From positions 1 to 64,000 of the IMG/VR virus record IMGVR_UViG_3300048583_000034: 64,000 nt of DNA; one strand, given 5' to 3'. The translations under genes were made by a program, and so were the position numbers. The notes below the pieces were generated by a model. That model saw only the letters and a list, made by a program, of their open reading frames with translations, was not told the origin of the DNA and did not search any database. Of the stretch, positions 1 through 64,000 are shown one piece after another (position 1 is the stretch's first letter; every line of letters begins with the position of its first letter). The stretch is from a virus.

Positions 1-2
1 TG

Positions 3-647
3 TTTAGGTCTATAGTAAAATGTTGTGAAGATGTTCCAGAAGTATTAGTAATAAGCACTGGGAAATTTCCTTTGCTTAGACCACCTAAGCCATTATTTGA
101 CACTCTTTACATGCCACACACATCACATGGCGATGCAGTGAACGAAGCATTTAGATTGGTCAAAACAAGATACATGTTATTGGTTGATTCCGACGTATTA
201 TTTCTTGACGATATCTACAAGCCTTTTGAGAAATTTAAGGAAGGAAAATTTACCTTAATGGGTGAAGTTGTTGGAAATCGAGGTGGTAAATCACTTTATC
301 CGAGAGTAAATCCATGGTTTTGTTTTTTGGATCTCGACACCTTAAAGGAATATGATATAAAGTTCTATGATCATTACAGAACCAAAGAATTGAAGTCTGA
401 CAAGATTTATGATATCGGGTCAACCATGTTTGAAGATATCATAAACGCTGATCTATTGATAGCCGATATTAAGATGGAGGGAAAATATTTCAAACATTAC
501 GAGGGTATGTCGTGGAGAGTTCAGAAGTATAATCCCGATAATGGTGATACCGATATTGATGTAGGCGGAACACACGACAATAAAGTATTATACGAATACG
601 GTCTAAAGGTTAGAGAGCAATATGAGAAAGATGTTAAGGGGTTATGA
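3..647 (+). CDS. Glycosyltransferase-like protein, 5'-truncated by window edge
   Basis: The frame is open from base 3, so the true start lies upstream of the window. The TTG at 72 is only the first possible start codon inside it. The residues LLVDSDVLF are a DxD-type motif as in GT-A fold glycosyltransferases, where the aspartates bind metal and nucleotide sugar. It ends in a TGA that overlaps the next gene by 4 nt, so it is the upstream member of the sugar operon. The exact sugar and acceptor cannot be told. A GT-A fold is likely; the family assignment is inference. Confidence 0.6.
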   Translation, partial: FRSIVKCCEDVPEVLVISTGKFPLLRPPKPLFDTLYMPHTSHGDAVNEAFRLVKTRYMLLVDSDVLFLDDIYKPFEKFKEGKFTLMGEVVGNRGGKSLYPRVNPWFCFLDLDTLKEYDIKFYDHYRTKELKSDKIYDIGSTMFEDIINADLLIADIKMEGKYFKHYEGMSWRVQKYNPDNGDTDIDVGGTHDNKVLYEYGLKVREQYEKDVKGL

Positions 648-1417
648 CATATATTAAATTACAAGGAGGATTAGGGAATCAGTTATTTCAAGTAGCTGCT
701 GCATTTGCATACTCTAAAAAACACAAGACAGAATTATATCTAGATGCTTCTGAATGGCATGGTTCACAGGGAAAAAACGGATTCGAATATCAAAACACCA
801 TATTTAAAAATTTCAAATATGATCAAAGGTTTTGTGGAGATGTTGAATTTCCGATATATTATAACGAAAAGAGATTTAATTATGATCCTATACCGAAATA
901 TAATTTAGAAGAATATGGGGCATCTCACTTATCTATCTCTGGTTACTTCCAATCTTTGAAATATTTTCAAGATTATAAGGATGAATTCATCGAGATGTTG
1001 GAGTTACCGAATCCACACTATCACCCAGAACCAGATGATGTTGGCATCCATATCAGGAGAGGTGATTACTTAGTTCATAGTCATATTCACCATGTTTGTG
1101 ATTATGAATATTTCACAAACGCTTTAGATTTATTTCCAGAAGCTAAGAACGTGAATATTTTTACCGATGCTAAGGATACTAGTAGAGATGGAATTTTCCA
1201 ACTTGGTGATTCTGCACGCATCATTGATGGTGGCGATGAATTAATTGACTTTACTTTGCTTAGTAGGCATGCTAATATCATTGCCAGCAACAGTTCATTC
1301 TCTTGGTGGGCATCCTTAATAGGCGAACCGAAGAATAAAATTGTAGTCCCAAAGATTTGGTTCAAAAATTTCGAAAATCACGATGACATCTACAGAGACG
1401 AATTTATCAGAATATAA
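644..1417 (+). CDS. Alpha-1,2-fucosyltransferase-like (GT11)
   Basis: This 257-residue protein has the GT11 hallmarks: an N-terminal GGLGNQLFQ loop, the central IHIRRGDY motif that binds GDP-fucose, and a C-terminal SNSSFSWW block followed by a VPKIW segment. The length is typical for the family. It would transfer L-fucose from GDP-fucose to a galactose or similar acceptor in the cytoplasm. It overlaps the upstream gene by 4 nt and the downstream gene by 35 nt, so translation is probably coupled. The acceptor is unknown: virion protein glycan, host surface glycan, or DNA base. Confidence 0.88.
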   Translation: MTYIKLQGGLGNQLFQVAAAFAYSKKHKTELYLDASEWHGSQGKNGFEYQNTIFKNFKYDQRFCGDVEFPIYYNEKRFNYDPIPKYNLEEYGASHLSISGYFQSLKYFQDYKDEFIEMLELPNPHYHPEPDDVGIHIRRGDYLVHSHIHHVCDYEYFTNALDLFPEAKNVNIFTDAKDTSRDGIFQLGDSARIIDGGDELIDFTLLSRHANIIASNSSFSWWASLIGEPKNKIVVPKIWFKNFENHDDIYRDEFIRI

Positions 1418-2180
1418 GTTACCTCAACTTTCGGTAATAATCCATTACCGAAAGGACTGTGAGGATAGAGAACATAATCTAAAGACCCTATTGAGTTTTT
1501 TAGATCATAAATTTGTGTTATGTGATATCACAGTAATTGTAGATGATAAGATTTTTGATGAAGAACTCAGAACACAGAAGAAAAGATATCCAGACCTAAA
1601 GGTTTTATTTTTCCAAAATGATGACGAATTTAAAAAGGCTCATTGCTTCAATGAGGCTGTTAAACAATCATCTGGTAGTGTTTTATGTTTTTGGGATGTA
1701 GACGTTTTGATTGAGCCAGCAGCAATCTACGCTGCTCATAATGATATTCTTATCGGGATATATGATCATGTGTATCCATACAATGGGATCTTTGTTGACG
1801 TTAAGAAAAACTTTTTTCCAGAATTCATGAGTCCCGGATATGGTTACTTCGATTTCGAAACTTTGAAAAAAGAACTAACCTCATTCGAGCTTGGATTCTA
1901 TAACGGAAATGTTCATGTCATCTCGAATAACTCTCCGGGTGGATGTAACCTAATTGATCGAGATTCATTTTATAGAATTGGTGGATATGATGAAAACTTT
2001 ATTGGTTGGGGATTTGAAGATACTGATTTTAGAGAGAGATCCAAGAAAGTTAATCGTGTAACTTACCAAACTGGGAATGTCTTGTGGCACTTAAACCATT
2101 CCACTCACGATGATCAAGACAGGGCTAAACAACCACACTATCTCAATAATATGAGAACCTTTAATAACAATTTACAATGA
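1383..2180 (+). CDS. Galactosyltransferase-type GT-A glycosyltransferase
   Basis: The N-terminus SVIIHYRKD and the block FWDVDVL (DxD) fit a GT-A fold. The C-terminal part with IGGYDENFIGWGFEDTD matches the galactosyltransferase C-terminal domain (the WGxED motif of GT7/GT27-like enzymes), in which the glutamate-aspartate pair is catalytic. It sits inside the sugar operon and starts within the end of the fucosyltransferase gene in another frame. It probably adds Gal, GalNAc or a related hexose; the exact donor is not determinable. Confidence 0.75.
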   Translation: MTSTETNLSEYKLPQLSVIIHYRKDCEDREHNLKTLLSFLDHKFVLCDITVIVDDKIFDEELRTQKKRYPDLKVLFFQNDDEFKKAHCFNEAVKQSSGSVLCFWDVDVLIEPAAIYAAHNDILIGIYDHVYPYNGIFVDVKKNFFPEFMSPGYGYFDFETLKKELTSFELGFYNGNVHVISNNSPGGCNLIDRDSFYRIGGYDENFIGWGFEDTDFRERSKKVNRVTYQTGNVLWHLNHSTHDDQDRAKQPHYLNNMRTFNNNLQ

Positions 2181-2773
2181 TTGAAGAATACATAGAAAAG
2201 ACACTAACAGGCACAGGAGATTCAGATCAACATTTATTGACTCTGTTTTCAATTGCTTTAGCCTGTAAAGGAAAACAATACATCGAATTGGGTGTTCGAA
2301 ATGGGACAACAACTAAACCAATATTACAAGCGGTTTCGAGAAACGGTGGATTTTTACATTCTGTCGATATTGACGATTGCCCATTTGGTTCCAAGGAGGA
2401 TAAAAATTATAAGTTCTACAAACAAGATGCTGTGGAGTTTTTACTAGAATGGGAAAAATATAGAGACGATTCTCCAGACTTTGTTTATCTTGACGATTGG
2501 CATTCCTATGACCATGTTAAGCGAGAATTGGAGGTTCTTGATAGAATTGTCTCTCCCTCCACAATCATCTGTATCCATGATCTGATGTATGGTAACACTT
2601 GTCCCTTCTACCACACCGATCTTACTCTCAAAGAGGGTCAGTGGGCAAATGGTGGACCGTATCGTGCGGTTGCTGAACTCAACCCACAGTTCTGGGAATT
2701 CGCAACGTTGCCATGGAACAATGGATTAACAATTCTTAGAAAGAAATACTCTAATAAATATGCTCAACGTTAA
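2177..2773 (+). CDS. Class I SAM-dependent methyltransferase-like protein
   Basis: The segment YIELGVRNGTTT is a glycine-rich SAM-binding motif I, and the later FVYLDDWHSYDHV resembles the Methyltransf_24/cephalosporin-hydroxylase-like family found in glycan clusters. At 198 residues it is a single Rossmann domain. It overlaps its neighbours on both sides, so it belongs to the sugar operon and may methylate a sugar in the same glycan. The substrate is inferred from context only. Confidence 0.6.
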   Translation: MIEEYIEKTLTGTGDSDQHLLTLFSIALACKGKQYIELGVRNGTTTKPILQAVSRNGGFLHSVDIDDCPFGSKEDKNYKFYKQDAVEFLLEWEKYRDDSPDFVYLDDWHSYDHVKRELEVLDRIVSPSTIICIHDLMYGNTCPFYHTDLTLKEGQWANGGPYRAVAELNPQFWEFATLPWNNGLTILRKKYSNKYAQR

Positions 2774-3602
2774 TTTATTTGATAACAACTTTTATCATTC
2801 GAAGGATCATGTTGGTGTATTCACTTCGACCTACACGTATCCACCAGCCAAGATATATTACATTGATAGATTGATGTCTTATGACGGAATCACTCTATTC
2901 ACTGATGATTTTATTTTTGATCCTGTGGTTGATCAGGTTTCTTCTAGACTGAAGATCGCTTGGTTGTTTGAGCCAAGGTGCTTTAGCAATTACTACGATA
3001 GAATTATCGAGATAGAAGACAAGTTTGACTATATCCTCACTTATGATGCCGAACTCTTGAAGCGTGGTGAGAAGTATATTAAATACATTGTTGGTCAGAG
3101 TAGAATTCCTGACAATGTTGCTAAAATTTATTCGAAGACTAAAGGTATTTCTATGATTGCCTCTAATAAGAGAATGAGCGATGGTCACAATTTTCGCCAC
3201 GAAATTATTGACAAATTGCAATCAAAATACAATTTTGATGTTTGGGGTTCTGGATATAAACTATTCGATGATAAACTGGAACCGTTAAAAGATTATAAAT
3301 ATAGTATATGCGTGATGAATAGTTCTGCTGACAATTTCTTCACTGAGGTATTATTGGATTGTTTTAGGGTTGGGACTATCCCTATTTTCTGGGGTTGCCC
3401 AAATATTGGAGATTATTTTCTAACTTCGGGGTTCCCAACATTTAAAAACATAGAAGAATTGGATACGCTTTTAGCTATGCTGTCTAGTGATTTTCAACAC
3501 ACTTCGGAATTAATTGAAGATTGTAAAGAAAAAAATTTCGAATATGTCAAAAGATATATCCATACAGATGACTACATCGCAACCATTTTAGAAACATTGT
3601 GA
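2760..3602 (+). CDS. GT10-like fucosyltransferase
   Basis: The C-terminal half carries the alpha-1,3-fucosyltransferase signature: a DYKYSICVMNSS segment in place of the usual FxLxxEN motif, then FFTEVLLDCFRVGTIPIFWG (TEK..GTVPV in the family), which contacts GDP-fucose. The N-terminal half is divergent. Together with the GT11 enzyme upstream it makes two unrelated fucosyltransferase folds in one operon. Its end overlaps the next GTG start by 4 nt. Confidence 0.68.
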   Translation: MLNVNLFDNNFYHSKDHVGVFTSTYTYPPAKIYYIDRLMSYDGITLFTDDFIFDPVVDQVSSRLKIAWLFEPRCFSNYYDRIIEIEDKFDYILTYDAELLKRGEKYIKYIVGQSRIPDNVAKIYSKTKGISMIASNKRMSDGHNFRHEIIDKLQSKYNFDVWGSGYKLFDDKLEPLKDYKYSICVMNSSADNFFTEVLLDCFRVGTIPIFWGCPNIGDYFLTSGFPTFKNIEELDTLLAMLSSDFQHTSELIEDCKEKNFEYVKRYIHTDDYIATILETL

Positions 3603-4414
3603 GAATTTTAGTTTTAGGAAGTGAAGGACAAATTGGGAAACCAACATGCGAACATCTAAAAAAGATGGGACATGAAGTAATTGAAATTGATATCAAAATC
3701 AATAAGTATCATGACTTGAGAGAGCGTAATATCATTATTGAAGGTGCCGTAAAGGCTTGTAGTTTTGTCTTTTATTTTGCGTCTGATGTTGGTGGAGCGA
3801 AGTATCTAGAAGCTAATGAACACTCATATGAGTTCATTAAAAACAACATGCAGATAATGACCACGACATTTTCTCTTCTGGAGAAATATAATAAACCATT
3901 CATCTTCACATCTTCTCAGATGGCAGAGTTGTCTCATTCCACATACGGGATGCTGAAGCTTCTTGGAGAGAAGATGACTAATGATTTGGGTGGATTGGTT
4001 GTTCGTTTATGGAATGTATACGGAATAGAACATGATGACGAAAAGTCTCATGTCATCACAGACTTCTGTTCAATGGCTAAACATAATGGCTATATCAAAA
4101 TGCGAACAGATGGTTCTGAGTCTCGCCAATTATTATATGTGGATGACTGCGTCGAAGCTCTAGAGATCTTGGCAACACGTTATTATAAATTGGAGAGAGA
4201 TAAGAATTATCACATCACAAGCTTTGAGTGGACCACTATCTTCGAAGTAGCATCTATCATCCAGAATATTTCATCTTGTGGTGTGGAGATTGGAGATCGA
4301 AAGGATCTCACACAAATGAATGCTATGAATCCACCCGATCCATACATTCTTAATTACTGGAAACCTAAGACTTCGCTTGTAGAAGGAATAACCAAAATTT
4401 ATGAAGCAACTTAA
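3599..4414 (+). CDS. NAD(P)-dependent sugar-nucleotide epimerase/dehydratase (extended SDR)
   Basis: It begins with the Rossmann loop LGSEGQIG (GxxGxxG) and has the catalytic TSS..YGMLK pattern (Ser, then YxxxK) of extended short-chain dehydrogenases. The length of 271 residues is a little short for a GDP-fucose synthase or UDP-glucose epimerase. The GTG start at 3599 overlaps the upstream stop. Given two fucosyltransferases beside it, a role in making a fucose-type nucleotide sugar is a reasonable inference, but the substrate is not readable from the sequence. Confidence 0.75.
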   Translation: MRILVLGSEGQIGKPTCEHLKKMGHEVIEIDIKINKYHDLRERNIIIEGAVKACSFVFYFASDVGGAKYLEANEHSYEFIKNNMQIMTTTFSLLEKYNKPFIFTSSQMAELSHSTYGMLKLLGEKMTNDLGGLVVRLWNVYGIEHDDEKSHVITDFCSMAKHNGYIKMRTDGSESRQLLYVDDCVEALEILATRYYKLERDKNYHITSFEWTTIFEVASIIQNISSCGVEIGDRKDLTQMNAMNPPDPYILNYWKPKTSLVEGITKIYEAT

Positions 4415-4826
4415 AACAGTTTATATCGCAGGGTGTTGGGATTTCTGTCACGAAGGACATATCAACATCATCAAAAAGGCCAAAGAGTTTGGTGATCTTC
4501 TTGTGGTTGCTGTCAATTCCGATAAATTTATCTGGCAATATAAGAGAATTCAAATGGCGAACAGTGAAAATGTTCGTCTGAATGCGATTAGGCATCTGGG
4601 TTATGTTGATGTTGTTTTCATTCTAGAGGATTATGAATCACAATCTAAGTATATTGACATATTCAAACCGTCTGTTATAGTCCATGGAAGCGACTGGAGT
4701 GGTAGTAGTCTATACAAGCAAATGAATATCACAGAAGAACAGATCGAGATGTATGGGATAGAGTTTAAATACCCTGACTATACACCCGGTGTTTCATCTA
4801 CAATGCTTAGAGAAAAATTAAAATGA
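4401..4826 (+). CDS. Cytidylyltransferase-like nucleotidyltransferase
   Basis: The N-terminal GCWDFCHEGHINIIKKA contains the HxGH nucleotide-binding motif, and the end has TPGVSSTMLREK, matching the ISSTxIR-type motif of glycerol-3-phosphate cytidylyltransferase, TagD and RfaE C-domains. The length of 141 residues is right for a single-domain enzyme. It would activate a phosphorylated polyol or sugar as a CDP or ADP derivative for the neighbouring transferases. Confidence 0.8.
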   Translation: MKQLKTVYIAGCWDFCHEGHINIIKKAKEFGDLLVVAVNSDKFIWQYKRIQMANSENVRLNAIRHLGYVDVVFILEDYESQSKYIDIFKPSVIVHGSDWSGSSLYKQMNITEEQIEMYGIEFKYPDYTPGVSSTMLREKLK

Positions 4827-5563
4827 GAGTAGCTGTTTGTTATAGTGGTGGTCTGAGAACATTTAAAAAATGTTACGAGCAGAATCATAAAGTCCTATCT
4901 CAACTAGGAGATTTGGATTACTACATGACAACATGGGAGAAACCATGTTATACCAAAGTTGCCAGATATGATGATGTCCACGCTATCATGGGTGATACTA
5001 TTTACGATGATCTCTTGAAAGCCGATGATATAATCACCACTAGTTACTTGACAAGTATGCTACCATTCAAGGTTTGTAAAGTTGAGTCCATGGCTATTAT
5101 GGATTTGATCATCGATTCGTGTAAAGATATGTCATGGCATATTATGTCACCGTCTAGATTACTCTGTCAATATTATATGATGTCTGTATGTAATTCGTGG
5201 AAGAACATCAGCGGGAAAGAATATGACTTGGTTGTTAGATTGAGGCCAGATGTGGTGATTGACAACGTTCCAGATATTATCGATCCCAATAAATTCTATA
5301 TCAATGAGATCGTGTATAAGGAAACCAAATCAGATATTATGGATATGATCAACGAAATGATTTATATATCCAACCCAGAGAACATGGATAAGATGTGTAA
5401 CATATTCCAAAATTTTAGAGATCTCTGGTCACAGGAAACTGGATATGGTGAAAGAGTTTCCAGAAACAATCTGGAAAAAGAGGGACTATTAGATAAGTGT
5501 GAATACTTTGATTTTGGTATAATAGTTGTTCGCGAAAACGGAAACGATGAATATATAAAATAA
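4823..5563 (+). CDS. Putative glycosyltransferase of unknown family
   Basis: The start RVAVCYSGGLRTFKKCY and the internal VVRLRPDVVI segment resemble uncharacterised phage and cyanobacterial glycosyltransferase-like proteins with a conserved RxRPD motif. It is the last gene of the sugar operon, joined by an ATGA overlap to the cytidylyltransferase. No confident catalytic assignment can be made. Confidence 0.45.
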   Translation: MRVAVCYSGGLRTFKKCYEQNHKVLSQLGDLDYYMTTWEKPCYTKVARYDDVHAIMGDTIYDDLLKADDIITTSYLTSMLPFKVCKVESMAIMDLIIDSCKDMSWHIMSPSRLLCQYYMMSVCNSWKNISGKEYDLVVRLRPDVVIDNVPDIIDPNKFYINEIVYKETKSDIMDMINEMIYISNPENMDKMCNIFQNFRDLWSQETGYGERVSRNNLEKEGLLDKCEYFDFGIIVVRENGNDEYIK

Positions 5564-5565
5564 TT

Positions 5566-5913
5566 ATGACATTCAACGCTTTAAATTATCTCCTTTACGA
5601 GAAGGACAGGGCAGAACTAGATCCTGATCTATTACAGGAATTTGTTCCATTTTTGTGTCAGAAAGTATTTTCGTTTTATGATGGTGGGAGACATGTCAAT
5701 TACGTCAATGACACGTTGAATATATACACTCAGATTTTCTTGGAGAAGGAAGATCAGTTTAGATTTTATGATGCGATCATACCAAAGTTGAGTAGAAGGA
5801 AATGGGAATATATTAAAAAGACTGAGAAGAAAACCAAAGCAAAATTACCTTCAGCTATTCCAGAATTTTACTCTAAAAGAGAGATTGACATCTTAAAAAG
5901 CTATAATAAATAA
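5566..5913 (+). CDS. Possible clamp-loader small subunit (gp62-like)
   Basis: This 115-residue protein has the pattern FVPFLCQKVFSF, then a helix ending QFRFYDAIIPKLSRRKW. That resembles the small gp62 clamp-loader subunit of T4-like phages (PF..N...F, ... QY.F....RKR..W). T4 gp62 works with gp44 to load the sliding clamp. Neither partner is in the window, and the similarity is only a pattern match by eye. It follows the sugar operon by 2 nt and precedes a late promoter. Confidence 0.4.
   Translation: MTFNALNYLLYEKDRAELDPDLLQEFVPFLCQKVFSFYDGGRHVNYVNDTLNIYTQIFLEKEDQFRFYDAIIPKLSRRKWEYIKKTEKKTKAKLPSAIPEFYSKREIDILKSYNK
5907..5912 (+). promoter_or_regulatory. Late promoter box
   Basis: TAAATA lies 7 nt before the ATG of the cochaperonin gene. 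Confidence 0.6.
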
Positions 5914-5919
5914 GTTTCT

Positions 5920-6357
5920 ATGAGTGATAAATTTGTCCATATTGAACAACCTAAAGTTTCCATTGACCTAGCACCAGTTCAAAAGTCTCACATCGATCTT
6001 TCGGATCGAACTCTACCAACAGATTTTGGGATTACTGATGATTATGTGTTCTCTTCTTTGATTGATGATGTTGTTCTAGTTGAATTCGCTGACATCATTG
6101 AAGATGGTATTGGTGGCCAAGCACTAAGTCGTGGAGGAATCGCTATTCCTTTGTCCCACGTTCAATCTGCTTGGAGAAAGGGTAGAGTTATTCTAATTGG
6201 ACCAAGAGTTCAATATACCAAAGTTGGCGATATTGTTGTGTTCCCGAACAACATGGGCATCGATATTTCTAATCTTGAAGTAGCTGGTCACGGTAAACTG
6301 AAGAATGGTCATTTCCTAAATGAACAAAGAATCTTCGGTATCTGTCACGCTAAATAA
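5920..6357 (+). CDS. GroES-like head-assembly cochaperonin (gp31-like)
   Basis: The 145-residue protein has a Cpn10-like core: DDVVLVEF, then SRGGIAIP (position of the mobile loop), GRVILIGPRV and KVGDIVVFPNNMG. T4 gp31 replaces host GroES so that GroEL can fold the capsid protein gp23; the gp23 homologue is at 20005. The late promoter ahead of it fits co-expression with the head genes. The N-terminal 35 residues are an extension beyond classic GroES. Confidence 0.72.
   Translation: MSDKFVHIEQPKVSIDLAPVQKSHIDLSDRTLPTDFGITDDYVFSSLIDDVVLVEFADIIEDGIGGQALSRGGIAIPLSHVQSAWRKGRVILIGPRVQYTKVGDIVVFPNNMGIDISNLEVAGHGKLKNGHFLNEQRIFGICHAK
6351..6356 (+). promoter_or_regulatory. Late promoter box
   Basis: TAAATA, inside the end of the cochaperonin gene, lies 5 nt before the ATG at 6362. 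Confidence 0.65.
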
Positions 6358-6361
6358 TTAG

Positions 6362-6907
6362 ATGGCAAAACCTTCTGGAAAGGCGAGATACGAGAAAATC
6401 TGGCAAGATTCTAAAGGAAATTTGCGAGACGCTTGGGGCAGGTTTTTAAAGAACTGGCAGGATATTGATGATTATCAGGAAGATGAATCCTATAAGACCA
6501 ATATCAAAGAAACTGACCGAACAGTTAGTAGGGGAGAATTAAAAAATCTCCTCAACTCTAATGTTTGTGAGATTGTATTTGTCAGACGAAGGCCAGAAAG
6601 AGCACCCGGAAGACCAGAAGTCAGACGAATGTTATGCTCTAATTCTATGAGTATGTTGAATTCCCATACGGGCATCACTCGTTTAAATTTTCATCTTCCT
6701 AGAACTGCTAGGAGAATCGATGAGAATAAACACAACATTGTTGTTGTCTGGGATATCATGATGCAAGACTACCGCAACGTGAGTATGGATAATTGTCACT
6801 TACGTCAAACTATACCAGCAGATGAAACTTGGTGGAAATATTTCGATAAAACCATCTTCACCATGAGTGCTGGACAGAAACAACAATTTATGGATTCGAA
6901 TGGTTGA
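6362..6907 (+). CDS. WYL-like (DUF2693-type) SH3-fold protein, tentative
   Basis: This is a 181-residue protein. Residues 62-130 (NVCEIVFVRRRP ... NIVVVWDIMMQDYRNVSMD) follow the pattern of small phage proteins with a WYL-like beta-barrel, where a basic beta-hairpin is followed by a VVWDLxxxxWR segment. The N-terminus is basic and aromatic, consistent with nucleic acid binding. Function is unknown. It abuts the cochaperonin gene and shares a late promoter arrangement with it. Confidence 0.4.
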   Translation: MAKPSGKARYEKIWQDSKGNLRDAWGRFLKNWQDIDDYQEDESYKTNIKETDRTVSRGELKNLLNSNVCEIVFVRRRPERAPGRPEVRRMLCSNSMSMLNSHTGITRLNFHLPRTARRIDENKHNIVVVWDIMMQDYRNVSMDNCHLRQTIPADETWWKYFDKTIFTMSAGQKQQFMDSNG

Positions 6908-6936
6908 TATTATCATTTGATCGAATAAGTATACGT

Positions 6937-7287
6937 ATGCACAAGCTCGAACAGCAACTAAAAAACATCATCCTAAAAAATGTAGATTTTCAAATCGATG
7001 GTAAGTCTATTAAAAGGGGGAAAATCAAGGTTTATAACACCAAACAATTTTTCATTCGATTCAAGCTTGAGCAGGACGACGACAAGCAAGTAGAATATGA
7101 TCTACCATATCCATTCAAAGTGATTCAAAAACCGGATGGTTATATTTTTGATTACACGTTGTCCGCATTTTGTCCGAGGACCGAAGAACTTTATTGGAAA
7201 ATGTTACTGATGAATAAATCAGATGCTTCTCGCCTACACAACAATTATCTCTATCTTGTTACCCACACCATCTCCCTTTCGGGTTGA
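6937..7287 (+). CDS. Hypothetical protein
   Basis: This 116-residue protein starts at ATG 6937; a TTG at 6904 in the same frame would overlap the previous stop. It has a lysine-rich N-terminal half and a beta-rich middle, with no motif that I recognise. Its 3' end overlaps the -35 box of the helicase promoter. Confidence 0.55.
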   Translation: MHKLEQQLKNIILKNVDFQIDGKSIKRGKIKVYNTKQFFIRFKLEQDDDKQVEYDLPYPFKVIQKPDGYIFDYTLSAFCPRTEELYWKMLLMNKSDASRLHNNYLYLVTHTISLSG

Positions 7288-7311
7288 CTTTTACCAAACG
7301 CCTGCTATACT
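7284..7311 (+). promoter_or_regulatory. Sigma70-like promoter of the helicase gene
   Basis: TTGACT (7284-7289), a 16-nt spacer and TATACT (7306-7311). The ATG at 7320 follows after 8 nt. The spacer length equals that of the AAACACTAG promoters, but that spacer motif is absent. Confidence 0.7.
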
Positions 7312-7319
7312 CGTTTCAG

Positions 7320-8936
7320 ATGACTAATTTGATTTTAAACTTTCCCGAAGGCTTTTCTCCCAACAAATCCCAAGTATCCATCCTCAATAAAATTGAGGCA
7401 GCTATCGCTAGCGAAACCAAATTTATTGTTGTCAACGCTCCAACCGGGAGCGGTAAATCATTTATCCCCCCAACATTGGCAAATTCGACTAATGAAGCTT
7501 CTGATACATTCAAACGTAGAGTAGATGATTATACCATCTATGGGGAAGATGGCCCTATGTATGCGGAAGAAGAACCATTATTTGGTTGCTATGCTCTAAC
7601 TATTACCAAATCTCTACAGGATCAATACAAAGACACTTTTGAAGAAACTGGAATTTTAAAAGGTCAAGGAAACTATCAATGTAAAGTTGATGAAACCTTG
7701 ACCGTGGATGTCGCACCATGCACTTACATCGGGAGAATGAAAGCAGATTGTTGGGCATGTAACAAATGCACTTATTACAATCAACGTAATGAAATGGTGA
7801 AGAGTAGATTCGCTTCGCTGAATTACAGCATGTTTTTCTCTCTACCAGATCACTTGAAGAAAAGAAAAATTATCGTTTGTGACGAAGGATCTGAATTAGA
7901 AGATCAATTGGTTTCACAATTTACTTGTGAAATAGATATTCCTTTTTTAGTTAAAACTAACACTGATATCAGCGCATACCCAACACAAGAGACTCCAACT
8001 AAAGTTTTGGATTGGTTGTCGAAAACTCTTATTGCAGTCTCTCAAAACATTGAGAGTTATGCGGAGTTCTTCAAGAATAATAAATCAGACCATTCAGAGT
8101 TCTCCAAGAAAAAAGGTGAATATTCTAAATTGATGAACCTTCAGAGAAGTATGGATGTTCTGATCACGACGTATTACGATTCCCAATATCTGATCGAACA
8201 CATCGAAAAAATCATCAAGTTCATTCCTCTAAAGGTTGATAAACTTTCAAAGTATTTGTTTGATTATGCTGACCATGTCATCATCATGTCGGCTACGATC
8301 ATCGATCCTCCTAACTTCTGTAAGAATTTAGGCATCAAAGATTTTCAATACATTGAAGTAGATTCTATCTTTGATTCTGCGAAAGCACCAATTTATATCC
8401 TAGCTTCTCAGAAATTAAACTTCAAAAATATGAATGATATGTTGCCAAAACTTGCCAAACAAGTTGAAGGAATTCTCGAAGAACATAGTGATCAAAAGGG
8501 AATTGTTCATACACATACACAGTTCATCACAGACTACATGCGAAAGAATGTGAATAGCTCACGCTTGCTCTGTAGGGAGACTGGAGTAAGAAACGAAGAT
8601 CTCCTAAACATTCATGAGAAGACTAGTGATCCGACTGTGCTGGTGAGTCCTAGTATGACCTATGGAGTCGATTTAAAGGGTGATCTCGGTAAGTTCCAAA
8701 TCGTCCTAAAGGCACCTTGGCTACCAACCAAGGAAACCAGAACGGAAAAAATGATGAAGCTCGACAAGGATTGGTATTCTAATAAAATGCTTTGTTCCGT
8801 TGTTCAGGCTTGTGGTAGAATCATTCGCTCTCCAGAAGACGAAGGAAATACATATATTCTGGATGGAACTATTTTCGACGCGATTTATAAAAACAAGTCA
8901 AAGCTTCCTAAATTCTTTTTAGATAGACTACAATGA
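7320..8936 (+). CDS. XPD/DinG-family superfamily 2 helicase with Fe-S cysteines
   Basis: The N-terminus has a Walker A (NAPTGSGKS), followed by a four-cysteine region (QCKV, APCTY, DCWACNKC) as in the iron-sulphur domain of XPD/DinG/Rad3 helicases. Motif II is IVCDEGSE rather than DEAH. Motif VI is present as QACGRIIRS. At 538 residues it is near the size of small DinG-like enzymes. It is predicted to be a 5'-3' DNA helicase acting in repair or replication. ATG 7320 is chosen because it sits directly downstream of a promoter; the upstream TTG overlaps the -35 box. Confidence 0.88.
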   Translation: MTNLILNFPEGFSPNKSQVSILNKIEAAIASETKFIVVNAPTGSGKSFIPPTLANSTNEASDTFKRRVDDYTIYGEDGPMYAEEEPLFGCYALTITKSLQDQYKDTFEETGILKGQGNYQCKVDETLTVDVAPCTYIGRMKADCWACNKCTYYNQRNEMVKSRFASLNYSMFFSLPDHLKKRKIIVCDEGSELEDQLVSQFTCEIDIPFLVKTNTDISAYPTQETPTKVLDWLSKTLIAVSQNIESYAEFFKNNKSDHSEFSKKKGEYSKLMNLQRSMDVLITTYYDSQYLIEHIEKIIKFIPLKVDKLSKYLFDYADHVIIMSATIIDPPNFCKNLGIKDFQYIEVDSIFDSAKAPIYILASQKLNFKNMNDMLPKLAKQVEGILEEHSDQKGIVHTHTQFITDYMRKNVNSSRLLCRETGVRNEDLLNIHEKTSDPTVLVSPSMTYGVDLKGDLGKFQIVLKAPWLPTKETRTEKMMKLDKDWYSNKMLCSVVQACGRIIRSPEDEGNTYILDGTIFDAIYKNKSKLPKFFLDRLQ

Positions 8937-9289
8937 GTCGAGATATAAGATTTCGTGCTTGGCACAAATATTATGGGGAGTTCATCCCTTGGGATAGACT
9001 GGGTCCGGGTTGTTTTTCGGATGAGGATTATGTGGTCCAACAATTCACTGGATGTTATGATAAGAACGGTAAAGAGATATATGAAGGAGACATTATCCAT
9101 TATTTCCACGATGATTCTTACAAAGTGACAAGCGAGAATTTGGTATGTGTTTACGACCCGAGCAATGCTTGGTTTGGATTCGCATATAATTTAGAAGAAC
9201 CGGCTGAAGGATATTATTGGCAGGAAATTAAGAATTACTGCGAGGTTATTGCCAATATCTTTGATGCACCGCATCTCTTATCTAAATAA
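8933..9289 (+). CDS. YopX family protein
   Basis: This 118-residue protein starts RDIRFRAWHKYYGEF and contains FTGCYDKNGKEIYEGDII, the YopX signature (TGLxDKNGKEIYEGDIV). It overlaps the helicase by 4 nt. Two more copies are at 47115 and 48621. YopX proteins are common in phages and their function is unknown. Confidence 0.88.
   Translation: MSRDIRFRAWHKYYGEFIPWDRLGPGCFSDEDYVVQQFTGCYDKNGKEIYEGDIIHYFHDDSYKVTSENLVCVYDPSNAWFGFAYNLEEPAEGYYWQEIKNYCEVIANIFDAPHLLSK
9283..9288 (+). promoter_or_regulatory. Late promoter box
   Basis: TAAATA lies 6 nt before the GTG at 9295; the spacing supports the GTG start. Confidence 0.65.
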
Positions 9290-9294
9290 GATAA

Positions 9295-10473
9295 GTGAAG
9301 AAACATAGTCATTTTTTTGAACAACAGATAGCTCTAATCCAATTTATTGCTGCGTTTGATGACGCTTTCGTTTTCAGATACACTAAAGACCGTGTAGCTA
9401 AAGAGAAAGTTAATGTTCGATATATCCTTGGACCTAAGCAAAGAGTCCTGTATGACATTGTAAATCAGGCCAAAAATATCACTCTTCCTGCGGTAGCTAT
9501 TGAACAAACCAATATTAAAAGAGATCCTAGTAGAATTCAGAACAAAGAAGAATATATCTACAGAAAGCATCTGAATAGTAACAACATCTCCAAAATTCCT
9601 CAACCTATTCCAGTGATCATGGACCTAAATGTTTCCATGATTGCTGGTTATAAGGAAGATATTGATCAGATTGTTCAAAATTTCATTCCTTGGTGTAACC
9701 CATACTTCATTATTTCTTGGAAGGTTCCAGAGGAATTTGGTCTAGATTTTGATGACGAAATTCGATCAGAGGTTTCTTGGTCCGGTGATGTTAGTTACGA
9801 AAATCCTATCGATATAAGTGAAGATGCCAAATATCGAATTGTTGGTAACACTTCTTTCTCTATTAAAGGTTGGATATTCCCAGCATTTGAGACTACAACT
9901 GCGCCAATTTATGTGGTCAATTCTAATTTCCATACTATTTCCACTGATCTTGATATAGACTCAGCTTACGACTCTTACCCATCTCTGTCCGGGATCGACT
10001 ATTCCACAACTGACGTTATTCTAATTTCAGCTTATCCTGAGTTCACCAATGAGTTTGTGAATGGGCGACCATTTTACGAAAATATCTCGATCCCCGCATC
10101 CAACGAAAATGTTATCACGTTTTATGGTAAAAGATTTGATTTTAATAATAAATGGTATTTAAATTCTAATATCGCGATTCCGGGATTGGTTTATGAGCAG
10201 GTTACAACTGCTAAATTCCCAATAATTTCAGCTTATAGATTACCAGATGAAGTAATACAGATAGTTAATGATAATATTGCGGTGGTTTCTCTTAGTGCCG
10301 AATGGTTGAACGATGATGGATTTACCATTGTGACTGCAAATTCTGCGGGATGGTCCGAAAATAATCATAATATATTAGTTTATACTAATGATACATATGT
10401 ATATACTGAAAATGGAGATAACGTATTAACAGAATTTGGTGATAGTTTGATCATAGATTCCTTTTCTGGTTAA
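9295..10473 (+). CDS. gp15-like tail terminator / sheath stabiliser
   Basis: The first 230 residues follow the pattern of the T4-like tail sheath stabiliser and completion protein. There is an N-terminal HFFEQQIALIQFIAAF helix, then KVNVRYILGPKQRV, AKNITLPAVAIEQTN, and a IPQPIPVIMDLNVSMI segment before the WCNPYFIIS strand. At 392 residues it is about 120 longer than usual, with a beta-rich C-terminal extension. It precedes the portal gene. The GTG start is set by the late promoter spacing. Confidence 0.68.
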   Translation: MKKHSHFFEQQIALIQFIAAFDDAFVFRYTKDRVAKEKVNVRYILGPKQRVLYDIVNQAKNITLPAVAIEQTNIKRDPSRIQNKEEYIYRKHLNSNNISKIPQPIPVIMDLNVSMIAGYKEDIDQIVQNFIPWCNPYFIISWKVPEEFGLDFDDEIRSEVSWSGDVSYENPIDISEDAKYRIVGNTSFSIKGWIFPAFETTTAPIYVVNSNFHTISTDLDIDSAYDSYPSLSGIDYSTTDVILISAYPEFTNEFVNGRPFYENISIPASNENVITFYGKRFDFNNKWYLNSNIAIPGLVYEQVTTAKFPIISAYRLPDEVIQIVNDNIAVVSLSAEWLNDDGFTIVTANSAGWSENNHNILVYTNDTYVYTENGDNVLTEFGDSLIIDSFSG

Positions 10474-10500
10474 CATACTTGCGAATTCAACATATTAGGT

Positions 10501-10506
10501 TAAATA
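10501..10506 (+). promoter_or_regulatory. Late promoter box
   Basis: TAAATA lies 5 nt before ATG 10512 and fixes the portal start. Confidence 0.75.
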
Positions 10507-10511
10507 CCATT

Positions 10512-12338
10512 ATGGCTTCTGGTGGCATGGTAAACAATCCAAATAATAGATCAAACATTTCGAGAGACGGAAAATCCTCAAATTATGATCGTTCTATGTC
10601 TTCCTATTTAAAGACTAGAGCGCCATATAATTATAATGTTTTAGATTCAGAAGAAGCAAAAAATCCAAAATATAAGTATTTCCAACATGTTGGAATGCGT
10701 AGACCAGAAGCTATTGCTAAGAATTCTGTTACTCTAAATAACGATTTTAACAATACAGCATTTTCTTCTATCGAGCGAGACAAAACTTTCTCTGATGTCA
10801 TGTATGCGACAGCATCCGAAGATAAACCGGGGCGTCTCCGTGATTATAGAACGATGGCATCTTTCTCCGAAATTGCCGATGCTTTAGATGAAATCTGTGA
10901 TGAAACGATCAACCCTGATGAAAATGATGAGATCGTTAAACTAAAATTTAAACATGTGAAAGATTTAGATTCTGATAAAAAGGAACTAATTCAGGAAGAA
11001 TTCACAAAATATATCGAACACTTTGATTTACATAATCACGGTTGGCAATATTTTAGAGACTTCTTAACCGAAGGTGAATTGTTTTTCGAACAGATCGTTC
11101 ACGAAGATTATATAAATGAGGGAGTTTTAGGCGTCGTCAAAATCCCTTCGGATATGATAGACCCTGTTTATAGCAACATCCAAAACATGCTGATCAAAGC
11201 ATTTTTGTATCAAAAACCTATCTTCGATCCGAACGATCCTAGAAAAGTTGAAAAATATGAACCAATCCCATACGAAGAAAACCAAGTCGTATATGTTAAT
11301 AACTCTACTTATAACGAAACTAGGGAGTTCATAATTCCGTTTATCGAAAATGCTAGAAGAGCATATAGACAACTTTCCATGATCGAAGATGCTGTGGTTA
11401 TACACAGAATGGTTCATGCTCCACTTCGTTTTGTATTCAACGTCGATACTGGTAGATTACCAGTTCCACAAGCAGAAGCATATTTGAGAAGATTACAAGC
11501 TCAATACTGGTCCACTAAAACTTTCGATTCTGATCAAGGAGATATTGTTAAAAAGTATAGTCCACAATCAACATTAGATTCATATTGGTTCGCCAAGAGA
11601 CAAGGTCAAGAAGCTACTACGGTTGAAACTATTGGTGGAACTCCGGGCGATGACCAAATGGACACGCTATACTTCTTCATCAAGAAGTTATATCGTTCTC
11701 TGAAAACGCCCGCGTCTCGTTTAGATCCTGAAGATTCTTTCCGTGATGGCTCAGATATTCTTAGAGAAGAATTGAAATTTGCTCGCATGATTATGCGCCA
11801 GCAACAAAAGTTTGCCGCAGGATTGAAAAAAGGTTTCATCACCCACCTTAAACTTCGCAAGATGTTTAGTGAGGAGGGTTATGATTTAACAGAGCAAAAC
11901 CTAAACGTTGTTTTCAATCCACCGTCTAATTTCTATGAACTTAGAAATAATCAGAAGCAAGAGTTAAAGGTTAACACTTTCAACAACTTGGTTTCCACAC
12001 AAAAAATTTCTGATACTATGGCCATGAAAAAAGCTCTGGGATGGTCCGATAAAGAAATCCTAGCTAACAGAGAGTTTCGTCGCTTGGATGCAGCTTTTGA
12101 ATTTGAGATCCAACAAATCATGGCTATGGGGCCAGATTGGAAAGATCAACTTTTACAACAAGCCCAAGCAGGATTACCTGCCGAAGGTGGAGATATGGGA
12201 GGAATGCCACCAGCGGGTGGAGGTTCAGCAGTTCCACCACCTTTCGGGGGAGCACCTGAAGCAGATGCATCTACACCACCACCTAATGCTGGAACACCAC
12301 CAGAGATGCCAATAGTTGGTCAAGAGCAACCAGTTTAA
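10512..12338 (+). CDS. 20: Portal vertex protein (gp20)
   Basis: This 608-residue protein has the T4 gp20 hallmarks RRAYRQLSMIEDAVVIHRMV, RFVFNVDTGRLP and DTLYFFIKKLYRSLKTPASRL. Twelve copies form the ring through which DNA is packaged and ejected. The C-terminus ends in a Gly/Pro-rich tail. An in-frame TTG at 10479 exists upstream, but ATG 10512 is favoured by the late promoter directly ahead of it. Confidence 0.96.
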   Translation: MASGGMVNNPNNRSNISRDGKSSNYDRSMSSYLKTRAPYNYNVLDSEEAKNPKYKYFQHVGMRRPEAIAKNSVTLNNDFNNTAFSSIERDKTFSDVMYATASEDKPGRLRDYRTMASFSEIADALDEICDETINPDENDEIVKLKFKHVKDLDSDKKELIQEEFTKYIEHFDLHNHGWQYFRDFLTEGELFFEQIVHEDYINEGVLGVVKIPSDMIDPVYSNIQNMLIKAFLYQKPIFDPNDPRKVEKYEPIPYEENQVVYVNNSTYNETREFIIPFIENARRAYRQLSMIEDAVVIHRMVHAPLRFVFNVDTGRLPVPQAEAYLRRLQAQYWSTKTFDSDQGDIVKKYSPQSTLDSYWFAKRQGQEATTVETIGGTPGDDQMDTLYFFIKKLYRSLKTPASRLDPEDSFRDGSDILREELKFARMIMRQQQKFAAGLKKGFITHLKLRKMFSEEGYDLTEQNLNVVFNPPSNFYELRNNQKQELKVNTFNNLVSTQKISDTMAMKKALGWSDKEILANREFRRLDAAFEFEIQQIMAMGPDWKDQLLQQAQAGLPAEGGDMGGMPPAGGGSAVPPPFGGAPEADASTPPPNAGTPPEMPIVGQEQPV

Positions 12339-12631
12339 TCACAAAAAGATACACAATTAAACGCAGAGGAATAATAGTAATTTGTGCCATAATTTCTGGT
12401 CAAGTTGACACCAGCATCACTAGGAACTGCACACTTTAAGAAATACAATTGTGATCCTGTATTGGCTTGAACGTGGGTATATTGTGTTGTTTGTCCCCAT
12501 AAAATAAACTCATTCGCAGAATTTCTATAATATTTCGTCCCAGAATTGGCGTTCATATTTAAACCAGCATCACTTGGAATTCCACAAGAGATTCCATAAT
12601 ATTGGGTGCCAAAGTTATCAGTCAAAGCCAT
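12335..12631 (-). CDS. Small minus-strand repeat protein of unknown function
   Basis: This 98-residue protein lies on the strand opposite to all neighbouring structural genes. It contains two imperfect repeats of about 40 residues, each with a C[GA][IV]PSDAG[LV]N core followed by GTxYY. It has its own late box (TAAATA, 5 nt before the ATG), facing away from that of the 12659 gene. Its TAA overlaps the portal stop on the other strand. It could be a small virion or surface-binding protein. Confidence 0.55.
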   Translation of the reverse strand: MALTDNFGTQYYGISCGIPSDAGLNMNANSGTKYYRNSANEFILWGQTTQYTHVQANTGSQLYFLKCAVPSDAGVNLTRNYGTNYYYSSAFNCVSFCD

Positions 12632-12636
12632 AGGTA

Positions 12637-12652
12637 TATTTAATACTAAATA
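12637..12652. promoter_or_regulatory. Bidirectional late promoter
   Basis: TATTTA-ATAC-TAAATA gives two back-to-back late boxes in 16 bp. The left one serves the minus-strand gene (ATG 5 nt away) and the right one serves the 12659 gene (ATG 6 nt away). Confidence 0.75.
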
Positions 12653-12658
12653 GATATT

Positions 12659-13804
12659 ATGAGTGATCTTTGTGAAGTAACTCCCATCTCAGCTTTCCTG
12701 TCCACCAATTTAAGTTCTAAAATTGGTTGTTATCAAGCTTTGGGGGAAAGAATTTTGAGAATGTTGGGACATCCAATGATTAATGTGGAGGTTCACCCGG
12801 ATCAATTATATGACGCTATCTCCATGTCCTGCGAATTCTTCACAAAATATGCTGGATACACTAAAGAGTATTTGATCTTTGATAGCAGACTATATGAGCA
12901 CGATAAAGGTATTCGCTTGGATTATCTTTACACGGTGGCGAATACTAATTTCACGTTAGCGCAGAATTTGGCAGATTCAACTAGACCAACCCCAGATTTT
13001 AATGTGGCACTAAGAGAAAATTTGTATATTGCAACATCGGCAATCCCATATTCTTATTTTCTATCATCCTCCGCTCTAAGTGGTTCTGTTCCAACAGAGG
13101 GTATAGAAACTTTGGATGTTTTATCTGAAGCCTCCTACTCTCAATTAACCGCATTTGATTCTTCAGTTGCGAACTATTTCAAACTGTCTCCAAGAAAAGG
13201 ATTCTCCATGCAATGTGAGAATGTTCAAGATGTTAAGAAATACAATAACATTTTCGACTATGATATAATGGACTATAGAAAAGTTATAGATGTCGTGGAC
13301 TTTGTAGAGGGAAGTTCTAGTGGTATTAATACGCTGTTCAGTATGGAACAAACTCTGGCACAACAAACATATTATTCGTATGCTATGGGGAATTTCGGAT
13401 TTGATCTTCTATCTTGGCACACGGTCAAAGATTGGCAAGATACTAGAGAAAAAGTCCTAGCTATCAAAAGAGATATTCAATTCGATAGTAGAACACAATA
13501 TCTGAGAATGTATCCACAACCAAGACCAACATCAAATTTTGTTGGTGTTTTGGAATGTTATGTGGAAAGACCTCTGAAGGATATTGTCAAAGAAAAGTGG
13601 GTTTTGGATTACTCTGTGGCCTTAACCAAAATAATGTGGGGTAGAATTCTTACTAAAATCACTGGTGTTAATATGCTTGGTGGTGGAACTTTAAATGGAG
13701 GCGAAGTCCTTCAAGAAGGAGTCTCCGAAAAAGCCGCGCTTGAACAATTCTTAATCGAGGGTGGTTATGGTGATTTCGAAGGAATCGGAATGTTTATTGG
13801 ATAA
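12659..13804 (+). CDS. Neck/head-completion structural protein (gp13-like, tentative)
   Basis: This 381-residue protein sits directly downstream of the portal in a late unit. The early segment VHPDQLYDAISMSCEFFTKYAGY resembles the N-terminus of T4 gp13-type neck proteins (H.d.l...i..a...f...H..g). The C-terminus has a DYSVALTKIMWGRILTKI helix followed by a Gly-rich turn and an EKAALEQFLIEGGYG helix, as in cyanophage neck proteins. The assignment to gp13 rests on position and pattern. Confidence 0.5.
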   Translation: MSDLCEVTPISAFLSTNLSSKIGCYQALGERILRMLGHPMINVEVHPDQLYDAISMSCEFFTKYAGYTKEYLIFDSRLYEHDKGIRLDYLYTVANTNFTLAQNLADSTRPTPDFNVALRENLYIATSAIPYSYFLSSSALSGSVPTEGIETLDVLSEASYSQLTAFDSSVANYFKLSPRKGFSMQCENVQDVKKYNNIFDYDIMDYRKVIDVVDFVEGSSSGINTLFSMEQTLAQQTYYSYAMGNFGFDLLSWHTVKDWQDTREKVLAIKRDIQFDSRTQYLRMYPQPRPTSNFVGVLECYVERPLKDIVKEKWVLDYSVALTKIMWGRILTKITGVNMLGGGTLNGGEVLQEGVSEKAALEQFLIEGGYGDFEGIGMFIG

Positions 13805-13817
13805 TTGACAAATAATT

Positions 13818-13848
13818 TCATTTCATTAAATAGTTTTAATGAAATTGT
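13818..13848 (+). promoter_or_regulatory. Late promoter inside an inverted repeat
   Basis: TAAATA (13827-13832) lies 6 nt before the ATG at 13839. TTTCATTAAA and TTTAATGAAA form a 10-bp inverted repeat around it that includes the start codon. Confidence 0.6.
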
Positions 13849-16073
13849 TTGGCGATGAAGTTAACCATACTTCAACTAATTCGCCTCTAAACATCTTACA
13901 AGTTGAAAATTTTTCAGAAATTTTCTTCGGTGTTTTTGAGGTTGAACTAAATGGACAGAGATACCCAGTGGAAAAAGTTTCCGAATATAAAGGAAACCCA
14001 GTGGTTCATATTCCTATTCGAATAGAGAGTGTTGATGTATTGTATCCTTTTATATTATGTAAAGGGAAGTCCGAGGTTATATTTTCCGAGAAGAATTTAG
14101 GATTGCCATCCGAAGATTCCATCATAGATGCTACTCCAGAAGTATTGGAGCAGTATAGTTTAGCAAAATTGACACCCCCTATTGTCGAACAAGATTCATC
14201 CGAAGAAATCTCGATAATTGATGAGAGTGTAAAGGAACTTATATATGATATAGTTTCTGAAAACACTTCCCGTGAAGATATCGAGAAGCATATAAATGAA
14301 GCAAAAGAAGCTGCCAAAAATGCTGTCAAACTTTATAAGTTGAAACAACTCAAAGAAATATCTGATAAACATGATAGATACAATCAAGAGTTGTCCAAAA
14401 CATTGGAAGAGGCTAGGGATTCTTTAGTTTCCGAATTCGTTTCTATATCTAATAAGATAAAAGACGAAATCGTGAACGAATCAACTGATAATTTTTCTAT
14501 TCTTAGGGAAAAATTAGATACTAGAGTATTTGATATCTCCAATGAATTGAGAAACTCTTTAGACGAAAACTTTGAAAAATCATCAGTCATCTTTGATAAG
14601 AAGATAAGAGAGATAATCATCGAAGCATATAATGCCAAAGTCTTACCAAAAGTTGAAAAAGAACTTAACGAAATAGCTCTACAAATCGTAGAGAAAGTTG
14701 ATGGTATTGAAAATGAATTATATTCAAAACTAGAGAATAAAGCAGATCTAGTGAAATTAGAATCTTTCGCTTCCGAAATTGACACGATCAAAAAATCCAA
14801 CATCGAGTTAAATGATACCTTCACAAAGGGTTTAAATAAAGCCCTTAGCAGAGTTGGCAATGTCAATGCTTTAGTTGAAAAGATGGGAGATGATTTAGAT
14901 AATAGGATATCTGCATCCATTTCCAACATGGAGACTGTCTTGGAACAATTCAAAACAGAAGCTCCAGAAATTTTATTAGAAGCTAAGAATAAAAAATTAT
15001 CAGAATTTGATAAGCTGAAAAAAGATTATGATACGATCATACATAATAAGTTTGAAAAATATAAAGTAGAACTTAGAAAATATGCCATTTCTTATGGTGG
15101 TGGAGGGGGGACGGTCGCACAACAATTTGCTGACGGTGGAATCATAAATGGCAATATAGTCATTAATGGATCTATTCAAGCAAACAATTATATTGGTCTA
15201 TCTGGTGGGTCAGATGTGTCTGGACTTTCCGCAAATTGGCAAAACACTTACAATACTGTGAAGTCATTATCATCGGGTTGGGGATCTGGTGGAGGTGGTG
15301 TTTCAAATGTATCTGGATTGTCCGCCAATTGGGAAACTGCATCATCCAAAGTTAGAGCCTCTTCAGCAAACTGGGACAATGTTTATAATACTGTCACAAA
15401 CTTATCTTCCGGGTGGGGTGGATCGGATGTTAGTGGATTATCGTCCAGATGGGAAATCGCATATACTTCATTATCGACAAAGGCCAACCAGACTCAGTTT
15501 GCATTGTTATCATCACAAACAACCTCTGATTTATCTAATTTATCATCGTCCAAGGCTAATATTGTTGGTGGAAATAATTTTATAGGGAATCAGAATATAG
15601 CGGGAACTTTATCCGCTAGCGGTAGCCAACATTGGGGATTAACTAGAAAATTTTGGTTGCTTCCAGATTGGGCAGGAATTGGTGAACTTCCAGCAGGAAC
15701 ATTATTCGGTTCCAACGGTGCGTCGTCTGGGTCATTTTCATTTTTTCCATCTATTAATGGTGGAACGGTTGGTGATAAAGTGATTATGGGCTACGCTTCT
15801 TCTGGTGGCACAAATGTATATTCTGCTGTTGAAATAGGAAATGTAGCAAGCGGATTCGGTGATTTGGTGTTGATGAAAAGCGGAGGGGCCGTTTTAATTG
15901 GAACTGATGTAGACAATGAAACACATAAACTACAATTGAGTGGATCTGCTTCTATATCATCAGATGTGGAGATCACAGACTTTACCAAGGGAGTGGTGCT
16001 GAGATCTGCAAACGGAACTAGATTCAGGATAACTATTACTGATAGTGGAGCACTCTCATCCACTGCTTTGTGA
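13839..16073 (+). CDS. Coiled-coil fibre protein
   Basis: This is a 744-residue protein. The first 110 residues look like a virion-anchoring domain. Residues 125-420 are strongly charged heptad-rich helices, a long coiled coil. The C-terminal part has repeats of the type VSGLSANWxxxxxxVxxLSSGWG, then a module beginning SDVSGLSSRWE that is shared with the next gene, and ends in a beta-rich domain. The layout fits a trimeric tail or head fibre. It has its own late promoter. Confidence 0.65.
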   Translation: MKLFGDEVNHTSTNSPLNILQVENFSEIFFGVFEVELNGQRYPVEKVSEYKGNPVVHIPIRIESVDVLYPFILCKGKSEVIFSEKNLGLPSEDSIIDATPEVLEQYSLAKLTPPIVEQDSSEEISIIDESVKELIYDIVSENTSREDIEKHINEAKEAAKNAVKLYKLKQLKEISDKHDRYNQELSKTLEEARDSLVSEFVSISNKIKDEIVNESTDNFSILREKLDTRVFDISNELRNSLDENFEKSSVIFDKKIREIIIEAYNAKVLPKVEKELNEIALQIVEKVDGIENELYSKLENKADLVKLESFASEIDTIKKSNIELNDTFTKGLNKALSRVGNVNALVEKMGDDLDNRISASISNMETVLEQFKTEAPEILLEAKNKKLSEFDKLKKDYDTIIHNKFEKYKVELRKYAISYGGGGGTVAQQFADGGIINGNIVINGSIQANNYIGLSGGSDVSGLSANWQNTYNTVKSLSSGWGSGGGGVSNVSGLSANWETASSKVRASSANWDNVYNTVTNLSSGWGGSDVSGLSSRWEIAYTSLSTKANQTQFALLSSQTTSDLSNLSSSKANIVGGNNFIGNQNIAGTLSASGSQHWGLTRKFWLLPDWAGIGELPAGTLFGSNGASSGSFSFFPSINGGTVGDKVIMGYASSGGTNVYSAVEIGNVASGFGDLVLMKSGGAVLIGTDVDNETHKLQLSGSASISSDVEITDFTKGVVLRSANGTRFRITITDSGALSSTAL

Positions 16074-16095
16074 TTGACATCCTAAGTTGCTCCAT

Positions 16096-16101
16096 TAAAT
16101 A
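16096..16101 (+). promoter_or_regulatory. Late promoter box
   Basis: TAAATA lies 9 nt before ATG 16111. Confidence 0.55.
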
Positions 16102-16110
16102 TAACATAAT

Positions 16111-17409
16111 ATGCCCTTACACTTAATAGAATTTGGCAACCAAACTATCCAAGGAAGTCTAAGCACGAATAGTGGTAGTAGTGATCAATGGTCTTCTGCT
16201 TATACCACTATTCAAGCTAATAGTGGTTTTTGGGGGGCGGGTGGTGGGTCAGATGTGAGTGGGTTATCTGCTAGATGGGAAACCTCATTTGTCACTCTTT
16301 CCACAAAAGCAAACCAAACACAATTTATAACGCTGTCTACCCAAACAACATCCGGGTTAAGTAACTTATCTTCCACCAAAACTAATTTATCTGGCGGCAA
16401 TTTTTTTATCGGAAATCAAAATATTGACGGCAATTTAGAAATTGGCGGGTTTGCTGTTTTCAATAACGGCGCTAGTGGTATCACCAAAAACGATATTGGA
16501 TTAGATGAAGTTGATAATACTTCTGATCTAAACAAGCCAGTTTCTACAGCGACTCTAAGTTCAATAGAAAAAAAAGGTAACAAGATTGTTGTCACCGAAT
16601 ACACTTCTGGAAGCGGATCTATCGATTTGCCGGATGGTGCTATTTCCTTTGAAATAATTATGATAGGCGGCGGCGGTGGGGGTGGATCAGGACGTAGGGG
16701 TGGAGCAGGAACCAATAGGGGAGGTGGTGGCGGCGGTGCGGGCGGGGGATATCTAAGAGGTATAAATTTACCTGTTTCTAGTTTTGTCTGGCCAGTAGCT
16801 TATTCAGTTGGAAACGGAGGTTTAGGTGGCGCAAGTGCTTTTTCTGATGATACTAATGGTAATCCCGGAAATAATACTACAGGTAATACAACTTTCGGAC
16901 CATTTACCGCACAAGGTGGTAATTCTGGTGGGGGTGGGTCTACAGCCGGGGGTGGCTCAGGTTCCGCTTCTGCTAATCTTGTAGCGATATTCGGAATAAC
17001 TAATATATCTAACTTAGCCGGTGGTTCTGGTTCTGCTGCGAATGGTTCTGCTGCGAATACATCACCACAAATGTTTCCTACAGGAGGTGGTGGTGGTGGC
17101 GGTTTAAATACTTCAAACACTAACGGTAATGGGGGAGCAGGTGGTTCAATCGGAGCAAACCCTTCTTTTTTATTAGCGGGAGGTGCTCAAAACATAGGAA
17201 ATGCAGGAGGTAATGGAAATCAATGTTTTATACTCACAGGAACAGGTGGGGGAGGTGGTTCCGTTAGTTCTGGTCAAGGTAGGCCCGGTGGTAATGGTGG
17301 TAACTATGGTGGCGGCGGTGGTGGTGGATCAGCATCCTTAAACGGTTTTATTTCGGGTAAAGGTGGGGATGGGGGGGGTGGCTTTTTGAGAATAACTTTC
17401 TTTTTTTAA
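16111..17409 (+). CDS. Glycine-rich fibre tip / adhesin
   Basis: This 432-residue protein has two parts. Residues 45-130 repeat the SGLSARWE...KANQTQF...GGNFFIGNQNI module of the upstream fibre gene. Residues 185-430 are dominated by long glycine runs (GGGGGGG, GGGGGGAGGG and others) separated by short loops, and end FLRITFFF. This is the plan of polyglycine type II sandwich adhesins such as gp38 of T2/S16-like phages, where the loops between glycine runs contact the host receptor. It probably forms the receptor-binding tip. Domain boundaries are by eye. Confidence 0.68.
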   Translation: MPLHLIEFGNQTIQGSLSTNSGSSDQWSSAYTTIQANSGFWGAGGGSDVSGLSARWETSFVTLSTKANQTQFITLSTQTTSGLSNLSSTKTNLSGGNFFIGNQNIDGNLEIGGFAVFNNGASGITKNDIGLDEVDNTSDLNKPVSTATLSSIEKKGNKIVVTEYTSGSGSIDLPDGAISFEIIMIGGGGGGGSGRRGGAGTNRGGGGGGAGGGYLRGINLPVSSFVWPVAYSVGNGGLGGASAFSDDTNGNPGNNTTGNTTFGPFTAQGGNSGGGGSTAGGGSGSASANLVAIFGITNISNLAGGSGSAANGSAANTSPQMFPTGGGGGGGLNTSNTNGNGGAGGSIGANPSFLLAGGAQNIGNAGGNGNQCFILTGTGGGGGSVSSGQGRPGGNGGNYGGGGGGGSASLNGFISGKGGDGGGGFLRITFFF

Positions 17410-17471
17410 AATGATATTACTCCACTCTCGTAATATCGTGTGATTATACTTATAAAATTTTTCTTTAAGCT

Positions 17472-17966
17472 ATGTCATCATTACCCCTACAAAAAAATAG
17501 TAAGTTTAGGCAAGGGTTTTACCATCCAAAAAACCCAGATAAACTTATAGGTATAGATGTTCCAGTTTATAGATCTGGAATCGAACTCAAATTTTTTCAA
17601 TGGTTGGATAATACTGACACGGTTATTAGATGGTCCAGTGAGGGGATAACTGTTCCATATTATGATCGAATCAAGAAGAAAAATAGAACATACTATGTGG
17701 ATAACTACGTAGAAATACGTGAAGGTGAGAACATTAAGAAATATCTCATTGAGTTGAAGGATCTTAGGGAAACCATCAAACCAGATAGAACCAATAGGAA
17801 AAAAAGAAAGTCTACACTTTTAGCTGAACAAGTTCGTTGGGAAAACAATATGGATAAATGGAAGTATGCCAAAGCATACGCCCATAACCACAATATGGAC
17901 TTTTTGGTTTTGGCTCATAGTCAAAAGGATGGATTCACACCCGTAAAATTAGATTTCTTATTATAA
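17472..17966 (+). CDS. 4: Head-completion nuclease-like protein (gp4)
   Basis: This 164-residue protein matches the T4 gp4 head-completion family. It has the basic N-terminus KFRQGFYHPKNPDK, then YRSGIELKFFQWLDNT, VIRWSSE and a YLIELKDLRETIKP core. The E...D...ExK arrangement resembles a restriction-endonuclease-like fold, consistent with trimming DNA at the portal after packaging. I see no TAAATA box directly ahead of it; it follows the adhesin by 62 nt. Confidence 0.83.
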   Translation: MSSLPLQKNSKFRQGFYHPKNPDKLIGIDVPVYRSGIELKFFQWLDNTDTVIRWSSEGITVPYYDRIKKKNRTYYVDNYVEIREGENIKKYLIELKDLRETIKPDRTNRKKRKSTLLAEQVRWENNMDKWKYAKAYAHNHNMDFLVLAHSQKDGFTPVKLDFLL

Positions 17967-17971
17967 TTACT

Positions 17972-17977
17972 TAAATA
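17972..17977 (+). promoter_or_regulatory. Late promoter box
   Basis: TAAATA lies 5 nt before ATG 17983. Confidence 0.72.
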
Positions 17978-17982
17978 TACAT

Positions 17983-18657
17983 ATGGCACTGAAACTTAAG
18001 TTAGCATATCTGGACCAGAATATTTTTGATGGTATGGAAATTGTTGAAGAGCAGAATAAACTAGGTTCTGGGAACTCTCTGTATATTCAAGGACCATATA
18101 CAGGAGTTGCTAAGAATAAAAACAAAAGAGTTTATCCAAAGGAAGAATTGGATCGTGATATCAATCGCTATATCAACGAGATGGTAAACACCAATCGTGC
18201 TATGGGAGAATTGAACCATAGTCAAACCGCTGAAGTTAATCCAGAACGTGCTTGTCACATGGTCACACAACTCCATGAAGATAACGGGACTTGGTATGGT
18301 AAATCAAAAATTTTATCCGGCGAAGGACTTCCAATTGGAAATCTTGTTAAAGGATTAATCAATCAAGGAGTTTCTTTAGGTGTATCCACAAGAAGCTTAG
18401 GAACATTGGAAGAGTCCACAGACCATAATATTGTAAGGAATCTACATATTGTCGCATGGGACATGGTTGCTGACCCTTCTTTCCCAACAGCTTTCGTAAA
18501 TGGTATATTAGAATCCAGAGAATTCGTTATTGGTGATTCTGGAAAATATGAAGAATCTTACTCTAAATTAGACAATGGCTTATCTTCTTTACCAAAAAAA
18601 GATGTTGAAAGATATCTTCGTGACCAAGTTATACGTTTCATAAACTCTCTTAACTAA
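17983..18657 (+). CDS. 21: Prohead core protease (gp21)
   Basis: This 224-residue serine protease has the herpesvirus/T4-type catalytic elements: GELNHSQTA with the active-site His, and GVSLGVSTRSLG with the Ser. The start GPYTGVAKNKNKRVYP is typical of gp21. It cleaves scaffold and capsid proteins during head maturation, and in T4 also removes capsid-targeting leaders from internal proteins. It sits in the gp21-core-gp22-gp23 order, as in T4. Confidence 0.94.
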   Translation: MALKLKLAYLDQNIFDGMEIVEEQNKLGSGNSLYIQGPYTGVAKNKNKRVYPKEELDRDINRYINEMVNTNRAMGELNHSQTAEVNPERACHMVTQLHEDNGTWYGKSKILSGEGLPIGNLVKGLINQGVSLGVSTRSLGTLEESTDHNIVRNLHIVAWDMVADPSFPTAFVNGILESREFVIGDSGKYEESYSKLDNGLSSLPKKDVERYLRDQVIRFINSLN

Positions 18658-18660
18658 ATA
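18655..18660 (+). promoter_or_regulatory. Late promoter box
   Basis: TAAATA, overlapping the protease stop, lies 5 nt before ATG 18666. Confidence 0.72.
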
Positions 18661-18665
18661 AGATA

Positions 18666-19052
18666 ATGAGTAAAGTTTTAAAAGATCTGAAAAAATCCGG
18701 TGGCAAAGTAGTCTTTGACGGACCAAAGATAAAGGAGCGCAAAAAATTTGCCCCCGCTACTAAAGTAGAAAAATCTAAAAAAACCTATGATCGATCCAAA
18801 CAAACATTCGAAGAGGATGAAGAAAAGAAAGATTGTTGGAAAGGTTATAAAAAGAAAGGAACTAAAATGAAGGGGAACAAAAAAGTTAATAATTGTGTAG
18901 AGGAGTCAACTTCCGAACATAAAGATATTAAAAAGTTCTTAGATCATCTGGTGTTCAATAACTACGCAGAGGCTAATAAGTGTCTCCAAAGAGTTCTTGA
19001 GAAAAAACTTTCTGAAAAAATCAAAGCAGAATTAAATACTCCACTCTTTTAA
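18666..19052 (+). CDS. Small prohead core protein
   Basis: This 128-residue, very lysine-rich protein lies between gp21 and gp22, where T4 keeps its small core proteins gp67/gp68. The middle contains CWKGYKKKGTKMKG, a motif recurrent in small phage core proteins. The C-terminal helix (HKDIKKFLDHLVFNNYAEAN) resembles the end of T4-like core proteins. It is probably an internal scaffold component. Confidence 0.6.
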   Translation: MSKVLKDLKKSGGKVVFDGPKIKERKKFAPATKVEKSKKTYDRSKQTFEEDEEKKDCWKGYKKKGTKMKGNKKVNNCVEESTSEHKDIKKFLDHLVFNNYAEANKCLQRVLEKKLSEKIKAELNTPLF

Positions 19053-19053
19053 C

Positions 19054-19059
19054 TAAATA
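19054..19059 (+). promoter_or_regulatory. Late promoter box
   Basis: TAAATA lies 5 nt before ATG 19065. Confidence 0.72.
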
Positions 19060-19064
19060 TATTA

Positions 19065-19943
19065 ATGAGCCTTAAAAATCTATTTTCCGAAGAAGTTCAA
19101 AAGATTCTCACCGAAGATTCTTTGAATGCGATTCAAGAAGCAGTTAACTCAAAAGTTGAACTCGCCGTTTCGACTGCCCTTGAAGAGCAAGATACTTTAT
19201 ATGCAGAAAAGCTTGGGACTCTTATCAACACTATCGACAAAGATCATACCAAAAAAATGATCCGTCTTGTCGAAGCGGTGGATAAAAACAACGCTTCCAA
19301 ATTAGTCAAAATCGTTAAGCTATACGAAAGAGCTAATAAGAGCGATGCTAAGAAATTTCAAAAACAAATGCTTCAAACAGTATCCGCTTATCTGGATACT
19401 TTCTTAGAAGAATCCATCAAACCAGAAGATATCGCACAAGCTGTTAAAAATAAGAGTGCTTATAATATTCTATCCAACCTACGCAATGTTTTAGGTGTTG
19501 ATACTGCTCTGATGAATCCTTCCATCAAAGAAGCTGTTCTGGACGCTAAGTCTCAAATCGATACTCTAGCTACTGAGAACACTGAACTGAAAACTAAACT
19601 GGACAAACTTACTGAAGCTTATGAAAAGGTTGAGGTCAAAGCAGTTCTAGAAGAAAAGACTTCCAAGCTTCCTGAAGCTAAGAAAAACTTCATCAAAAAA
19701 GCTCTAGGTGATAAGACAGTTAAGTTTATCAACGAAAACTTCGACTATACCCTTAGACTTTTTGATAGAAACGAAAAGCAAAAGCTTTCAACTTTAAAAG
19801 AAGAAGCTATTAATAACCGCACCGTTAAGCCAGATATTGTTCCCCCACAAAAAGTTGTAGAGGAAAAGGTAAATAATGATAGTGACGGTTCAGAAATGTA
19901 TCTCACAGAGCTTTCCAAAGCTTGGCCAAAAACTAAGCGATAA
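19065..19943 (+). CDS. 22: Prohead scaffold protein (gp22)
   Basis: This 292-residue protein is almost wholly helical and charged, with coiled-coil stretches and the segment TVSAYLDTFLEESIKPED typical of gp22 scaffolds. It sits between the core protein and gp23. It forms the inner prohead core and is degraded by gp21 on maturation. Confidence 0.88.
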   Translation: MSLKNLFSEEVQKILTEDSLNAIQEAVNSKVELAVSTALEEQDTLYAEKLGTLINTIDKDHTKKMIRLVEAVDKNNASKLVKIVKLYERANKSDAKKFQKQMLQTVSAYLDTFLEESIKPEDIAQAVKNKSAYNILSNLRNVLGVDTALMNPSIKEAVLDAKSQIDTLATENTELKTKLDKLTEAYEKVEVKAVLEEKTSKLPEAKKNFIKKALGDKTVKFINENFDYTLRLFDRNEKQKLSTLKEEAINNRTVKPDIVPPQKVVEEKVNNDSDGSEMYLTELSKAWPKTKR

Positions 19944-19981
19944 AAATCTCACCAAGAACCATGAGGCTTATGTAGCCTGAA

Positions 19982-19987
19982 TAAATA
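19982..19987 (+). promoter_or_regulatory. Late promoter box of the capsid gene
   Basis: TAAATA lies 17 nt before ATG 20005, so the capsid mRNA should have a short leader, unlike most late genes here. Confidence 0.6.
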
Positions 19988-20004
19988 TAGAAAGAATAAA
20001 TTAT

Positions 20005-21465
20005 ATGAACGAAATTCCACAAACTGGTAACGAAAGTAAAATTCAAGGTCTTGTCCGTAAATGGGCAAAAGTTCTGGACTATAGCAGCGACTCGATCCCT
20101 GCTATCCAAAACGAGCACGTTTACAAAACGACTGCGATGCTCTTAGAAAACCAAGAAAAATGGTGTATCGAAGAAGCTGGCAACAACTCTGCTGGTATTT
20201 TTGGCGCAACTGGTAATGCTCAAGCTACGCAAGGCATTGTCAAGGGTGACACTTATGCTCCCGGAGATTCCCGTCTTCCTAAGATTCTCATTCCTATGAT
20301 TCGTCGTACTTTCCCTGAACTTATCTCCAACGAGATTTGCGGTGTTCAACCTATGGGTGGCCCAGTTGGTCTTGCTTTCGCTCTGCGTTATGCATATCAA
20401 TCAACCTTCCTTAATGAAACCGACCACGTTGGACAAGTAGTAGCTGGAACTGGTGGAACTAATCCCGGACTTGGATATACTGGCAATGCTGGTCTTCCCG
20501 GTGCAGGTGAATTAGGCTATCAACTTCTGGACACTCGCTTTACAGGTGTTTCTTCTGCTGCCCTATCAGGTCACGCAGAATGGGCATTTGCACATCAAGA
20601 TTCAGGTGTTGCACAATTACTCGAAAACTACGAGAACACAGGTCGTATTCCACAAATCGAAATGAAGTTTGAAAAGACTTCTGTTGAAGCTGGAACACGT
20701 AGACTTGCTACTCGTTGGTCTATCGAATTGGAACAAGACATCAAAAATATGCAAGGTATCGACATCGATGGCGAGCTTACTAATGCGATGTCCTATGAAA
20801 TCCAAGCCGAAATTGACCGTGAAGTAGTTATGCGTATGATCCAATCCGCGTTTAACGCTGGATATGGTGCTGGTATCTCCATCTGGAGTCCAGTAAGTGC
20901 TGACGGTCGTTGGACTGCTGAACGTAATATCACATTCTATCAACGTCTTATCATCGAGGCTGGTCGTATGGCTGCTCGTAACCGTAGAGGTGCCGCTAAC
21001 TTTGTTATCGCAACTCCTCGCGTTTGCTCTATCCTTGAAATGCTTCCTGACTTCAAAGTATTTGAAATCAATGGAACTGTCTCAACCGCTGGAGTTGGTA
21101 TCGCTAAGGTAGGAACTGTTGGTTCACGTTTCACTGTTTATCGTGACACTCGTACTGAAGTTCAGAACACAACTTATTATCCAAATAGCAACAGCTATAC
21201 TCCTACAAGAGTAAACCCTGTTGAATATGCTCTGATGGGTTACAAAGGTTCTGAATACTATGACACTGGTATTATCTACTGCCCTTATATCCCGATCATG
21301 GTGCAACGTGCCATCGATCCTGTTAACTTCACACCTCGCGTTGGTCTTATGACCCGTTACGGTATCGTTAACAACATCTTTGGAGCAGATCTCTACTACC
21401 ACATCATTGTTGTCAAGGGACTTGGTGTTGCCTTTACCCCCGGCACGGTTAGCACATATTTATAA
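20005..21465 (+). CDS. 23: Major capsid protein (gp23)
   Basis: This 486-residue protein has the T4 gp23 features: the early NSAGIFGATG region, IRRTFPELISNEICGVQPM, the RRLATRWSIELEQDI block and QAEIDREVVMRM. It forms the hexameric capsid shell with help from the gp31-like cochaperonin. It is followed by a strong terminator at 21512. Codon use is richer in GC-ending codons than its neighbours, as expected for the most expressed gene. Confidence 0.97.
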   Translation: MNEIPQTGNESKIQGLVRKWAKVLDYSSDSIPAIQNEHVYKTTAMLLENQEKWCIEEAGNNSAGIFGATGNAQATQGIVKGDTYAPGDSRLPKILIPMIRRTFPELISNEICGVQPMGGPVGLAFALRYAYQSTFLNETDHVGQVVAGTGGTNPGLGYTGNAGLPGAGELGYQLLDTRFTGVSSAALSGHAEWAFAHQDSGVAQLLENYENTGRIPQIEMKFEKTSVEAGTRRLATRWSIELEQDIKNMQGIDIDGELTNAMSYEIQAEIDREVVMRMIQSAFNAGYGAGISIWSPVSADGRWTAERNITFYQRLIIEAGRMAARNRRGAANFVIATPRVCSILEMLPDFKVFEINGTVSTAGVGIAKVGTVGSRFTVYRDTRTEVQNTTYYPNSNSYTPTRVNPVEYALMGYKGSEYYDTGIIYCPYIPIMVQRAIDPVNFTPRVGLMTRYGIVNNIFGADLYYHIIVVKGLGVAFTPGTVSTYL

Positions 21466-21511
21466 TTCGTTATAAATAAGCGACTTACGGAAGTAAAGTT
21501 AAACGAATCTA

Positions 21512-21545
21512 AATCCACGGGAACCGAAGATCCCGTGGATTTTTC
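21512..21545 (+). terminator. Rho-independent terminator after the capsid gene
   Basis: AATCCACGGGA and TCCCGTGGATT form an 11-bp stem with an 8-nt loop, followed by a T run. Confidence 0.92.
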
Positions 21546-21549
21546 GTAT

Positions 21550-22335
21550 TTATAAGTCACAATCTTTTACTTCTGATATAATAGTCAATATGGTATTCTC
21601 AGGAAATGGATGTTTTGTCCTAGCTGTTCTTCTTTTAAAAATAAATTGTCCTTGTTCTCTAGCGACGGAAAAGATATTCCAATCTGTTTTATATTGTGAC
21701 ATAAAATCTTTTACTGTCATAGTTTCAATTTTTTGTGTTTGGTTTGGAAATGATAATTGATATGTTATATGTTTTATACTGAAACTAGGTAATTTATTTT
21801 GTCTATCTAATTCTCTTTGTGTCGCCCCCTGTGATAGTCTTCTTTCCTTTAAAGATTCTACTCTTTTTTTGGTCCCGGCCACAAACACATTATTATAGAT
21901 AGTATCATCTTTTAAATTTTGTATTATCTTTTCTCGGGCAATCTTTCTACCAATTATTTGCTTGGGGGTTAATCCCTTAGCATATTGTCGTTTTTTACTC
22001 TCGCTGATTTTCTTATAAACTTCTTTCTTTTCTTCGTCTGACATATAAAAACTGAAATATCCACCACATCCACCTTTTTGGATATTGTAGCATTTATTCC
22101 CATACCTATATTTCAATAACCTAATCAAACGAATCTCTAGTCTATCTAAGTCTTCTGGTGTATTTATTTTTAATCTTAACCATCTAATTTCAAAATTCTC
22201 TTTACCGTATTTTTCAAAAGCTTTTTTAAGAGCATATCCAGAACCCATATAAGTAGAACCATCTTTCCAATGATGTTTCCCAGCATAAACTTTCCCATTA
22301 ATTAGATTTGTTGTGATGTATAATCTTTTTTCCAT
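21550..22335 (-). CDS. GIY-YIG homing endonuclease
   Basis: This 261-residue protein has the N-terminal GIY-YIG nuclease domain: RLYITTNLINGKVYAGKH, then the catalytic Arg region and GSGYALKKAFEKYGKENF. The C-terminal part contains DNA-binding segments of the NUMOD type (KKRVESLKERRLSQG). It lies on the strand opposite to the capsid genes, between the capsid terminator and the next late gene, and has its own late box. It is a mobile gene probably targeting a site in a related phage lacking the insert. Confidence 0.88.
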   Translation of the reverse strand: MEKRLYITTNLINGKVYAGKHHWKDGSTYMGSGYALKKAFEKYGKENFEIRWLRLKINTPEDLDRLEIRLIRLLKYRYGNKCYNIQKGGCGGYFSFYMSDEEKKEVYKKISESKKRQYAKGLTPKQIIGRKIAREKIIQNLKDDTIYNNVFVAGTKKRVESLKERRLSQGATQRELDRQNKLPSFSIKHITYQLSFPNQTQKIETMTVKDFMSQYKTDWNIFSVAREQGQFIFKRRTARTKHPFPENTILTIISEVKDCDL

Positions 22336-22340
22336 GTTAT

Positions 22341-22346
22341 TATTTA
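22341..22346 (-). promoter_or_regulatory. Late promoter box of the GIY-YIG gene
   Basis: Read on the minus strand, CTAAATAATAACATGG is identical to the sequence at the 22426 gene start; the box is 5 nt before the ATG. Confidence 0.72.
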
Positions 22347-22414
22347 GTCAAACGAGATAAGTAGTCAAGGAACCCGGAGTCATTTTGATACCAGAAATAA
22401 TGTCATCGAATTAC

Positions 22415-22420
22415 TAAATA
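22415..22420 (+). promoter_or_regulatory. Late promoter box
   Basis: TAAATA lies 5 nt before ATG 22426, divergent from the GIY-YIG promoter. Confidence 0.72.
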
Positions 22421-22425
22421 ATAAC

Positions 22426-22788
22426 ATGGCTATTTACAGTTTCGACTCAGTTCTTTTATCCGCAGCTAAAGCTACAAACCCACCTCTTATTGGAGCATCA
22501 TTATCTGCTAATGGCGTGAATGTCATCAGTCTATCTACTGGACATGTTGGTATTGCTTTTAATACTATCACACCACTTGCATCAGCAACAGTTACTTTAA
22601 ATGTAGCAGGTTCAGTATTTGTCATCGATAGAGCTTATAGTGGTTCAACATTGGCTATCGTTAATGCTGGTGGATTTACCACATTCCCATTCCTATCAAC
22701 GGTTCTTACTGTTCCGGGTTCAGCATTCTCTTTTGGGGACGGTGTATCCACACCCGACTCTCGCAGAAAGCGTCACTTAGGATACTGA
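22426..22788 (+). CDS. Putative small virion protein
   Basis: This 120-residue protein is rich in Ala, Ser, Thr and Val in beta-strand patterns, with almost no charge until a basic C-terminus (PDSRRKRHLGY). It is transcribed from a late promoter between the capsid and baseplate genes. A capsid decoration or tail role is possible; I do not recognise the family. Confidence 0.55.
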   Translation: MAIYSFDSVLLSAAKATNPPLIGASLSANGVNVISLSTGHVGIAFNTITPLASATVTLNVAGSVFVIDRAYSGSTLAIVNAGGFTTFPFLSTVLTVPGSAFSFGDGVSTPDSRRKRHLGY

Positions 22789-22791
22789 GGT

Positions 22792-22797
22792 TAAATA
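22792..22797 (+). promoter_or_regulatory. Late promoter box
   Basis: TAAATA lies 10 nt before ATG 22808. Confidence 0.5.
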
Positions 22798-22807
22798 ATC
22801 TTACAAT

Positions 22808-23551
22808 ATGTTTGTAAGAGGAAGTGGCAGTGGCGATGAATACAGAAGAGTTGATAACTCTATCTATAGAGGCGTAGTCGTCAAAAATAACGATCCTTTA
22901 AAACTTAATAGGGTCAAGATATACATTCCAGAATTATCCAACCAACCATTTGATTCATGGTTTGATGAGTATGATAATATCAATGTTCGAGCTATAGGTA
23001 AGAATTTAGATACTATCTGGAATAATAAAGACATCAACGGTGATTGGACTGACGTTGATGTATATGAAGAGATATCAGCTATAATCCCATGGGCAGAACA
23101 ATGTGCGCCATTAGTTGGGGAATCAAACAATTTCAGATTCTATAGAGACGGAAAAATCTCTACTATATCTGATTGTAATTACCCTGAAGGGTTTGAGATC
23201 AATAATAGTGATGTGCCAACACTATCTGCTGGATCTTTTTCTCCAGCATTTCTCTACGAGAACAAATCTACTAGATTAGGAGATGCATTCTCCACCCCAC
23301 TAAACAACTTTTCAGTTAAGTGTAATCCATACGCATACTCCTATGCTCCATCCAAGCATGTGAACAAGGGTAAAGGTATGTTTGGGACACCAGAAGTGGG
23401 ATCAAAGGTTTGGGTGTTTCACTATGAGGGTGATCTGAATTTCCCTATATACTTTGGTAAGTATCATGATTACAGAGAGTTGTCTCTGATGAATGAAATC
23501 GATAACGATAAGCAGCTTTCTCAGAAGTATCCAATAGACTTCGAGAGTTGA
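22808..23551 (+). CDS. Baseplate hub OB-fold protein (gp5 N-terminal-like)
   Basis: This is a 247-residue protein. The segments YRGVVVKNNDPLKLNRVKIY and GSKVWVFHYEGDLNFPIYFG are the strands of the OB-fold found at the N-terminus of gp5/VgrG-type spike proteins. The next gene supplies the beta-helix, so spike functions are split over two genes. No lysozyme domain is present. Confidence 0.72.
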   Translation: MFVRGSGSGDEYRRVDNSIYRGVVVKNNDPLKLNRVKIYIPELSNQPFDSWFDEYDNINVRAIGKNLDTIWNNKDINGDWTDVDVYEEISAIIPWAEQCAPLVGESNNFRFYRDGKISTISDCNYPEGFEINNSDVPTLSAGSFSPAFLYENKSTRLGDAFSTPLNNFSVKCNPYAYSYAPSKHVNKGKGMFGTPEVGSKVWVFHYEGDLNFPIYFGKYHDYRELSLMNEIDNDKQLSQKYPIDFES

Positions 23552-23556
23552 GTGCT

Positions 23557-23562
23557 TAAATA
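23557..23562 (+). promoter_or_regulatory. Late promoter box
   Basis: TAAATA lies 5 nt before ATG 23568. Confidence 0.72.
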
Positions 23563-23567
23563 ATTAT

Positions 23568-25175
23568 ATGTCCAAAATTTATCGCAACAAAGTAATTTGG
23601 AACCAGCGTGGTGGCGCATTGGAGATCGACAACACGACAGAACAAGAAAAGATTAAACTCTCACATCGTTCTGGGTCGAATATTAATTTTACTAATGTTG
23701 TAACGTCTGAATTAGCGACAAACAACAAACAAACAAATATTGTCCACGATTCATTCGAAACTGTGGGTGGGGACAAGACCGAATTTGTTGCAAAGGTTAA
23801 AACGGTAAGAACTGGGGAAAGCTCTTATGACTTAGATGGATTTATAGATCAATCTCAATTGAATGCTATTCAGGAGTGGAAAGATATATACTCATCAATT
23901 GCTAATTCTAATGCCCAGTTTAAAATTAAACGTGGTGGTGTAGGATATCCTAATGGAACATCCACAGAACCATCCGGGGAACGAGCATATAATCCTGTTC
24001 TAAATAACAAGCCTGTAGTTGTAGAGAACATCTTTAATGGATACTCTGGAACTCCTGTAAGGAAAAGCACTTCTGATGAAGTCACTACCTATTCAACAGT
24101 TATAGATAGAGGAAAAACCACACCAGCATCTCCCACACAAATAAATATAAACGACATCGAACGATCTGCTGGTGCTAATGGATCTAATGCTCCGGGTGTT
24201 TTAGAATTCGGTGCTGCTAAACATGCTGCCACTGAAGGTGGTGAGTGGGATGATGCTGGTATTGATATTGGTCAAGAAATATTAGACATCCAACAAGATT
24301 TAGTTGCCATCGAATCCAGAATGGGGAATGGTGGAGACAAAACCAAATTCATTAAACGCCACAAGATTGAACAAGTTGGTGCTGTATTCAATGATTTCCC
24401 TAGTATAAGGATTGATGAAAAAGGTAGAAGCCAACCTTTTGAAATGCTTGTGTCTACCACTGGAACATTTAAAAACCATGATTACGTTCCACACATCGAA
24501 GAAGTAGACAACGCTACAAATTTTCCTTGTGGTAACGATGATAAAATCATCTGTAATAGATACTCTAGAACAGTTGGTTCTGGTGGTATATCTCTAAAGA
24601 CTACTGGTCCTACTGAATTAGGTGGAACCACTTTAAAAGCTGGTTACAAACGAATAAATCTAAATGCTTCACACGGTATCCAAATAGCCTCCGAAGCATT
24701 TGTAGAATTACAATCACTTAAAACAATTACACTTAGAACCAATCGACAAGTATATGTCGAGTCTTCTCTAGGTGTTAAAGGTAATGTGATTGTTGGTGGC
24801 GGGTTGAGTGTGGAAGGTGAAACATACTTACAGCATGTCACAGCACCTCTTGAAGTTCAACAAACGCAAGACACAACTACATTTGGAAAGTTTGCTGCAA
24901 ACAACGACAGAGCATTACTAATAGGGGAAACTCTTGTCAATGGACAATGGTTCCCGACCTACGCTAAAGCATCTAATGATTTGATTGTGAACTATCCACA
25001 TAGTCACCACTTCCACAATCTACCACTTAGATTAATGACTCAAAATAATGGGGTGAGGAAAATTGCACAATTGGAAAAGATCAACGATCATGGCAATGTT
25101 TCTCAGGCATTGCCACAGATCCATGAAAGAAAACTTTCACAAAAGGTTCTCTTCGAGGGCGAAAAAGACGCTTAA
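23568..25175 (+). CDS. Central spike beta-helix protein (gp5 C-terminal-like)
   Basis: This is a 535-residue protein. The N-terminus (GGALEIDNTTEQEKIKLSHRSG) and later VGGDKTEFV have the repeating beta-helix strands seen in gp5 C-terminal and VgrG spikes. A second repeat set occurs around residues 340-430 (SLKTITLRTNRQVYVESSLG). Near the C-terminus is HSHHFHNLPL, a histidine cluster like the HxH metal site at the tip of contractile-phage spikes. It would form the membrane-piercing trimer under the tail tube. Confidence 0.75.
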   Translation: MSKIYRNKVIWNQRGGALEIDNTTEQEKIKLSHRSGSNINFTNVVTSELATNNKQTNIVHDSFETVGGDKTEFVAKVKTVRTGESSYDLDGFIDQSQLNAIQEWKDIYSSIANSNAQFKIKRGGVGYPNGTSTEPSGERAYNPVLNNKPVVVENIFNGYSGTPVRKSTSDEVTTYSTVIDRGKTTPASPTQININDIERSAGANGSNAPGVLEFGAAKHAATEGGEWDDAGIDIGQEILDIQQDLVAIESRMGNGGDKTKFIKRHKIEQVGAVFNDFPSIRIDEKGRSQPFEMLVSTTGTFKNHDYVPHIEEVDNATNFPCGNDDKIICNRYSRTVGSGGISLKTTGPTELGGTTLKAGYKRINLNASHGIQIASEAFVELQSLKTITLRTNRQVYVESSLGVKGNVIVGGGLSVEGETYLQHVTAPLEVQQTQDTTTFGKFAANNDRALLIGETLVNGQWFPTYAKASNDLIVNYPHSHHFHNLPLRLMTQNNGVRKIAQLEKINDHGNVSQALPQIHERKLSQKVLFEGEKDA

Positions 25176-26035
25176 ATATCGTATCTAAATCCAACGAACT
25201 TACCAAATCTTGGTTCTCCCTTTGGAGAAATCTCTTGATATGTAAAGGTAAGTTGTTTCCCAATATAATTTTGTTGATTATCCCAAAACTCCTGTTTATG
25301 ATAATCACAAATACCTTCACCGAACCCAAGCTTAATTTCTTTCCCTTTCCACAGAGCAATAAATGTCCCAACTGTCCCCGCAGGAACTTTACCCGCTTTA
25401 TGTGATGATCTTTTAGAGTTTCCCAACTTATCTAAAGTTTTTGGATTGGTGTTTGTCATTTTTTCTACCATACGAACCAAAACTGCTTCATCATCAAAAA
25501 ATTTCTTAACCTTTAATAAGTAACCTTCGTTTAAAGTGGAGCGCCCAAATTTATATGGGCTTTCTGGTGATCTCACCATAAGACCCTCGTAACCTTCAGC
25601 GATGAATACGTCTAGGTAACGTAAAAGTTCTGCTTCATTTTGGACAATTGATTGCCAAACAGTTTGAACGAATGGATTTGGTGGTCTCACCAACTTGAGT
25701 CGTTGTGAGAATGGTGCCTCTGGATAGATGAAATTATCAAACACATGGAATTTGAAATCAGGTTCACCATCTTCTGACATCACAGCACTCTGAACATCAT
25801 GGAATCCTTTACCGGGGATCATAAGCTCACCATCTAATTCTGGTAATCCCTTTAACTTCTCTCTAATGTAGAGATTAGGAATATCTTCAAGTTTTCTGGT
25901 GTAAGGAACACCATCTTTGATGACACACCTAATTCCATCAAGTTTTCTTGAGATGTAACACGGATACTTAATTAATTCAAGATCGGCCTTTACGGCCAAC
26001 ATAGGTTGGAATTTCTTCATTTTATTTGATTTCAT
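25172..26035 (-). CDS. ATP-dependent DNA ligase
   Basis: This 287-residue protein is short for the family. It has motif I SRKLDGIRC with the adenylated lysine, motif III-like FHVFDNFI, motif IV YEGLMVRSP and motif V LLKVK. A C-terminal OB-like part follows (GTVGTFIALWKGKEIKLGFG). It seals nicks during phage DNA synthesis and recombination. The ATG at 26035 overlaps the ClpP stop; an alternative ATG at 26020 sits 1 nt after that stop and is equally possible. Confidence 0.9.
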   Translation of the reverse strand: MKSNKMKKFQPMLAVKADLELIKYPCYISRKLDGIRCVIKDGVPYTRKLEDIPNLYIREKLKGLPELDGELMIPGKGFHDVQSAVMSEDGEPDFKFHVFDNFIYPEAPFSQRLKLVRPPNPFVQTVWQSIVQNEAELLRYLDVFIAEGYEGLMVRSPESPYKFGRSTLNEGYLLKVKKFFDDEAVLVRMVEKMTNTNPKTLDKLGNSKRSSHKAGKVPAGTVGTFIALWKGKEIKLGFGEGICDYHKQEFWDNQQNYIGKQLTFTYQEISPKGEPRFGKFVGFRYDI

Positions 26036-26666
26036 CTACGATACCATACGCCAAGCACTCATCTGCGGTCAGATAAATGTCCTTGGTCATTAGCTCATCA
26101 AGCTTCTTCATTGGTATCTTAGTGTTTTTCTTATAGAATTCCTTCAAAATTTTCATCAGTGTCGTGGCAGAGTCCATTCCTGCTTGCAAATCAGTATATG
26201 TCCCATAAAGTTCACTAGATAATTGATGAATTAGCATTTGTGCGTGTCTCCCAACATACCTACGCTTACCTACAGAGCTAATTAAAGTTCCAGCAGAAGC
26301 TACCAACCCATCAGCATACGTATAAACGTTCGATTTTAGATTTAAAATGGTGTCTACTGTAGAAAATGCTGCGTAGATTTCTCCTCCACATGTATTAATA
26401 TGTAAGTGAATAATCGGATTATATTCATCCCCCAGAGATGTTTTTAAACTTTGTAGTTTAGAATCCAATTCTACGAGAATTCTATTAAGTTCCAAACAAG
26501 ATTGGTCATCAATATCACTATAAAAAAAGATTTTATTTTCAATAATTCGAATCCCTCCTGATGGTTGTTGAGATTCTTGGGTGTTTAAGAAGATTGGAAA
26601 GGATGTTACTCCTTTGGTTTCTTCCTCTTCTTCTAACGACATACGGCGTTTGTTGGTCCAATTCAT
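26022..26666 (-). CDS. ClpP-like serine protease
   Basis: This is a 214-residue protein. IHLHINTCGGEIYAA carries the oxyanion-hole glycines, GLVASAGTLI the catalytic Ser, QMLIHQLSS the His, and YLTADECLAYGIVDEI the terminal helix with the region of the catalytic Asp. The N-terminal 45 residues are extra. It lies in the same minus operon as the reductase. Phage ClpP can act in head maturation or re-target host Clp ATPases; which applies here is not visible. Confidence 0.87.
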   Translation of the reverse strand: MNWTNKRRMSLEEEEETKGVTSFPIFLNTQESQQPSGGIRIIENKIFFYSDIDDQSCLELNRILVELDSKLQSLKTSLGDEYNPIIHLHINTCGGEIYAAFSTVDTILNLKSNVYTYADGLVASAGTLISSVGKRRYVGRHAQMLIHQLSSELYGTYTDLQAGMDSATTLMKILKEFYKKNTKIPMKKLDELMTKDIYLTADECLAYGIVDEIK

Positions 26667-26671
26667 CTTCT

Positions 26672-26857
26672 TTATTTATGAGAGCGGTCGAAGTAATCAA
26701 CGGGGAATTCGGTGATACCAGTTTTCAATGATTCTTCTATATAAGGATTACAGAGTCTACATCTGTCACAAATATCCAGATCTTCTAGAGTTTTATCCAC
26801 TAGAAGATTTACTATATCCTTAATACTTAAGTCGTAACAGATACAATGGGTAATCAT
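26672..26857 (-). CDS. BFD-like [2Fe-2S] protein
   Basis: This 61-residue protein has CIC near the start and CDRCRLCNPYIEESL about 27 residues later, matching the C-x-C ... C-x-x-C pattern of bacterioferritin-associated ferredoxin-like domains. Its ATG overlaps the reductase TAA (TAATGA type junction), so the two are translationally coupled. It may feed electrons or iron to a neighbouring enzyme. Confidence 0.6.
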   Translation of the reverse strand: MITHCICYDLSIKDIVNLLVDKTLEDLDICDRCRLCNPYIEESLKTGITEFPVDYFDRSHK

Positions 26858-34520: not shown

Positions 34521-34709
34521 ATGACAATTTCATTCGACCCTATTTGGATACCGTCAATCATATCAATATTCATGGTGATATATGCGATGGCTTCTTGGGT
34601 AAATTATGACGGGTGGTTCTCTGGAGTGTTTGAAGTTATCTTCTTCCTTATAGGACTTCCTATAGTTTGGTTAGGATACTTCACAATTTTATACTTCACA
34701 ACAAAATGA
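34521..34709 (+). CDS. Small membrane protein
   Basis: This 62-residue protein has two predicted transmembrane helices (IISIFMVIYAMASWV and VIFFLIGLPIVWLGYFTILY) separated by a short NYDGWFSG loop. It is the only gene directly served by the promoter upstream and lies within the tRNA cluster. It could be a membrane-acting early protein. Confidence 0.6.
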   Translation: MTISFDPIWIPSIISIFMVIYAMASWVNYDGWFSGVFEVIFFLIGLPIVWLGYFTILYFTTK

Positions 34710-34937
34710 GAGTTTTAGTAAAACAAACAGATATCGGAGTAGCGGGGTATTCATGGAAAATACCCCACTATATACGCTTCAAAACTTACGCAATATTTAA
34801 AGGTTTATGGTGATGGTGTCGAATTCGATATAATCATGAGGTCTGCAAATGGGTTTCGTTTCCCCATGGATTGTGATTTGGATATCGAATTTAAAATAAC
34901 CGCAACACCAAAAATACCAAATCCAACAATAAAATAA
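34707..34937 (+). pseudogene. ORF broken by a +1 frameshift
   Basis: It starts by ATGA overlap with the membrane protein and reads 35 codons to a TGA at 34812. The +1 frame then continues coding-like sequence (VYGDGVEFDIIMRSANGFRF...) to a TAA at 34935. The shift would lie near TTTAAAGG at about 34797. It carries RSANGxRF, also found at the end of the 13839 fibre protein. Either a decayed gene or a programmed shift. Confidence 0.4.
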
Positions 34938-35082
34938 ATTTCCCTTCCCACATGTCGGGTGGTGGGCTTGAAGTATGATAATAATTATCTGTAAATCTTC
35001 TATCGCTTGGGCATATTGAAAGCAATCCGAAACGGCTCACTCTCTAGCTAAAAGGTTCTGATCAAACTGATTGAGAGAAATT
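34938..35082. other. Non-coding inter-tRNA segment
   Basis: No ORF or clear RNA fold; nothing further recognised. Confidence 0.3.
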
Positions 35083-35156
35083 GCGTCATAAGTGTTACGG
35101 TAGCACATCTGACTTCCACTCAGAGAGCGTGGTTTCGACTACCACATGACGCACCA
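35083..35156 (+). tRNA. tRNA-Gly(UCC), first copy
   Basis: Acceptor GCGTCAT/ATGACGC, anticodon arm TCTGA-CTTCCAC-TCAGA, encoded CCA. Confidence 0.9.
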
Positions 35157-35333
35157 GTAAATCGTAGGCTAGTGAATAGTCATCGAAACAGATAAGATAG
35201 GATTCTCAGTCATCACTGGCTTTCTCCTCGCAGGGAACTTTAAATGATACTCGTCTCCGTTCTCAAAAGCTCACTGTCGCAGTAGGTTCGCAACCCTGTA
35301 TGTTAGCGGTTAATTTTGAGCGGTTTACTAAAC
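35157..35333. other. Unassigned structured inter-tRNA segment
   Basis: GGCTAGTGA (35167) can pair with TCACTGGCT (35215). CCG-CTCAAAA near 35257 pairs with TTTTGAG-CGG near 35316, enclosing a T-loop-like GGTTCGCAACC. No known RNA class recognised. Confidence 0.35.
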
Positions 35334-35404
35334 GCCTTGTTCGTATAACGGTATTACAGTGGATTTGTAATCCTCTAACGTGAGTTCGACTCTCACACTC
35401 GGCT
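35334..35404 (+). tRNA. tRNA-Thr(UGU)
   Basis: Loop TTTGTAA, T arm GTGAG/CTCAC. The acceptor GCCTTGT/ACTCGGC has two mismatches in the middle, so processing or charging may be weak. Confidence 0.72.
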
Positions 35405-35425
35405 CTGTAAGTGATTGATAATAAA

Positions 35426-35501
35426 TGGGGTGTAGCTCAGTGGTTAGAGCAATCGGTTGATAACCGATAGGCCGACAGTTCAAATCTGTCCACCCCAACC
35501 A
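35426..35501 (+). tRNA. tRNA-Ile(GAU)
   Basis: Anticodon arm ATCGG-TTGATAA-CCGAT; acceptor TGGGGTG/CACCCCA; T arm GACAG/CTGTC; encoded CCA. Confidence 0.92.
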
Positions 35502-35503
35502 AA

Positions 35504-35577
35504 GGAACATTAGCATAGTGGCTTAATGCACCTGCCTGTCGAGCAGGATATCGTCGGTTCGAATCCGTCATGTTTCG
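35504..35577 (+). tRNA. tRNA-Asp(GUC)
   Basis: Anticodon arm CCTGC-CTGTCGA-GCAGG; acceptor GGAACAT/ATGTTTC; G73; no CCA. Confidence 0.9.
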
Positions 35578-35582
35578 CATAA

Positions 35583-35640
35583 TGGGGCTATAGTTTAGCG
35601 GTAAAACTCTGGATCTGCTTGCAAAGTTAGTCTGCCCCAC
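35583..35640 (+). pseudogene. Truncated tRNA-like gene
   Basis: A TGGGGCT/TGCCCCA acceptor and a GTTT-AGCGGTA-AAAC D arm are present, but there is no T arm (no GGTTCGA) and no clean anticodon stem. It ends exactly at the late promoter of the inserted HNH gene, as if part of the tRNA had been lost there. Confidence 0.5.
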
Positions 35641-35646
35641 TAAATA
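35641..35646 (+). promoter_or_regulatory. Late promoter box of an HNH gene
   Basis: TAAATA lies 5 nt before ATG 35652; an earlier ATG (35646) overlaps the box and is disfavoured. Confidence 0.7.
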
Positions 35647-35651
35647 TGTAT

Positions 35652-36191
35652 ATGGAAGATTTATTCTTTATACAGAACGGTGTCAGAAGACGAGCAAAAG
35701 AAATTGAATGTGGTCATTGTAAAAATAAATTTCTTACTAGATTAAACGCAGATACAAAATACTGTAGCAGAACTTGTAATGGTGCTAGTATCAAAACTTC
35801 GATAGAGTTGGAATGCTACGAATGCAAAAAGAAATTTGAACGAAATAAATATAAAGCCGAAAATGCCAGTAAACATAACTTTCATTTCTGTTCTCGTTTA
35901 TGTAAAGAAAAAGCACAGAGTTTAAAAGGTTCATGTATAGAAATAAGACCGCCCCATTATGGTGAAGGAAACGGGAAAAATTCATACAGAAAGTTGGCAT
36001 TTAAATCTTTTGAGCATAAATGTAATAGGTGTGGATATAATAAAATTGTTGAAGTTTTACAGGTCCATCACAAAGATAAAAATAGAGAACATAATGTAGT
36101 AGAAAATTTAGAGATATTATGTCCGACTTGTCACATGGAATTCCATTTCATTGATTCGAGTGGGCTATGGGGGATGGGATTGCTGGGGTGA
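35652..36191 (+). CDS. HNH homing endonuclease
   Basis: This 179-residue protein has three zinc knuckles: CGHCKNKF with CSRTC, CYECKKKF with CSRLC, and the HNH core with CNRCGY, QVHHKDKNREHN and LCPTCH. The last 23 nt and the TGA stop lie inside the tRNA-Ala gene. It separates a truncated tRNA-like gene from tRNA-Ala. Confidence 0.87.
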   Translation: MEDLFFIQNGVRRRAKEIECGHCKNKFLTRLNADTKYCSRTCNGASIKTSIELECYECKKKFERNKYKAENASKHNFHFCSRLCKEKAQSLKGSCIEIRPPHYGEGNGKNSYRKLAFKSFEHKCNRCGYNKIVEVLQVHHKDKNREHNVVENLEILCPTCHMEFHFIDSSGLWGMGLLG

Positions 36192-36245
36192 ACACCTCAT
36201 TTGCAATGAGGCATCAGATGGGTTCGATTCCCATATCCTCCACCA
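36169..36245 (+). tRNA. tRNA-Ala(UGC)
   Basis: Anticodon arm CCTCA-TTTGCAA-TGAGG; acceptor GGGGGAT/ATCCTCC; encoded CCA. Its 5' end overlaps the HNH gene. Confidence 0.92.
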
Positions 36246-36246
36246 T

Positions 36247-36482
36247 ATGAAAAGAAGAGGATTTATAGGAAGTTTAATTGGTTGTATCGGTATTCCGTTT
36301 CTTCCGAAGGAAACAAAAAGCCAGTCTATGAAATGGAGATACCATCAATTAATATTGATGGTAGACCACGTAAATTGAAGGCTAATTGGGGAGTAGATAT
36401 CGAGAAAGACTTGATGTTGATGATGAGTATAGATATACAACAAGAGATAGATCGAGAGATAATTAATAAAATGGCTGGGTAG
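36247..36482 (+). pseudogene. gp23-like fragment with Tat-like leader, split by a -1 frameshift
   Basis: ATG 36247 opens a frame with MKRRGFIGSLIGCIGIPFLP, a twin-arginine-like leader, ending at TGA 36376. Entering the -1 frame near the A5 run at about 36316, the sequence continues PVYEMEIPSINIDG-RPRKLKANWGVDIEKD ... QQEIDREIINKM to a TAG at 36480. The second half aligns with the RRLATRW ... EIQAEIDREVVMRM region of the capsid protein at 20005. The TAG lies at bases 8-10 of the next tRNA. Confidence 0.5.
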
Positions 36483-36546
36483 ACCAACGGTAGGAGTCAA
36501 GGGTCTTAGAAGCCCTCCAGTGTCGGTTCGAATCCGACCCCAGCTA
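36473..36546 (+). tRNA. tRNA with anticodon UAG (Leu codon CUA), short variable arm
   Basis: Anticodon arm AGGGT-CTTAGAA-GCCCT; acceptor GGCTGGG/CCCAGCT; T arm GTCGG/CCGAC; variable loop only 5 nt (CCAGT), unlike normal class II leucine tRNAs. No CCA. Confidence 0.82.
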
Positions 36547-36551
36547 CATAA

Positions 36552-36623
36552 CCACTCTAAGCTTTAATGGTGAAGCGACTGTCTGAAGAACAGTAAAAGT
36601 CGATTCGAGCACGACAGAGTGGA
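36552..36623 (+). tRNA. tRNA-Phe(GAA)
   Basis: Acceptor CCACTCT/AGAGTGG, anticodon arm ACTGT-CTGAAGA-ACAGT; no CCA. Confidence 0.9.
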
Positions 36624-36627
36624 CATC

Positions 36628-36807
36628 ATGACAGCAACATTCGCAGTTAATTTTTGTGATAACGAAGGATATGTTATCGACAATGGTGTGTTCGTATTTT
36701 GTAACGATGATATTATATTAAAATTTGTGAATAGTGATGAATTGAAAGCCTTTGGAGAAAGATGTATTAAAATGTCAGAAGAAATTTACGAAACATACAA
36801 ATATTAA
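36628..36807 (+). CDS. Small hypothetical protein
   Basis: This 59-residue acidic protein (TATFAVNFCDNEGYVIDNGV...) starts 5 nt after tRNA-Phe. No family recognised. A GTG at 36619 inside the tRNA is a less likely start. Confidence 0.5.
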   Translation: MTATFAVNFCDNEGYVIDNGVFVFCNDDIILKFVNSDELKAFGERCIKMSEEIYETYKY

Positions 36808-36810
36808 ACT

Positions 36811-37074
36811 ATGAAACTAGGAGATTTTAAAAAGGTTCCAATATCAGAAGCCATAAAAATACCAAGTGTTGGTGGTCATTATGACTTAGTAAAAGATATG
36901 TGGTGGGGCGTGACAGATGACGAATGTATTCTGTATTACAGAGGATATTCTAGGCAATGTAACAGAAATAAAAGTATCACAGAGTCAATCATAAATTCAG
37001 ACACCCACCCAGCAACCAAGGTAATTTTTCTGGAGAGTGTTTGGGAGAAACATGATTGTAAAGATTACGAATAA
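36811..37074 (+). CDS. Hypothetical protein
   Basis: This 87-residue protein contains WWGVTDDECILYYRGYSRQ. Its TAA is directly followed by tRNA-Arg. It is co-oriented with the preceding small gene, 3 nt away. No family recognised. Confidence 0.5.
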   Translation: MKLGDFKKVPISEAIKIPSVGGHYDLVKDMWWGVTDDECILYYRGYSRQCNRNKSITESIINSDTHPATKVIFLESVWEKHDCKDYE

Positions 37075-37147
37075 GGATCGTTAGTAGACTGGATTATAAC
37101 GTCTCTTTACGAAGGAGAAAAAAATGGTTCGATTCCATTACGGTCCA
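37075..37147 (+). tRNA. tRNA-Arg(ACG)
   Basis: Anticodon arm TCTCT-TTACGAA-GGAGA; acceptor GGATCGT/ACGGTCC. A34 needs deamination to inosine to read all CGN. Confidence 0.85.
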
Positions 37148-37167
37148 CAATTGGGGATTGATGTAAT

Positions 37168-37242
37168 TGATGCGTAGTGTAACGGTTTAGCACCAGTGGT
37201 TTTGAACCACTTAGAGTATGGGTTCGATTCCCACCGCATCTA
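37168..37242 (+). tRNA. tRNA-Gln(UUG)
   Basis: Anticodon arm AGTGG-TTTTGAA-CCACT; acceptor TGATGCG/CGCATCT with T1:T72 unpaired. Confidence 0.87.
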
Positions 37243-37244
37243 CT

Positions 37245-37976
37245 TTACCCCCAATACCCTCTGGGTGGTTTGGTCAACCCTAATTTCTTAATATGTTTCT
37301 CAACAGCTTTATCGCTAACCCCTAATTCCTTCGCTATCTTAGTTGTTGGTTTACTCCACAATAATGATTTTAATTCCTCTGAGGAGGGCCAAATTATCTT
37401 TTCTCTTTTGGGGCCACGGCATTTGTTGCAAGACGTTGATAGTTTATGTTTTTTCTCACCACAATCACATAAAGTAATTTTCTTATTTTTTTTGCCAGCA
37501 TATGAAGAAGTTTGTGTATGACAATTTGGACAAAGAAAACACAAGTTTTCTAAACGGTTATCGTTCGATATTCCATTTATATGTTCCAGTTGTAATGATA
37601 GTTGTTCGCCTAACCAAGATCCATCGTTGGAACATTTAACACATTTATAATCTACCAATTCAAATTTTACTAAATAAAGTTTAAGATTATATCTATTTCT
37701 TTCAGAGTTTTCAACCAACCAATTTTTAATAAAGTCTTCTTTTGACAATTCTCTCGTAAGATTCGATGCGTCTATTCTGGAAAGAAAATGAGAAGTTTCT
37801 AGATTCAGCTCAGATACTCTCTTTTTAACAATATGGAAGTTGTTTCCTTTGTTCTGTAAACCAAAATAATTCAAAACATCTTTCATGGATTTACTAGTTG
37901 CAACTAATTCGATAAATTTTTCATCTTCTAATTTCCAAATTTTTGATCTCTTCGCTCTTGATTTTATGGTAAGCAT
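37245..37976 (-). CDS. HNH homing endonuclease with C-terminal HTH
   Basis: This 243-residue protein has the HNH core (CVKCSNDGSW, LQLEHINGISNDN, FLCPNCHTQ), a small zinc knuckle (CDCGEKK ... CNKC) and a C-terminal helix-turn-helix (TTKIAKELGVSDKAVEKH). It is antisense to the tRNA cluster, with its own minus-strand late promoter, and starts 3 nt from tRNA-Gln at its 3' end. Confidence 0.88.
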   Translation of the reverse strand: MLTIKSRAKRSKIWKLEDEKFIELVATSKSMKDVLNYFGLQNKGNNFHIVKKRVSELNLETSHFLSRIDASNLTRELSKEDFIKNWLVENSERNRYNLKLYLVKFELVDYKCVKCSNDGSWLGEQLSLQLEHINGISNDNRLENLCFLCPNCHTQTSSYAGKKNKKITLCDCGEKKHKLSTSCNKCRGPKREKIIWPSSEELKSLLWSKPTTKIAKELGVSDKAVEKHIKKLGLTKPPRGYWG

Positions 37977-37981
37977 ATGTA

Positions 37982-37987
37982 TATTTA
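37982..37987 (-). promoter_or_regulatory. Late promoter box of an HNH gene
   Basis: TAAATA on the minus strand, 5 nt before ATG 37976. Confidence 0.7.
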
Positions 37988-38003
37988 GTTCATCAGTGCT
38001 AAC

Positions 38004-38029
38004 TTGTCAATAAAACACTAGAACATAAT
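38004..38029 (+). promoter_or_regulatory. AAACACTAG promoter
   Basis: TAAAACACTAG-AA-CATAAT ahead of tRNA-Ser(UGA); TTGTCA lies 14 nt before the -10. Confidence 0.65.
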
Positions 38030-38037
38030 CAAATAAA

Positions 38038-38130
38038 GGGTGTGTGGTCGAGTCCGGTTTATGGCACCTCACTTGAAATGAGGCGATGGGGTTAGTATCC
38101 TGTCCGCGAGTTCAAATCTTGCCGCACCCG
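38038..38130 (+). tRNA. tRNA-Ser(UGA)
   Basis: Class II with long variable arm; anticodon arm CCTCA-CTTGAAA-TGAGG; acceptor GGGTGTG/CGCACCC; G73. Confidence 0.92.
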
Positions 38131-38134
38131 CATT

Positions 38135-38350
38135 ATGCTTAACGATAATAATAAGATATATGGTGATCCAAGAAGTGAGGAATCTATGAAACTTATTTCT
38201 AGTTTTCTCATAAAACATCACACAGATAAAGATGAAAATTCTTTGTGGGTGAGATTTAATCAACTGATGGGCAAAGCACACGATCAAGAATTGGATCATA
38301 GGGCAACATGGAACTCATATCTAAGAGTCGTAGAAGAAAAAATGAAATAA
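38135..38350 (+). CDS. Hypothetical protein
   Basis: This 71-residue charged protein contains HHTDKDENSLWVRFNQLMG and ELDHRATWNSYLRVVEEK. It is probably helical. It lies between tRNA-Ser and tRNA-Val. No family recognised. Confidence 0.55.
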   Translation: MLNDNNKIYGDPRSEESMKLISSFLIKHHTDKDENSLWVRFNQLMGKAHDQELDHRATWNSYLRVVEEKMK

Positions 38351-38351
38351 A

Positions 38352-38423
38352 GGGGAATTGTTGTAATTGGTAGCAAAACTGGGTTACATCCAGCTAGTAA
38401 GGGTTCAAGTCCTTTATTCCTCA
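38352..38423 (+). tRNA. tRNA-Val(UAC)
   Basis: Loop GTTACAT between CTGG and CCAG; acceptor GGGGAAT/ATTCCTC; T arm AAGGG/CCTTT. Confidence 0.83.
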
Positions 38424-38424
38424 C

Positions 38425-38540
38425 AAACTAATAACTAGAGAGATCGACTAATCCGGTCGAGAAAATTAACGGAAAAGCTCTGCGGACGATGGTGAACAGT
38501 TGGAATCCTGACGAAAATTTAATGCCCGCATTATTAGTTT
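38425..38540 (+). ncRNA. Possible structured RNA between tRNAs
   Basis: A perfect 10-bp closing stem AAACTAATAA (38425-38434) and TTATTAGTTT (38531-38540) encloses about 96 nt with an inner hairpin TCGAC/GTCGA near 38448. No ORF, no tRNA fold. The class is unknown. Confidence 0.4.
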
Positions 38541-38542
38541 AT

Positions 38543-38632
38543 GGAAGTTTGACAGAGTGGTAATGTGCCTACTTGGAAAGTAGAGGCCAACTTTAATAGG
38601 TTGCGGGAGTTCAAATCTCTCAACTTCCGCCA
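38543..38632 (+). tRNA. tRNA-Ser(GGA)
   Basis: Class II; loop TTGGAAA; acceptor GGAAGTT/AACTTCC; G73 and encoded CCA. Confidence 0.92.
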
Positions 38633-38636
38633 CATT

Positions 38637-38721
38637 GGAAGATTGGCAGAGTGGTAATGCGTCTGGTTGCTAACCAGTAGCCTACCGAAAGGTAGCGGGA
38701 GTTCGATCCTCTCATCTTCCG
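38637..38721 (+). tRNA. tRNA-Ser(GCU)
   Basis: Class II; anticodon arm TCTGG-TTGCTAA-CCAGT; acceptor GGAAGAT/ATCTTCC; G73. Confidence 0.92.
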
Positions 38722-38750
38722 CATTGTTTTGTGATATGTTTAAAAATAAA

Positions 38751-38822
38751 AGGTCCATCGTATAATGGTTAATACAGAGGCTTCCAACCCCTCTGATCTG
38801 CGTTCGATTCGTAGTGGACCTG
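38751..38822 (+). tRNA. tRNA-Gly(UCC), second copy
   Basis: ATCGTATAATGG D arm and loop CTTCCAA as in bacterial tRNA-Gly(UCC); acceptor AGGTCCA/TGGACCT; T arm CTGCG/CGTAG. No CCA. It differs clearly in sequence from the copy at 35083. Confidence 0.87.
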
Positions 38823-39074
38823 CTGTAAGATTATTAAGGATGTTGGCCTAAAGGTAGCAATCATATAATGAGTAACGAATATACAACAAGAAATTAACCT
38901 AGGTGTAGGGAGAAATCGGTAGAGTATATCGGGGAAACTGGCTAGAGTTTGATATGTTTGGTCCCCTTAGCCAAAGGGACTTAATGATTATATAGATACA
39001 CTGGAAAATAATCAGATGCATATCAAGACCCGCAGAGTTTTTGGTGTAATAACACGCTTTCTAATCTTATTAAT
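38823..39074. other. Unassigned inter-tRNA segment
   Basis: No ORF. It contains a GTAGGGAGAAATCGGTAGA stretch like a class II tRNA D arm, then GGGGA/TCCCC and GTCCC/GGGAC pairings, but no T arm. TAAGATT near 38824 could pair with AATCTTA near 39063. Possibly a decayed or interrupted tRNA, or another structured RNA. Confidence 0.35.
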
Positions 39075-39145
39075 GTCTCGTTGGTCAAATGGTAAGGCGG
39101 CGGATTGCAAATTCGCAGTTGGGGGTTCGATTCCCTCACGGGACT
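39075..39145 (+). tRNA. tRNA-Cys(GCA)
   Basis: Anticodon arm GCGGA-TTGCAAA-TTCGC; acceptor GTCTCGT/ACGGGAC; T73 as usual for Cys. Confidence 0.9.
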
Positions 39146-39146
39146 C

Positions 39147-39174
39147 TTGACTTCTTAAAACACTAGGTTACAAT
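39147..39174 (+). promoter_or_regulatory. AAACACTAG promoter
   Basis: TTGACT, 16-nt spacer with TAAAACACTAG, TACAAT; the ATG at 39186 is 11 nt downstream. Confidence 0.88.
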
Positions 39175-39185
39175 ACGAATTCAAT

Positions 39186-39644
39186 ATGAATCAGCAATTA
39201 CTAGATCATGACTCTGAAACACTCAAGCATGTTAACTGTGTTCGAGAAAATTTATGGACTCTGATCAAAGAACTGGATAAGCGAGCACAAGTCCATGATG
39301 CTTCTAAATTTGAAGAACCTGAACGTAGTGTGTTTGCAGAGAATACTCCTAAGTTGGCAAGGACTGAATATGGCACACCAGAATATACAGAACTCCTAAA
39401 AGAAGTTAAGGTCGCCATTGATCATCATTATGCCAAGAACACTCACCATCCTGAGCATTGGCCAAATGGTATTGAGGATATGGATCTTTTGGACTTGGTG
39501 GAAATGTTGTCGGACTGGGCTGCTGCAACTAAAAGGAACAAGAATGGGAACATTCATAAATCGATTGAACACAACCAAACAAGATTTGGTATCAGTGAAC
39601 AGTTATCGAAAATCTTTACCAACACAGTGAATAGATATTTTTAA
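39186..39644 (+). CDS. DUF5662-like phage protein
   Basis: This 152-residue protein follows the DUF5662 pattern: HVNCVRENLWTLIKELDKRA, then HDASKFEEPE, IDHHYAKNTHHPEHW and DLVEMLSDWAAATKRN. The conserved His and Asp residues suggest an HD-like metal site. Such proteins are common in tailed phages and uncharacterised. It is the first gene of an early/middle operon. Confidence 0.72.
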   Translation: MNQQLLDHDSETLKHVNCVRENLWTLIKELDKRAQVHDASKFEEPERSVFAENTPKLARTEYGTPEYTELLKEVKVAIDHHYAKNTHHPEHWPNGIEDMDLLDLVEMLSDWAAATKRNKNGNIHKSIEHNQTRFGISEQLSKIFTNTVNRYF

Positions 39645-39645
39645 T

Positions 39646-39912
39646 ATGACTACTACAAAATTAGAACTTGGCGACTATGTCGAATATAGGGATTACCTCT
39701 TTGAGGTGATGATGGATAAAGAGGGTAAGGGAAGATTGGAATTGGAACATACAAAAGATTGGTATTATGGTGAAAGAATACCGATGAACGAAGTAGACCA
39801 ATCCCAATGTATGGTGGTTAGAGATCATAAAAATTGGAAATGGTCTCCAAAGCAAAAAATGCATGGTTTCGGGTGGTCAATAAATCCAAGATATCAATAT
39901 ATCCCAGCATGA
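39646..39912 (+). CDS. Hypothetical protein
   Basis: This 88-residue protein starts TTTKLELGDYVEYRDYLFEV, an SH3-like beta pattern, and is rich in Trp and Lys in its second half. It follows the DUF5662 gene by 1 nt and overlaps the next ATG by 4 nt. Confidence 0.55.
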   Translation: MTTTKLELGDYVEYRDYLFEVMMDKEGKGRLELEHTKDWYYGERIPMNEVDQSQCMVVRDHKNWKWSPKQKMHGFGWSINPRYQYIPA

Positions 39913-40451
39913 AGTTCACACAACTCTTAAGAAGTGTTCTCTTAACTGAGAACTCCAAACCAAGATCTTATTCTTGTCTAATGGTAGATTGCACAGACTT
40001 TGAAAAACACTTGAAAGTTATTCAAGATGGAATCGAGAAACAAGATCTATATGATGAAGAAGGATATGGTCTTGAGAAAGAACCACACATCACAGTTCTC
40101 TATGGGATTCATGAACAAGATCCAACAGTTGTAAAACAATCTTTGGATCTTGTTCCGGTTGAGTATGAACTCACTGGACTCTCATTATTTGAAAATGATA
40201 AGTATGATGTCCTCAAATGTTCAGTCAAATCCAAAGATCTAAAAGCTTTGAATAAGCAATGTTGTGAGAACCTAGAGTTCACCAACGATTATCCTGATTA
40301 TATCCCTCACCTAACGGTGGCATATTTGAATCCGGGTGCTGGTAAGAAATATGTTAAGACGAAGTCCGAAGGATTCGGTAAAGAATATAAGTCGGGAAAA
40401 TTCATCTTCTCAAATAAAGATTCGAAGAAAACAAATTGGACTATCTCATAA
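39909..40451 (+). CDS. 2H phosphoesterase
   Basis: This 180-residue protein has the two motifs HITVLYGI and HLTVAYL (H-x-T) that form the paired active site of LigT-like 2H phosphoesterases. These cleave 2'-5' or cyclic phosphodiesters. The N-terminus KFTQLLRSVLLTE resembles a capsid-targeting leader. Possible roles are RNA 2',3'-end processing beside the tRNA cluster, or destruction of cyclic nucleotide defence signals. Confidence 0.82.
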   Translation: MKFTQLLRSVLLTENSKPRSYSCLMVDCTDFEKHLKVIQDGIEKQDLYDEEGYGLEKEPHITVLYGIHEQDPTVVKQSLDLVPVEYELTGLSLFENDKYDVLKCSVKSKDLKALNKQCCENLEFTNDYPDYIPHLTVAYLNPGAGKKYVKTKSEGFGKEYKSGKFIFSNKDSKKTNWTIS

Positions 40452-40467
40452 AACACTAGGTTATAAT
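40447..40467 (+). promoter_or_regulatory. AAACACTAG promoter
   Basis: TAAAACACTAG-GT-TATAAT; ATG 40474 is exactly 6 nt after the -10. The TAA of the upstream gene is inside the motif. Confidence 0.85.
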
Positions 40468-40473
40468 TGTGAT

Positions 40474-41007
40474 ATGTGGTATCCAATCAATCCTCAATAC
40501 GATAGAGGTCTCCCAATCAACGCCCATCCGGGTGCATTTGGAAATGCTCGTAAATATAACTTCCATGAAGGCATCGATCTTTATGGAAAAGAAGGAATGT
40601 TTGTTTATGCTATTCATTCTGGAGTAGTTGTTTCAAATGAAAGATTTACTGGTCCTTCTGTTGGCCACGATTGGTGGCTTGAGACAGACGCAGTGACGAT
40701 CAAATCCGATACTGAATACTTTGTCTACGGAGAACTCAAGAGCGATTTAAAGGTTGGTGATGAAGTTAAATGGGGTCAAGTGATTGGGGAATTAGTTCCA
40801 GTCCTTCCACCTGAAAAAATTCGATCATACATTCCCCAACACTCGAATGTTATGCTTCACTTAGAAAAGTGGAACTTTAAATATCCGGGTCAATGGAAAG
40901 CTTGGACAACCAGAGAAGATAGACCTGAATGGTTGGAAGATCCAACACCAGATCTTATTAATATCTTAACTAAAGCACATCAAAAAGTATTTTTTCTGAC
41001 GGTATGA
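40474..41007 (+). CDS. M23-like peptidase / LytM-fold protein
   Basis: This 177-residue protein has NFHEGIDLYGKEG (HxxxD zinc ligands) and LHLEKWN (third ligand region), with the intervening VYAIHSGVVV and VGDEVKWGQVIGEL strands of the LytM fold. It has no signal peptide. Endopeptidase activity on peptidoglycan is possible; its position away from the lysis genes and its early-type promoter suggest another use. Confidence 0.72.
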   Translation: MWYPINPQYDRGLPINAHPGAFGNARKYNFHEGIDLYGKEGMFVYAIHSGVVVSNERFTGPSVGHDWWLETDAVTIKSDTEYFVYGELKSDLKVGDEVKWGQVIGELVPVLPPEKIRSYIPQHSNVMLHLEKWNFKYPGQWKAWTTREDRPEWLEDPTPDLINILTKAHQKVFFLTV

Positions 41008-41294
41008 CTACATACACACTATATGAATCAGCATCCACGGATGGTTACACTACATCCGGTGATGGTAAGTATTTCCTCAGTGAAAAGGATGCTGGTAGCC
41101 ATGCTTATTATAAGCATGGTGGACATGGTAGAGTGATTTCACACCATTATATCGTTCGCATAAACGAAGAATACTATAAATTAGTATCACCAAATCCTGT
41201 CGTTCTATATGGGTCTAAACAATATACCGAATTATTAAAGCAGAGAGCATTTGATAAATTAACTAGAGAGGAGCAAGAGGCTTTAGGATTATGA
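41004..41294 (+). CDS. Hypothetical protein
   Basis: This 96-residue protein has Tyr-rich, beta-type sequence (TTYTLYESASTDGYTTSGDG) and a helical C-terminus. It overlaps both neighbours by 4 nt. No family recognised. Confidence 0.55.
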   Translation: MTTYTLYESASTDGYTTSGDGKYFLSEKDAGSHAYYKHGGHGRVISHHYIVRINEEYYKLVSPNPVVLYGSKQYTELLKQRAFDKLTREEQEALGL

Positions 41295-41944
41295 AAATTT
41301 TAATAACTAGCGGAGGATGCAAAGTCCCCATTGATGATGTGAGAAACATTGGAAACTTTTCATCTGGAAGATATGGTTCATCTATAGCTGAACACTTTAC
41401 AGATAAAGAAAATGTAGATATCATCTTCTTTCACGAAAGAGGAACTAACCATACACAATACGGCCCTGTGGATGTAGAGCTATATAATAATTCTCGTATA
41501 AGATTTATCGAGTATAAAGATTATTACGATTATCTTAAAGTAAAAGATCTTATCAAAGAAGAGCAACCAGACATCATTATCTCCGCAGCGGCAATCTCTG
41601 ATTACATCGTAGATAAAACTGAAGGGAAGATTTCTTCGGATGGTGATGAACTCGTTATCAGATTGAGGAAAGGTGAGAAAGTTATTAAAAGCTTTAGATC
41701 GCTCGCTCCAAACGCCATCATTGTAGGATTCAAACTTTTAGTTAGCCCTAATTCCGAGGAAGTTCAAAATGCTATCTCCAAAGTCTTCAAAGCTGAAGTT
41801 GATTATGTTGTCTTCAACGATTTAACCGAACTTCGAAAAGGAAATCAGAGAAGAGTAGCGATTGGAAAGTTTGATTCATTTTATAGCGAGATTCCAGAAG
41901 CCAAAGACTTAGTCGAGTTATTAATTAAAAGGGTTTACCCATGA
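41291..41944 (+). CDS. coaB: CoaB-like phosphopantothenoylcysteine synthetase
   Basis: This 217-residue protein has the CoaB features ITSGGCKVPIDDVRNIGNFS and SSGRYGSSIAEHF (nucleotide binding), SAAAISDYIVD, KISSDGDELVIRL, IIVGFKL and DYVVFNDL. The enzyme joins 4'-phosphopantothenate and cysteine using CTP. In most bacteria it is the C-terminal domain of CoaBC; here it is a separate gene placed before CoaC. Confidence 0.87.
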   Translation: MKILITSGGCKVPIDDVRNIGNFSSGRYGSSIAEHFTDKENVDIIFFHERGTNHTQYGPVDVELYNNSRIRFIEYKDYYDYLKVKDLIKEEQPDIIISAAAISDYIVDKTEGKISSDGDELVIRLRKGEKVIKSFRSLAPNAIIVGFKLLVSPNSEEVQNAISKVFKAEVDYVVFNDLTELRKGNQRRVAIGKFDSFYSEIPEAKDLVELLIKRVYP

Positions 41945-42456
41945 ATGTATTACTAGGAGTAACTGGAAGTGTTGCGGCAACACTGAATCCGAAGCTGGAA
42001 TATGCTATGAAGGATGCTGATCATATTATCAGAACTGTCTTAACCGAGTCTGCTAAGAGATTCACATATTCTACTCAAACATCATATGATGATGAAGATG
42101 AATGGAGATATTATGAGGCAGAATCTAGAGTTCTGCATATTGACTTAGTCAAATGGGCCGATATATTCTTGATTGCTCCTTGCACTGCCAACACCCTTTC
42201 AAAAATCGAAGTCGGTATTTGTGATAATCTTTTAACATCTTGTGTCAGAGCTTGGCCTATGGATAAGAGGAGAATCATATTAGCACCTGCAATGAATACA
42301 GAGATGTGGAACAAACCACATATCGATAGACAATATGATTCTATGGCAAGATCTGGTAATTATGATTGGGTTATGCCAGTGGAAAAGAAATTATATTGTG
42401 GAGACACAGGCATTGGTGCCATGGCAGATATTAGAGATATTATAAAAAGATTATGA
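41941..42456 (+). CDS. coaC: CoaC-like phosphopantothenoylcysteine decarboxylase
   Basis: This 171-residue flavoprotein has LLGVTGSVAA, the catalytic His in VLHIDL, APCTANTLSK, the full APAMNTEMW motif and LYCGDTGIGAMAD with the catalytic Cys. It would decarboxylate phosphopantothenoylcysteine to phosphopantetheine. It overlaps CoaB by 4 nt. Confidence 0.88.
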   Translation: MNVLLGVTGSVAATLNPKLEYAMKDADHIIRTVLTESAKRFTYSTQTSYDDEDEWRYYEAESRVLHIDLVKWADIFLIAPCTANTLSKIEVGICDNLLTSCVRAWPMDKRRIILAPAMNTEMWNKPHIDRQYDSMARSGNYDWVMPVEKKLYCGDTGIGAMADIRDIIKRL

Positions 42457-42857
42457 GTAAACAAATAGAATTGGTGGAGGAATTGTTTGACGAGTTACAT
42501 GAATTAGCAGTCTGGGAGGGTTGCGAAACTGGGGATTTGTGTCATAGTCTGATGGATATTTGGGAAGGTTATAGCTCATACATGTCATTAGACCTTCAGC
42601 AATCATTAGAGAATGAGATTAGATTACTGTATGGAATTTTAAAAGAACAAAAGGATGAAGAGGATGCTGAGAAAGAATTAGCCAAACAAATCTTCGGACC
42701 AGCTACAAGGATCTCGATGAAAATCAATGATCTCACCTTTGAAGTTACTCTCAAAAGAGAAGTAAATAATAGAGACCATAAAGACATGGCACTAGCTCTT
42801 AAGGAAGTTGTTGCGATGTTGGAAGCTGAAGAAGTAGAAGACCCAGATATTTTTTGA
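42453..42857 (+). CDS. Hypothetical protein
   Basis: This 134-residue acidic, helical protein has an N-terminal ELVEELFDELHELAVWEG segment and a C-terminal LTFEVTLKREV strand. It overlaps CoaC by 4 nt, so it belongs to that operon. No family recognised. Confidence 0.55.
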   Translation: MSKQIELVEELFDELHELAVWEGCETGDLCHSLMDIWEGYSSYMSLDLQQSLENEIRLLYGILKEQKDEEDAEKELAKQIFGPATRISMKINDLTFEVTLKREVNNRDHKDMALALKEVVAMLEAEEVEDPDIF

Positions 42858-42867
42858 TACGGTGAAG

Positions 42868-43311
42868 ATGCAATTAGTAAAGATTAAACTAATCCACCCG
42901 GATGCTAAGGTTCCATTCAGACACCACAACAACGATGCTTGTTATGATTGTGTTGCTGTGGGTAAGACAGACATGGGTAATGGTATTATCAAGTATGACT
43001 TGGGATTTGCTCTGGAGATCCCAGAGAACACACAAGTAGATTTCAGACCGAGATCATCCGTATATAAAACTGGTCTATCCCTAAGCAACTGTATTGTTAC
43101 AGGAGATGAAGGATACCGTGGTGAATATATGGTGGTATTCTATCATGTTCTACCACAACTTCCAGCTTACGAAATTGGTGATAGGATTGTTCAGATGCAA
43201 ATTAGAACAAGAGAAGACTGTGTTTTTGAGATCGTGGAAGAAATGTCTGACTCTAGTAGAGCGACAGGTGGATTTGGTTCTACGGATTTACTAACCCCAC
43301 CGACTAAATAA
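42868..43311 (+). CDS. dut: dUTPase
   Basis: This protein of about 147 residues has all five trimeric dUTPase motifs: NNDACYDC, RPRSSVYKTGL, GDEGYRGE, YEIGDRIVQM and RATGGFGSTD. It removes dUTP and supplies dUMP for thymidylate synthesis, fitting ThyX at 47526. ATG 42868 is preferred to a GTG at 42862. Confidence 0.94.
   Translation: MQLVKIKLIHPDAKVPFRHHNNDACYDCVAVGKTDMGNGIIKYDLGFALEIPENTQVDFRPRSSVYKTGLSLSNCIVTGDEGYRGEYMVVFYHVLPQLPAYEIGDRIVQMQIRTREDCVFEIVEEMSDSSRATGGFGSTDLLTPPTK
43305..43310 (+). promoter_or_regulatory. Late promoter box of an HNH gene
   Basis: TAAATA lies 5 nt before GTG 43316, which sets the start despite a nearby out-of-frame ATG. Confidence 0.7.
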
Positions 43312-43315
43312 CTAT

Positions 43316-44020
43316 GTGTTCAATAAAGTAACAATAAATGAAGAGGAGACAATTCGTAGGTATGGGTATCTACCAAAAGAGAATAACCGAGACGGTAATA
43401 AAATGTGTGTTGTTAAATGCACACACTGTTCAAAGTTAATAGATCGTCAGTTTTCTAATAAAGATTCTATGCATAGTTGTCCTATAATAGATGGACAAAA
43501 TAAAAAATGTTTTAAGTGTAAAACTTGGAAAGATTATTCCCTTTTTGTAAAAAATAAAAAGGGAAGTGGTGGGGTGGGAAAATTGTGTAGAGAGTGTTAT
43601 AATAACTATGATTGTGTTAAACTAGCGGATAAAAGAAAGAACGAAAGATTGAAGTCGTCATTCACCAATGATCTCAATTTATACTTATCTAAACGCGAGA
43701 GTCAGATCAAACATCAAGCCAAATATAGGGGACATGAATATGATTTAGATGTTGAATATGTTCGAGAATTGTGGGATACCCAAAATGGGAAATGTTATTA
43801 CACCGGATTGGACATGATAGCAGATGGTAGAGTAAATGGCTTTCAGGGTTGGAATTGTCCATCATTTGATAGAAAGTCTCCAGAGTTGGGTTATGTAAAA
43901 GGAAATGTGGTGTGGTGTTGTTTTGCAGTGAATTCGTTTAAACAAAGCTTAAGCGAATCAGAATTTGGGGAAAAAATTAAATCTATAACATGGCCATTTT
44001 TAAACAAATCAAATTTGTAG
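43316..44020 (+). CDS. HNH-type homing endonuclease
   Basis: This 234-residue protein has a zinc-finger N-terminus (CTHCSKLID, CFKCKTWKDYS, CRECYNNY) followed by an endonuclease-like domain with CYYTGLDMIADGR, SFDRKSPELGYVKGNVVWC and NSFK. That is the His-Me finger type seen in phage mobile endonucleases. It ends in TAG, one of the few genes here that do, in line with foreign origin. Its stop is 1 nt before the next ATG. Confidence 0.78.
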   Translation: MFNKVTINEEETIRRYGYLPKENNRDGNKMCVVKCTHCSKLIDRQFSNKDSMHSCPIIDGQNKKCFKCKTWKDYSLFVKNKKGSGGVGKLCRECYNNYDCVKLADKRKNERLKSSFTNDLNLYLSKRESQIKHQAKYRGHEYDLDVEYVRELWDTQNGKCYYTGLDMIADGRVNGFQGWNCPSFDRKSPELGYVKGNVVWCCFAVNSFKQSLSESEFGEKIKSITWPFLNKSNL

Positions 44021-44021
44021 T

Positions 44022-44330
44022 ATGAACGAGAAGATCTTAAACTTATACAACCAGATGGAATGTGTTGGTCTTCAAGATGGTGCGTCGTTCAAAGCTGTTA
44101 TCATGGTGTATGGTAAGTGTATGAACTCCGAAATTTCGTGTGACAAGTATGCGAAATTTCTGATCAACGACTTCAAAGCTTTAGAAAACAAAATAGGGAC
44201 AAGCATCTACACTATCGTAGACCCATTGAAACTTAGGACTCTTTTTTCTATATCGGAGCAATATAATTGGTTCAACAGAAAAGAACTCGTTTCCTTTGTA
44301 GACTATTATATCTCAAGGGATCTCCCATGA
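44022..44330 (+). CDS. Hypothetical protein
   Basis: This 102-residue protein is helical with a MNSEISCDKYAKFLINDFK segment. Its last 18 nt overlap the end of the minus-strand lipoprotein gene. It may be the original partner of the dUTPase operon, separated by the HNH insertion. Confidence 0.52.
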   Translation: MNEKILNLYNQMECVGLQDGASFKAVIMVYGKCMNSEISCDKYAKFLINDFKALENKIGTSIYTIVDPLKLRTLFSISEQYNWFNRKELVSFVDYYISRDLP

Positions 44331-44456
44331 GAATCCGATGTCTGCACCTTTATACTCTCCTTGTTCACCAGTTTTAAACTCTGTAGTGACTTTGTTGGGG
44401 ACTGGAGCACATGCCAGTAGAGACAGAGATATAATAATCACTAATGAAATTTTCAT
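44313..44456 (-). CDS. Small lipoprotein (lysis-associated)
   Basis: This 47-residue protein has a lipoprotein signal: KISLVIIIS, then lipobox LLAC with the acylated Cys at position 16, and a short hydrophilic tail ending FSWEIP. It is the last gene of the minus-strand lysis operon, 6 nt after the endolysin. It could be an outer-membrane spanin subunit, but another spanin candidate lies upstream. Confidence 0.6.
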   Translation of the reverse strand: MKISLVIIISLSLLACAPVPNKVTTEFKTGEQGEYKGADIGFSWEIP

Positions 44457-44462
44457 AACTAA

Positions 44463-45245
44463 TTAAAGATTAGCTGCTTGCATGTGCATAAAATCGTAGT
44501 TTCTGGCTTTACCTAAAGAAGTCCATCCTTCGGCTTCGACAATTTTCCAGAATGGTGCATATTCAGGACGAGCAAAGTATGCTCTAGTTTTATCCCACTT
44601 CAATTGATTTCTATCTGGGTCAAGATCGATGGCAGCACCCCAAGAGTGGATACTCCAAGAGCTTCCACCTCTCATCTTACGAACGTTTAGACATCCACCG
44701 AAAGAGTCTAGTTTAAGTTCTTTGATAGTCGCTATACCATAATGGTCAAGTGTATTCTTTAGAATTCTTTCTAAAGAATCATGAACCTTTTCGTGGCAGG
44801 TGATTTTTGAAACCACCGAATCTTTATCCCATGCAAGATACATCGGATATGGTAGTTGTAGAGAAGTTTGGTTTGTTCCAACTTTACCATAAAATTTAAC
44901 CATACTATCGTAATCTTGCTTAGGCCAATCGTTATATCTTTTCTTGATATCTACGACTTGCGATACTTCTGGTTTTTTATAAACCAAACTATCCTTTTTC
45001 AAGAGTTTTTCGTAAGCAGCTTCAGTCATGTTTCCCCACAGGCCATCAATCTCTCCCACTTGAATACCGGCGCGGATAGCAGCCACTTGGATAATACCAG
45101 CGACTAATCTTTCAGAGTTCCATGTCCCCGGAAAATTGTAATATTTATATGCGGCAGTTTGACTAACTTTACCAAAATCCCCATCTACTTTGCCAGTATA
45201 TAAACCAGCGTCCTTCAAAATAGTTTGTGCTAGTTTAGTTTTCAT
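44463..45245 (-). CDS. Endolysin: peptidoglycan-binding domain and M15 peptidase
   Basis: This is a 260-residue protein. Residues 1-90 have two peptidoglycan-binding-like repeats (LYTGKVDGDFGKVSQTA, IQVGEIDGLWGNMTEAA). The C-terminal half is a VanY/M15 peptidase with SIHSWGAAIDLDP (His and Asp zinc ligands) and NYDFMHMQA (third His). It probably cleaves stem or cross-link peptides. There is no signal peptide, so it needs the holin. It overlaps the holin gene by 4 nt. Confidence 0.88.
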   Translation of the reverse strand: MKTKLAQTILKDAGLYTGKVDGDFGKVSQTAAYKYYNFPGTWNSERLVAGIIQVAAIRAGIQVGEIDGLWGNMTEAAYEKLLKKDSLVYKKPEVSQVVDIKKRYNDWPKQDYDSMVKFYGKVGTNQTSLQLPYPMYLAWDKDSVVSKITCHEKVHDSLERILKNTLDHYGIATIKELKLDSFGGCLNVRKMRGGSSWSIHSWGAAIDLDPDRNQLKWDKTRAYFARPEYAPFWKIVEAEGWTSLGKARNYDFMHMQAANL

Positions 45246-45631
45246 CTGAATGCTTGTGTGTCATCTTGTTCTACCCATTCTAAAGGAGCATAACTTGGAT
45301 CGTTTGCGTAATCGTTTCTATATTGTAGAATAATGTTTTGATCTGGAATAGAATTATCTTCTTTCGAAATAATGATTCTCTTGGTTTCTTCTTTGACTTC
45401 TGTTTCCTTAATAGATTTGACACTATAAGCTTTAACCCAAGAATCACCAGAAGCACCCAAGATAAACAAGGAACCGATGGCTAGGAAGAATTGCATATAT
45501 GGGGTCGGGTCAAATGCCACACCAATATAAACGTTTACTATTAAAACAATAAACGCACACCCGATGAAGACTGCACTCCAACGTTGTCTGTTTCCTTCGA
45601 AGAATTTTTCCTTACTTAAAGGGTCTCTCAT
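45242..45631 (-). CDS. Holin-like membrane protein
   Basis: This 129-residue protein has two predicted transmembrane helices (AVFIGCAFIVLIVNVYIGVA and MQFFLAIGSLFILGA) and charged N- and C-terminal ends. It sits immediately upstream of the endolysin on the minus strand. The size and topology fit a class II holin. Confidence 0.68.
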   Translation of the reverse strand: MRDPLSKEKFFEGNRQRWSAVFIGCAFIVLIVNVYIGVAFDPTPYMQFFLAIGSLFILGASGDSWVKAYSVKSIKETEVKEETKRIIISKEDNSIPDQNIILQYRNDYANDPSYAPLEWVEQDDTQAFR

Positions 45632-45633
45632 AA

Positions 45634-46362
45634 TCAGATTCTAAATTTGGCTATTGGGAAATAAATCATCAATATGTTTTTAATAATGGTCCATGCGATG
45701 AACCCGACAGCTAACCCGATAACCCACTTGCGATATACATCAGCCTTAGCAGATTTTTGTTTTTCTTTAGTTAATTGGCTTTGTAATTGTGTTACTTCAT
45801 CATTTTTCTTTCCTAGTGAAAGTCCTAAGAAATTATTCTGTGCTCTCAAATTATCAGCTTCGGATTCCTTAGCTAATAATTTTTGTTGAGTGATAGAAGC
45901 ATTCTCTCTGGTTTCTTTAAGAATTTTTTCTTGATTTTTCGTAAGTTCATTTAAGTCTGAGTTTTGTTTTTCGATGAATAGGTTTCTAGCTTTTACCACC
46001 TTTAGGTTCTCTATATGTAGAGAAAGAGTAGCGTCGATAACCGCAGTATCAGGATTTTTCAATCCCTCCTTGATTTTCTCTGCTTCTGTGATAACTTCCA
46101 CTATAGCTATTTGCTGATCTGTAATTTCTTTCTTCTGTTCACCAATTTTTTTGTCGATATTCTGATTGGATTTAATTACGGTGTCGATTCCATCTGAAAC
46201 CTTTTTCAACTGTGGAACAACACTCTCTGTTTTTGGAGGTGGTGGTGGAACATTAGTTGGGGATGTTATAGGTTGAGCACATCCAAATAATACAAAAGCA
46301 TATACTAAAACACTAGCCAATACTGTGTTCCTCTTTAATTTGGTGCGTTTCTTATAATTCAT
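45634..46362 (-). CDS. Unimolecular spanin-like lipoprotein
   Basis: This is a 242-residue protein. The N-terminus has a lipoprotein signal with FGC lipobox, then a proline run (PPPPPK), a long coiled-coil periplasmic region (residues 50-205), and a C-terminal transmembrane helix (WVIGLAVGFIAWTIIKNI). An outer-membrane lipid anchor joined to an inner-membrane helix is the layout of a u-spanin, which fuses the two membranes at the end of lysis. It belongs to the lysis operon. Confidence 0.68.
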   Translation of the reverse strand: MNYKKRTKLKRNTVLASVLVYAFVLFGCAQPITSPTNVPPPPPKTESVVPQLKKVSDGIDTVIKSNQNIDKKIGEQKKEITDQQIAIVEVITEAEKIKEGLKNPDTAVIDATLSLHIENLKVVKARNLFIEKQNSDLNELTKNQEKILKETRENASITQQKLLAKESEADNLRAQNNFLGLSLGKKNDEVTQLQSQLTKEKQKSAKADVYRKWVIGLAVGFIAWTIIKNILMIYFPIAKFRI

Positions 46363-46691
46363 CTTTGTTCTTTTAATATTTGTTTTATTTCCACTAAAGA
46401 CTCTTTGATAGCGATACCATTGTCTTCTAGTCTAGTAACTCTTAAATCCAATCTATTGTAATTAGTATCTAAAACATTCTTTGCTATATTCCAATCACTA
46501 TTAGTAAATTTAGATCCCTCAAAAGAGGCTTGAGAAATTTCTATTTGTTGAATCTTTGTTTCCAATGCGGAAATTTTGCCCCATGCTTGGTTTAAAAACC
46601 AAGATGACGCAGCGATTGAAACAGACATAGCGATAGGGAGCAATTTACTAAGCCATGCAGGTTCTTTTTGTTCTGTGTGTCGATAAGTCAT
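46359..46691 (-). CDS. Membrane-anchored coiled-coil protein (lysis operon)
   Basis: This 110-residue protein has an N-terminal charged segment, one transmembrane helix (LPIAMSVSIAASSWFLNQAW) and a coiled coil. It is the first gene of the lysis operon. It may be a pinholin, antiholin or inner spanin partner. A TAAATA lies 16 nt upstream on the minus strand; the ATTGACTTGTCAAT palindrome just beyond may be regulatory. Confidence 0.58.
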   Translation of the reverse strand: MTYRHTEQKEPAWLSKLLPIAMSVSIAASSWFLNQAWGKISALETKIQQIEISQASFEGSKFTNSDWNIAKNVLDTNYNRLDLRVTRLEDNGIAIKESLVEIKQILKEQR

Positions 46692-46716
46692 AATCCGGGT
46701 GTAATAATATTTAATC

Positions 46717-46730
46717 ATTGACTTGTCAAT
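46717..46730. promoter_or_regulatory. Palindrome in the divergent lysis/RlpA control region
   Basis: ATTGAC-TT-GTCAAT, near 46717-46730, a possible operator between divergent genes; on the minus strand it includes a TTGACA-like -35. Confidence 0.4.
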
Positions 46731-46744
46731 TATCTTCAAACTCC

Positions 46745-46750
46745 TAAATA
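46745..46750 (+). promoter_or_regulatory. Late promoter box
   Basis: TAAATA lies 5 nt before ATG 46756. Confidence 0.72.
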
Positions 46751-46755
46751 GAAAA

Positions 46756-47118
46756 ATGAGAATTATAATTACACTAATAATAGGTTTTGTGTCACTAACT
46801 TCCTCATTAGGAAACCAAACAGGAGAGGCTTCTTGGTATGCTATTAAATGTAATGGTGGGACTAGAACAGCTAGTGGTGAAAAGTTGGTAGATTCTGCGT
46901 CAACAGCAGCACATAAAACTCTTCCCTTTGGGACTCTTGTGAAGGTGACGAATTTGAACAATGGAAAAAGTGAAATTGTTAAAATTAATAACAGGGGGCC
47001 ATTTATTAAAGGTAGGATAATCGACGTTACCGTAGGAGTAGCCGAACGGTTGGGCTTTAAGAAAAATGGTGTAGCTAAGGTAAAAGTAGAAGTTGTAGGT
47101 AAAGTAACGACAAAATGA
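46756..47118 (+). CDS. RlpA-like double-psi beta-barrel protein
   Basis: This 120-residue secreted protein has a signal peptide (RIIITLIIGFVSLTSSLG), then GEASWYAIKCNGGTRTASG, AAHKTLPFGTLVKVTN, INNRGPFIKGRIIDVT and a final VAKVKVEVVG. This is the RlpA catalytic-domain pattern with His and Asp present. RlpA proteins are lytic transglycosylases acting on septal peptidoglycan. It is divergent from the lysis operon and late-expressed, so an auxiliary lysis role is likely. Confidence 0.85.
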   Translation: MRIIITLIIGFVSLTSSLGNQTGEASWYAIKCNGGTRTASGEKLVDSASTAAHKTLPFGTLVKVTNLNNGKSEIVKINNRGPFIKGRIIDVTVGVAERLGFKKNGVAKVKVEVVGKVTTK

Positions 47119-47498
47119 AATTTAAAATCTGGAACAATATATTGGAAAAGTTTGTGGATGGTTCGGAGTGGTATGTTAATCCATCTGGTCAAGTATTTTT
47201 TGAAGATATGATGAATGGTGGGTTGGTGATGGCAGTAGATGACATATATAAAGTTTTGAGGTTTACTGGTCTACACGACTTATATGGCCAAGAAATTTAT
47301 GAGGGAGATTTGGTCTCTTTATATTACCATCACGAAAATATCAAAGTGGATGTGTATGAGATCAAGTATGGTTCTGGTAAATGGATGCTTGATGATTGGG
47401 AGTGTTTGACGGAATACTACCTAGACCACACCCCAAAGTTTGGGGATGTTTGTCGAGTGGTAAAAATTGGGAATGTTTTCGAGAAGCGTGTTGACTAA
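47115..47498 (+). CDS. YopX family protein
   Basis: This 127-residue protein has KFKIWNNILEKFVDGSEW and FTGLHDLYGQEIYEGDLV. It is coupled to RlpA by a 4-nt overlap. Second of three paralogues. Confidence 0.85.
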   Translation: MKFKIWNNILEKFVDGSEWYVNPSGQVFFEDMMNGGLVMAVDDIYKVLRFTGLHDLYGQEIYEGDLVSLYYHHENIKVDVYEIKYGSGKWMLDDWECLTEYYLDHTPKFGDVCRVVKIGNVFEKRVD

Positions 47499-47518
47499 TC
47501 TCGTCTTTGTGTTATAAT
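47491..47518 (+). promoter_or_regulatory. Sigma70-like promoter of thyX
   Basis: TTGACT, 16-nt spacer, TATAAT; ATG 47526 is 7 nt after the -10. The AAACACTAG spacer is absent. Confidence 0.8.
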
Positions 47519-47525
47519 TAATCCA

Positions 47526-48377
47526 ATGATTACTGCAAAGATTATCGCGGACAGCGTCTCCCCACACAATAAAAGATTGACAACATTTGAATTGGAATAC
47601 CCGAGGTTTATCCATTCAGAACTGCTAACCCATCGAATGTTATCAAAGAACGCTGCATCGTCCAGAGCAATCCCTTTGAAGACTATGATCGGTCTAGTGT
47701 GGGACAACCCCGCTGAACCTGTCGAGTGGGGAAAGAACCAGAGTGGGATGCAGGCTAAGGAAAAACTTACAGGGTGGAACCTAGCCTTGGCCAAGTTTCT
47801 TTGGCACTTCTCCGGGAAGCTTGTTTGTATTTTAGCTTGGATGTTAAGCTTCTCTAAAGTTCATAAGCAAATTGCCAACAGAATTCTAGAACCTTGGTCA
47901 CACATTAAAGTTGTAGCTAGTGCAACTGATTGGGATAACTTCTTCCATCTTAGGAACCACAAAGATGCCCAGCCTGAGATCCACGAACTTGCGAGACAAA
48001 TGTGGGAGTTATACAAAGCTTCTGAACCAAAAGCTTTGAGAGAAGGGGAGTGGCATTTGCCATATTTGGATGGATATAATGTTTTTCCAGATGAAGATTT
48101 TGTCCCATTTAAAGATAATGACATTTCATTATCAGATGCTAAGAAATTATCTGCATCTCTTTGCGCTCAAACATCTTATAGAAAAGCTGACGAGTCTATC
48201 GAAAAAGCTTTGGGTATCTATGATCGCTTAGTAATATCCGTTCCCGTCCATGCTTCCCCATTCGAACACCAAGCTACACCAGCTAAGAGCAACATTGTGA
48301 TTTCTGGTAATTTTAGAGGTTGGGTGCAGTTTAGACAAGAAATCCCGAATAACGTTTGTAAGAAATACGTCGCATGA
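47526..48377 (+). CDS. thyX: Flavin-dependent thymidylate synthase (ThyX)-like
   Basis: This is a 283-residue protein. LTHRMLSKNAASSRAIP matches the ThyX signature (RHRxxSxNxxSxR), and PFEHQATP and FRGWVQFRQE match the C-terminal substrate region. It would methylate dUMP using FAD and folate, completing a pathway with the dUTPase and reductase. Confidence 0.87.
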   Translation: MITAKIIADSVSPHNKRLTTFELEYPRFIHSELLTHRMLSKNAASSRAIPLKTMIGLVWDNPAEPVEWGKNQSGMQAKEKLTGWNLALAKFLWHFSGKLVCILAWMLSFSKVHKQIANRILEPWSHIKVVASATDWDNFFHLRNHKDAQPEIHELARQMWELYKASEPKALREGEWHLPYLDGYNVFPDEDFVPFKDNDISLSDAKKLSASLCAQTSYRKADESIEKALGIYDRLVISVPVHASPFEHQATPAKSNIVISGNFRGWVQFRQEIPNNVCKKYVA

Positions 48378-48631
48378 TTACATTAGATGGGACATATACC
48401 GAAGGTCTACAAGAACTAGAATACGTATGCAGAGTTATACCATACCATGGAGACTATTATGACCCCATTGGAAGATTGATGACAATTGATCATGGTGATG
48501 TCCTCTATATGTTGGGTAAGGGAACATGGTTCGCATTATACCAAACACATGAGAAAAGACTTCAGACATTAGAATCTTTGAATATCTCCGCAATGGAACA
48601 ATTAAATAATTTACCAACCTATGTCACCTAA
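48374..48631 (+). CDS. Hypothetical protein
   Basis: This 85-residue protein has a beta-rich N-terminus (DGTYTEGLQELEYVCRVIPY) and a helical end. It overlaps thyX by 4 nt and the next gene by 11 nt. No family recognised. Confidence 0.5.
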   Translation: MITLDGTYTEGLQELEYVCRVIPYHGDYYDPIGRLMTIDHGDVLYMLGKGTWFALYQTHEKRLQTLESLNISAMEQLNNLPTYVT

Positions 48632-49004
48632 GAAATTCAGAGCTTATTATAAAGGGGATTTTGAAACTCCTGATGGTCCTTTAAAGTTTGAACAAAAGGT
48701 TATCCATGATGAACTTTGGTTTGCATATGATGAAATTCTCAAATACCCTTTTGAATTTCCTTTCTTAGATGATGGTTGGATTATTAATCAATGGACTGGG
48801 TTATCGGACAAACATGGTAAAGAGATCTACGAAGGTGATATCGTTTATAGTCCCAAGATGGATTATAACTTGGTATGTAAGTGGGATGTTCGTGGGTGTT
48901 GGGTTTTTAGATTACATGATGATGATAAAAGCTTCCATCTGTATTCTACAGAGGACACATTCGAAATCGTGGGTAATTTATATGAAAACCCTGAATTAAT
49001 ATAA
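48621..49004 (+). CDS. YopX family protein
   Basis: This 127-residue protein starts KKFRAYYKGDFETP and has WTGLSDKHGKEIYEGDIVY. Third YopX paralogue in the window. Confidence 0.85.
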   Translation: MSPKKFRAYYKGDFETPDGPLKFEQKVIHDELWFAYDEILKYPFEFPFLDDGWIINQWTGLSDKHGKEIYEGDIVYSPKMDYNLVCKWDVRGCWVFRLHDDDKSFHLYSTEDTFEIVGNLYENPELI

Positions 49005-49039
49005 TCGTGCAAAAAGTGCAGAAAAATAATCCTCTAGAT

Positions 49040-49045
49040 TAAATA
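49040..49045 (+). promoter_or_regulatory. Late promoter box
   Basis: TAAATA lies 8 nt before ATG 49054. Confidence 0.55.
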
Positions 49046-49053
49046 TAGGTGCT

Positions 49054-49605
49054 ATGAATGGACAGATTATAGAAACTCCAAAATCATCAACGATTGATGA
49101 GGCTTGGAAAATGATACCTTCATACGAAGATTATATGATATCCAATTTGGGCAGAGTTAGTTCAAAAAAAGGTAATGCGATTGCTCATACTTTAATGAGT
49201 CCAACCAACATGAATGGCTATAAAAGAATCAAGTTGAGCAAATTTGGGAAAAGTAAAACCTATTTGGTTCATAGATTAGTTCTAATAGCGTTTATAGGGA
49301 TAGATGAAACAAAATCCTTTGCTAATCACAAAAATGGTAATAGGTCAGATAATCGATTAGATAATTTAGAATGGGTAACTGCTAAAGAAAATGTCAAACA
49401 TGGGTTTGATGTGTTGGGCAGGACCATGAATTTCGTTAAACCCGTTACACAATATTTAGAAAATGATAGTTTTGTAAAAGATTGGACATCTATTATGGAA
49501 GCGAGTAAAGGCTTGGGCCTATCTCATTCGTCAATTTCTCAATGTTGCACCCAGAAAAGAAAATCTTGTGGTGGTTATATGTGGAAATATTCAAACCAAA
49601 AATAA
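49054..49605 (+). CDS. NUMOD4/HNH homing endonuclease
   Basis: This 183-residue protein has the NUMOD4 motif (WKMIPSYEDYMISNLGRVSS), the HNH core (YLVHRLVLIAFIG, FANHKNGNRSDNRLDNLEWVT) and a C-terminal NUMOD1-like segment (SIMEASKGLGLSHSSISQCC). This is the full domain order of mobile HNH endonucleases. Confidence 0.92.
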   Translation: MNGQIIETPKSSTIDEAWKMIPSYEDYMISNLGRVSSKKGNAIAHTLMSPTNMNGYKRIKLSKFGKSKTYLVHRLVLIAFIGIDETKSFANHKNGNRSDNRLDNLEWVTAKENVKHGFDVLGRTMNFVKPVTQYLENDSFVKDWTSIMEASKGLGLSHSSISQCCTQKRKSCGGYMWKYSNQK

Positions 49606-49607
49606 AT

Positions 49608-49808
49608 ATGAGTATAATTAGAATCGATAAACATAGTGTTCGCTTATGCTGCAACAAGCGAAACTGCCCCGTAGTCACCGATTTGGGTAATGGAATTATT
49701 CAAATAACGGATGATGATGGTAAAACTATCACCATGAAGCAAGAAGAAGCCGAGATTTTATCTGACGGTGCCAAACTTCTAAAAGGGGAAAAATTGATCC
49801 TTGGCTGA
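49608..49808 (+). CDS. Small hypothetical protein
   Basis: This 66-residue protein has SVRLCCNKRNCPVVTDLGNG (a small Cys cluster) followed by acidic beta sequence. It begins 2 nt after the HNH stop and overlaps the next TTG start. No family recognised. Confidence 0.5.
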   Translation: MSIIRIDKHSVRLCCNKRNCPVVTDLGNGIIQITDDDGKTITMKQEEAEILSDGAKLLKGEKLILG

Positions 49809-50091
49809 GTTAATCCAACAATCTTTGACGCTAATAGGCTGTTGCTTTATTATAAAGTATGGAAGTATATTAGAACCAATTAAAACCAATTTATACAAAA
49901 TCCACAAACTAAAAGAATTATTAACATGCTCACTTTGCTTAGGTTTTTGGATAGGTATCATCTTTGGATTGCTATGGACTGGTTTAACTATACATGTGTT
50001 GGAATCAGCATTTTATTCTTCATGCATATGTTGGCTAGCTGATCATCTGCTGATGGTCATGCAAAGGTATATTTACGGAGAGGATAGTTAA
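49801..50091 (+). CDS. Small membrane protein (DUF1360-like)
   Basis: This 96-residue protein has a TTG start. A LLTCSLCLGFWIGIIFGLLW helix with two cysteines and a second hydrophobic helix near the end resemble DUF1360 phage/spore membrane proteins. Function unknown. Confidence 0.55.
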   Translation: MAELIQQSLTLIGCCFIIKYGSILEPIKTNLYKIHKLKELLTCSLCLGFWIGIIFGLLWTGLTIHVLESAFYSSCICWLADHLLMVMQRYIYGEDS

Positions 50092-50094
50092 ATA
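50089..50094 (+). promoter_or_regulatory. Late promoter box
   Basis: TAAATA, overlapping the upstream stop, lies 5 nt before ATG 50100. Confidence 0.7.
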
Positions 50095-50099
50095 TTTGA

Positions 50100-52472
50100 A
50101 TGAAGTTTAATCAAATAGTCGAAAGGCTAAATCCTTTCCTACTACATGAAAGGTATTATAATTATACCTTCCCAGAAAAAAAGTCATTACAGATGTATGA
50201 CTTCTATGTTTTGGATTATTTGAGATATCTGGTGGAGAATATGTCTCCAAAAAATTTTCGAGACCTTCCTATGGATTTGGAAGATAGTGTTAAGGACTCG
50301 GTGAATAAATTGTTCCCTGCCCTGAGACAGGAATTGTTGAACGCAGTATTCTATGCCGTGTGTGCTGAGATGCGACATTCAGATGGTTCCAATGGTGGAA
50401 ATAAATCACATAGGCAATTGTTCACTGGTGGAACAAAAGATGCCAAGATTTATAATGCATATTTGAAATATATGCTATACCATAAGGCCAATGATAACGA
50501 CAAGAAAGAGTTGGTTGATATCCATGGTGCGGAGAAGCCTAGAACTAGAGCACAGATCCCTTCGACCGAAGTTGATAATGATGAATTGAGAAATACTTCT
50601 TATAAGGCAGCTAGATATGCCATTAAGAAAACTGGTTTATCTGAGAAAGATTTCATGGAGATGTGTCTAAAGATCTTCACTGAAGGTGGATGGTCTCAAT
50701 CCTATGGTGGAAACGCTTGGGGATCAATTGCAAAGGGGTGGCTTATGCTTAATGATGCTGACCAAATCAATCCACCACCAGCAAGAAAAGGTTCAGAGGA
50801 TCGTGCCAAGAAGCCTATGAGTGTGGCTATTGACCACGTTTATGATTTACAACACAATACTGATACTGTCTTCAATAAACTCAAGAGTTATTATGGAGAT
50901 AGTGGATATGCTTGGATTGGTAACGTCCTAGACCACAAAGCAAATACTCATAGTTATTTTGATTTACTTAGCCATTGCTCTAGCATGGTTAAGAATATGG
51001 CACAGCCTATATTATATAATCGTCTAGGTTCTACTTGGGAGAATGATATCAAAAATACCTCCCCAGAAGATGATATAGACTTAGGGCAATACAATAAAAA
51101 GGCGATGTATTATATCGAAGAACCGATCAATGGTAAATTTGTTATATGCACACACCCATTGGCATCTGCTGGCTTCACAAGAGATAAAATTTATAAAGTC
51201 CTCAACTATAAGGATGGTTCTCTTCTTCTTAGAAATGATGAGAAAAAGATTAAAAAAGTTTCAACTGGATATTTCAATCTTTTAGTTAAAAAAGGCGATG
51301 AGGTGGAACAAATTGCTCTCGAAGAGCCTACACCTCAAAATACGAGTAGTAATATTCCTAACACAGATGTTCACAAATCTAAGTATTATAGCGATGTTGT
51401 GACTGGGGACAAGTTGAGAGTTGTCGATGCAGATGGATCGGGAATATTTGGAGATGGTGATATTATCACATATATTAAAGACACATATGATACCCACGAT
51501 GATAAAAAAATGATTGATATCATCGTAGATAAAAACGGTAAGAAATCTTCTGGGTGGAGGAGTAAAAGATTCGAACCTATTAAAAAAACAATAGAAAAAA
51601 CTCATAAATTCAAAAAAGGAGACATGGCTAAGTGTATCGATGACTCTGGTTGGGCTGAAGGTGTCCTAACCAAAGGAAAATTATATGAAGTTTTACATTA
51701 TTCCATAGATGGAGAATCTGAGGAATTTAATACGATTGGATTTGTAGACGACAATGGTGACAAAATTTCTGCATATGTCAAAAGATTTGAACCACCAAAG
51801 GAAAACACGGGATCATTTGAAGAAACCTCGGAATCAGGAACCTTTAAAGTGGGTGACAAGGTAAAATTAAAATATGGTGAATCATACCCCGGCTTAACAC
51901 CGGGTAAAGTATATACTATTACCACCCTACCTGTTTCTAATGATCCAAAAAAATTAACTGCGGTTATTGATAACGATGATGATGTTAATGTTATATTTAT
52001 TTCTAGGTTAGAACCAGTAGATGTCTCTCAGAAAAATAAACCGGGATTTTTCGAGATTGGTTCCAAAGTTAAATTAAAGAGCAACGAACATTACCCAAAC
52101 GTTACAAGTGGTAAAGTTTATACGGTCGTAAGACCTAAGTTCATCTCAAGTGATAAATATATTATAACTTATATAACTGGAGATAATGGGGGAGTTATAG
52201 GGTTGTATAACACTAGGCTTCAACAAGTTAGGGATAGACCATCACAAATTGACGCCATAGCCAAGACAGAAGAAATGACCCAACCAAAACTTAAAATTGG
52301 TGATCGTGTGTCATATACTGGAGCTGATGGCAAAACACATACCGGAAAAATTTCACAGGCTAACTCATGGAGTGCCTTGGTTAATTGGGATGATGGGGTG
52401 GTAACACATTCAGTGCCTTTAAATACTCTAACCAAAATAGACTCTTCCAAATTTAGAGACATAAAGATATGA
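50100..52472 (+). CDS. Large protein with unknown HNT-motif domain and SH3-like repeats
   Basis: This is a 790-residue protein. Residues 1-18 (KFNQIVERLNPFLLHE) look like a capsid-targeting leader. Residues about 190-330 hold a domain with GGNAWGSIAKGWLML and VYDLQHNTDTVFNKL that also occurs in the 55362 gene. After residue 345 at least five short beta-barrel repeats follow, each with a (K/F)xxGDxVK ... GKVYTV pattern, similar to SH3/KOW-like modules. A late protein, possibly packaged in the head. Confidence 0.6.
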   Translation: MKFNQIVERLNPFLLHERYYNYTFPEKKSLQMYDFYVLDYLRYLVENMSPKNFRDLPMDLEDSVKDSVNKLFPALRQELLNAVFYAVCAEMRHSDGSNGGNKSHRQLFTGGTKDAKIYNAYLKYMLYHKANDNDKKELVDIHGAEKPRTRAQIPSTEVDNDELRNTSYKAARYAIKKTGLSEKDFMEMCLKIFTEGGWSQSYGGNAWGSIAKGWLMLNDADQINPPPARKGSEDRAKKPMSVAIDHVYDLQHNTDTVFNKLKSYYGDSGYAWIGNVLDHKANTHSYFDLLSHCSSMVKNMAQPILYNRLGSTWENDIKNTSPEDDIDLGQYNKKAMYYIEEPINGKFVICTHPLASAGFTRDKIYKVLNYKDGSLLLRNDEKKIKKVSTGYFNLLVKKGDEVEQIALEEPTPQNTSSNIPNTDVHKSKYYSDVVTGDKLRVVDADGSGIFGDGDIITYIKDTYDTHDDKKMIDIIVDKNGKKSSGWRSKRFEPIKKTIEKTHKFKKGDMAKCIDDSGWAEGVLTKGKLYEVLHYSIDGESEEFNTIGFVDDNGDKISAYVKRFEPPKENTGSFEETSESGTFKVGDKVKLKYGESYPGLTPGKVYTITTLPVSNDPKKLTAVIDNDDDVNVIFISRLEPVDVSQKNKPGFFEIGSKVKLKSNEHYPNVTSGKVYTVVRPKFISSDKYIITYITGDNGGVIGLYNTRLQQVRDRPSQIDAIAKTEEMTQPKLKIGDRVSYTGADGKTHTGKISQANSWSALVNWDDGVVTHSVPLNTLTKIDSSKFRDIKI

Positions 52473-52567
52473 CAACTAGAGTCAATTGGAACGATCCATA
52501 CGATGTTCTAATCTGTCACCCATCTATGTTGACTTTCTTGAAAACCATGATATCTTTGAGAAGTTAA
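52469..52567 (+). CDS. Tiny ORF, possible
   Basis: This 32-residue ORF starts by ATGA overlap with the large protein. No motif; may not be a gene. Confidence 0.25.
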   Translation: MTTRVNWNDPYDVLICHPSMLTFLKTMISLRS

Positions 52568-52714
52568 ATGAATTATGATAACATAAAAATTCTCCCCGTT
52601 CCAAAATTAGAAGGGGAGAATTTAAATAGATGGCTCAAAAGAGAATCAGCAAGATATGGAATTGAACATCTTAAAGATGGTAGGTTTTACCTTAAGAGAT
52701 TCTTCAACATCTGA
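52568..52714 (+). CDS. Small ORF overlapping antisense gene end
   Basis: This 48-residue basic ORF (NYDNIKILPVPKLEGENLNR...) starts 1 nt after the preceding TAA and overlaps the 3' end of the CCA-adding enzyme by 28 nt. Its DNA contains an 11-bp hairpin (52587-52623), so it may instead be a terminator region. Confidence 0.35.
   Translation: MNYDNIKILPVPKLEGENLNRWLKRESARYGIEHLKDGRFYLKRFFNI
52587..52623. terminator. Hairpin between convergent genes
   Basis: AAATTCTCCCC and GGGGAGAATTT, 11-bp stem, 15-nt loop, followed by AAATAG rather than a T run. It may stop or stabilise transcripts of the 50100 gene. Confidence 0.45.
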
Positions 52715-54210
52715 GAATAAGCTTCTTGGAACGGTCCAGAAAGAATCAACCCAGCAATCTCTTTCATCCTTTGCTCATCTGGATCTTCTCCAGCGTTCAA
52801 CGTCTCTAGAACATATTCGTTTAGAGCGTCAGTTATTGAGCGAAAGTGTGTCTTATCCTTTTGCAAGACCGGAAACCAAGTCATAAGTTTAGCCCCATCG
52901 AAATATTGCTTTAACTTAAGTCTCGTTTCGTCTCTGGTTCCACCAATACGTTGAACCTTCTCTTCTGCTCTAGCAATCTTAGCGTTGAATTCATCAGCGT
53001 TAAAATGTGCTGGTCCTCTGGAAGCTTCGTCGCAATATCCAACAGCTTTCACAACTTCCCATGCTGGGTCGTTAATAAGAGCAGTCAGAGTCTTGATGTT
53101 AAGTTTATCCAGATTATGAATAAGCATATGCTTCTCCACAGCAAATAGAATATGTTTCTTATCTTGGGGAGAGAGTTCCGAGAACTTTAACGTCCTGAAG
53201 ATCCTATCCACGATAGGAACACCTGCTCCATCATGACCGTGATAGTTCGAGAAGCCATTATCCTTACGTCCTCTCGTAGTCGCTTTACCAAAGTCATGGA
53301 AAAGAACGGCAAGGTTTATAACGGGATCAGTATATGGGGACACTTTCAAACATTCATAGATATGTCCCAGCACTTGAGCATCACCTTCTGGATGATGTTG
53401 GGGATCATGATCGAATCCTTCCATAGCAGTAAACTCGGGAAGAATGTCGTGTAGAATGCCCGTCTCTTGTAACTTGTGTAGAAAGTTCGCCAGAGTCTTA
53501 CCAGACTTCGCAGACTTATAAAACTCTTTGGAAATGCTTTCCTTGGAAATCGCCTCTGGATTAGATAACAAACTCTTTAGTTCGATAGCAGCTTGTTTGG
53601 TTCCTTCTTCAATATCGAAGCCCATCTTAGCAGCAAATCTAAAGACACGTAGAATTCTAGTGGCATCTTCCTGAAATCTCTTTTTTGGATCACCCACAGC
53701 ACGCACCAGAGAGTTTTTCAAGTCCTCCAGACCACCCTGAAAGTCCACGATCTGTCCAGACGCATCCAGACCAAAGGAATTGATCGTAAGGTCTCTACGC
53801 GCAGTGTCAGCTTCAAAGGAATCCGTCTCAGTGGAGACGTTGTTCTGTCTCCCGATGTCTCCCGAATCCGTTCTGAATTTCGCAAGGTCATACCAATAGT
53901 TTCCCCACTTAATTGTAAACACAGGTTGTAAATCATCCTTAGAGATATTTCTCATCTCATAAAGTTCTGATAACTTCTCCAGAGGAATATTGGTGGCCAT
54001 ATCCACATCATCAATTTCATTCCCCATAAGAAGATCTCTAGGAACCCCACCAACAATATAAATATCACCCTTTAGTTTTGACTTGATATTCTTCATTAAA
54101 TCAAGAGCAACTCTCAATTCTTCAGAAGATTCCACAGCTTTTATCCACTTGGCATCAAAGTCATCACCATACTTCTCTAGAAGCATATAGCGCAGTTTGT
54201 CGAATTTCAT
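52687..54210 (-). CDS. cca: CCA-adding enzyme / tRNA nucleotidyltransferase
   Basis: This 507-residue class II nucleotidyltransferase has YIVGGVPRDLLMGNEIDDVDM with the catalytic DxD, RRDLTINSFGLD, GDPKKRFQEDATRILRVFRF and an HD domain (LFHDFGKATTRG, HGHDGAG). It would add or repair the CCA ends of tRNAs. Many phage tRNA genes here lack encoded CCA, giving it clear substrates. The N-terminus KFDKLRYMLLE resembles a capsid-targeting leader. Confidence 0.92.
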   Translation of the reverse strand: MKFDKLRYMLLEKYGDDFDAKWIKAVESSEELRVALDLMKNIKSKLKGDIYIVGGVPRDLLMGNEIDDVDMATNIPLEKLSELYEMRNISKDDLQPVFTIKWGNYWYDLAKFRTDSGDIGRQNNVSTETDSFEADTARRDLTINSFGLDASGQIVDFQGGLEDLKNSLVRAVGDPKKRFQEDATRILRVFRFAAKMGFDIEEGTKQAAIELKSLLSNPEAISKESISKEFYKSAKSGKTLANFLHKLQETGILHDILPEFTAMEGFDHDPQHHPEGDAQVLGHIYECLKVSPYTDPVINLAVLFHDFGKATTRGRKDNGFSNYHGHDGAGVPIVDRIFRTLKFSELSPQDKKHILFAVEKHMLIHNLDKLNIKTLTALINDPAWEVVKAVGYCDEASRGPAHFNADEFNAKIARAEEKVQRIGGTRDETRLKLKQYFDGAKLMTWFPVLQKDKTHFRSITDALNEYVLETLNAGEDPDEQRMKEIAGLILSGPFQEAYSQMLKNLLR

Positions 54211-54215
54211 ATTTG

Positions 54216-54242
54216 TATTTAAACGATAACCTAGTGTTTAAA
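54216..54242 (-). promoter_or_regulatory. Tandem early and late promoters of cca
   Basis: On the minus strand TAAACACTAG-GT-TATCGT is followed by TAAATA, 5 nt before ATG 54210. The TAA of the upstream kinase-like gene is part of the motif. Confidence 0.7.
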
Positions 54243-55104
54243 AGGGTAAATCGTCCTCAGTATCGGGTTCGGTTGGGACTGGTGCCTTCGGTGTTGGCTT
54301 CTTCAGTCTCTTCTTTTTAGGTAACTCACCACCTCTTAAAGTTTTCGGTTGGACATAATCTGGGCTTTCATCATCAAAATAACCTGCTTCCTGTCTGACA
54401 TATTCATCATGATCTCTATAAGCATTAAACTCATAACCTTCCCATACAGGATCTATAAGAACATACTCACCATTAGCACGTTTCATGACATTACCAGCGT
54501 GCCAATCAGGAACACCGCCCCAATTTTCAGACTTCATTACCTTTTCTAGCATATCTTGTCCAACTAAAACATTGTATATTTCTCTGGGGAGGGCATCAAC
54601 TTCTGATTTAAGATCTTCCATAACTGCCTTGGAATCGTTCTCATAAAATCTTATAAGTTGATCTGGATTGTTTTTATAAAAAGTGTATCTATAAACAACC
54701 CCTCTGCCTGCATCTATATCATTAAATTCTCCCTCTTCCAAGGGTTCCAGTTTTTCTATACGAGACACATACATCTCCTTATCATATTCTTCCCTAGCAT
54801 AAAAAGGGACTATTCTTTTAGGTGTCCCATAAAATTTGGGGAAAGGAGGATAAGGATTCTTATAAGCAAAACGAACAAATCTCAAATATGGATCATCCTT
54901 TGTAAATGTCTTGATAACATATGGCCATTTTGGATGAGAATATACGGTCCCATACTTACCAGCACCGATCTGCTTACCACCAGAAGCTTCAAACTCTTTC
55001 ATGAGATCCCACCACCTCTTATCCCTATGTTCCGGGTTCAAAAGAAAGTCCGACACCGTATCAAAGGATTCGTTGATGTGGAAGAAGGAAGTAAATGAGA
55101 TCAT
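54238..55104 (-). CDS. Protein-kinase-like protein with an SSB-like C-terminal tail
   Basis: This is a 288-residue protein. IGAGKYGTVYSHPKWPYVIKTF matches the glycine-rich loop and the ATP-binding lysine. PDWHAGNVMKRANGEYVLIDP matches a catalytic loop (D-x-x-x-x-N) and a metal-binding DP in place of DFG. The C-terminal 35 residues are basic and proline-rich, ending TEDDLPF, like the DDIPF end by which bacterial SSB recruits its partners. A late box lies 7 nt upstream. Start ISFTSFFHINES also resembles a capsid-targeting leader. Kinase activity is not proven. Confidence 0.68.
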   Translation of the reverse strand: MISFTSFFHINESFDTVSDFLLNPEHRDKRWWDLMKEFEASGGKQIGAGKYGTVYSHPKWPYVIKTFTKDDPYLRFVRFAYKNPYPPFPKFYGTPKRIVPFYAREEYDKEMYVSRIEKLEPLEEGEFNDIDAGRGVVYRYTFYKNNPDQLIRFYENDSKAVMEDLKSEVDALPREIYNVLVGQDMLEKVMKSENWGGVPDWHAGNVMKRANGEYVLIDPVWEGYEFNAYRDHDEYVRQEAGYFDDESPDYVQPKTLRGGELPKKKRLKKPTPKAPVPTEPDTEDDLPF

Positions 55105-55111
55105 GCCCTAA

Positions 55112-55117
55112 TATTTA
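55112..55117 (-). promoter_or_regulatory. Late promoter box of the kinase-like gene
   Basis: TAAATA on the minus strand, 7 nt before ATG 55104. Confidence 0.55.
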
Positions 55118-55122
55118 AGGAT

Positions 55123-55150
55123 TTGACTTCTTAAAACACTAGGGTATACT
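55123..55150 (+). promoter_or_regulatory. AAACACTAG promoter
   Basis: TTGACT, 16-nt spacer with TTAAAACACTAG, TATACT; ATG 55157 is exactly 6 nt after the -10. Confidence 0.9.
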
Positions 55151-55156
55151 ATATAC

Positions 55157-55357
55157 ATGATGGAGAGTGACGTTATCAAAATACGTGTGGATGGTCAAGT
55201 ATATCATCACAATTTGGCAGAGTTTTTTAGACAAGTGGCAAACGATATAGAGTTTCGACAAAAACAAGGTTGGGATGGCAAACACCACTCACAACAAGTT
55301 ATGTGTGGAAAACATCTTACGCATTGGTCAATTGAAAAGAAAGATTACGCTAAATAA
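55157..55357 (+). CDS. Small hypothetical early protein
   Basis: This 66-residue protein (ESDVIKIRVDGQVYHHNLAE ...) is rich in His and Gln. It is transcribed from the promoter just upstream as a predicted leaderless mRNA. Its stop lies within the late box of the next gene. Confidence 0.6.
   Translation: MMESDVIKIRVDGQVYHHNLAEFFRQVANDIEFRQKQGWDGKHHSQQVMCGKHLTHWSIEKKDYAK
55351..55356 (+). promoter_or_regulatory. Late promoter box
   Basis: TAAATA lies 5 nt before ATG 55362. Confidence 0.7.
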
Positions 55358-55361
55358 TTTA

Positions 55362-56126
55362 ATGCTGTCTTTTAATCAATTCTACGAAAAATTTGAACGC
55401 GGAGAACTTCTACCAATTAATAGAAGACGCAAGATTTTAATTGAAGCACTATATGTTTATCCTTCCTCTGGAGACAAAGCTATCATGGATGTATATGCAT
55501 TGTATGCTCTCTGGTGGGAACTCGGTGGTGGCAAGTCATCTTATGGATACGCAGAAACTTCCATAAGAAACGAGAGAGTAAGAGAAAAAGTAGACAGAGC
55601 ATTCGAAGAAGCCTTGACCGTAATCTCAAACAAACTCCTACAGGAAACAAAAGAAGCCATCGCAGACGAAGCAGAGAACATATTTGACGAACACTTAATA
55701 CCCTCAAAAGATGTAGTCCTCTGGTTTAAACAAAACAACCTTTTACCAAAATTAAAGAAAGCCTACAATAATGGAGCAGGTGGCGTTTGGTTTGATACGT
55801 TCTCCTATGACGAAACTATACAGATCTTAGCAGCACCGTTCTGGGAAGAACATGCAAACTTATATGGTGGTAAGAAATGGTCCTCCATAACGGAAGTCAC
55901 CAAACAACTCGATAACGCCATTCGAAGAGAAAACGTTCAGAGTCTATTAAGCACCTTTGACAAGTTCATGGATCTGGAACATAACACAGGATCTCTCTAT
56001 TCCAAATTGAACCAAATGAAAGTCTCCAAAGAAACTCTAGACCTAAGAGCAGGTTTCCAATCAGTAAAGGATTTCCTCCCCTACGTCTCCGACCAAGTTA
56101 AAAAATTCATAGGATTAATGCGATGA
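55362..56126 (+). CDS. Paralogue of the N-terminal domain of the 50100 gene
   Basis: This 254-residue protein has a leader-like start (LSFNQFYEKFERGE), a helical middle, then LYGGKKWSSITEVTKQLDNA and FMDLEHNTGSLYSKLNQM, matching GGNAWGSI ... YDLQHNTDTVFNKL of the large protein. It lacks the SH3-like repeats. A late promoter is present. Function unknown. Confidence 0.6.
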   Translation: MLSFNQFYEKFERGELLPINRRRKILIEALYVYPSSGDKAIMDVYALYALWWELGGGKSSYGYAETSIRNERVREKVDRAFEEALTVISNKLLQETKEAIADEAENIFDEHLIPSKDVVLWFKQNNLLPKLKKAYNNGAGGVWFDTFSYDETIQILAAPFWEEHANLYGGKKWSSITEVTKQLDNAIRRENVQSLLSTFDKFMDLEHNTGSLYSKLNQMKVSKETLDLRAGFQSVKDFLPYVSDQVKKFIGLMR

Positions 56127-56401
56127 AACCAGTGAATTATAATGAACTCTCCCGAGAACAAAGGCGAGAAGTTCGTATACAATATATTGAGGATCAAAAA
56201 GGTTTGTGTGCTCATTGCAAGGGATCTCTAAGAGAATCACCACCTAGGGAAATATCAAGTAAGTATATTAATAAAAACCTGTTCCCCGCAAACTTCTTTA
56301 ATTGGCCCGTGCATCTCCACCACGATCACGATACAGGCATGACCATAGGAGCAGTTCACGCAAAATGTAATGCGGTTCTCTGGCAATATCATGGAGAGTG
56401 A
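56123..56401 (+). CDS. Endonuclease VII-like His-Me finger nuclease
   Basis: This 92-residue protein has CAHCKGSL, HLHHDHDTGMTIGAVHAKCN and a terminal LWQYHGE. The pattern is that of the recombination endonuclease VII family: Zn Cys pairs and DHDxxTGxxRGxxCxxCN. The arginine of RG is replaced by Ile. It could resolve branched DNA or be a solitary mobile nuclease. It overlaps the previous gene by 4 nt. Confidence 0.75.
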   Translation: MKPVNYNELSREQRREVRIQYIEDQKGLCAHCKGSLRESPPREISSKYINKNLFPANFFNWPVHLHHDHDTGMTIGAVHAKCNAVLWQYHGE

Positions 56402-56415
56402 TAAAACCCGAAGTA

Positions 56416-56439
56416 TTTCATAAAACACTAGATTAGGAT
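56416..56439 (+). promoter_or_regulatory. AAACACTAG promoter pointing into a non-coding region
   Basis: TAAAACACTAG-AT-TAGGAT. No start codon at +1; the transcript would run into the large palindrome at 56531. Confidence 0.6.
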
Positions 56440-56530
56440 GTGGTCGCAACAATTTCGGGAAAAATCCTGTGATCATTTTCATAATTTTATTAAAAAATTT
56501 TTTCTATGGCCTCCCCAAATTTCAATTTCT

Positions 56531-56597
56531 ATCTGATATCTATCTGCTATTCCTAACACGGGGTGTTCACATGAACACTATCAGATAGATATCAGAT
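56531..56597. repeat. Large nested palindrome
   Basis: ATCTGATATCTATCTG (56531-56546) and CAGATAGATATCAGAT (56582-56597) are perfect 16-bp arms. Inside, GTGTTCA-CA-TGAACAC (56563-56578) forms a second 7-bp palindrome. It lies between a convergent plus-strand transcript and the terminator of the minus-strand early genes. Confidence 0.85.
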
Positions 56598-56601
56598 GCG
56601 A

Positions 56602-56645
56602 CAAAAAAAGCCCTAGCAAGAACCAATGATGGAACTTGCTAGGGC
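56602..56645 (-). terminator. Rho-independent terminator of the minus-strand early region
   Basis: On the minus strand GCCCTAGCAAG and CTTGCTAGGGC (11 bp) followed by seven T. Confidence 0.93.
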
Positions 56646-56649
56646 AAAC

Positions 56650-56839
56650 ACAACCAACCAAAAAAGGTTAGGAAATTTCACAGGGTTTTTCAGGTTGACC
56701 CTCAACCGTTGGCGATGGTTCCCTTTCCATCATGAGGACTGCGCCCAGTAGCTAACTGGCACGCCTAACTCATGACCCTCTCCGCACTCACGGGAGGCAC
56801 CCCACCGGGTGGATGAAAGGGGTTAGGGTTAAAAAGTGA
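56650..56839. other. GC-rich region downstream of the Cys-rich peptide gene
   Basis: No convincing gene; a 21-codon minus-strand ORF (56671-56736) is the longest. It carries CACCCCACCGGG, related to the inverted repeats at 57257 and 57327. Confidence 0.3.
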
Positions 56840-56971
56840 TTAGCACCCGCAGCAGGGGGCATCCTCGCACCCGCAGGGTGCATCATTAGGACTGTCCATC
56901 CCATCCTCCCAGAGGGAAAGGGCGAGAGCAAAGAAGGCGAGCTTGGCTTGGCGAGATGTGGTGATTCTCAT
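56840..56971 (-). CDS. Cys-rich 43-residue peptide
   Basis: The gene is placed by its promoter (-10 exactly 6 nt before the ATG). The peptide has a hydrophobic N-terminal part (RQAKLAFFALALSLWEDG) and ends CGCEDAPCCGC, five cysteines in 11 residues, suggesting a metal-binding or disulphide knot. GC-rich codons unlike most of the phage. Confidence 0.55.
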   Translation of the reverse strand: MRITTSRQAKLAFFALALSLWEDGMDSPNDAPCGCEDAPCCGC

Positions 56972-56977
56972 AAGTGG

Positions 56978-57000
56978 ATTCTATTCTAGTGTTTAATCTC
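56978..57000 (-). promoter_or_regulatory. AAACACTAG promoter
   Basis: TTAAACACTAG-AA-TAGAAT; ATG 56971 follows after 6 nt. Confidence 0.85.
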
Positions 57001-57223
57001 AGACGTTTCGCCATCCATAAGTGCGGACAGCGTAATCACCAGAGGGAAGCTTGCGGATGCTGGACACACCTTGCGAGACATGCCCGCAACAGTCATGCTC
57101 ACAGTGGCAGCGATAGCGCATGTGAGATTGAATCTCATTCTCATCCGCAGCGCGGACGATGGAGATGGAACGAACGGACTCACCCGTTTCATCCCATCTA
57201 TCTTTACCTTTAATGATTTCCAT
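56999..57223 (-). CDS. Small early protein with Cys/His cluster
   Basis: This 74-residue protein contains HMRYRCHCEHDCCGHVSQGV, a dense Cys/His cluster that may bind zinc. It is GC-rich. Its TGA directly precedes the promoter of the next gene. Function unknown. Confidence 0.58.
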   Translation of the reverse strand: MEIIKGKDRWDETGESVRSISIVRAADENEIQSHMRYRCHCEHDCCGHVSQGVSSIRKLPSGDYAVRTYGWRNV

Positions 57224-57231
57224 GTGAGTGA

Positions 57232-57252
57232 ATTCTATTCTAGTGTTTAACC
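57232..57252 (-). promoter_or_regulatory. AAACACTAG promoter
   Basis: TTAAACACTAG-AA-TAGAAT; ATG 57223 follows after 8 nt. Confidence 0.82.
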
Positions 57253-57347
57253 TCTCCCGGTGGGTGCCTCGTCACGATCCCCGCGATTACTGGCGTATAG
57301 GATTAAAGAGGAATGGGTGAACTGTCGCACCCACCGGGTCTAGGCTT
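57253..57347 (-). other. Short transcript region with long inverted repeat
   Basis: CCCGGTGGGTGC (57257) and GCACCCACCGGG (57327) are perfect 12-bp arms. A 27-codon GTG-started minus ORF ends in the next promoter's TAA, but the hairpin suggests an RNA product. Confidence 0.35.
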
Positions 57348-57370
57348 ATTCTGTCCTAGTGTTTAACTCG
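57348..57370 (-). promoter_or_regulatory. AAACACTAG promoter
   Basis: TTAAACACTAG-GA-CAGAAT; no start codon at the usual distance. Confidence 0.7.
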
Positions 57371-57468
57371 TTGCACTCTCTGGCCTATCCTCAGAAGCTC
57401 CAAGGATAGGCTAGAAAGCCCTTGGCCTAGCCCGTGAGAGGGGACTAGGCCAAGGGGATTTAGATCGA

Positions 57469-57975
57469 TCAGGCACCCGCTGGGGCGGTCTCTTCAGCCT
57501 TTGGGGCAGCTTCACCGCGAGCGGCAAGCGCATTGTCGATCATCTTTTGAATGCTTTCGTCGGAGAGCTTCAATTGCGCCCCCACCTTGCGGAGGGATTT
57601 GATGATGGACTCGGTCGAGTTTGGGTCGGTCGCGGTGGCGGAATAATCGCGCTCTTTGATCTTGCTCCATTCGACTTCGAAGAGGTCAACCGTTTCGAAT
57701 TTCGGATTTCCATCTTCATCCATGGCTTGCAATTCGATTCCGTCAACCGTTTCCATGACTTCGACAACCTTGAAACGGCGGTCGGTGGCGACGGTGTGAA
57801 GGACTTCGAGAATTTCCTTTTCCGTCATGGCGACAGGTTCGGCATTCTTGACAGCGGCAGGGCGGGAGAACTCGTTGCGGAGTTCAGTAAGATCACCCTT
57901 GATTTTCTCGGAAACTCCGAAGGTGAATTGCTTTGGCTTGGCGGTAGTGGCGACTGGCGTGGTGGTGTTGGACAT
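57469..57975 (-). CDS. Hypothetical GC-rich early protein
   Basis: This 168-residue protein has an acidic, Ala-rich C-terminus (GEAAPKAEETAPAGA) and a helical middle. Codons end in G/C far more than elsewhere, and GC content is near that of a different genome. It is the largest gene of the GC-rich island. The promoter -10 is exactly 6 nt before the ATG. No family recognised. Confidence 0.72.
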   Translation of the reverse strand: MSNTTTPVATTAKPKQFTFGVSEKIKGDLTELRNEFSRPAAVKNAEPVAMTEKEILEVLHTVATDRRFKVVEVMETVDGIELQAMDEDGNPKFETVDLFEVEWSKIKERDYSATATDPNSTESIIKSLRKVGAQLKLSDESIQKMIDNALAARGEAAPKAEETAPAGA

Positions 57976-57981
57976 GGTTTG

Positions 57982-58003
57982 ATTCTGTTCTAGTGTTTTA
58001 TTC
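57982..58003 (-). promoter_or_regulatory. AAACACTAG promoter
   Basis: TAAAACACTAG-AA-CAGAAT; ATG 57975 after 6 nt. Confidence 0.85.
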
Positions 58004-58104
58004 GGTGGATGACTCGTTTCGAGTGAGTCAGTCTCATGCTGGTTACTATTGGTAAGACCCTTCCCGAAACCTTAGTGGTAAGCGGTTCGTCATTTCGTGG
58101 CATC

Positions 58105-58126
58105 ATTCTGTCCTAGTGTTTAACTA
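58105..58126 (-). promoter_or_regulatory. AAACACTAG promoter
   Basis: TTAAACACTAG-GA-CAGAAT. No start at +1: a 38-codon ORF from 58106 to 57990 has its ATG inside the -10 box and ends in the next promoter's TAG, so it is doubtful. Confidence 0.65.
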
Positions 58127-58128
58127 GG

Positions 58129-58209
58129 TTATCGTTGCCAACTGGCAACCTCTAATGCGATGGCGTCAATTATTTCATCGGTGGAGTCAATGGGGATGGT
58201 GATGGTCAC
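58129..58209 (-). CDS. 26-residue peptide with GTG start
   Basis: The GTG lies exactly 6 nt after a CAGAAT -10. The peptide (TITIPIDSTDEIIDAIALEV...) is acidic and amphipathic. Its TAA is just before the next promoter. The promoter geometry is the main support. Confidence 0.45.
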   Translation of the reverse strand: MTITIPIDSTDEIIDAIALEVASWQR

Positions 58210-58215
58210 CCACCC

Positions 58216-58237
58216 ATTCTGTCCTAGTGTTTATCCA
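58216..58237 (-). promoter_or_regulatory. AAACACTAG promoter
   Basis: ATAAACACTAG-GA-CAGAAT; GTG 58209 after 6 nt. Confidence 0.8.
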
Positions 58238-58388
58238 ATTCCTTGGCGACATACTCAAAAGCATTCAAACCAGCATAACCCGCCTTATGAAGAGCAGAGT
58301 CGGCAGCGTCATGATTTGAAAGGTAAATTGCAGTAATAATAATTGCAATTAAGAAAGCAAGGGAAGTAAAGGGAAGGAGACATTTCAT
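58224..58388 (-). CDS. Small membrane protein
   Basis: This 54-residue protein has one N-terminal transmembrane helix (LLPFTSLAFLIAIIITAIYL) and a polar tail. Its stop is the TAG inside the AAACACTAG motif of the next promoter. Inner-membrane location or export is likely. Confidence 0.6.
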   Translation of the reverse strand: MKCLLPFTSLAFLIAIIITAIYLSNHDAADSALHKAGYAGLNAFEYVAKELDKH

Positions 58389-58397
58389 CGTGCTTCA

Positions 58398-58420
58398 ATC
58401 CTATCCTAGTGTTTTATTCT
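58398..58420 (-). promoter_or_regulatory. AAACACTAG promoter
   Basis: TAAAACACTAG-GA-TAGGAT; ATG 58388 after 9 nt. Confidence 0.8.
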
Positions 58421-58581
58421 CCAAAGTCTCGGAATCCGATCACTTTCAACCACCATCCAAGCTCTTTGTGTAATACGCGCTTGAATTTTATCCATTTAGA
58501 TACTCTCTTATTCACTAGAGTATTTATTACCCGGCCTTTATACTCATAAGAAACAAGGTCAATGTATAGAGTATTTTTCAT
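58414..58581 (-). CDS. Small basic early protein
   Basis: This 55-residue protein (NTLYIDLVSYEYKGRVINTL...) has a basic, Trp-containing C-terminal half. Its TAA is the first three bases of the next TAAAACACTAG motif. Function unknown. Confidence 0.6.
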   Translation of the reverse strand: MKNTLYIDLVSYEYKGRVINTLVNKRVSKWIKFKRVLHKELGWWLKVIGFRDFGE

Positions 58582-58590
58582 CTTGAAACA

Positions 58591-58612
58591 ATTCTATCCT
58601 AGTGTTTAAATG
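58591..58612 (-). promoter_or_regulatory. AAACACTAG promoter
   Basis: TTAAACACTAG-GA-TAGAAT; ATG 58581 after 9 nt. Confidence 0.82.
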
Positions 58613-58789
58613 ATAAAGGCGGCTCAAGAAGTCTTTTCTTGCCCGCTGGAAACTGGTTGTATTGATATGATAAGCTCAATCAGACTTTCAATATGTGTGC
58701 AGGGATTAAGATGCGTGCCACCTAACTCTTTATTTTGATTTAAGTGAAGATTAGTTTCTTGAATTCTTCACTTGTTTAAACTTCTGATA
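58613..58789. other. Non-coding stretch with inverted repeat
   Basis: On the minus strand AAGTGAAGA and TCTTCACTT (58741-58772 region) form a 9-bp stem; no gene seen. Confidence 0.35.
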
Positions 58790-58849
58790 TTATGCAACTC
58801 GACCCGAGGGCGCATGAGATTTTATAGCTAAGTGATCTTTTGTCTTCAC
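58790..58849 (-). CDS. 19-residue peptide with GTG start
   Basis: The GTG is exactly 6 nt after a TAGACT -10, and CTAAATAA overlaps it. The peptide is basic. Supported only by promoter geometry. Confidence 0.35.
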   Translation of the reverse strand: MKTKDHLAIKSHAPSGRVA

Positions 58850-58855
58850 TTATTT

Positions 58856-58878
58856 AGTCTATTCTAGTGTTTAATGCG
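58856..58878 (-). promoter_or_regulatory. AAACACTAG promoter
   Basis: TTAAACACTAG-AA-TAGACT. Confidence 0.75.
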
Positions 58879-58885
58879 GGGAATG

Positions 58886-58922
58886 CCCGCGCTCACATAT
58901 CACCACAACCTGTGAGCGCGGG
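58886..58922. repeat. Strong GC-rich hairpin
   Basis: CCCGCGCTCACA and TGTGAGCGCGGG, 12-bp perfect stem with 13-nt loop, upstream of a promoter. No T run on either side. Confidence 0.85.
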
Positions 58923-59314
58923 TCTTATCACCACCTAGAAAAGTTTACCAGATAAACAAAGTTATTATATTTACAAAGTTATGGTGAGAAAACCTTCATG
59001 AATACCTTATTCTCGTACATTATAATGAAGTGGTTACACCGCATACGTCACACCACACTTCATTAAATCTGACACTGTATGTTTTTCCTGATACTTAAAT
59101 GAAGTTGTCAAATTGAAAAAGTTATCAGGAAAACAAAGTTATATTATCAGACTCAGAATCTATACACAGTTGTCACGGGATCACAACTATATTCCGGGGT
59201 GGCTACACCCATACGCTTACACAATCCTATCTATTAGAACTACGATCATCTATATCTTTCGATACTGCTTGCATTCACATTCAATGACCATCTCAATTCG
59301 TTGTGCTCAGGGAA
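58923..59314. other. Structured non-coding region with short repeats
   Basis: ACAAAGTTAT occurs three times (58956, 58973, 59133), and AAAAAGTTAT once (59116). AATGAAGTG/CACTTCATT (59024, 59056) and TTTTCCTGATA/TATCAGGAAAA (59083, 59123) are perfect inverted repeats. Only ORFs below 25 codons on the minus strand. Confidence 0.6.
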
Positions 59315-59337
59315 ATTCTAGGCTAGTGTTTAATGAA
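59315..59337 (-). promoter_or_regulatory. AAACACTAG promoter into the non-coding region
   Basis: TTAAACACTAG-CC-TAGAAT. The first ATG is 28 nt away and opens a 13-codon ORF ending in TAG. Confidence 0.75.
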
Positions 59338-59375
59338 TGTATTTACAATGTAAATCTTGGTGTGATACAATGTAA

Positions 59376-59567
59376 TTACAGAGACTTGAGCTTCTGAGTC
59401 AGATCATACTTATCACACAGATCATTGATGCAAGACTGAGGATAAACAACGATAACCACAGAGTTATGAGTAGCCTGAAGAGTAAGAACTCCATCCCTTG
59501 CGACATCTAATGCCCTACAAAGGAAGTTATACACAGACTCACCGGGAGTAGCTTCGAGGAATTTCAT
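59376..59567 (-). CDS. Small early protein
   Basis: This 63-residue protein (EATPGESVYNFLCRALDVARD...) has a helical N-terminus and a beta-strand pair. The promoter gives a leaderless start. No family recognised. Confidence 0.62.
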   Translation of the reverse strand: MKFLEATPGESVYNFLCRALDVARDGVLTLQATHNSVVIVVYPQSCINDLCDKYDLTQKLKSL

Positions 59568-59573
59568 GTCATT

Positions 59574-59595
59574 ATCCTAACCTAGTGTTTTACGA
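59574..59595 (-). promoter_or_regulatory. AAACACTAG promoter
   Basis: TAAAACACTAG-GT-TAGGAT; ATG 59567 after 6 nt. Confidence 0.85.
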
Positions 59596-59667
59596 AAAAA
59601 GTGCCGTTTGTCCCTAGGAGAAAATCGACTCAAACCTATATTCTATAAGGGTTCCAGAAAATGTCAT

Positions 59668-59985
59668 CTAACTGATAATCTCAGCTTTCATCCAGAAGTT
59701 ATCACCAATTTCGATGCCAGAGTCAATCAGAAAGGTTCTTTCGGAATAACAAAGTTCAAATTTAGTATCTTTAAGTTTCACTTCACCATAATCTGTCCTC
59801 TTAACTTCACGAAATCCTTTCTTTTTAGGATTGAAATTAGAGAAAACAACTTCAACAGAACAATCCATGATATGATTCACATTCAAAAGCGTTCTGATAA
59901 ATGGAATACATAAACCAAATTCTCGACCATCAGACCAAAAAAATGACTTATGAGATTCAAGTTTGAGTATTTTAGAAATTTTCAT
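59668..59985 (-). CDS. Early protein, possibly extended by amber readthrough
   Basis: This 105-residue protein (KISKILKLESHKSFFWSDGRE...) ends in TAG at 59668. The same frame continues through one more TAG to a TAA at 59593-59595, which forms the start of the next TAAAACACTAG motif, as for neighbouring genes. Readthrough would give about 130 residues. No family recognised. Confidence 0.6.
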   Translation of the reverse strand: MKISKILKLESHKSFFWSDGREFGLCIPFIRTLLNVNHIMDCSVEVVFSNFNPKKKGFREVKRTDYGEVKLKDTKFELCYSERTFLIDSGIEIGDNFWMKAEIIS

Positions 59986-59991
59986 GTCAGT

Positions 59992-60013
59992 ATTCTATAC
60001 TAGTGTTTTATTC
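59992..60013 (-). promoter_or_regulatory. AAACACTAG promoter
   Basis: TAAAACACTAG-TA-TAGAAT; ATG 59985 after 6 nt. Confidence 0.85.
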
Positions 60014-60033
60014 TTACCGATATTTCTATATTC

Positions 60034-60098
60034 TTATATAGCTACATAGCTATATAACGATAGAAGGTCTGTATCATTTATTAGGTGATACAGACCTT
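60034..60098. terminator. Two adjacent hairpins
   Basis: TTATATAGCTA-CA-TAGCTATATAA (11-bp arms), then AAGGTCTGTATCA and TGATACAGACCTT (13-bp arms, 60064-60098). Probably a terminator region between the 60140 gene and the next promoter on the minus strand. Confidence 0.6.
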
Positions 60099-60139
60099 AC
60101 TTTTATTGATTGTTAAGGCGTTGTATCGTTTTTACGACC

Positions 60140-60325
60140 TTAGTAAGAATAATCTTGTGAGAAGGAAGTGGTCTTACCATTCTCACGAATGATTGGAGTA
60201 GCACGGGAAGAGAGTGAACGCTTGATGATCACACCGGAAGTTTTAGGCTTAGAAAAAGCCATTTGAACCCAACTGGTCCTCAACGTTTTCTGTGGAGCGC
60301 GGAAATTATTGTCTGGTTTCTTCAT
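60140..60325 (-). CDS. Small basic early protein
   Basis: This 61-residue strongly basic protein (KKPDNNFRAPQKTLRTSW...) has a net positive charge suggesting nucleic acid binding. Function unknown. Confidence 0.6.
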   Translation of the reverse strand: MKKPDNNFRAPQKTLRTSWVQMAFSKPKTSGVIIKRSLSSRATPIIRENGKTTSFSQDYSY

Positions 60326-60331
60326 GGCTTA

Positions 60332-60353
60332 ATTATGGGCTAGTGTTTTATGG
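60332..60353 (-). promoter_or_regulatory. AAACACTAG promoter
   Basis: TAAAACACTAG-CC-CATAAT; ATG 60325 after 6 nt. Confidence 0.82.
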
Positions 60354-60380
60354 TTATTCCTCAAAAGACACTCAGAACAC

Positions 60381-60386
60381 TAAATA
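60381..60386 (+). promoter_or_regulatory. Late promoter box of an HNH gene
   Basis: TAAATA lies 5 nt before ATG 60392. Confidence 0.7.
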
Positions 60387-60391
60387 ATAGT

Positions 60392-61216
60392 ATGAATAAG
60401 AAGTGTAATGATTGTGGAGGAGAGTTTGATAAAGATTCGATGTTTAATAAGAAGAGTGCTGGGAGATGCATTCCATGTTATAAATTATCCAGAAAAAAGA
60501 ATTATCTTGATAACAAGGATATCCTTCAAGAGAAAAGCAGGTTACATTATCAAAATATGAGCGATGAACAAAGAGAACGATCAAAGGAATTGAGAAACGT
60601 TCGTCTCCAGAACAATAAAGAGAGTCATCTTGAATACAATAGGAAATGGCATCATGATAACAAAGAACGTTTAAAAACTGAAGGTAAGTGTTGGGACACC
60701 AATAACAAAGAAAGGATTAAACACTTACGAAAGCTGAGAGAATCCGATCCTCTTCATAAAGTTAAGAGATTAGAGTATCGAAGAGCTTACTACCAAAAGA
60801 ACAAGGATAAAATCAAAATGAATGATGCCTTATGGGAATCTATCCCAAAGAATAAGATTGGTAGGAGATTGAGATCCAGAGTTCGCTCTGCATTGAAGAG
60901 AAATGTTTCTGGTGGTAGGAGTATTAAAACTGACAGCACACAAAAGCTCTTAGGTATATCTTACGATGAGCTTGTGGGTTATCTCGAAGGATTGTTCAAA
61001 GATGGAATGTCTTGGGATAATTATGGGACTTGGCATATTGATCACATCATCCCCTGCTCATACTTTGATTTAACTTTAGAAGAAAACCAAAGGATATGCT
61101 TTAATTATCAGAACCTTACACCTTTATGGGGAGAAGATAATCATAGTAAGAGTGACTTGATATTGATTGATAATCCAGAAGAATTTATTCAAGCCATAAA
61201 AGATTCTCTCCCATAA
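60392..61216 (+). CDS. HNH homing endonuclease
   Basis: This 274-residue protein has an N-terminal zinc knuckle (CNDCGGEF ... CIPCYKL), a long basic helical linker, then GTWHIDHIIPCSYFDLT, NYQNLTPLWGEDNHSK: an HNH core like that of the 63116 gene. It is a plus-strand late insertion among minus-strand early genes, and its TAA directly abuts the stop of the opposite gene. Confidence 0.88.
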   Translation: MNKKCNDCGGEFDKDSMFNKKSAGRCIPCYKLSRKKNYLDNKDILQEKSRLHYQNMSDEQRERSKELRNVRLQNNKESHLEYNRKWHHDNKERLKTEGKCWDTNNKERIKHLRKLRESDPLHKVKRLEYRRAYYQKNKDKIKMNDALWESIPKNKIGRRLRSRVRSALKRNVSGGRSIKTDSTQKLLGISYDELVGYLEGLFKDGMSWDNYGTWHIDHIIPCSYFDLTLEENQRICFNYQNLTPLWGEDNHSKSDLILIDNPEEFIQAIKDSLP

Positions 61217-61321
61217 TTATGGATATTTGTTATACTCTGTCACTGCTTCACTCAGGTCTTGTGAGGCGAATACTCTTTCACCCTGATTGAATACTTCATA
61301 CCTTAGAGCGCATCCATTCAT
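61217..61321 (-). CDS. Small protein, last of a minus-strand operon
   Basis: This 34-residue protein (NGCALRYEVFNQGERVFASQ...) starts 5 nt after the upstream stop and its TAA touches that of the HNH gene (CCATAATTATGG palindrome). Confidence 0.45.
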   Translation of the reverse strand: MNGCALRYEVFNQGERVFASQDLSEAVTEYNKYP

Positions 61322-61325
61322 AAGA

Positions 61326-61670
61326 TTAGGATCGATGCTCGATTGCGGGTTGAGCCTCGTAGGAGAACTTCATACCCTGCTTCTTAAGATAAGCTAGGAT
61401 TTCTTCCTTAGTATGAAGTTCATCAAAAAATGGTCCCGAGTTTGAAGCAAACCCACCTTTAAGACCTAGAAGGGCATAAGCTTTTTTAGCTGTGAGTTCA
61501 TTATATTGGACATAGAGAGGTTGAACAAGAAGAAAAGAATTAGTTTCTCTTTGTGGGTCAACATAAACTCCACCAACTTTAAATGCCAATTCTTTTTGGA
61601 TATATCCATCACGGATACACTTATCCAAGTCCAGCGAATAACTCACACCTTCAATTTCAATTGTTTTCAT
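61326..61670 (-). CDS. Hypothetical protein
   Basis: This 114-residue protein has a beta-rich N-terminal part (KTIEIEGVSYSLDLDKC) and a helical C-terminus with HTKEEILAYLKKQGM. Overlaps the upstream gene (ATGA). No family recognised. Confidence 0.62.
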   Translation of the reverse strand: MKTIEIEGVSYSLDLDKCIRDGYIQKELAFKVGGVYVDPQRETNSFLLVQPLYVQYNELTAKKAYALLGLKGGFASNSGPFFDELHTKEEILAYLKKQGMKFSYEAQPAIEHRS

Positions 61671-61858
61671 AATAGTTTTATAAGTAGTTCAATAATCCAA
61701 TGAATATACGGAACTGATCCAATGACACCAATCAGAACGATAAGTGAAAAAGTCGGGAGGGACCACCATTTTTGACAATGGTTCATACACAATCCACCAA
61801 GGGCAAATAGTGAATAATACACCACCAGAAACCCGATAATATTTAATAGGATTATCAT
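61667..61858 (-). CDS. Small membrane protein
   Basis: This 63-residue protein has two transmembrane helices (LLNIIGFLVVYYSLFALGGL and LIVLIGVIGSVPYIHWII). Start overlaps the upstream TAA (TAATGA). Function unknown. Confidence 0.65.
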   Translation of the reverse strand: MIILLNIIGFLVVYYSLFALGGLCMNHCQKWWSLPTFSLIVLIGVIGSVPYIHWIIELLIKLL

Positions 61859-62382
61859 TAGCTCAGTTTCTTATGGAGATCAAGAATCTCTTGAACCTTG
61901 GCGATAGGGATGGTTTGACATCCGACGATGACATTATCACCATCAATCACTGCATCGTATTCATCGGAAAGTTTGATGACATTACCATCCAAAGAAACTT
62001 CAGCGAAAGGAACAGCAATGTCTTGATCTTCATCTTCGACCATCACACAATATCCATGCTCCTTGATAACTTTTTGAATACCCTTGTCGGAAGTAGGATA
62101 AAACTTAGACCAGACAGAAACAGAAGAAATTTTAAATTTCTTACCCTCGAAGAGAACAGTTTTACCGATGAGAGAGAATGCGTGATCGAAATTATTTTGA
62201 ATCGCTAGTCGAAACTCATTCCCATCCCACCAATTTGAATCTGCCTCGTCATCGAACAGATAAATTTCGTTATCTGAGATATCTTCGACTCTATAACCCT
62301 CCTTTTGTTCTAGGAAAAATTGTTCTGAGTCGGTGCCAGAAATTGGAATGACCAAGTCACCAATTTTGAATTGTTTTTTCAT
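61858..62382 (-). CDS. Hypothetical acidic protein
   Basis: This 174-residue protein starts KKQFKIGDLVIPISG, an SH3-like entry as in many phage host-takeover proteins, and is acidic. It is the first gene of a four-gene minus operon with a leader of about 110 nt, unusual in this region. Confidence 0.62.
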   Translation of the reverse strand: MKKQFKIGDLVIPISGTDSEQFFLEQKEGYRVEDISDNEIYLFDDEADSNWWDGNEFRLAIQNNFDHAFSLIGKTVLFEGKKFKISSVSVWSKFYPTSDKGIQKVIKEHGYCVMVEDEDQDIAVPFAEVSLDGNVIKLSDEYDAVIDGDNVIVGCQTIPIAKVQEILDLHKKLS

Positions 62383-62499
62383 GTTTTTGTTTTTGTTTTT
62401 CAGATTAACATACTTCTATGGTCATCACACAGAAGATTAAGAATGTGAGTAGATCGATACCAAAATCGATCAGATATTTGAAAGAATGACCATGTCACT

Positions 62500-62521
62500 A
62501 CTATATCCTAGTGTTTTATGA
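62500..62521 (-). promoter_or_regulatory. AAACACTAG promoter
   Basis: TAAAACACTAG-GA-TATAGT, serving the 62382 operon through a long leader that includes a 7-codon ORF. It overlaps the TAA of the SprT-like gene. Confidence 0.75.
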
Positions 62522-63055
62522 TGCAAGTTGCTTCAGGAGTTGCGCCATCTTATCTTCCAGAGGATTACCCTTCTTGATAAGAATAAGACGACCATAGCAA
62601 GTCCCACAGACGCGATTAGAACCCCTCAAGATCTTATTGTGGAGAGTTGTGGAGAGTTTAAACTCTTTACCACATCCACATCCATAGATATGTTTGGTTT
62701 GTTTCTTAGTCTTAGTGACACTTGTATCATAAGAATGACAACGATCAGCAGGGATATGCATAACATTACGCATGATGAATTTCCACTCACGACCATGAGC
62801 CTTACAATATCCATATTGTTGGAATTGGACATAGTGTGCAACTTCATGCTTGATAGTTTGGATGTATTCAAGCCCAACATTTTCGGCGAAATCTAATTGG
62901 AACATAATCTCTTTAGTTCCCCAATTAGCATAACCACCACAAGTCCCAGATCTTTTGAAGATAACTGTCTTAGGACGCTCAAAAGATTTACCGTAAAACT
63001 TATCAGCAATTTTAAATGCTTCTTCCATTTGGAAGGAAATTTCGTCTTTCGTCAT
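62516..63055 (-). CDS. SprT-like zinc metalloprotease
   Basis: This 179-residue protein has the zinc motif IKHEVAHYVQ (HExxH), a third ligand in HGREWKFIM, and a C-terminal zinc ribbon (YGCGCGKEF ... CGTCYGRL). SprT/Spartan-like proteases degrade DNA-crosslinked proteins. An early promoter leads it. Confidence 0.87.
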   Translation of the reverse strand: MTKDEISFQMEEAFKIADKFYGKSFERPKTVIFKRSGTCGGYANWGTKEIMFQLDFAENVGLEYIQTIKHEVAHYVQFQQYGYCKAHGREWKFIMRNVMHIPADRCHSYDTSVTKTKKQTKHIYGCGCGKEFKLSTTLHNKILRGSNRVCGTCYGRLILIKKGNPLEDKMAQLLKQLAS

Positions 63056-63061
63056 AGCCCA

Positions 63062-63083
63062 ATAATAGTGTAGTGTTTTATGG
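63062..63083 (-). promoter_or_regulatory. AAACACTAG promoter variant
   Basis: TAAAACACTAC-AC-TATTAT; ATG 63055 after 6 nt. CTAC replaces CTAG. Confidence 0.75.
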
Positions 63084-63104
63084 AGAAAATGTGCGTCTTC
63101 GGAC

Positions 63105-63110
63105 TAAATA
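63105..63110 (+). promoter_or_regulatory. Late promoter box of an HNH gene
   Basis: TAAATA lies 5 nt before ATG 63116. Confidence 0.7.
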
Positions 63111-63115
63111 TAGAT

Positions 63116-63991
63116 ATGAATGACACGATATCACACATTATTTATGATTCCTTGAAGGGCGAGGATATTATCTTCCACAAAGGAGAATTGATTAAAAAGT
63201 GTAAGGAATTAGGTATAGACAATACCAAGATTTCTAGGTTGAAAAGTAGAGGATTTGATTTTGTGTGTGAGAGATACATTTTATCTGAAAGAAAAGATGA
63301 ATTATTGTTTACACTCGTCGATTTTGAAACGGGGGAAGAATTTGAATGCGTGTCTAATAAAACGATATTCTTACACCTCAATTTGCCTTATAGTGAAACA
63401 TGTAGTAAGTATATATACGAACTAAAGAGTAAAAGACAATATGTTGCGACGATTTGTAACCGATTGTTTTATTTGAAGGGTGTGGATAAGCCAACGGTTA
63501 TAAAGACCGCGACAAAATCCGATCACTTGGCATCTGTTAAGAAATGTAAATCTAGTAATAGAGCACAACAGCGCATGAGAGGAAATTTTAGGTCCAGATT
63601 AGGATTAATGATACGTGAACGTTTGATGGTTAAACGTTATGGACATATGCAAGATTTACTAGGATGCGATAAAGATTTCTTCATAGAGTATATCGAATCT
63701 CAATTTACCGGAGAATTATGCTGGGACAACTATGGTAAAGTTTGGCACATCGACCACATCATTCCATGTTTTATGTTTGATCTATTTGACGACGAGCAAG
63801 TTAAACAGTGTTGGCACTATACGAATTTGAGACCATTATTGGCAACTGAAAACTTGGCTAGGCCAAAGAATAAACCACACTACAAAGATTCTTTAATGAA
63901 GAAATCATCCTCAGACCCCACCAATTCACCACCAGTAAGAGTAGTAAGACCCACGGTGGATTCATTGACATTACACACGACCAACCATTGA
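63116..63991 (+). CDS. HNH homing endonuclease
   Basis: This 291-residue protein has N-terminal DNA-binding sequence, RGNFRSRLGLMIRERL, then VWHIDHIIPCFMFDLFDD and YTNLRPLLATENLARPKNK, the HNH core. Related to the 60392 gene in its C-terminal third. Late promoter, opposite strand to the early genes. Confidence 0.88.
   Translation: MNDTISHIIYDSLKGEDIIFHKGELIKKCKELGIDNTKISRLKSRGFDFVCERYILSERKDELLFTLVDFETGEEFECVSNKTIFLHLNLPYSETCSKYIYELKSKRQYVATICNRLFYLKGVDKPTVIKTATKSDHLASVKKCKSSNRAQQRMRGNFRSRLGLMIRERLMVKRYGHMQDLLGCDKDFFIEYIESQFTGELCWDNYGKVWHIDHIIPCFMFDLFDDEQVKQCWHYTNLRPLLATENLARPKNKPHYKDSLMKKSSSDPTNSPPVRVVRPTVDSLTLHTTNH

Positions 63992-64000: not shown

What the first reader, a model, noticed from the sequence alone, without database searches (positions are those of the whole stretch)
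54238..55104. Kinase-like protein ending in an SSB-type partner-recruiting tail
The protein combines a glycine-rich loop, a Lys, an HAGN-type catalytic loop and a DP metal site with a disordered Pro/Lys stretch ending EDDLPF. The last residues copy the DDIPF end of bacterial SSB. It could dock on host repair and replication proteins that bind SSB, and phosphorylate or sequester them.
Basis: partly seen in the sequence, partly recalled or inferred. Interest (0 to 1): 0.75.

Follow-up and report, generated by a model that had tools for sequence, protein, structure and literature searches.

The report
Phage head kinase with SSB-like tail
A T4-like phage encodes a small protein kinase that appears to be made late, packed into the phage head and injected into the next host, and that ends in a short conserved tag resembling the one bacterial single-strand DNA-binding protein uses to recruit its repair and replication partners.

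Summary
In detail: window 54238-55104 (minus strand) encodes a 288-aa kinase-like protein ending TEDDLPF. It matches a T7 gp0.7-type kinase profile (E 2.8e-11), and its predicted structure finds only protein kinases and phage gp0.7-type kinases. Deeper searches found two further lineages with the same tip (DFDEVPF, DHDEVPF). The three cores are about 51% identical and their linkers about 19%, so the linker drifted while the SSB-type tip stayed. In each of the three phages the kinase is the only ORF with such an ending. All tail-less copies form one clade. Best reading: a gp0.7-type kinase packaged in the head, injected, and steered by an SSB-Ct-like tip to host proteins that bind SSB. Kinase fold and tail conservation are shown; packaging is strongly suggested; docking and targets are inferred. 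New variant of a known kind.

The parts
54238..55104 (-). gp0.7-type kinase gene, 288 aa
   Evidence: ORF; phrog_15752 E 2.8e-11; kinase fold
55112..55118 (-). T4-type late promoter motif TTAAATA, 7 nt before the ATG
   Evidence: same motif upstream of relatives' kinases and of gp21/gp22
55069..55104 (-). Residues 1-12 MISFTSFFHINE: disordered leader with capsid-targeting layout (F4, F7, I-N-E)
   Evidence: pLDDT <50 for 1-12; conserved in relatives; T4 IPII/IPIII start MKTYQEFIAE; L/I-X-E and residues 4/7 rule (PMC9026906)
54439..55068 (-). Residues 13-222: kinase core
   Evidence: model, Foldseek and VIA hits
54949..54966 (-). Glycine-rich loop G47-A-G-K-Y-G52
   Evidence: sequence; G47 and G49 invariant
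54910..54912 (-). ATP-binding Lys65 (VIK)
   Evidence: invariant
54490..54507 (-). Catalytic loop D200-W-H-A-G-N205
   Evidence: D200, H202, N205 invariant
54448..54453 (-). Metal site D218-P219 (DFG equivalent)
   Evidence: invariant
54256..54327 (-). Residues 260-283: disordered basic/Pro linker (ELPKKKRLKKPTPKAPVPTEPDTE)
   Evidence: pLDDT <50; start GG-x-[LM]-P-x-KKR shared with L040/L041, remainder diverged
54241..54255 (-). Residues 284-288 DDLPF: SSB-Ct-like tip
   Evidence: L040 DFDEVPF, L041-43 DHDEVPF; only such ORF end in each of three phages
52687..54210 (-). Late neighbour: CCA-adding/poly(A)-polymerase-like protein with HD domain, leader MKFDKLRYMLLE
   Evidence: PF01743 4.4e-23, phrog_2244 4.2e-60; late motif 5 nt before ATG
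50100..52472 (+). Late neighbour, 790 aa, leader MKFNQIVERLNPFLLHE
   Evidence: late motif 5 nt before ATG
55362..56126 (+). Late neighbour, 254 aa from its probable start MLSFNQFYEKFE
   Evidence: late motif 5 nt before this ATG; weak match to the 790-aa protein, E 0.001-0.003
17983..18657 (+). T4 gp21-type prohead (head maturation) protease
   Evidence: phrog_207 2e-45
20005..21465 (+). T4 gp23-type major capsid protein
   Evidence: tblastn to T4-like cyanophage gp23, 33%, E about 1e-50

Best explanation
This is a T7 gp0.7-type protein kinase that a T4-like phage uses as a virion-borne effector. It is transcribed from a late promoter, drawn into the prohead by a T4-type capsid-targeting leader, trimmed by the gp21-type protease after I-N-E (residue 12), packaged and injected with the DNA. 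In the new host the kinase phosphorylates host proteins. The flexible basic linker and the SSB-Ct-like tip (D-[DE]-[LV]-P-F) dock it on host proteins that normally bind the end of SSB (RecO/RecQ/PriA/ExoI/DnaG/Pol III chi type), concentrating the kinase on, or blocking, repair and replication factors that would meet the incoming DNA. Shown: kinase family and fold, conservation of the tip over linker drift, late promoter motif, leader layout, head-operon position in one relative. Inferred: packaging, injection, catalysis, docking and the identity of targets.
For: Kinase: phrog_15752 E 2.8e-11, a profile T7 gp0.7 itself hits at 1.7e-46; fold hits are protein kinases in PDB (best E 1.6e-4, VIA Z 8.7) and phage gp0.7-type kinases in BFVD (E from 7e-10); catalytic residues invariant. 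Tail: tips DDLPF/DEVPF/DEVPF in three deep lineages with core about 51%, linkers 10/52 identical; tail-less copies form one clade, support 90/98; only such ORF end in each of the three records, 321, 288 and 178 ORFs; different codons and stops in the tips; DDDLPF is the natural SSB end in S. aureus, and IDISDDDLPF is usual in Gram-positives (PMC5531588). No bacterial-type SSB found in these phage records. Packaging: leader layout F4/F7/I-N-E as in T4 IPII/IPIII; leader conserved in relatives; same T4 spacing in Rhizobium phage RHph_I1_18 kinase; such leaders enriched at starts in G002 (11 seen, 1.6 expected) and G001 (4, 0.4); late promoters; L041 kinase lies between portal PF07230 and protease PF03420.
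Against: No tail in the commoner clade, so the tail is not needed for the family's core role. The leader regex is not enriched in the window's own genome (2 seen, 2.5 expected), was shaped after seeing examples, and L023/L054 leaders lack a clean L/I-x-E. No virion proteome, binding or kinase data exist. Hosts are unknown, so the tip cannot be matched to the host's SSB. Model quality is moderate (pLDDT 73).
Confidence: 0.5

Rival explanations
1. Injected gp0.7-type kinase whose acidic tip has nothing to do with SSB: it is a second packaging signal that binds the phage scaffold or portal.
For: Leader and head context point to the prohead; neighbouring late proteins in relatives (L002, L006, L016, L044) also keep conserved N- and C-termini around a diverged middle; T4 Alt is processed at both ends (PMC9026906).
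Against: Tip matches SSB-Ct residue for residue including the final Pro-Phe; no other ORF in the three phages has it, though several would need the same signal; tail-less clade keeps the leader without it.
Confidence: 0.15
2. Ordinary late or internal phage kinase with a neutral acidic end: the tip reflects common ancestry, and acts at most by folding onto the basic linker.
For: Three sequences only; linker is basic (KKR) and tip acidic in all three.
Against: Linkers retain about 19% identity while Pro-Phe is kept in all and D-[DE]-[LV] is kept in kind; composition chance 8e-6.
Confidence: 0.2
3. The kinase is not packaged; it is made late and acts in the producing cell on phage or host proteins.
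For: Late promoter alone; leader regex not enriched in this genome.
Against: Conserved disordered leader with L/I-x-E in most relatives, head-operon location in L041, Rhizobium relative with the T4 spacing.
Confidence: 0.2

Closest known systems
T7 gp0.7 / JSS1_004 protein kinase (phrog_15752, phrog_2828)
   Same: Kinase core, catalytic residues, phage gene; C-terminal module added to a small kinase; JSS1_004 phosphorylates defence proteins such as DndFGH (PMC12345140).
   Different: gp0.7 is an early protein with a large basic shutoff domain; here a late gene with leader and short SSB-like tail, in a T4-like phage; the paper describes the kinase as almost exclusive to Autographiviridae.
T4 internal head proteins IPI-IPIII and Alt
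   Same: N-terminal capsid-targeting layout with L/I-x-E site, late expression, T4-type head genes.
   Different: Alt is an ADP-ribosyltransferase and IPI an anti-restriction protein; no kinase or SSB-type tail.
Bacterial SSB C-terminal tip (SSB-Ct)
   Same: Disordered linker ending acidic-acidic-[ILV]-Pro-Phe at the very C-terminus.
   Different: No OB fold or ssDNA-binding domain; the tip is on a kinase and the linker is basic.

Membership tests
T7 gp0.7-type phage kinase | Profile match over the kinase core | tested here: met
   phrog_15752 E 2.8e-11, residues 30-220; T7 gp0.7 hits the same profile at 1.7e-46
T7 gp0.7-type phage kinase | Gly-rich loop, Lys, catalytic Asp/Asn, metal Asp | tested here: met
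T7 gp0.7-type phage kinase | C-terminal basic host-shutoff domain (needed to be a full gp0.7 orthologue) | tested here: not met
   phrog_2828 (full-length gp0.7) matched only at residues 200-220; the C-terminus is a short linker and tip. So a relative of the kinase core, not a gp0.7 orthologue
T7 gp0.7-type phage kinase | Kinase activity | not testable with these tools
   needs assay
T4-type CTS-bearing internal head protein | N-terminal leader with L/I-x-E site and aromatic positions 4 and 7 | tested here: met
   MISFTSFFHINE against T4 MKTYQEFIAE; site not clean in L023/L054
T4-type CTS-bearing internal head protein | Late promoter | tested here: met
   TTAAATA 7 nt before ATG
T4-type CTS-bearing internal head protein | Presence in virion and cleavage | not testable with these tools
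   needs virion mass spectrometry
SSB-Ct-bearing protein | C-terminal acidic-[ILV]-P-F tip on a disordered linker | tested here: met
SSB-Ct-bearing protein | Binding of SSB-partner proteins through the tip | not testable with these tools
   needs binding assay
SSB (PF00436) | OB-fold SSB domain | tested here: not met
   no SSB hit in Pfam; fold hits are kinases; PF00436 absent from the record

The most novel reading that the evidence does not exclude
T4-like phages inject a kinase that wears the SSB recruitment tag, so that the host's SSB-partner network is phosphorylated or blocked within moments of DNA entry: a virion-delivered molecular mimic of the bacterial SSB hub.
Probability: 0.4. Interest if true: 0.8.

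Novelty: new variant of a known kind. Interest (0 to 1): 0.6.

Why it matters
gp0.7-type kinases are described as early T7-group proteins that disarm defence systems. A version in T4-like phages that is packaged and carries a conserved SSB-type tip would be a new delivery route and a new targeting principle for phage kinases, and would make the SSB partner network a direct phage target. Both claims are easy to test with a peptide, a purified protein and virion mass spectrometry.

Tried and rejected
Pfam, NCBIfam, PADLOC and PDB-sequence searches with the window protein gave nothing useful; phage-collection tblastn with the window protein gave no match. I first took the tail as refuted because eleven relatives lack it; overturned by L040/L041. 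L044/L045 hits turned out to be a broken 40-codon kinase remnant, not a shared leader domain. Idea that the kinase is repeatedly fused to or next to Alt-like ADP-ribosyltransferases (L054 C-terminus, L041 178-aa protein, RHph gene 3): only short motif resemblance; Pfam and PHROGs silent and the model of the L054 domain is too poor (pLDDT 47), so not claimed. Mimicry of a phage SSB: PF00436 is absent from all eight records; tail-less relatives carry gp32-type proteins. Beta-clamp motif (QxxLxF type) considered and rejected: Pro at the position needing Leu, no Gln. The collection-wide base rate of such tails could not be scanned (pattern too degenerate), so it rests on composition and the ORFs of three records. 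The genome-contig scan found no cellular relative. Literature searches found no phage kinase with an SSB-type tail and no head-packaged phage kinase; the library is only open-licence PMC.

Full report
What is there. The ORF at 54238-55104 is on the minus strand, 288 codons, ATG to TAA. The window is the first 64 kb of a 99,180-bp virus record, G000. Its major capsid protein is a distant T4 gp23 relative (33% identity to cyanophage gp23) and it carries a gp21-type head maturation protease (phrog_207 2e-45), so it is a T4-like phage.

The kinase. The only family hit of weight is phrog_15752, E 2.8e-11 over residues 30-220. T7 gp0.7 hits the same profile at 1.7e-46, which ties the window protein to the gp0.7 kinase group; the match to phrog_2828, the profile that covers full-length gp0.7, is confined to residues 200-220. 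Relatives in IMG/VR keep K65, D200, N205 and D218. A model built from ten family members (pLDDT 73, pTM 0.68) is confident over most of residues 13 to 222, and both ends are disordered. Foldseek finds only protein kinases near the top in PDB (best E 1.6e-4) and phage gp0.7-type kinases in the viral library (E from 7e-10); VIA Z reaches 8.7 with PKR. These scores are moderate, but they agree with the sequence evidence.

The tail. Eleven close-to-identical relatives end at RGGRTKLTSR or similar, without the tail; L014-L016 end RGGRTS and L023/L054 carry an unrelated extra domain. Deeper searching found L040 (ends PDFDEVPF) and L041-L043 (ends EDHDEVPF). All three tail kinases share GG-x-[LM]-P-x-KKR at the start of the linker; after that the linkers are 10 of 52 aligned positions identical, against about 51% in the core, while the tip is D-[DE]-[LV]-P-F in all. 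Codons and stop codons of the tips differ. In a tree the tail-less sequences form one clade (90/98) and the three tail kinases are separate deep branches whose order is unresolved, so one ancestral tail with one loss is the simplest reading. In each of the three phage records the kinase is the only ORF with such an ending, out of 321, 288 and 178 ORFs of at least 60 aa; the composition expectation is 8e-6 per protein. DDDLPF is the natural end of S. aureus SsbA and IDISDDDLPF is usual in Gram-positive SSBs; the last Pro-Phe goes into a hydrophobic pocket of partners such as RecO and ExoI (PMC5531588; PMC7145534). None of eight phage records encodes a bacterial-type SSB, though most of these records may be fragments.

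The other end. Residues 1-12, MISFTSFFHINE, are disordered in the model and end in I-N-E. T4 gp21 cuts after L/I-X-E, and in the T4 capsid-targeting sequence residues 4 and 7 matter for targeting (PMC9026906); T4 IPII and IPIII begin MKTYQEFIAE. The kinase has Phe at 4 and 7. Relatives keep the layout (MISFSEFYLIKE, MISFAKHYLIKE, MQGFAEFFITE, MIYSFKKWLNNKDVLTE), and the Rhizobium T4-like phage kinase (read as MKSFSEHIAES; its annotated start codon is TTG) has the exact T4 spacing. L023/L054 do not fit cleanly. Leaders of this type are strongly enriched at gene starts in G002 (11 seen, 1.6 expected) and G001 (4, 0.4), though not in G000 (2, 2.5); the pattern was written after seeing examples, so this is supporting evidence only. 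A T4-late-type motif TTAAATA lies 7 nt before the ATG; the same motif stands before gp21 and gp22 in the window and before the kinase in relatives. In L041 the kinase gene starts at the end of the portal gene gp20 (PF07230 8e-74) and is followed, after two intervening ORFs, by the gp21 protease (PF03420 1e-29).

Mechanism. I think it most likely that the kinase is packaged, trimmed and injected, then acts on host proteins at once, with the SSB-like tip choosing where. JSS1_004, a gp0.7 relative, phosphorylates defence proteins, and both its kinase and its C-terminal domain are needed in vivo (PMC12345140); T7 gp0.7 phosphorylates RNA polymerase (PMC5569994). In that light the C-terminus of these kinases looks like an exchangeable targeting module: basic shutoff domain in T7, SSB-type tip here, another domain in L023/L054. 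Kinase fold and tip conservation are shown; packaging is well supported by inference; docking and targets are hypotheses.

Verdict. The packaging signals are an addition that makes the idea more coherent. Confidence in the full chain is about 0.5, because no experiment supports docking or packaging and only three tail sequences are known.

Noticed in passing
G000 as a whole; e.g. window 17971, 19053, 50088, 54222, 55350: Late-promoter motif [CT]TAAATA lies exactly 5 nt before the ATG in 22 of 28 late genes, only 1 of 28 has a Shine-Dalgarno-like sequence, and early promoter-like CTAG-N-TANANT motifs lie 6 nt before ATG in 12 of about 17; transcripts would start at or next to the start codon (leaderless)..
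   Followed up: partly
window 31513-39146: Array of 24 predicted tRNA genes including one with anticodon CTA (called tRNA-Pyl by ARAGORN), while TAG ends only 2 of 70 ORFs of 150 aa or more; possible amber suppression or recoding. A CCA-adding enzyme gene (52687-54210) sits beside the kinase..
   Followed up: partly
L002:4318-5967, L006:4126-5538, L016:3933-5951, L044:1771-3465 (minus): Large late proteins near the tail-less kinases keep a conserved N-terminal 18 residues (L/I-x-E leader) and C-terminal 43 residues around a mostly diverged middle, as expected of head proteins targeted at both ends..
   Followed up: partly
L054:2513-4120; L044:3619-5355: Kinase fused to a C-terminal domain that also ends a separate 578-aa late protein in L044 (65% identity); RGDDG motif suggests ADP-ribosyltransferase but families and model gave no support..
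   Followed up: partly
L044/L045:3487-3612: Kinase gene reduced to about 40 codons in two contigs: leader and start of the core remain, then a stop..
   Followed up: no
L041:2437-4971: Portal protein gene contains an intein (PF14890, E 5e-10)..
   Followed up: no
window 50100-52472: 790-aa late protein with several repeated SH3-like segments (weak DUF6501 and phrog_4927 matches) and a leader MKFNQIVERLNPFLLHE; the 254-aa protein at 55362 shares a weakly similar stretch..
   Followed up: no
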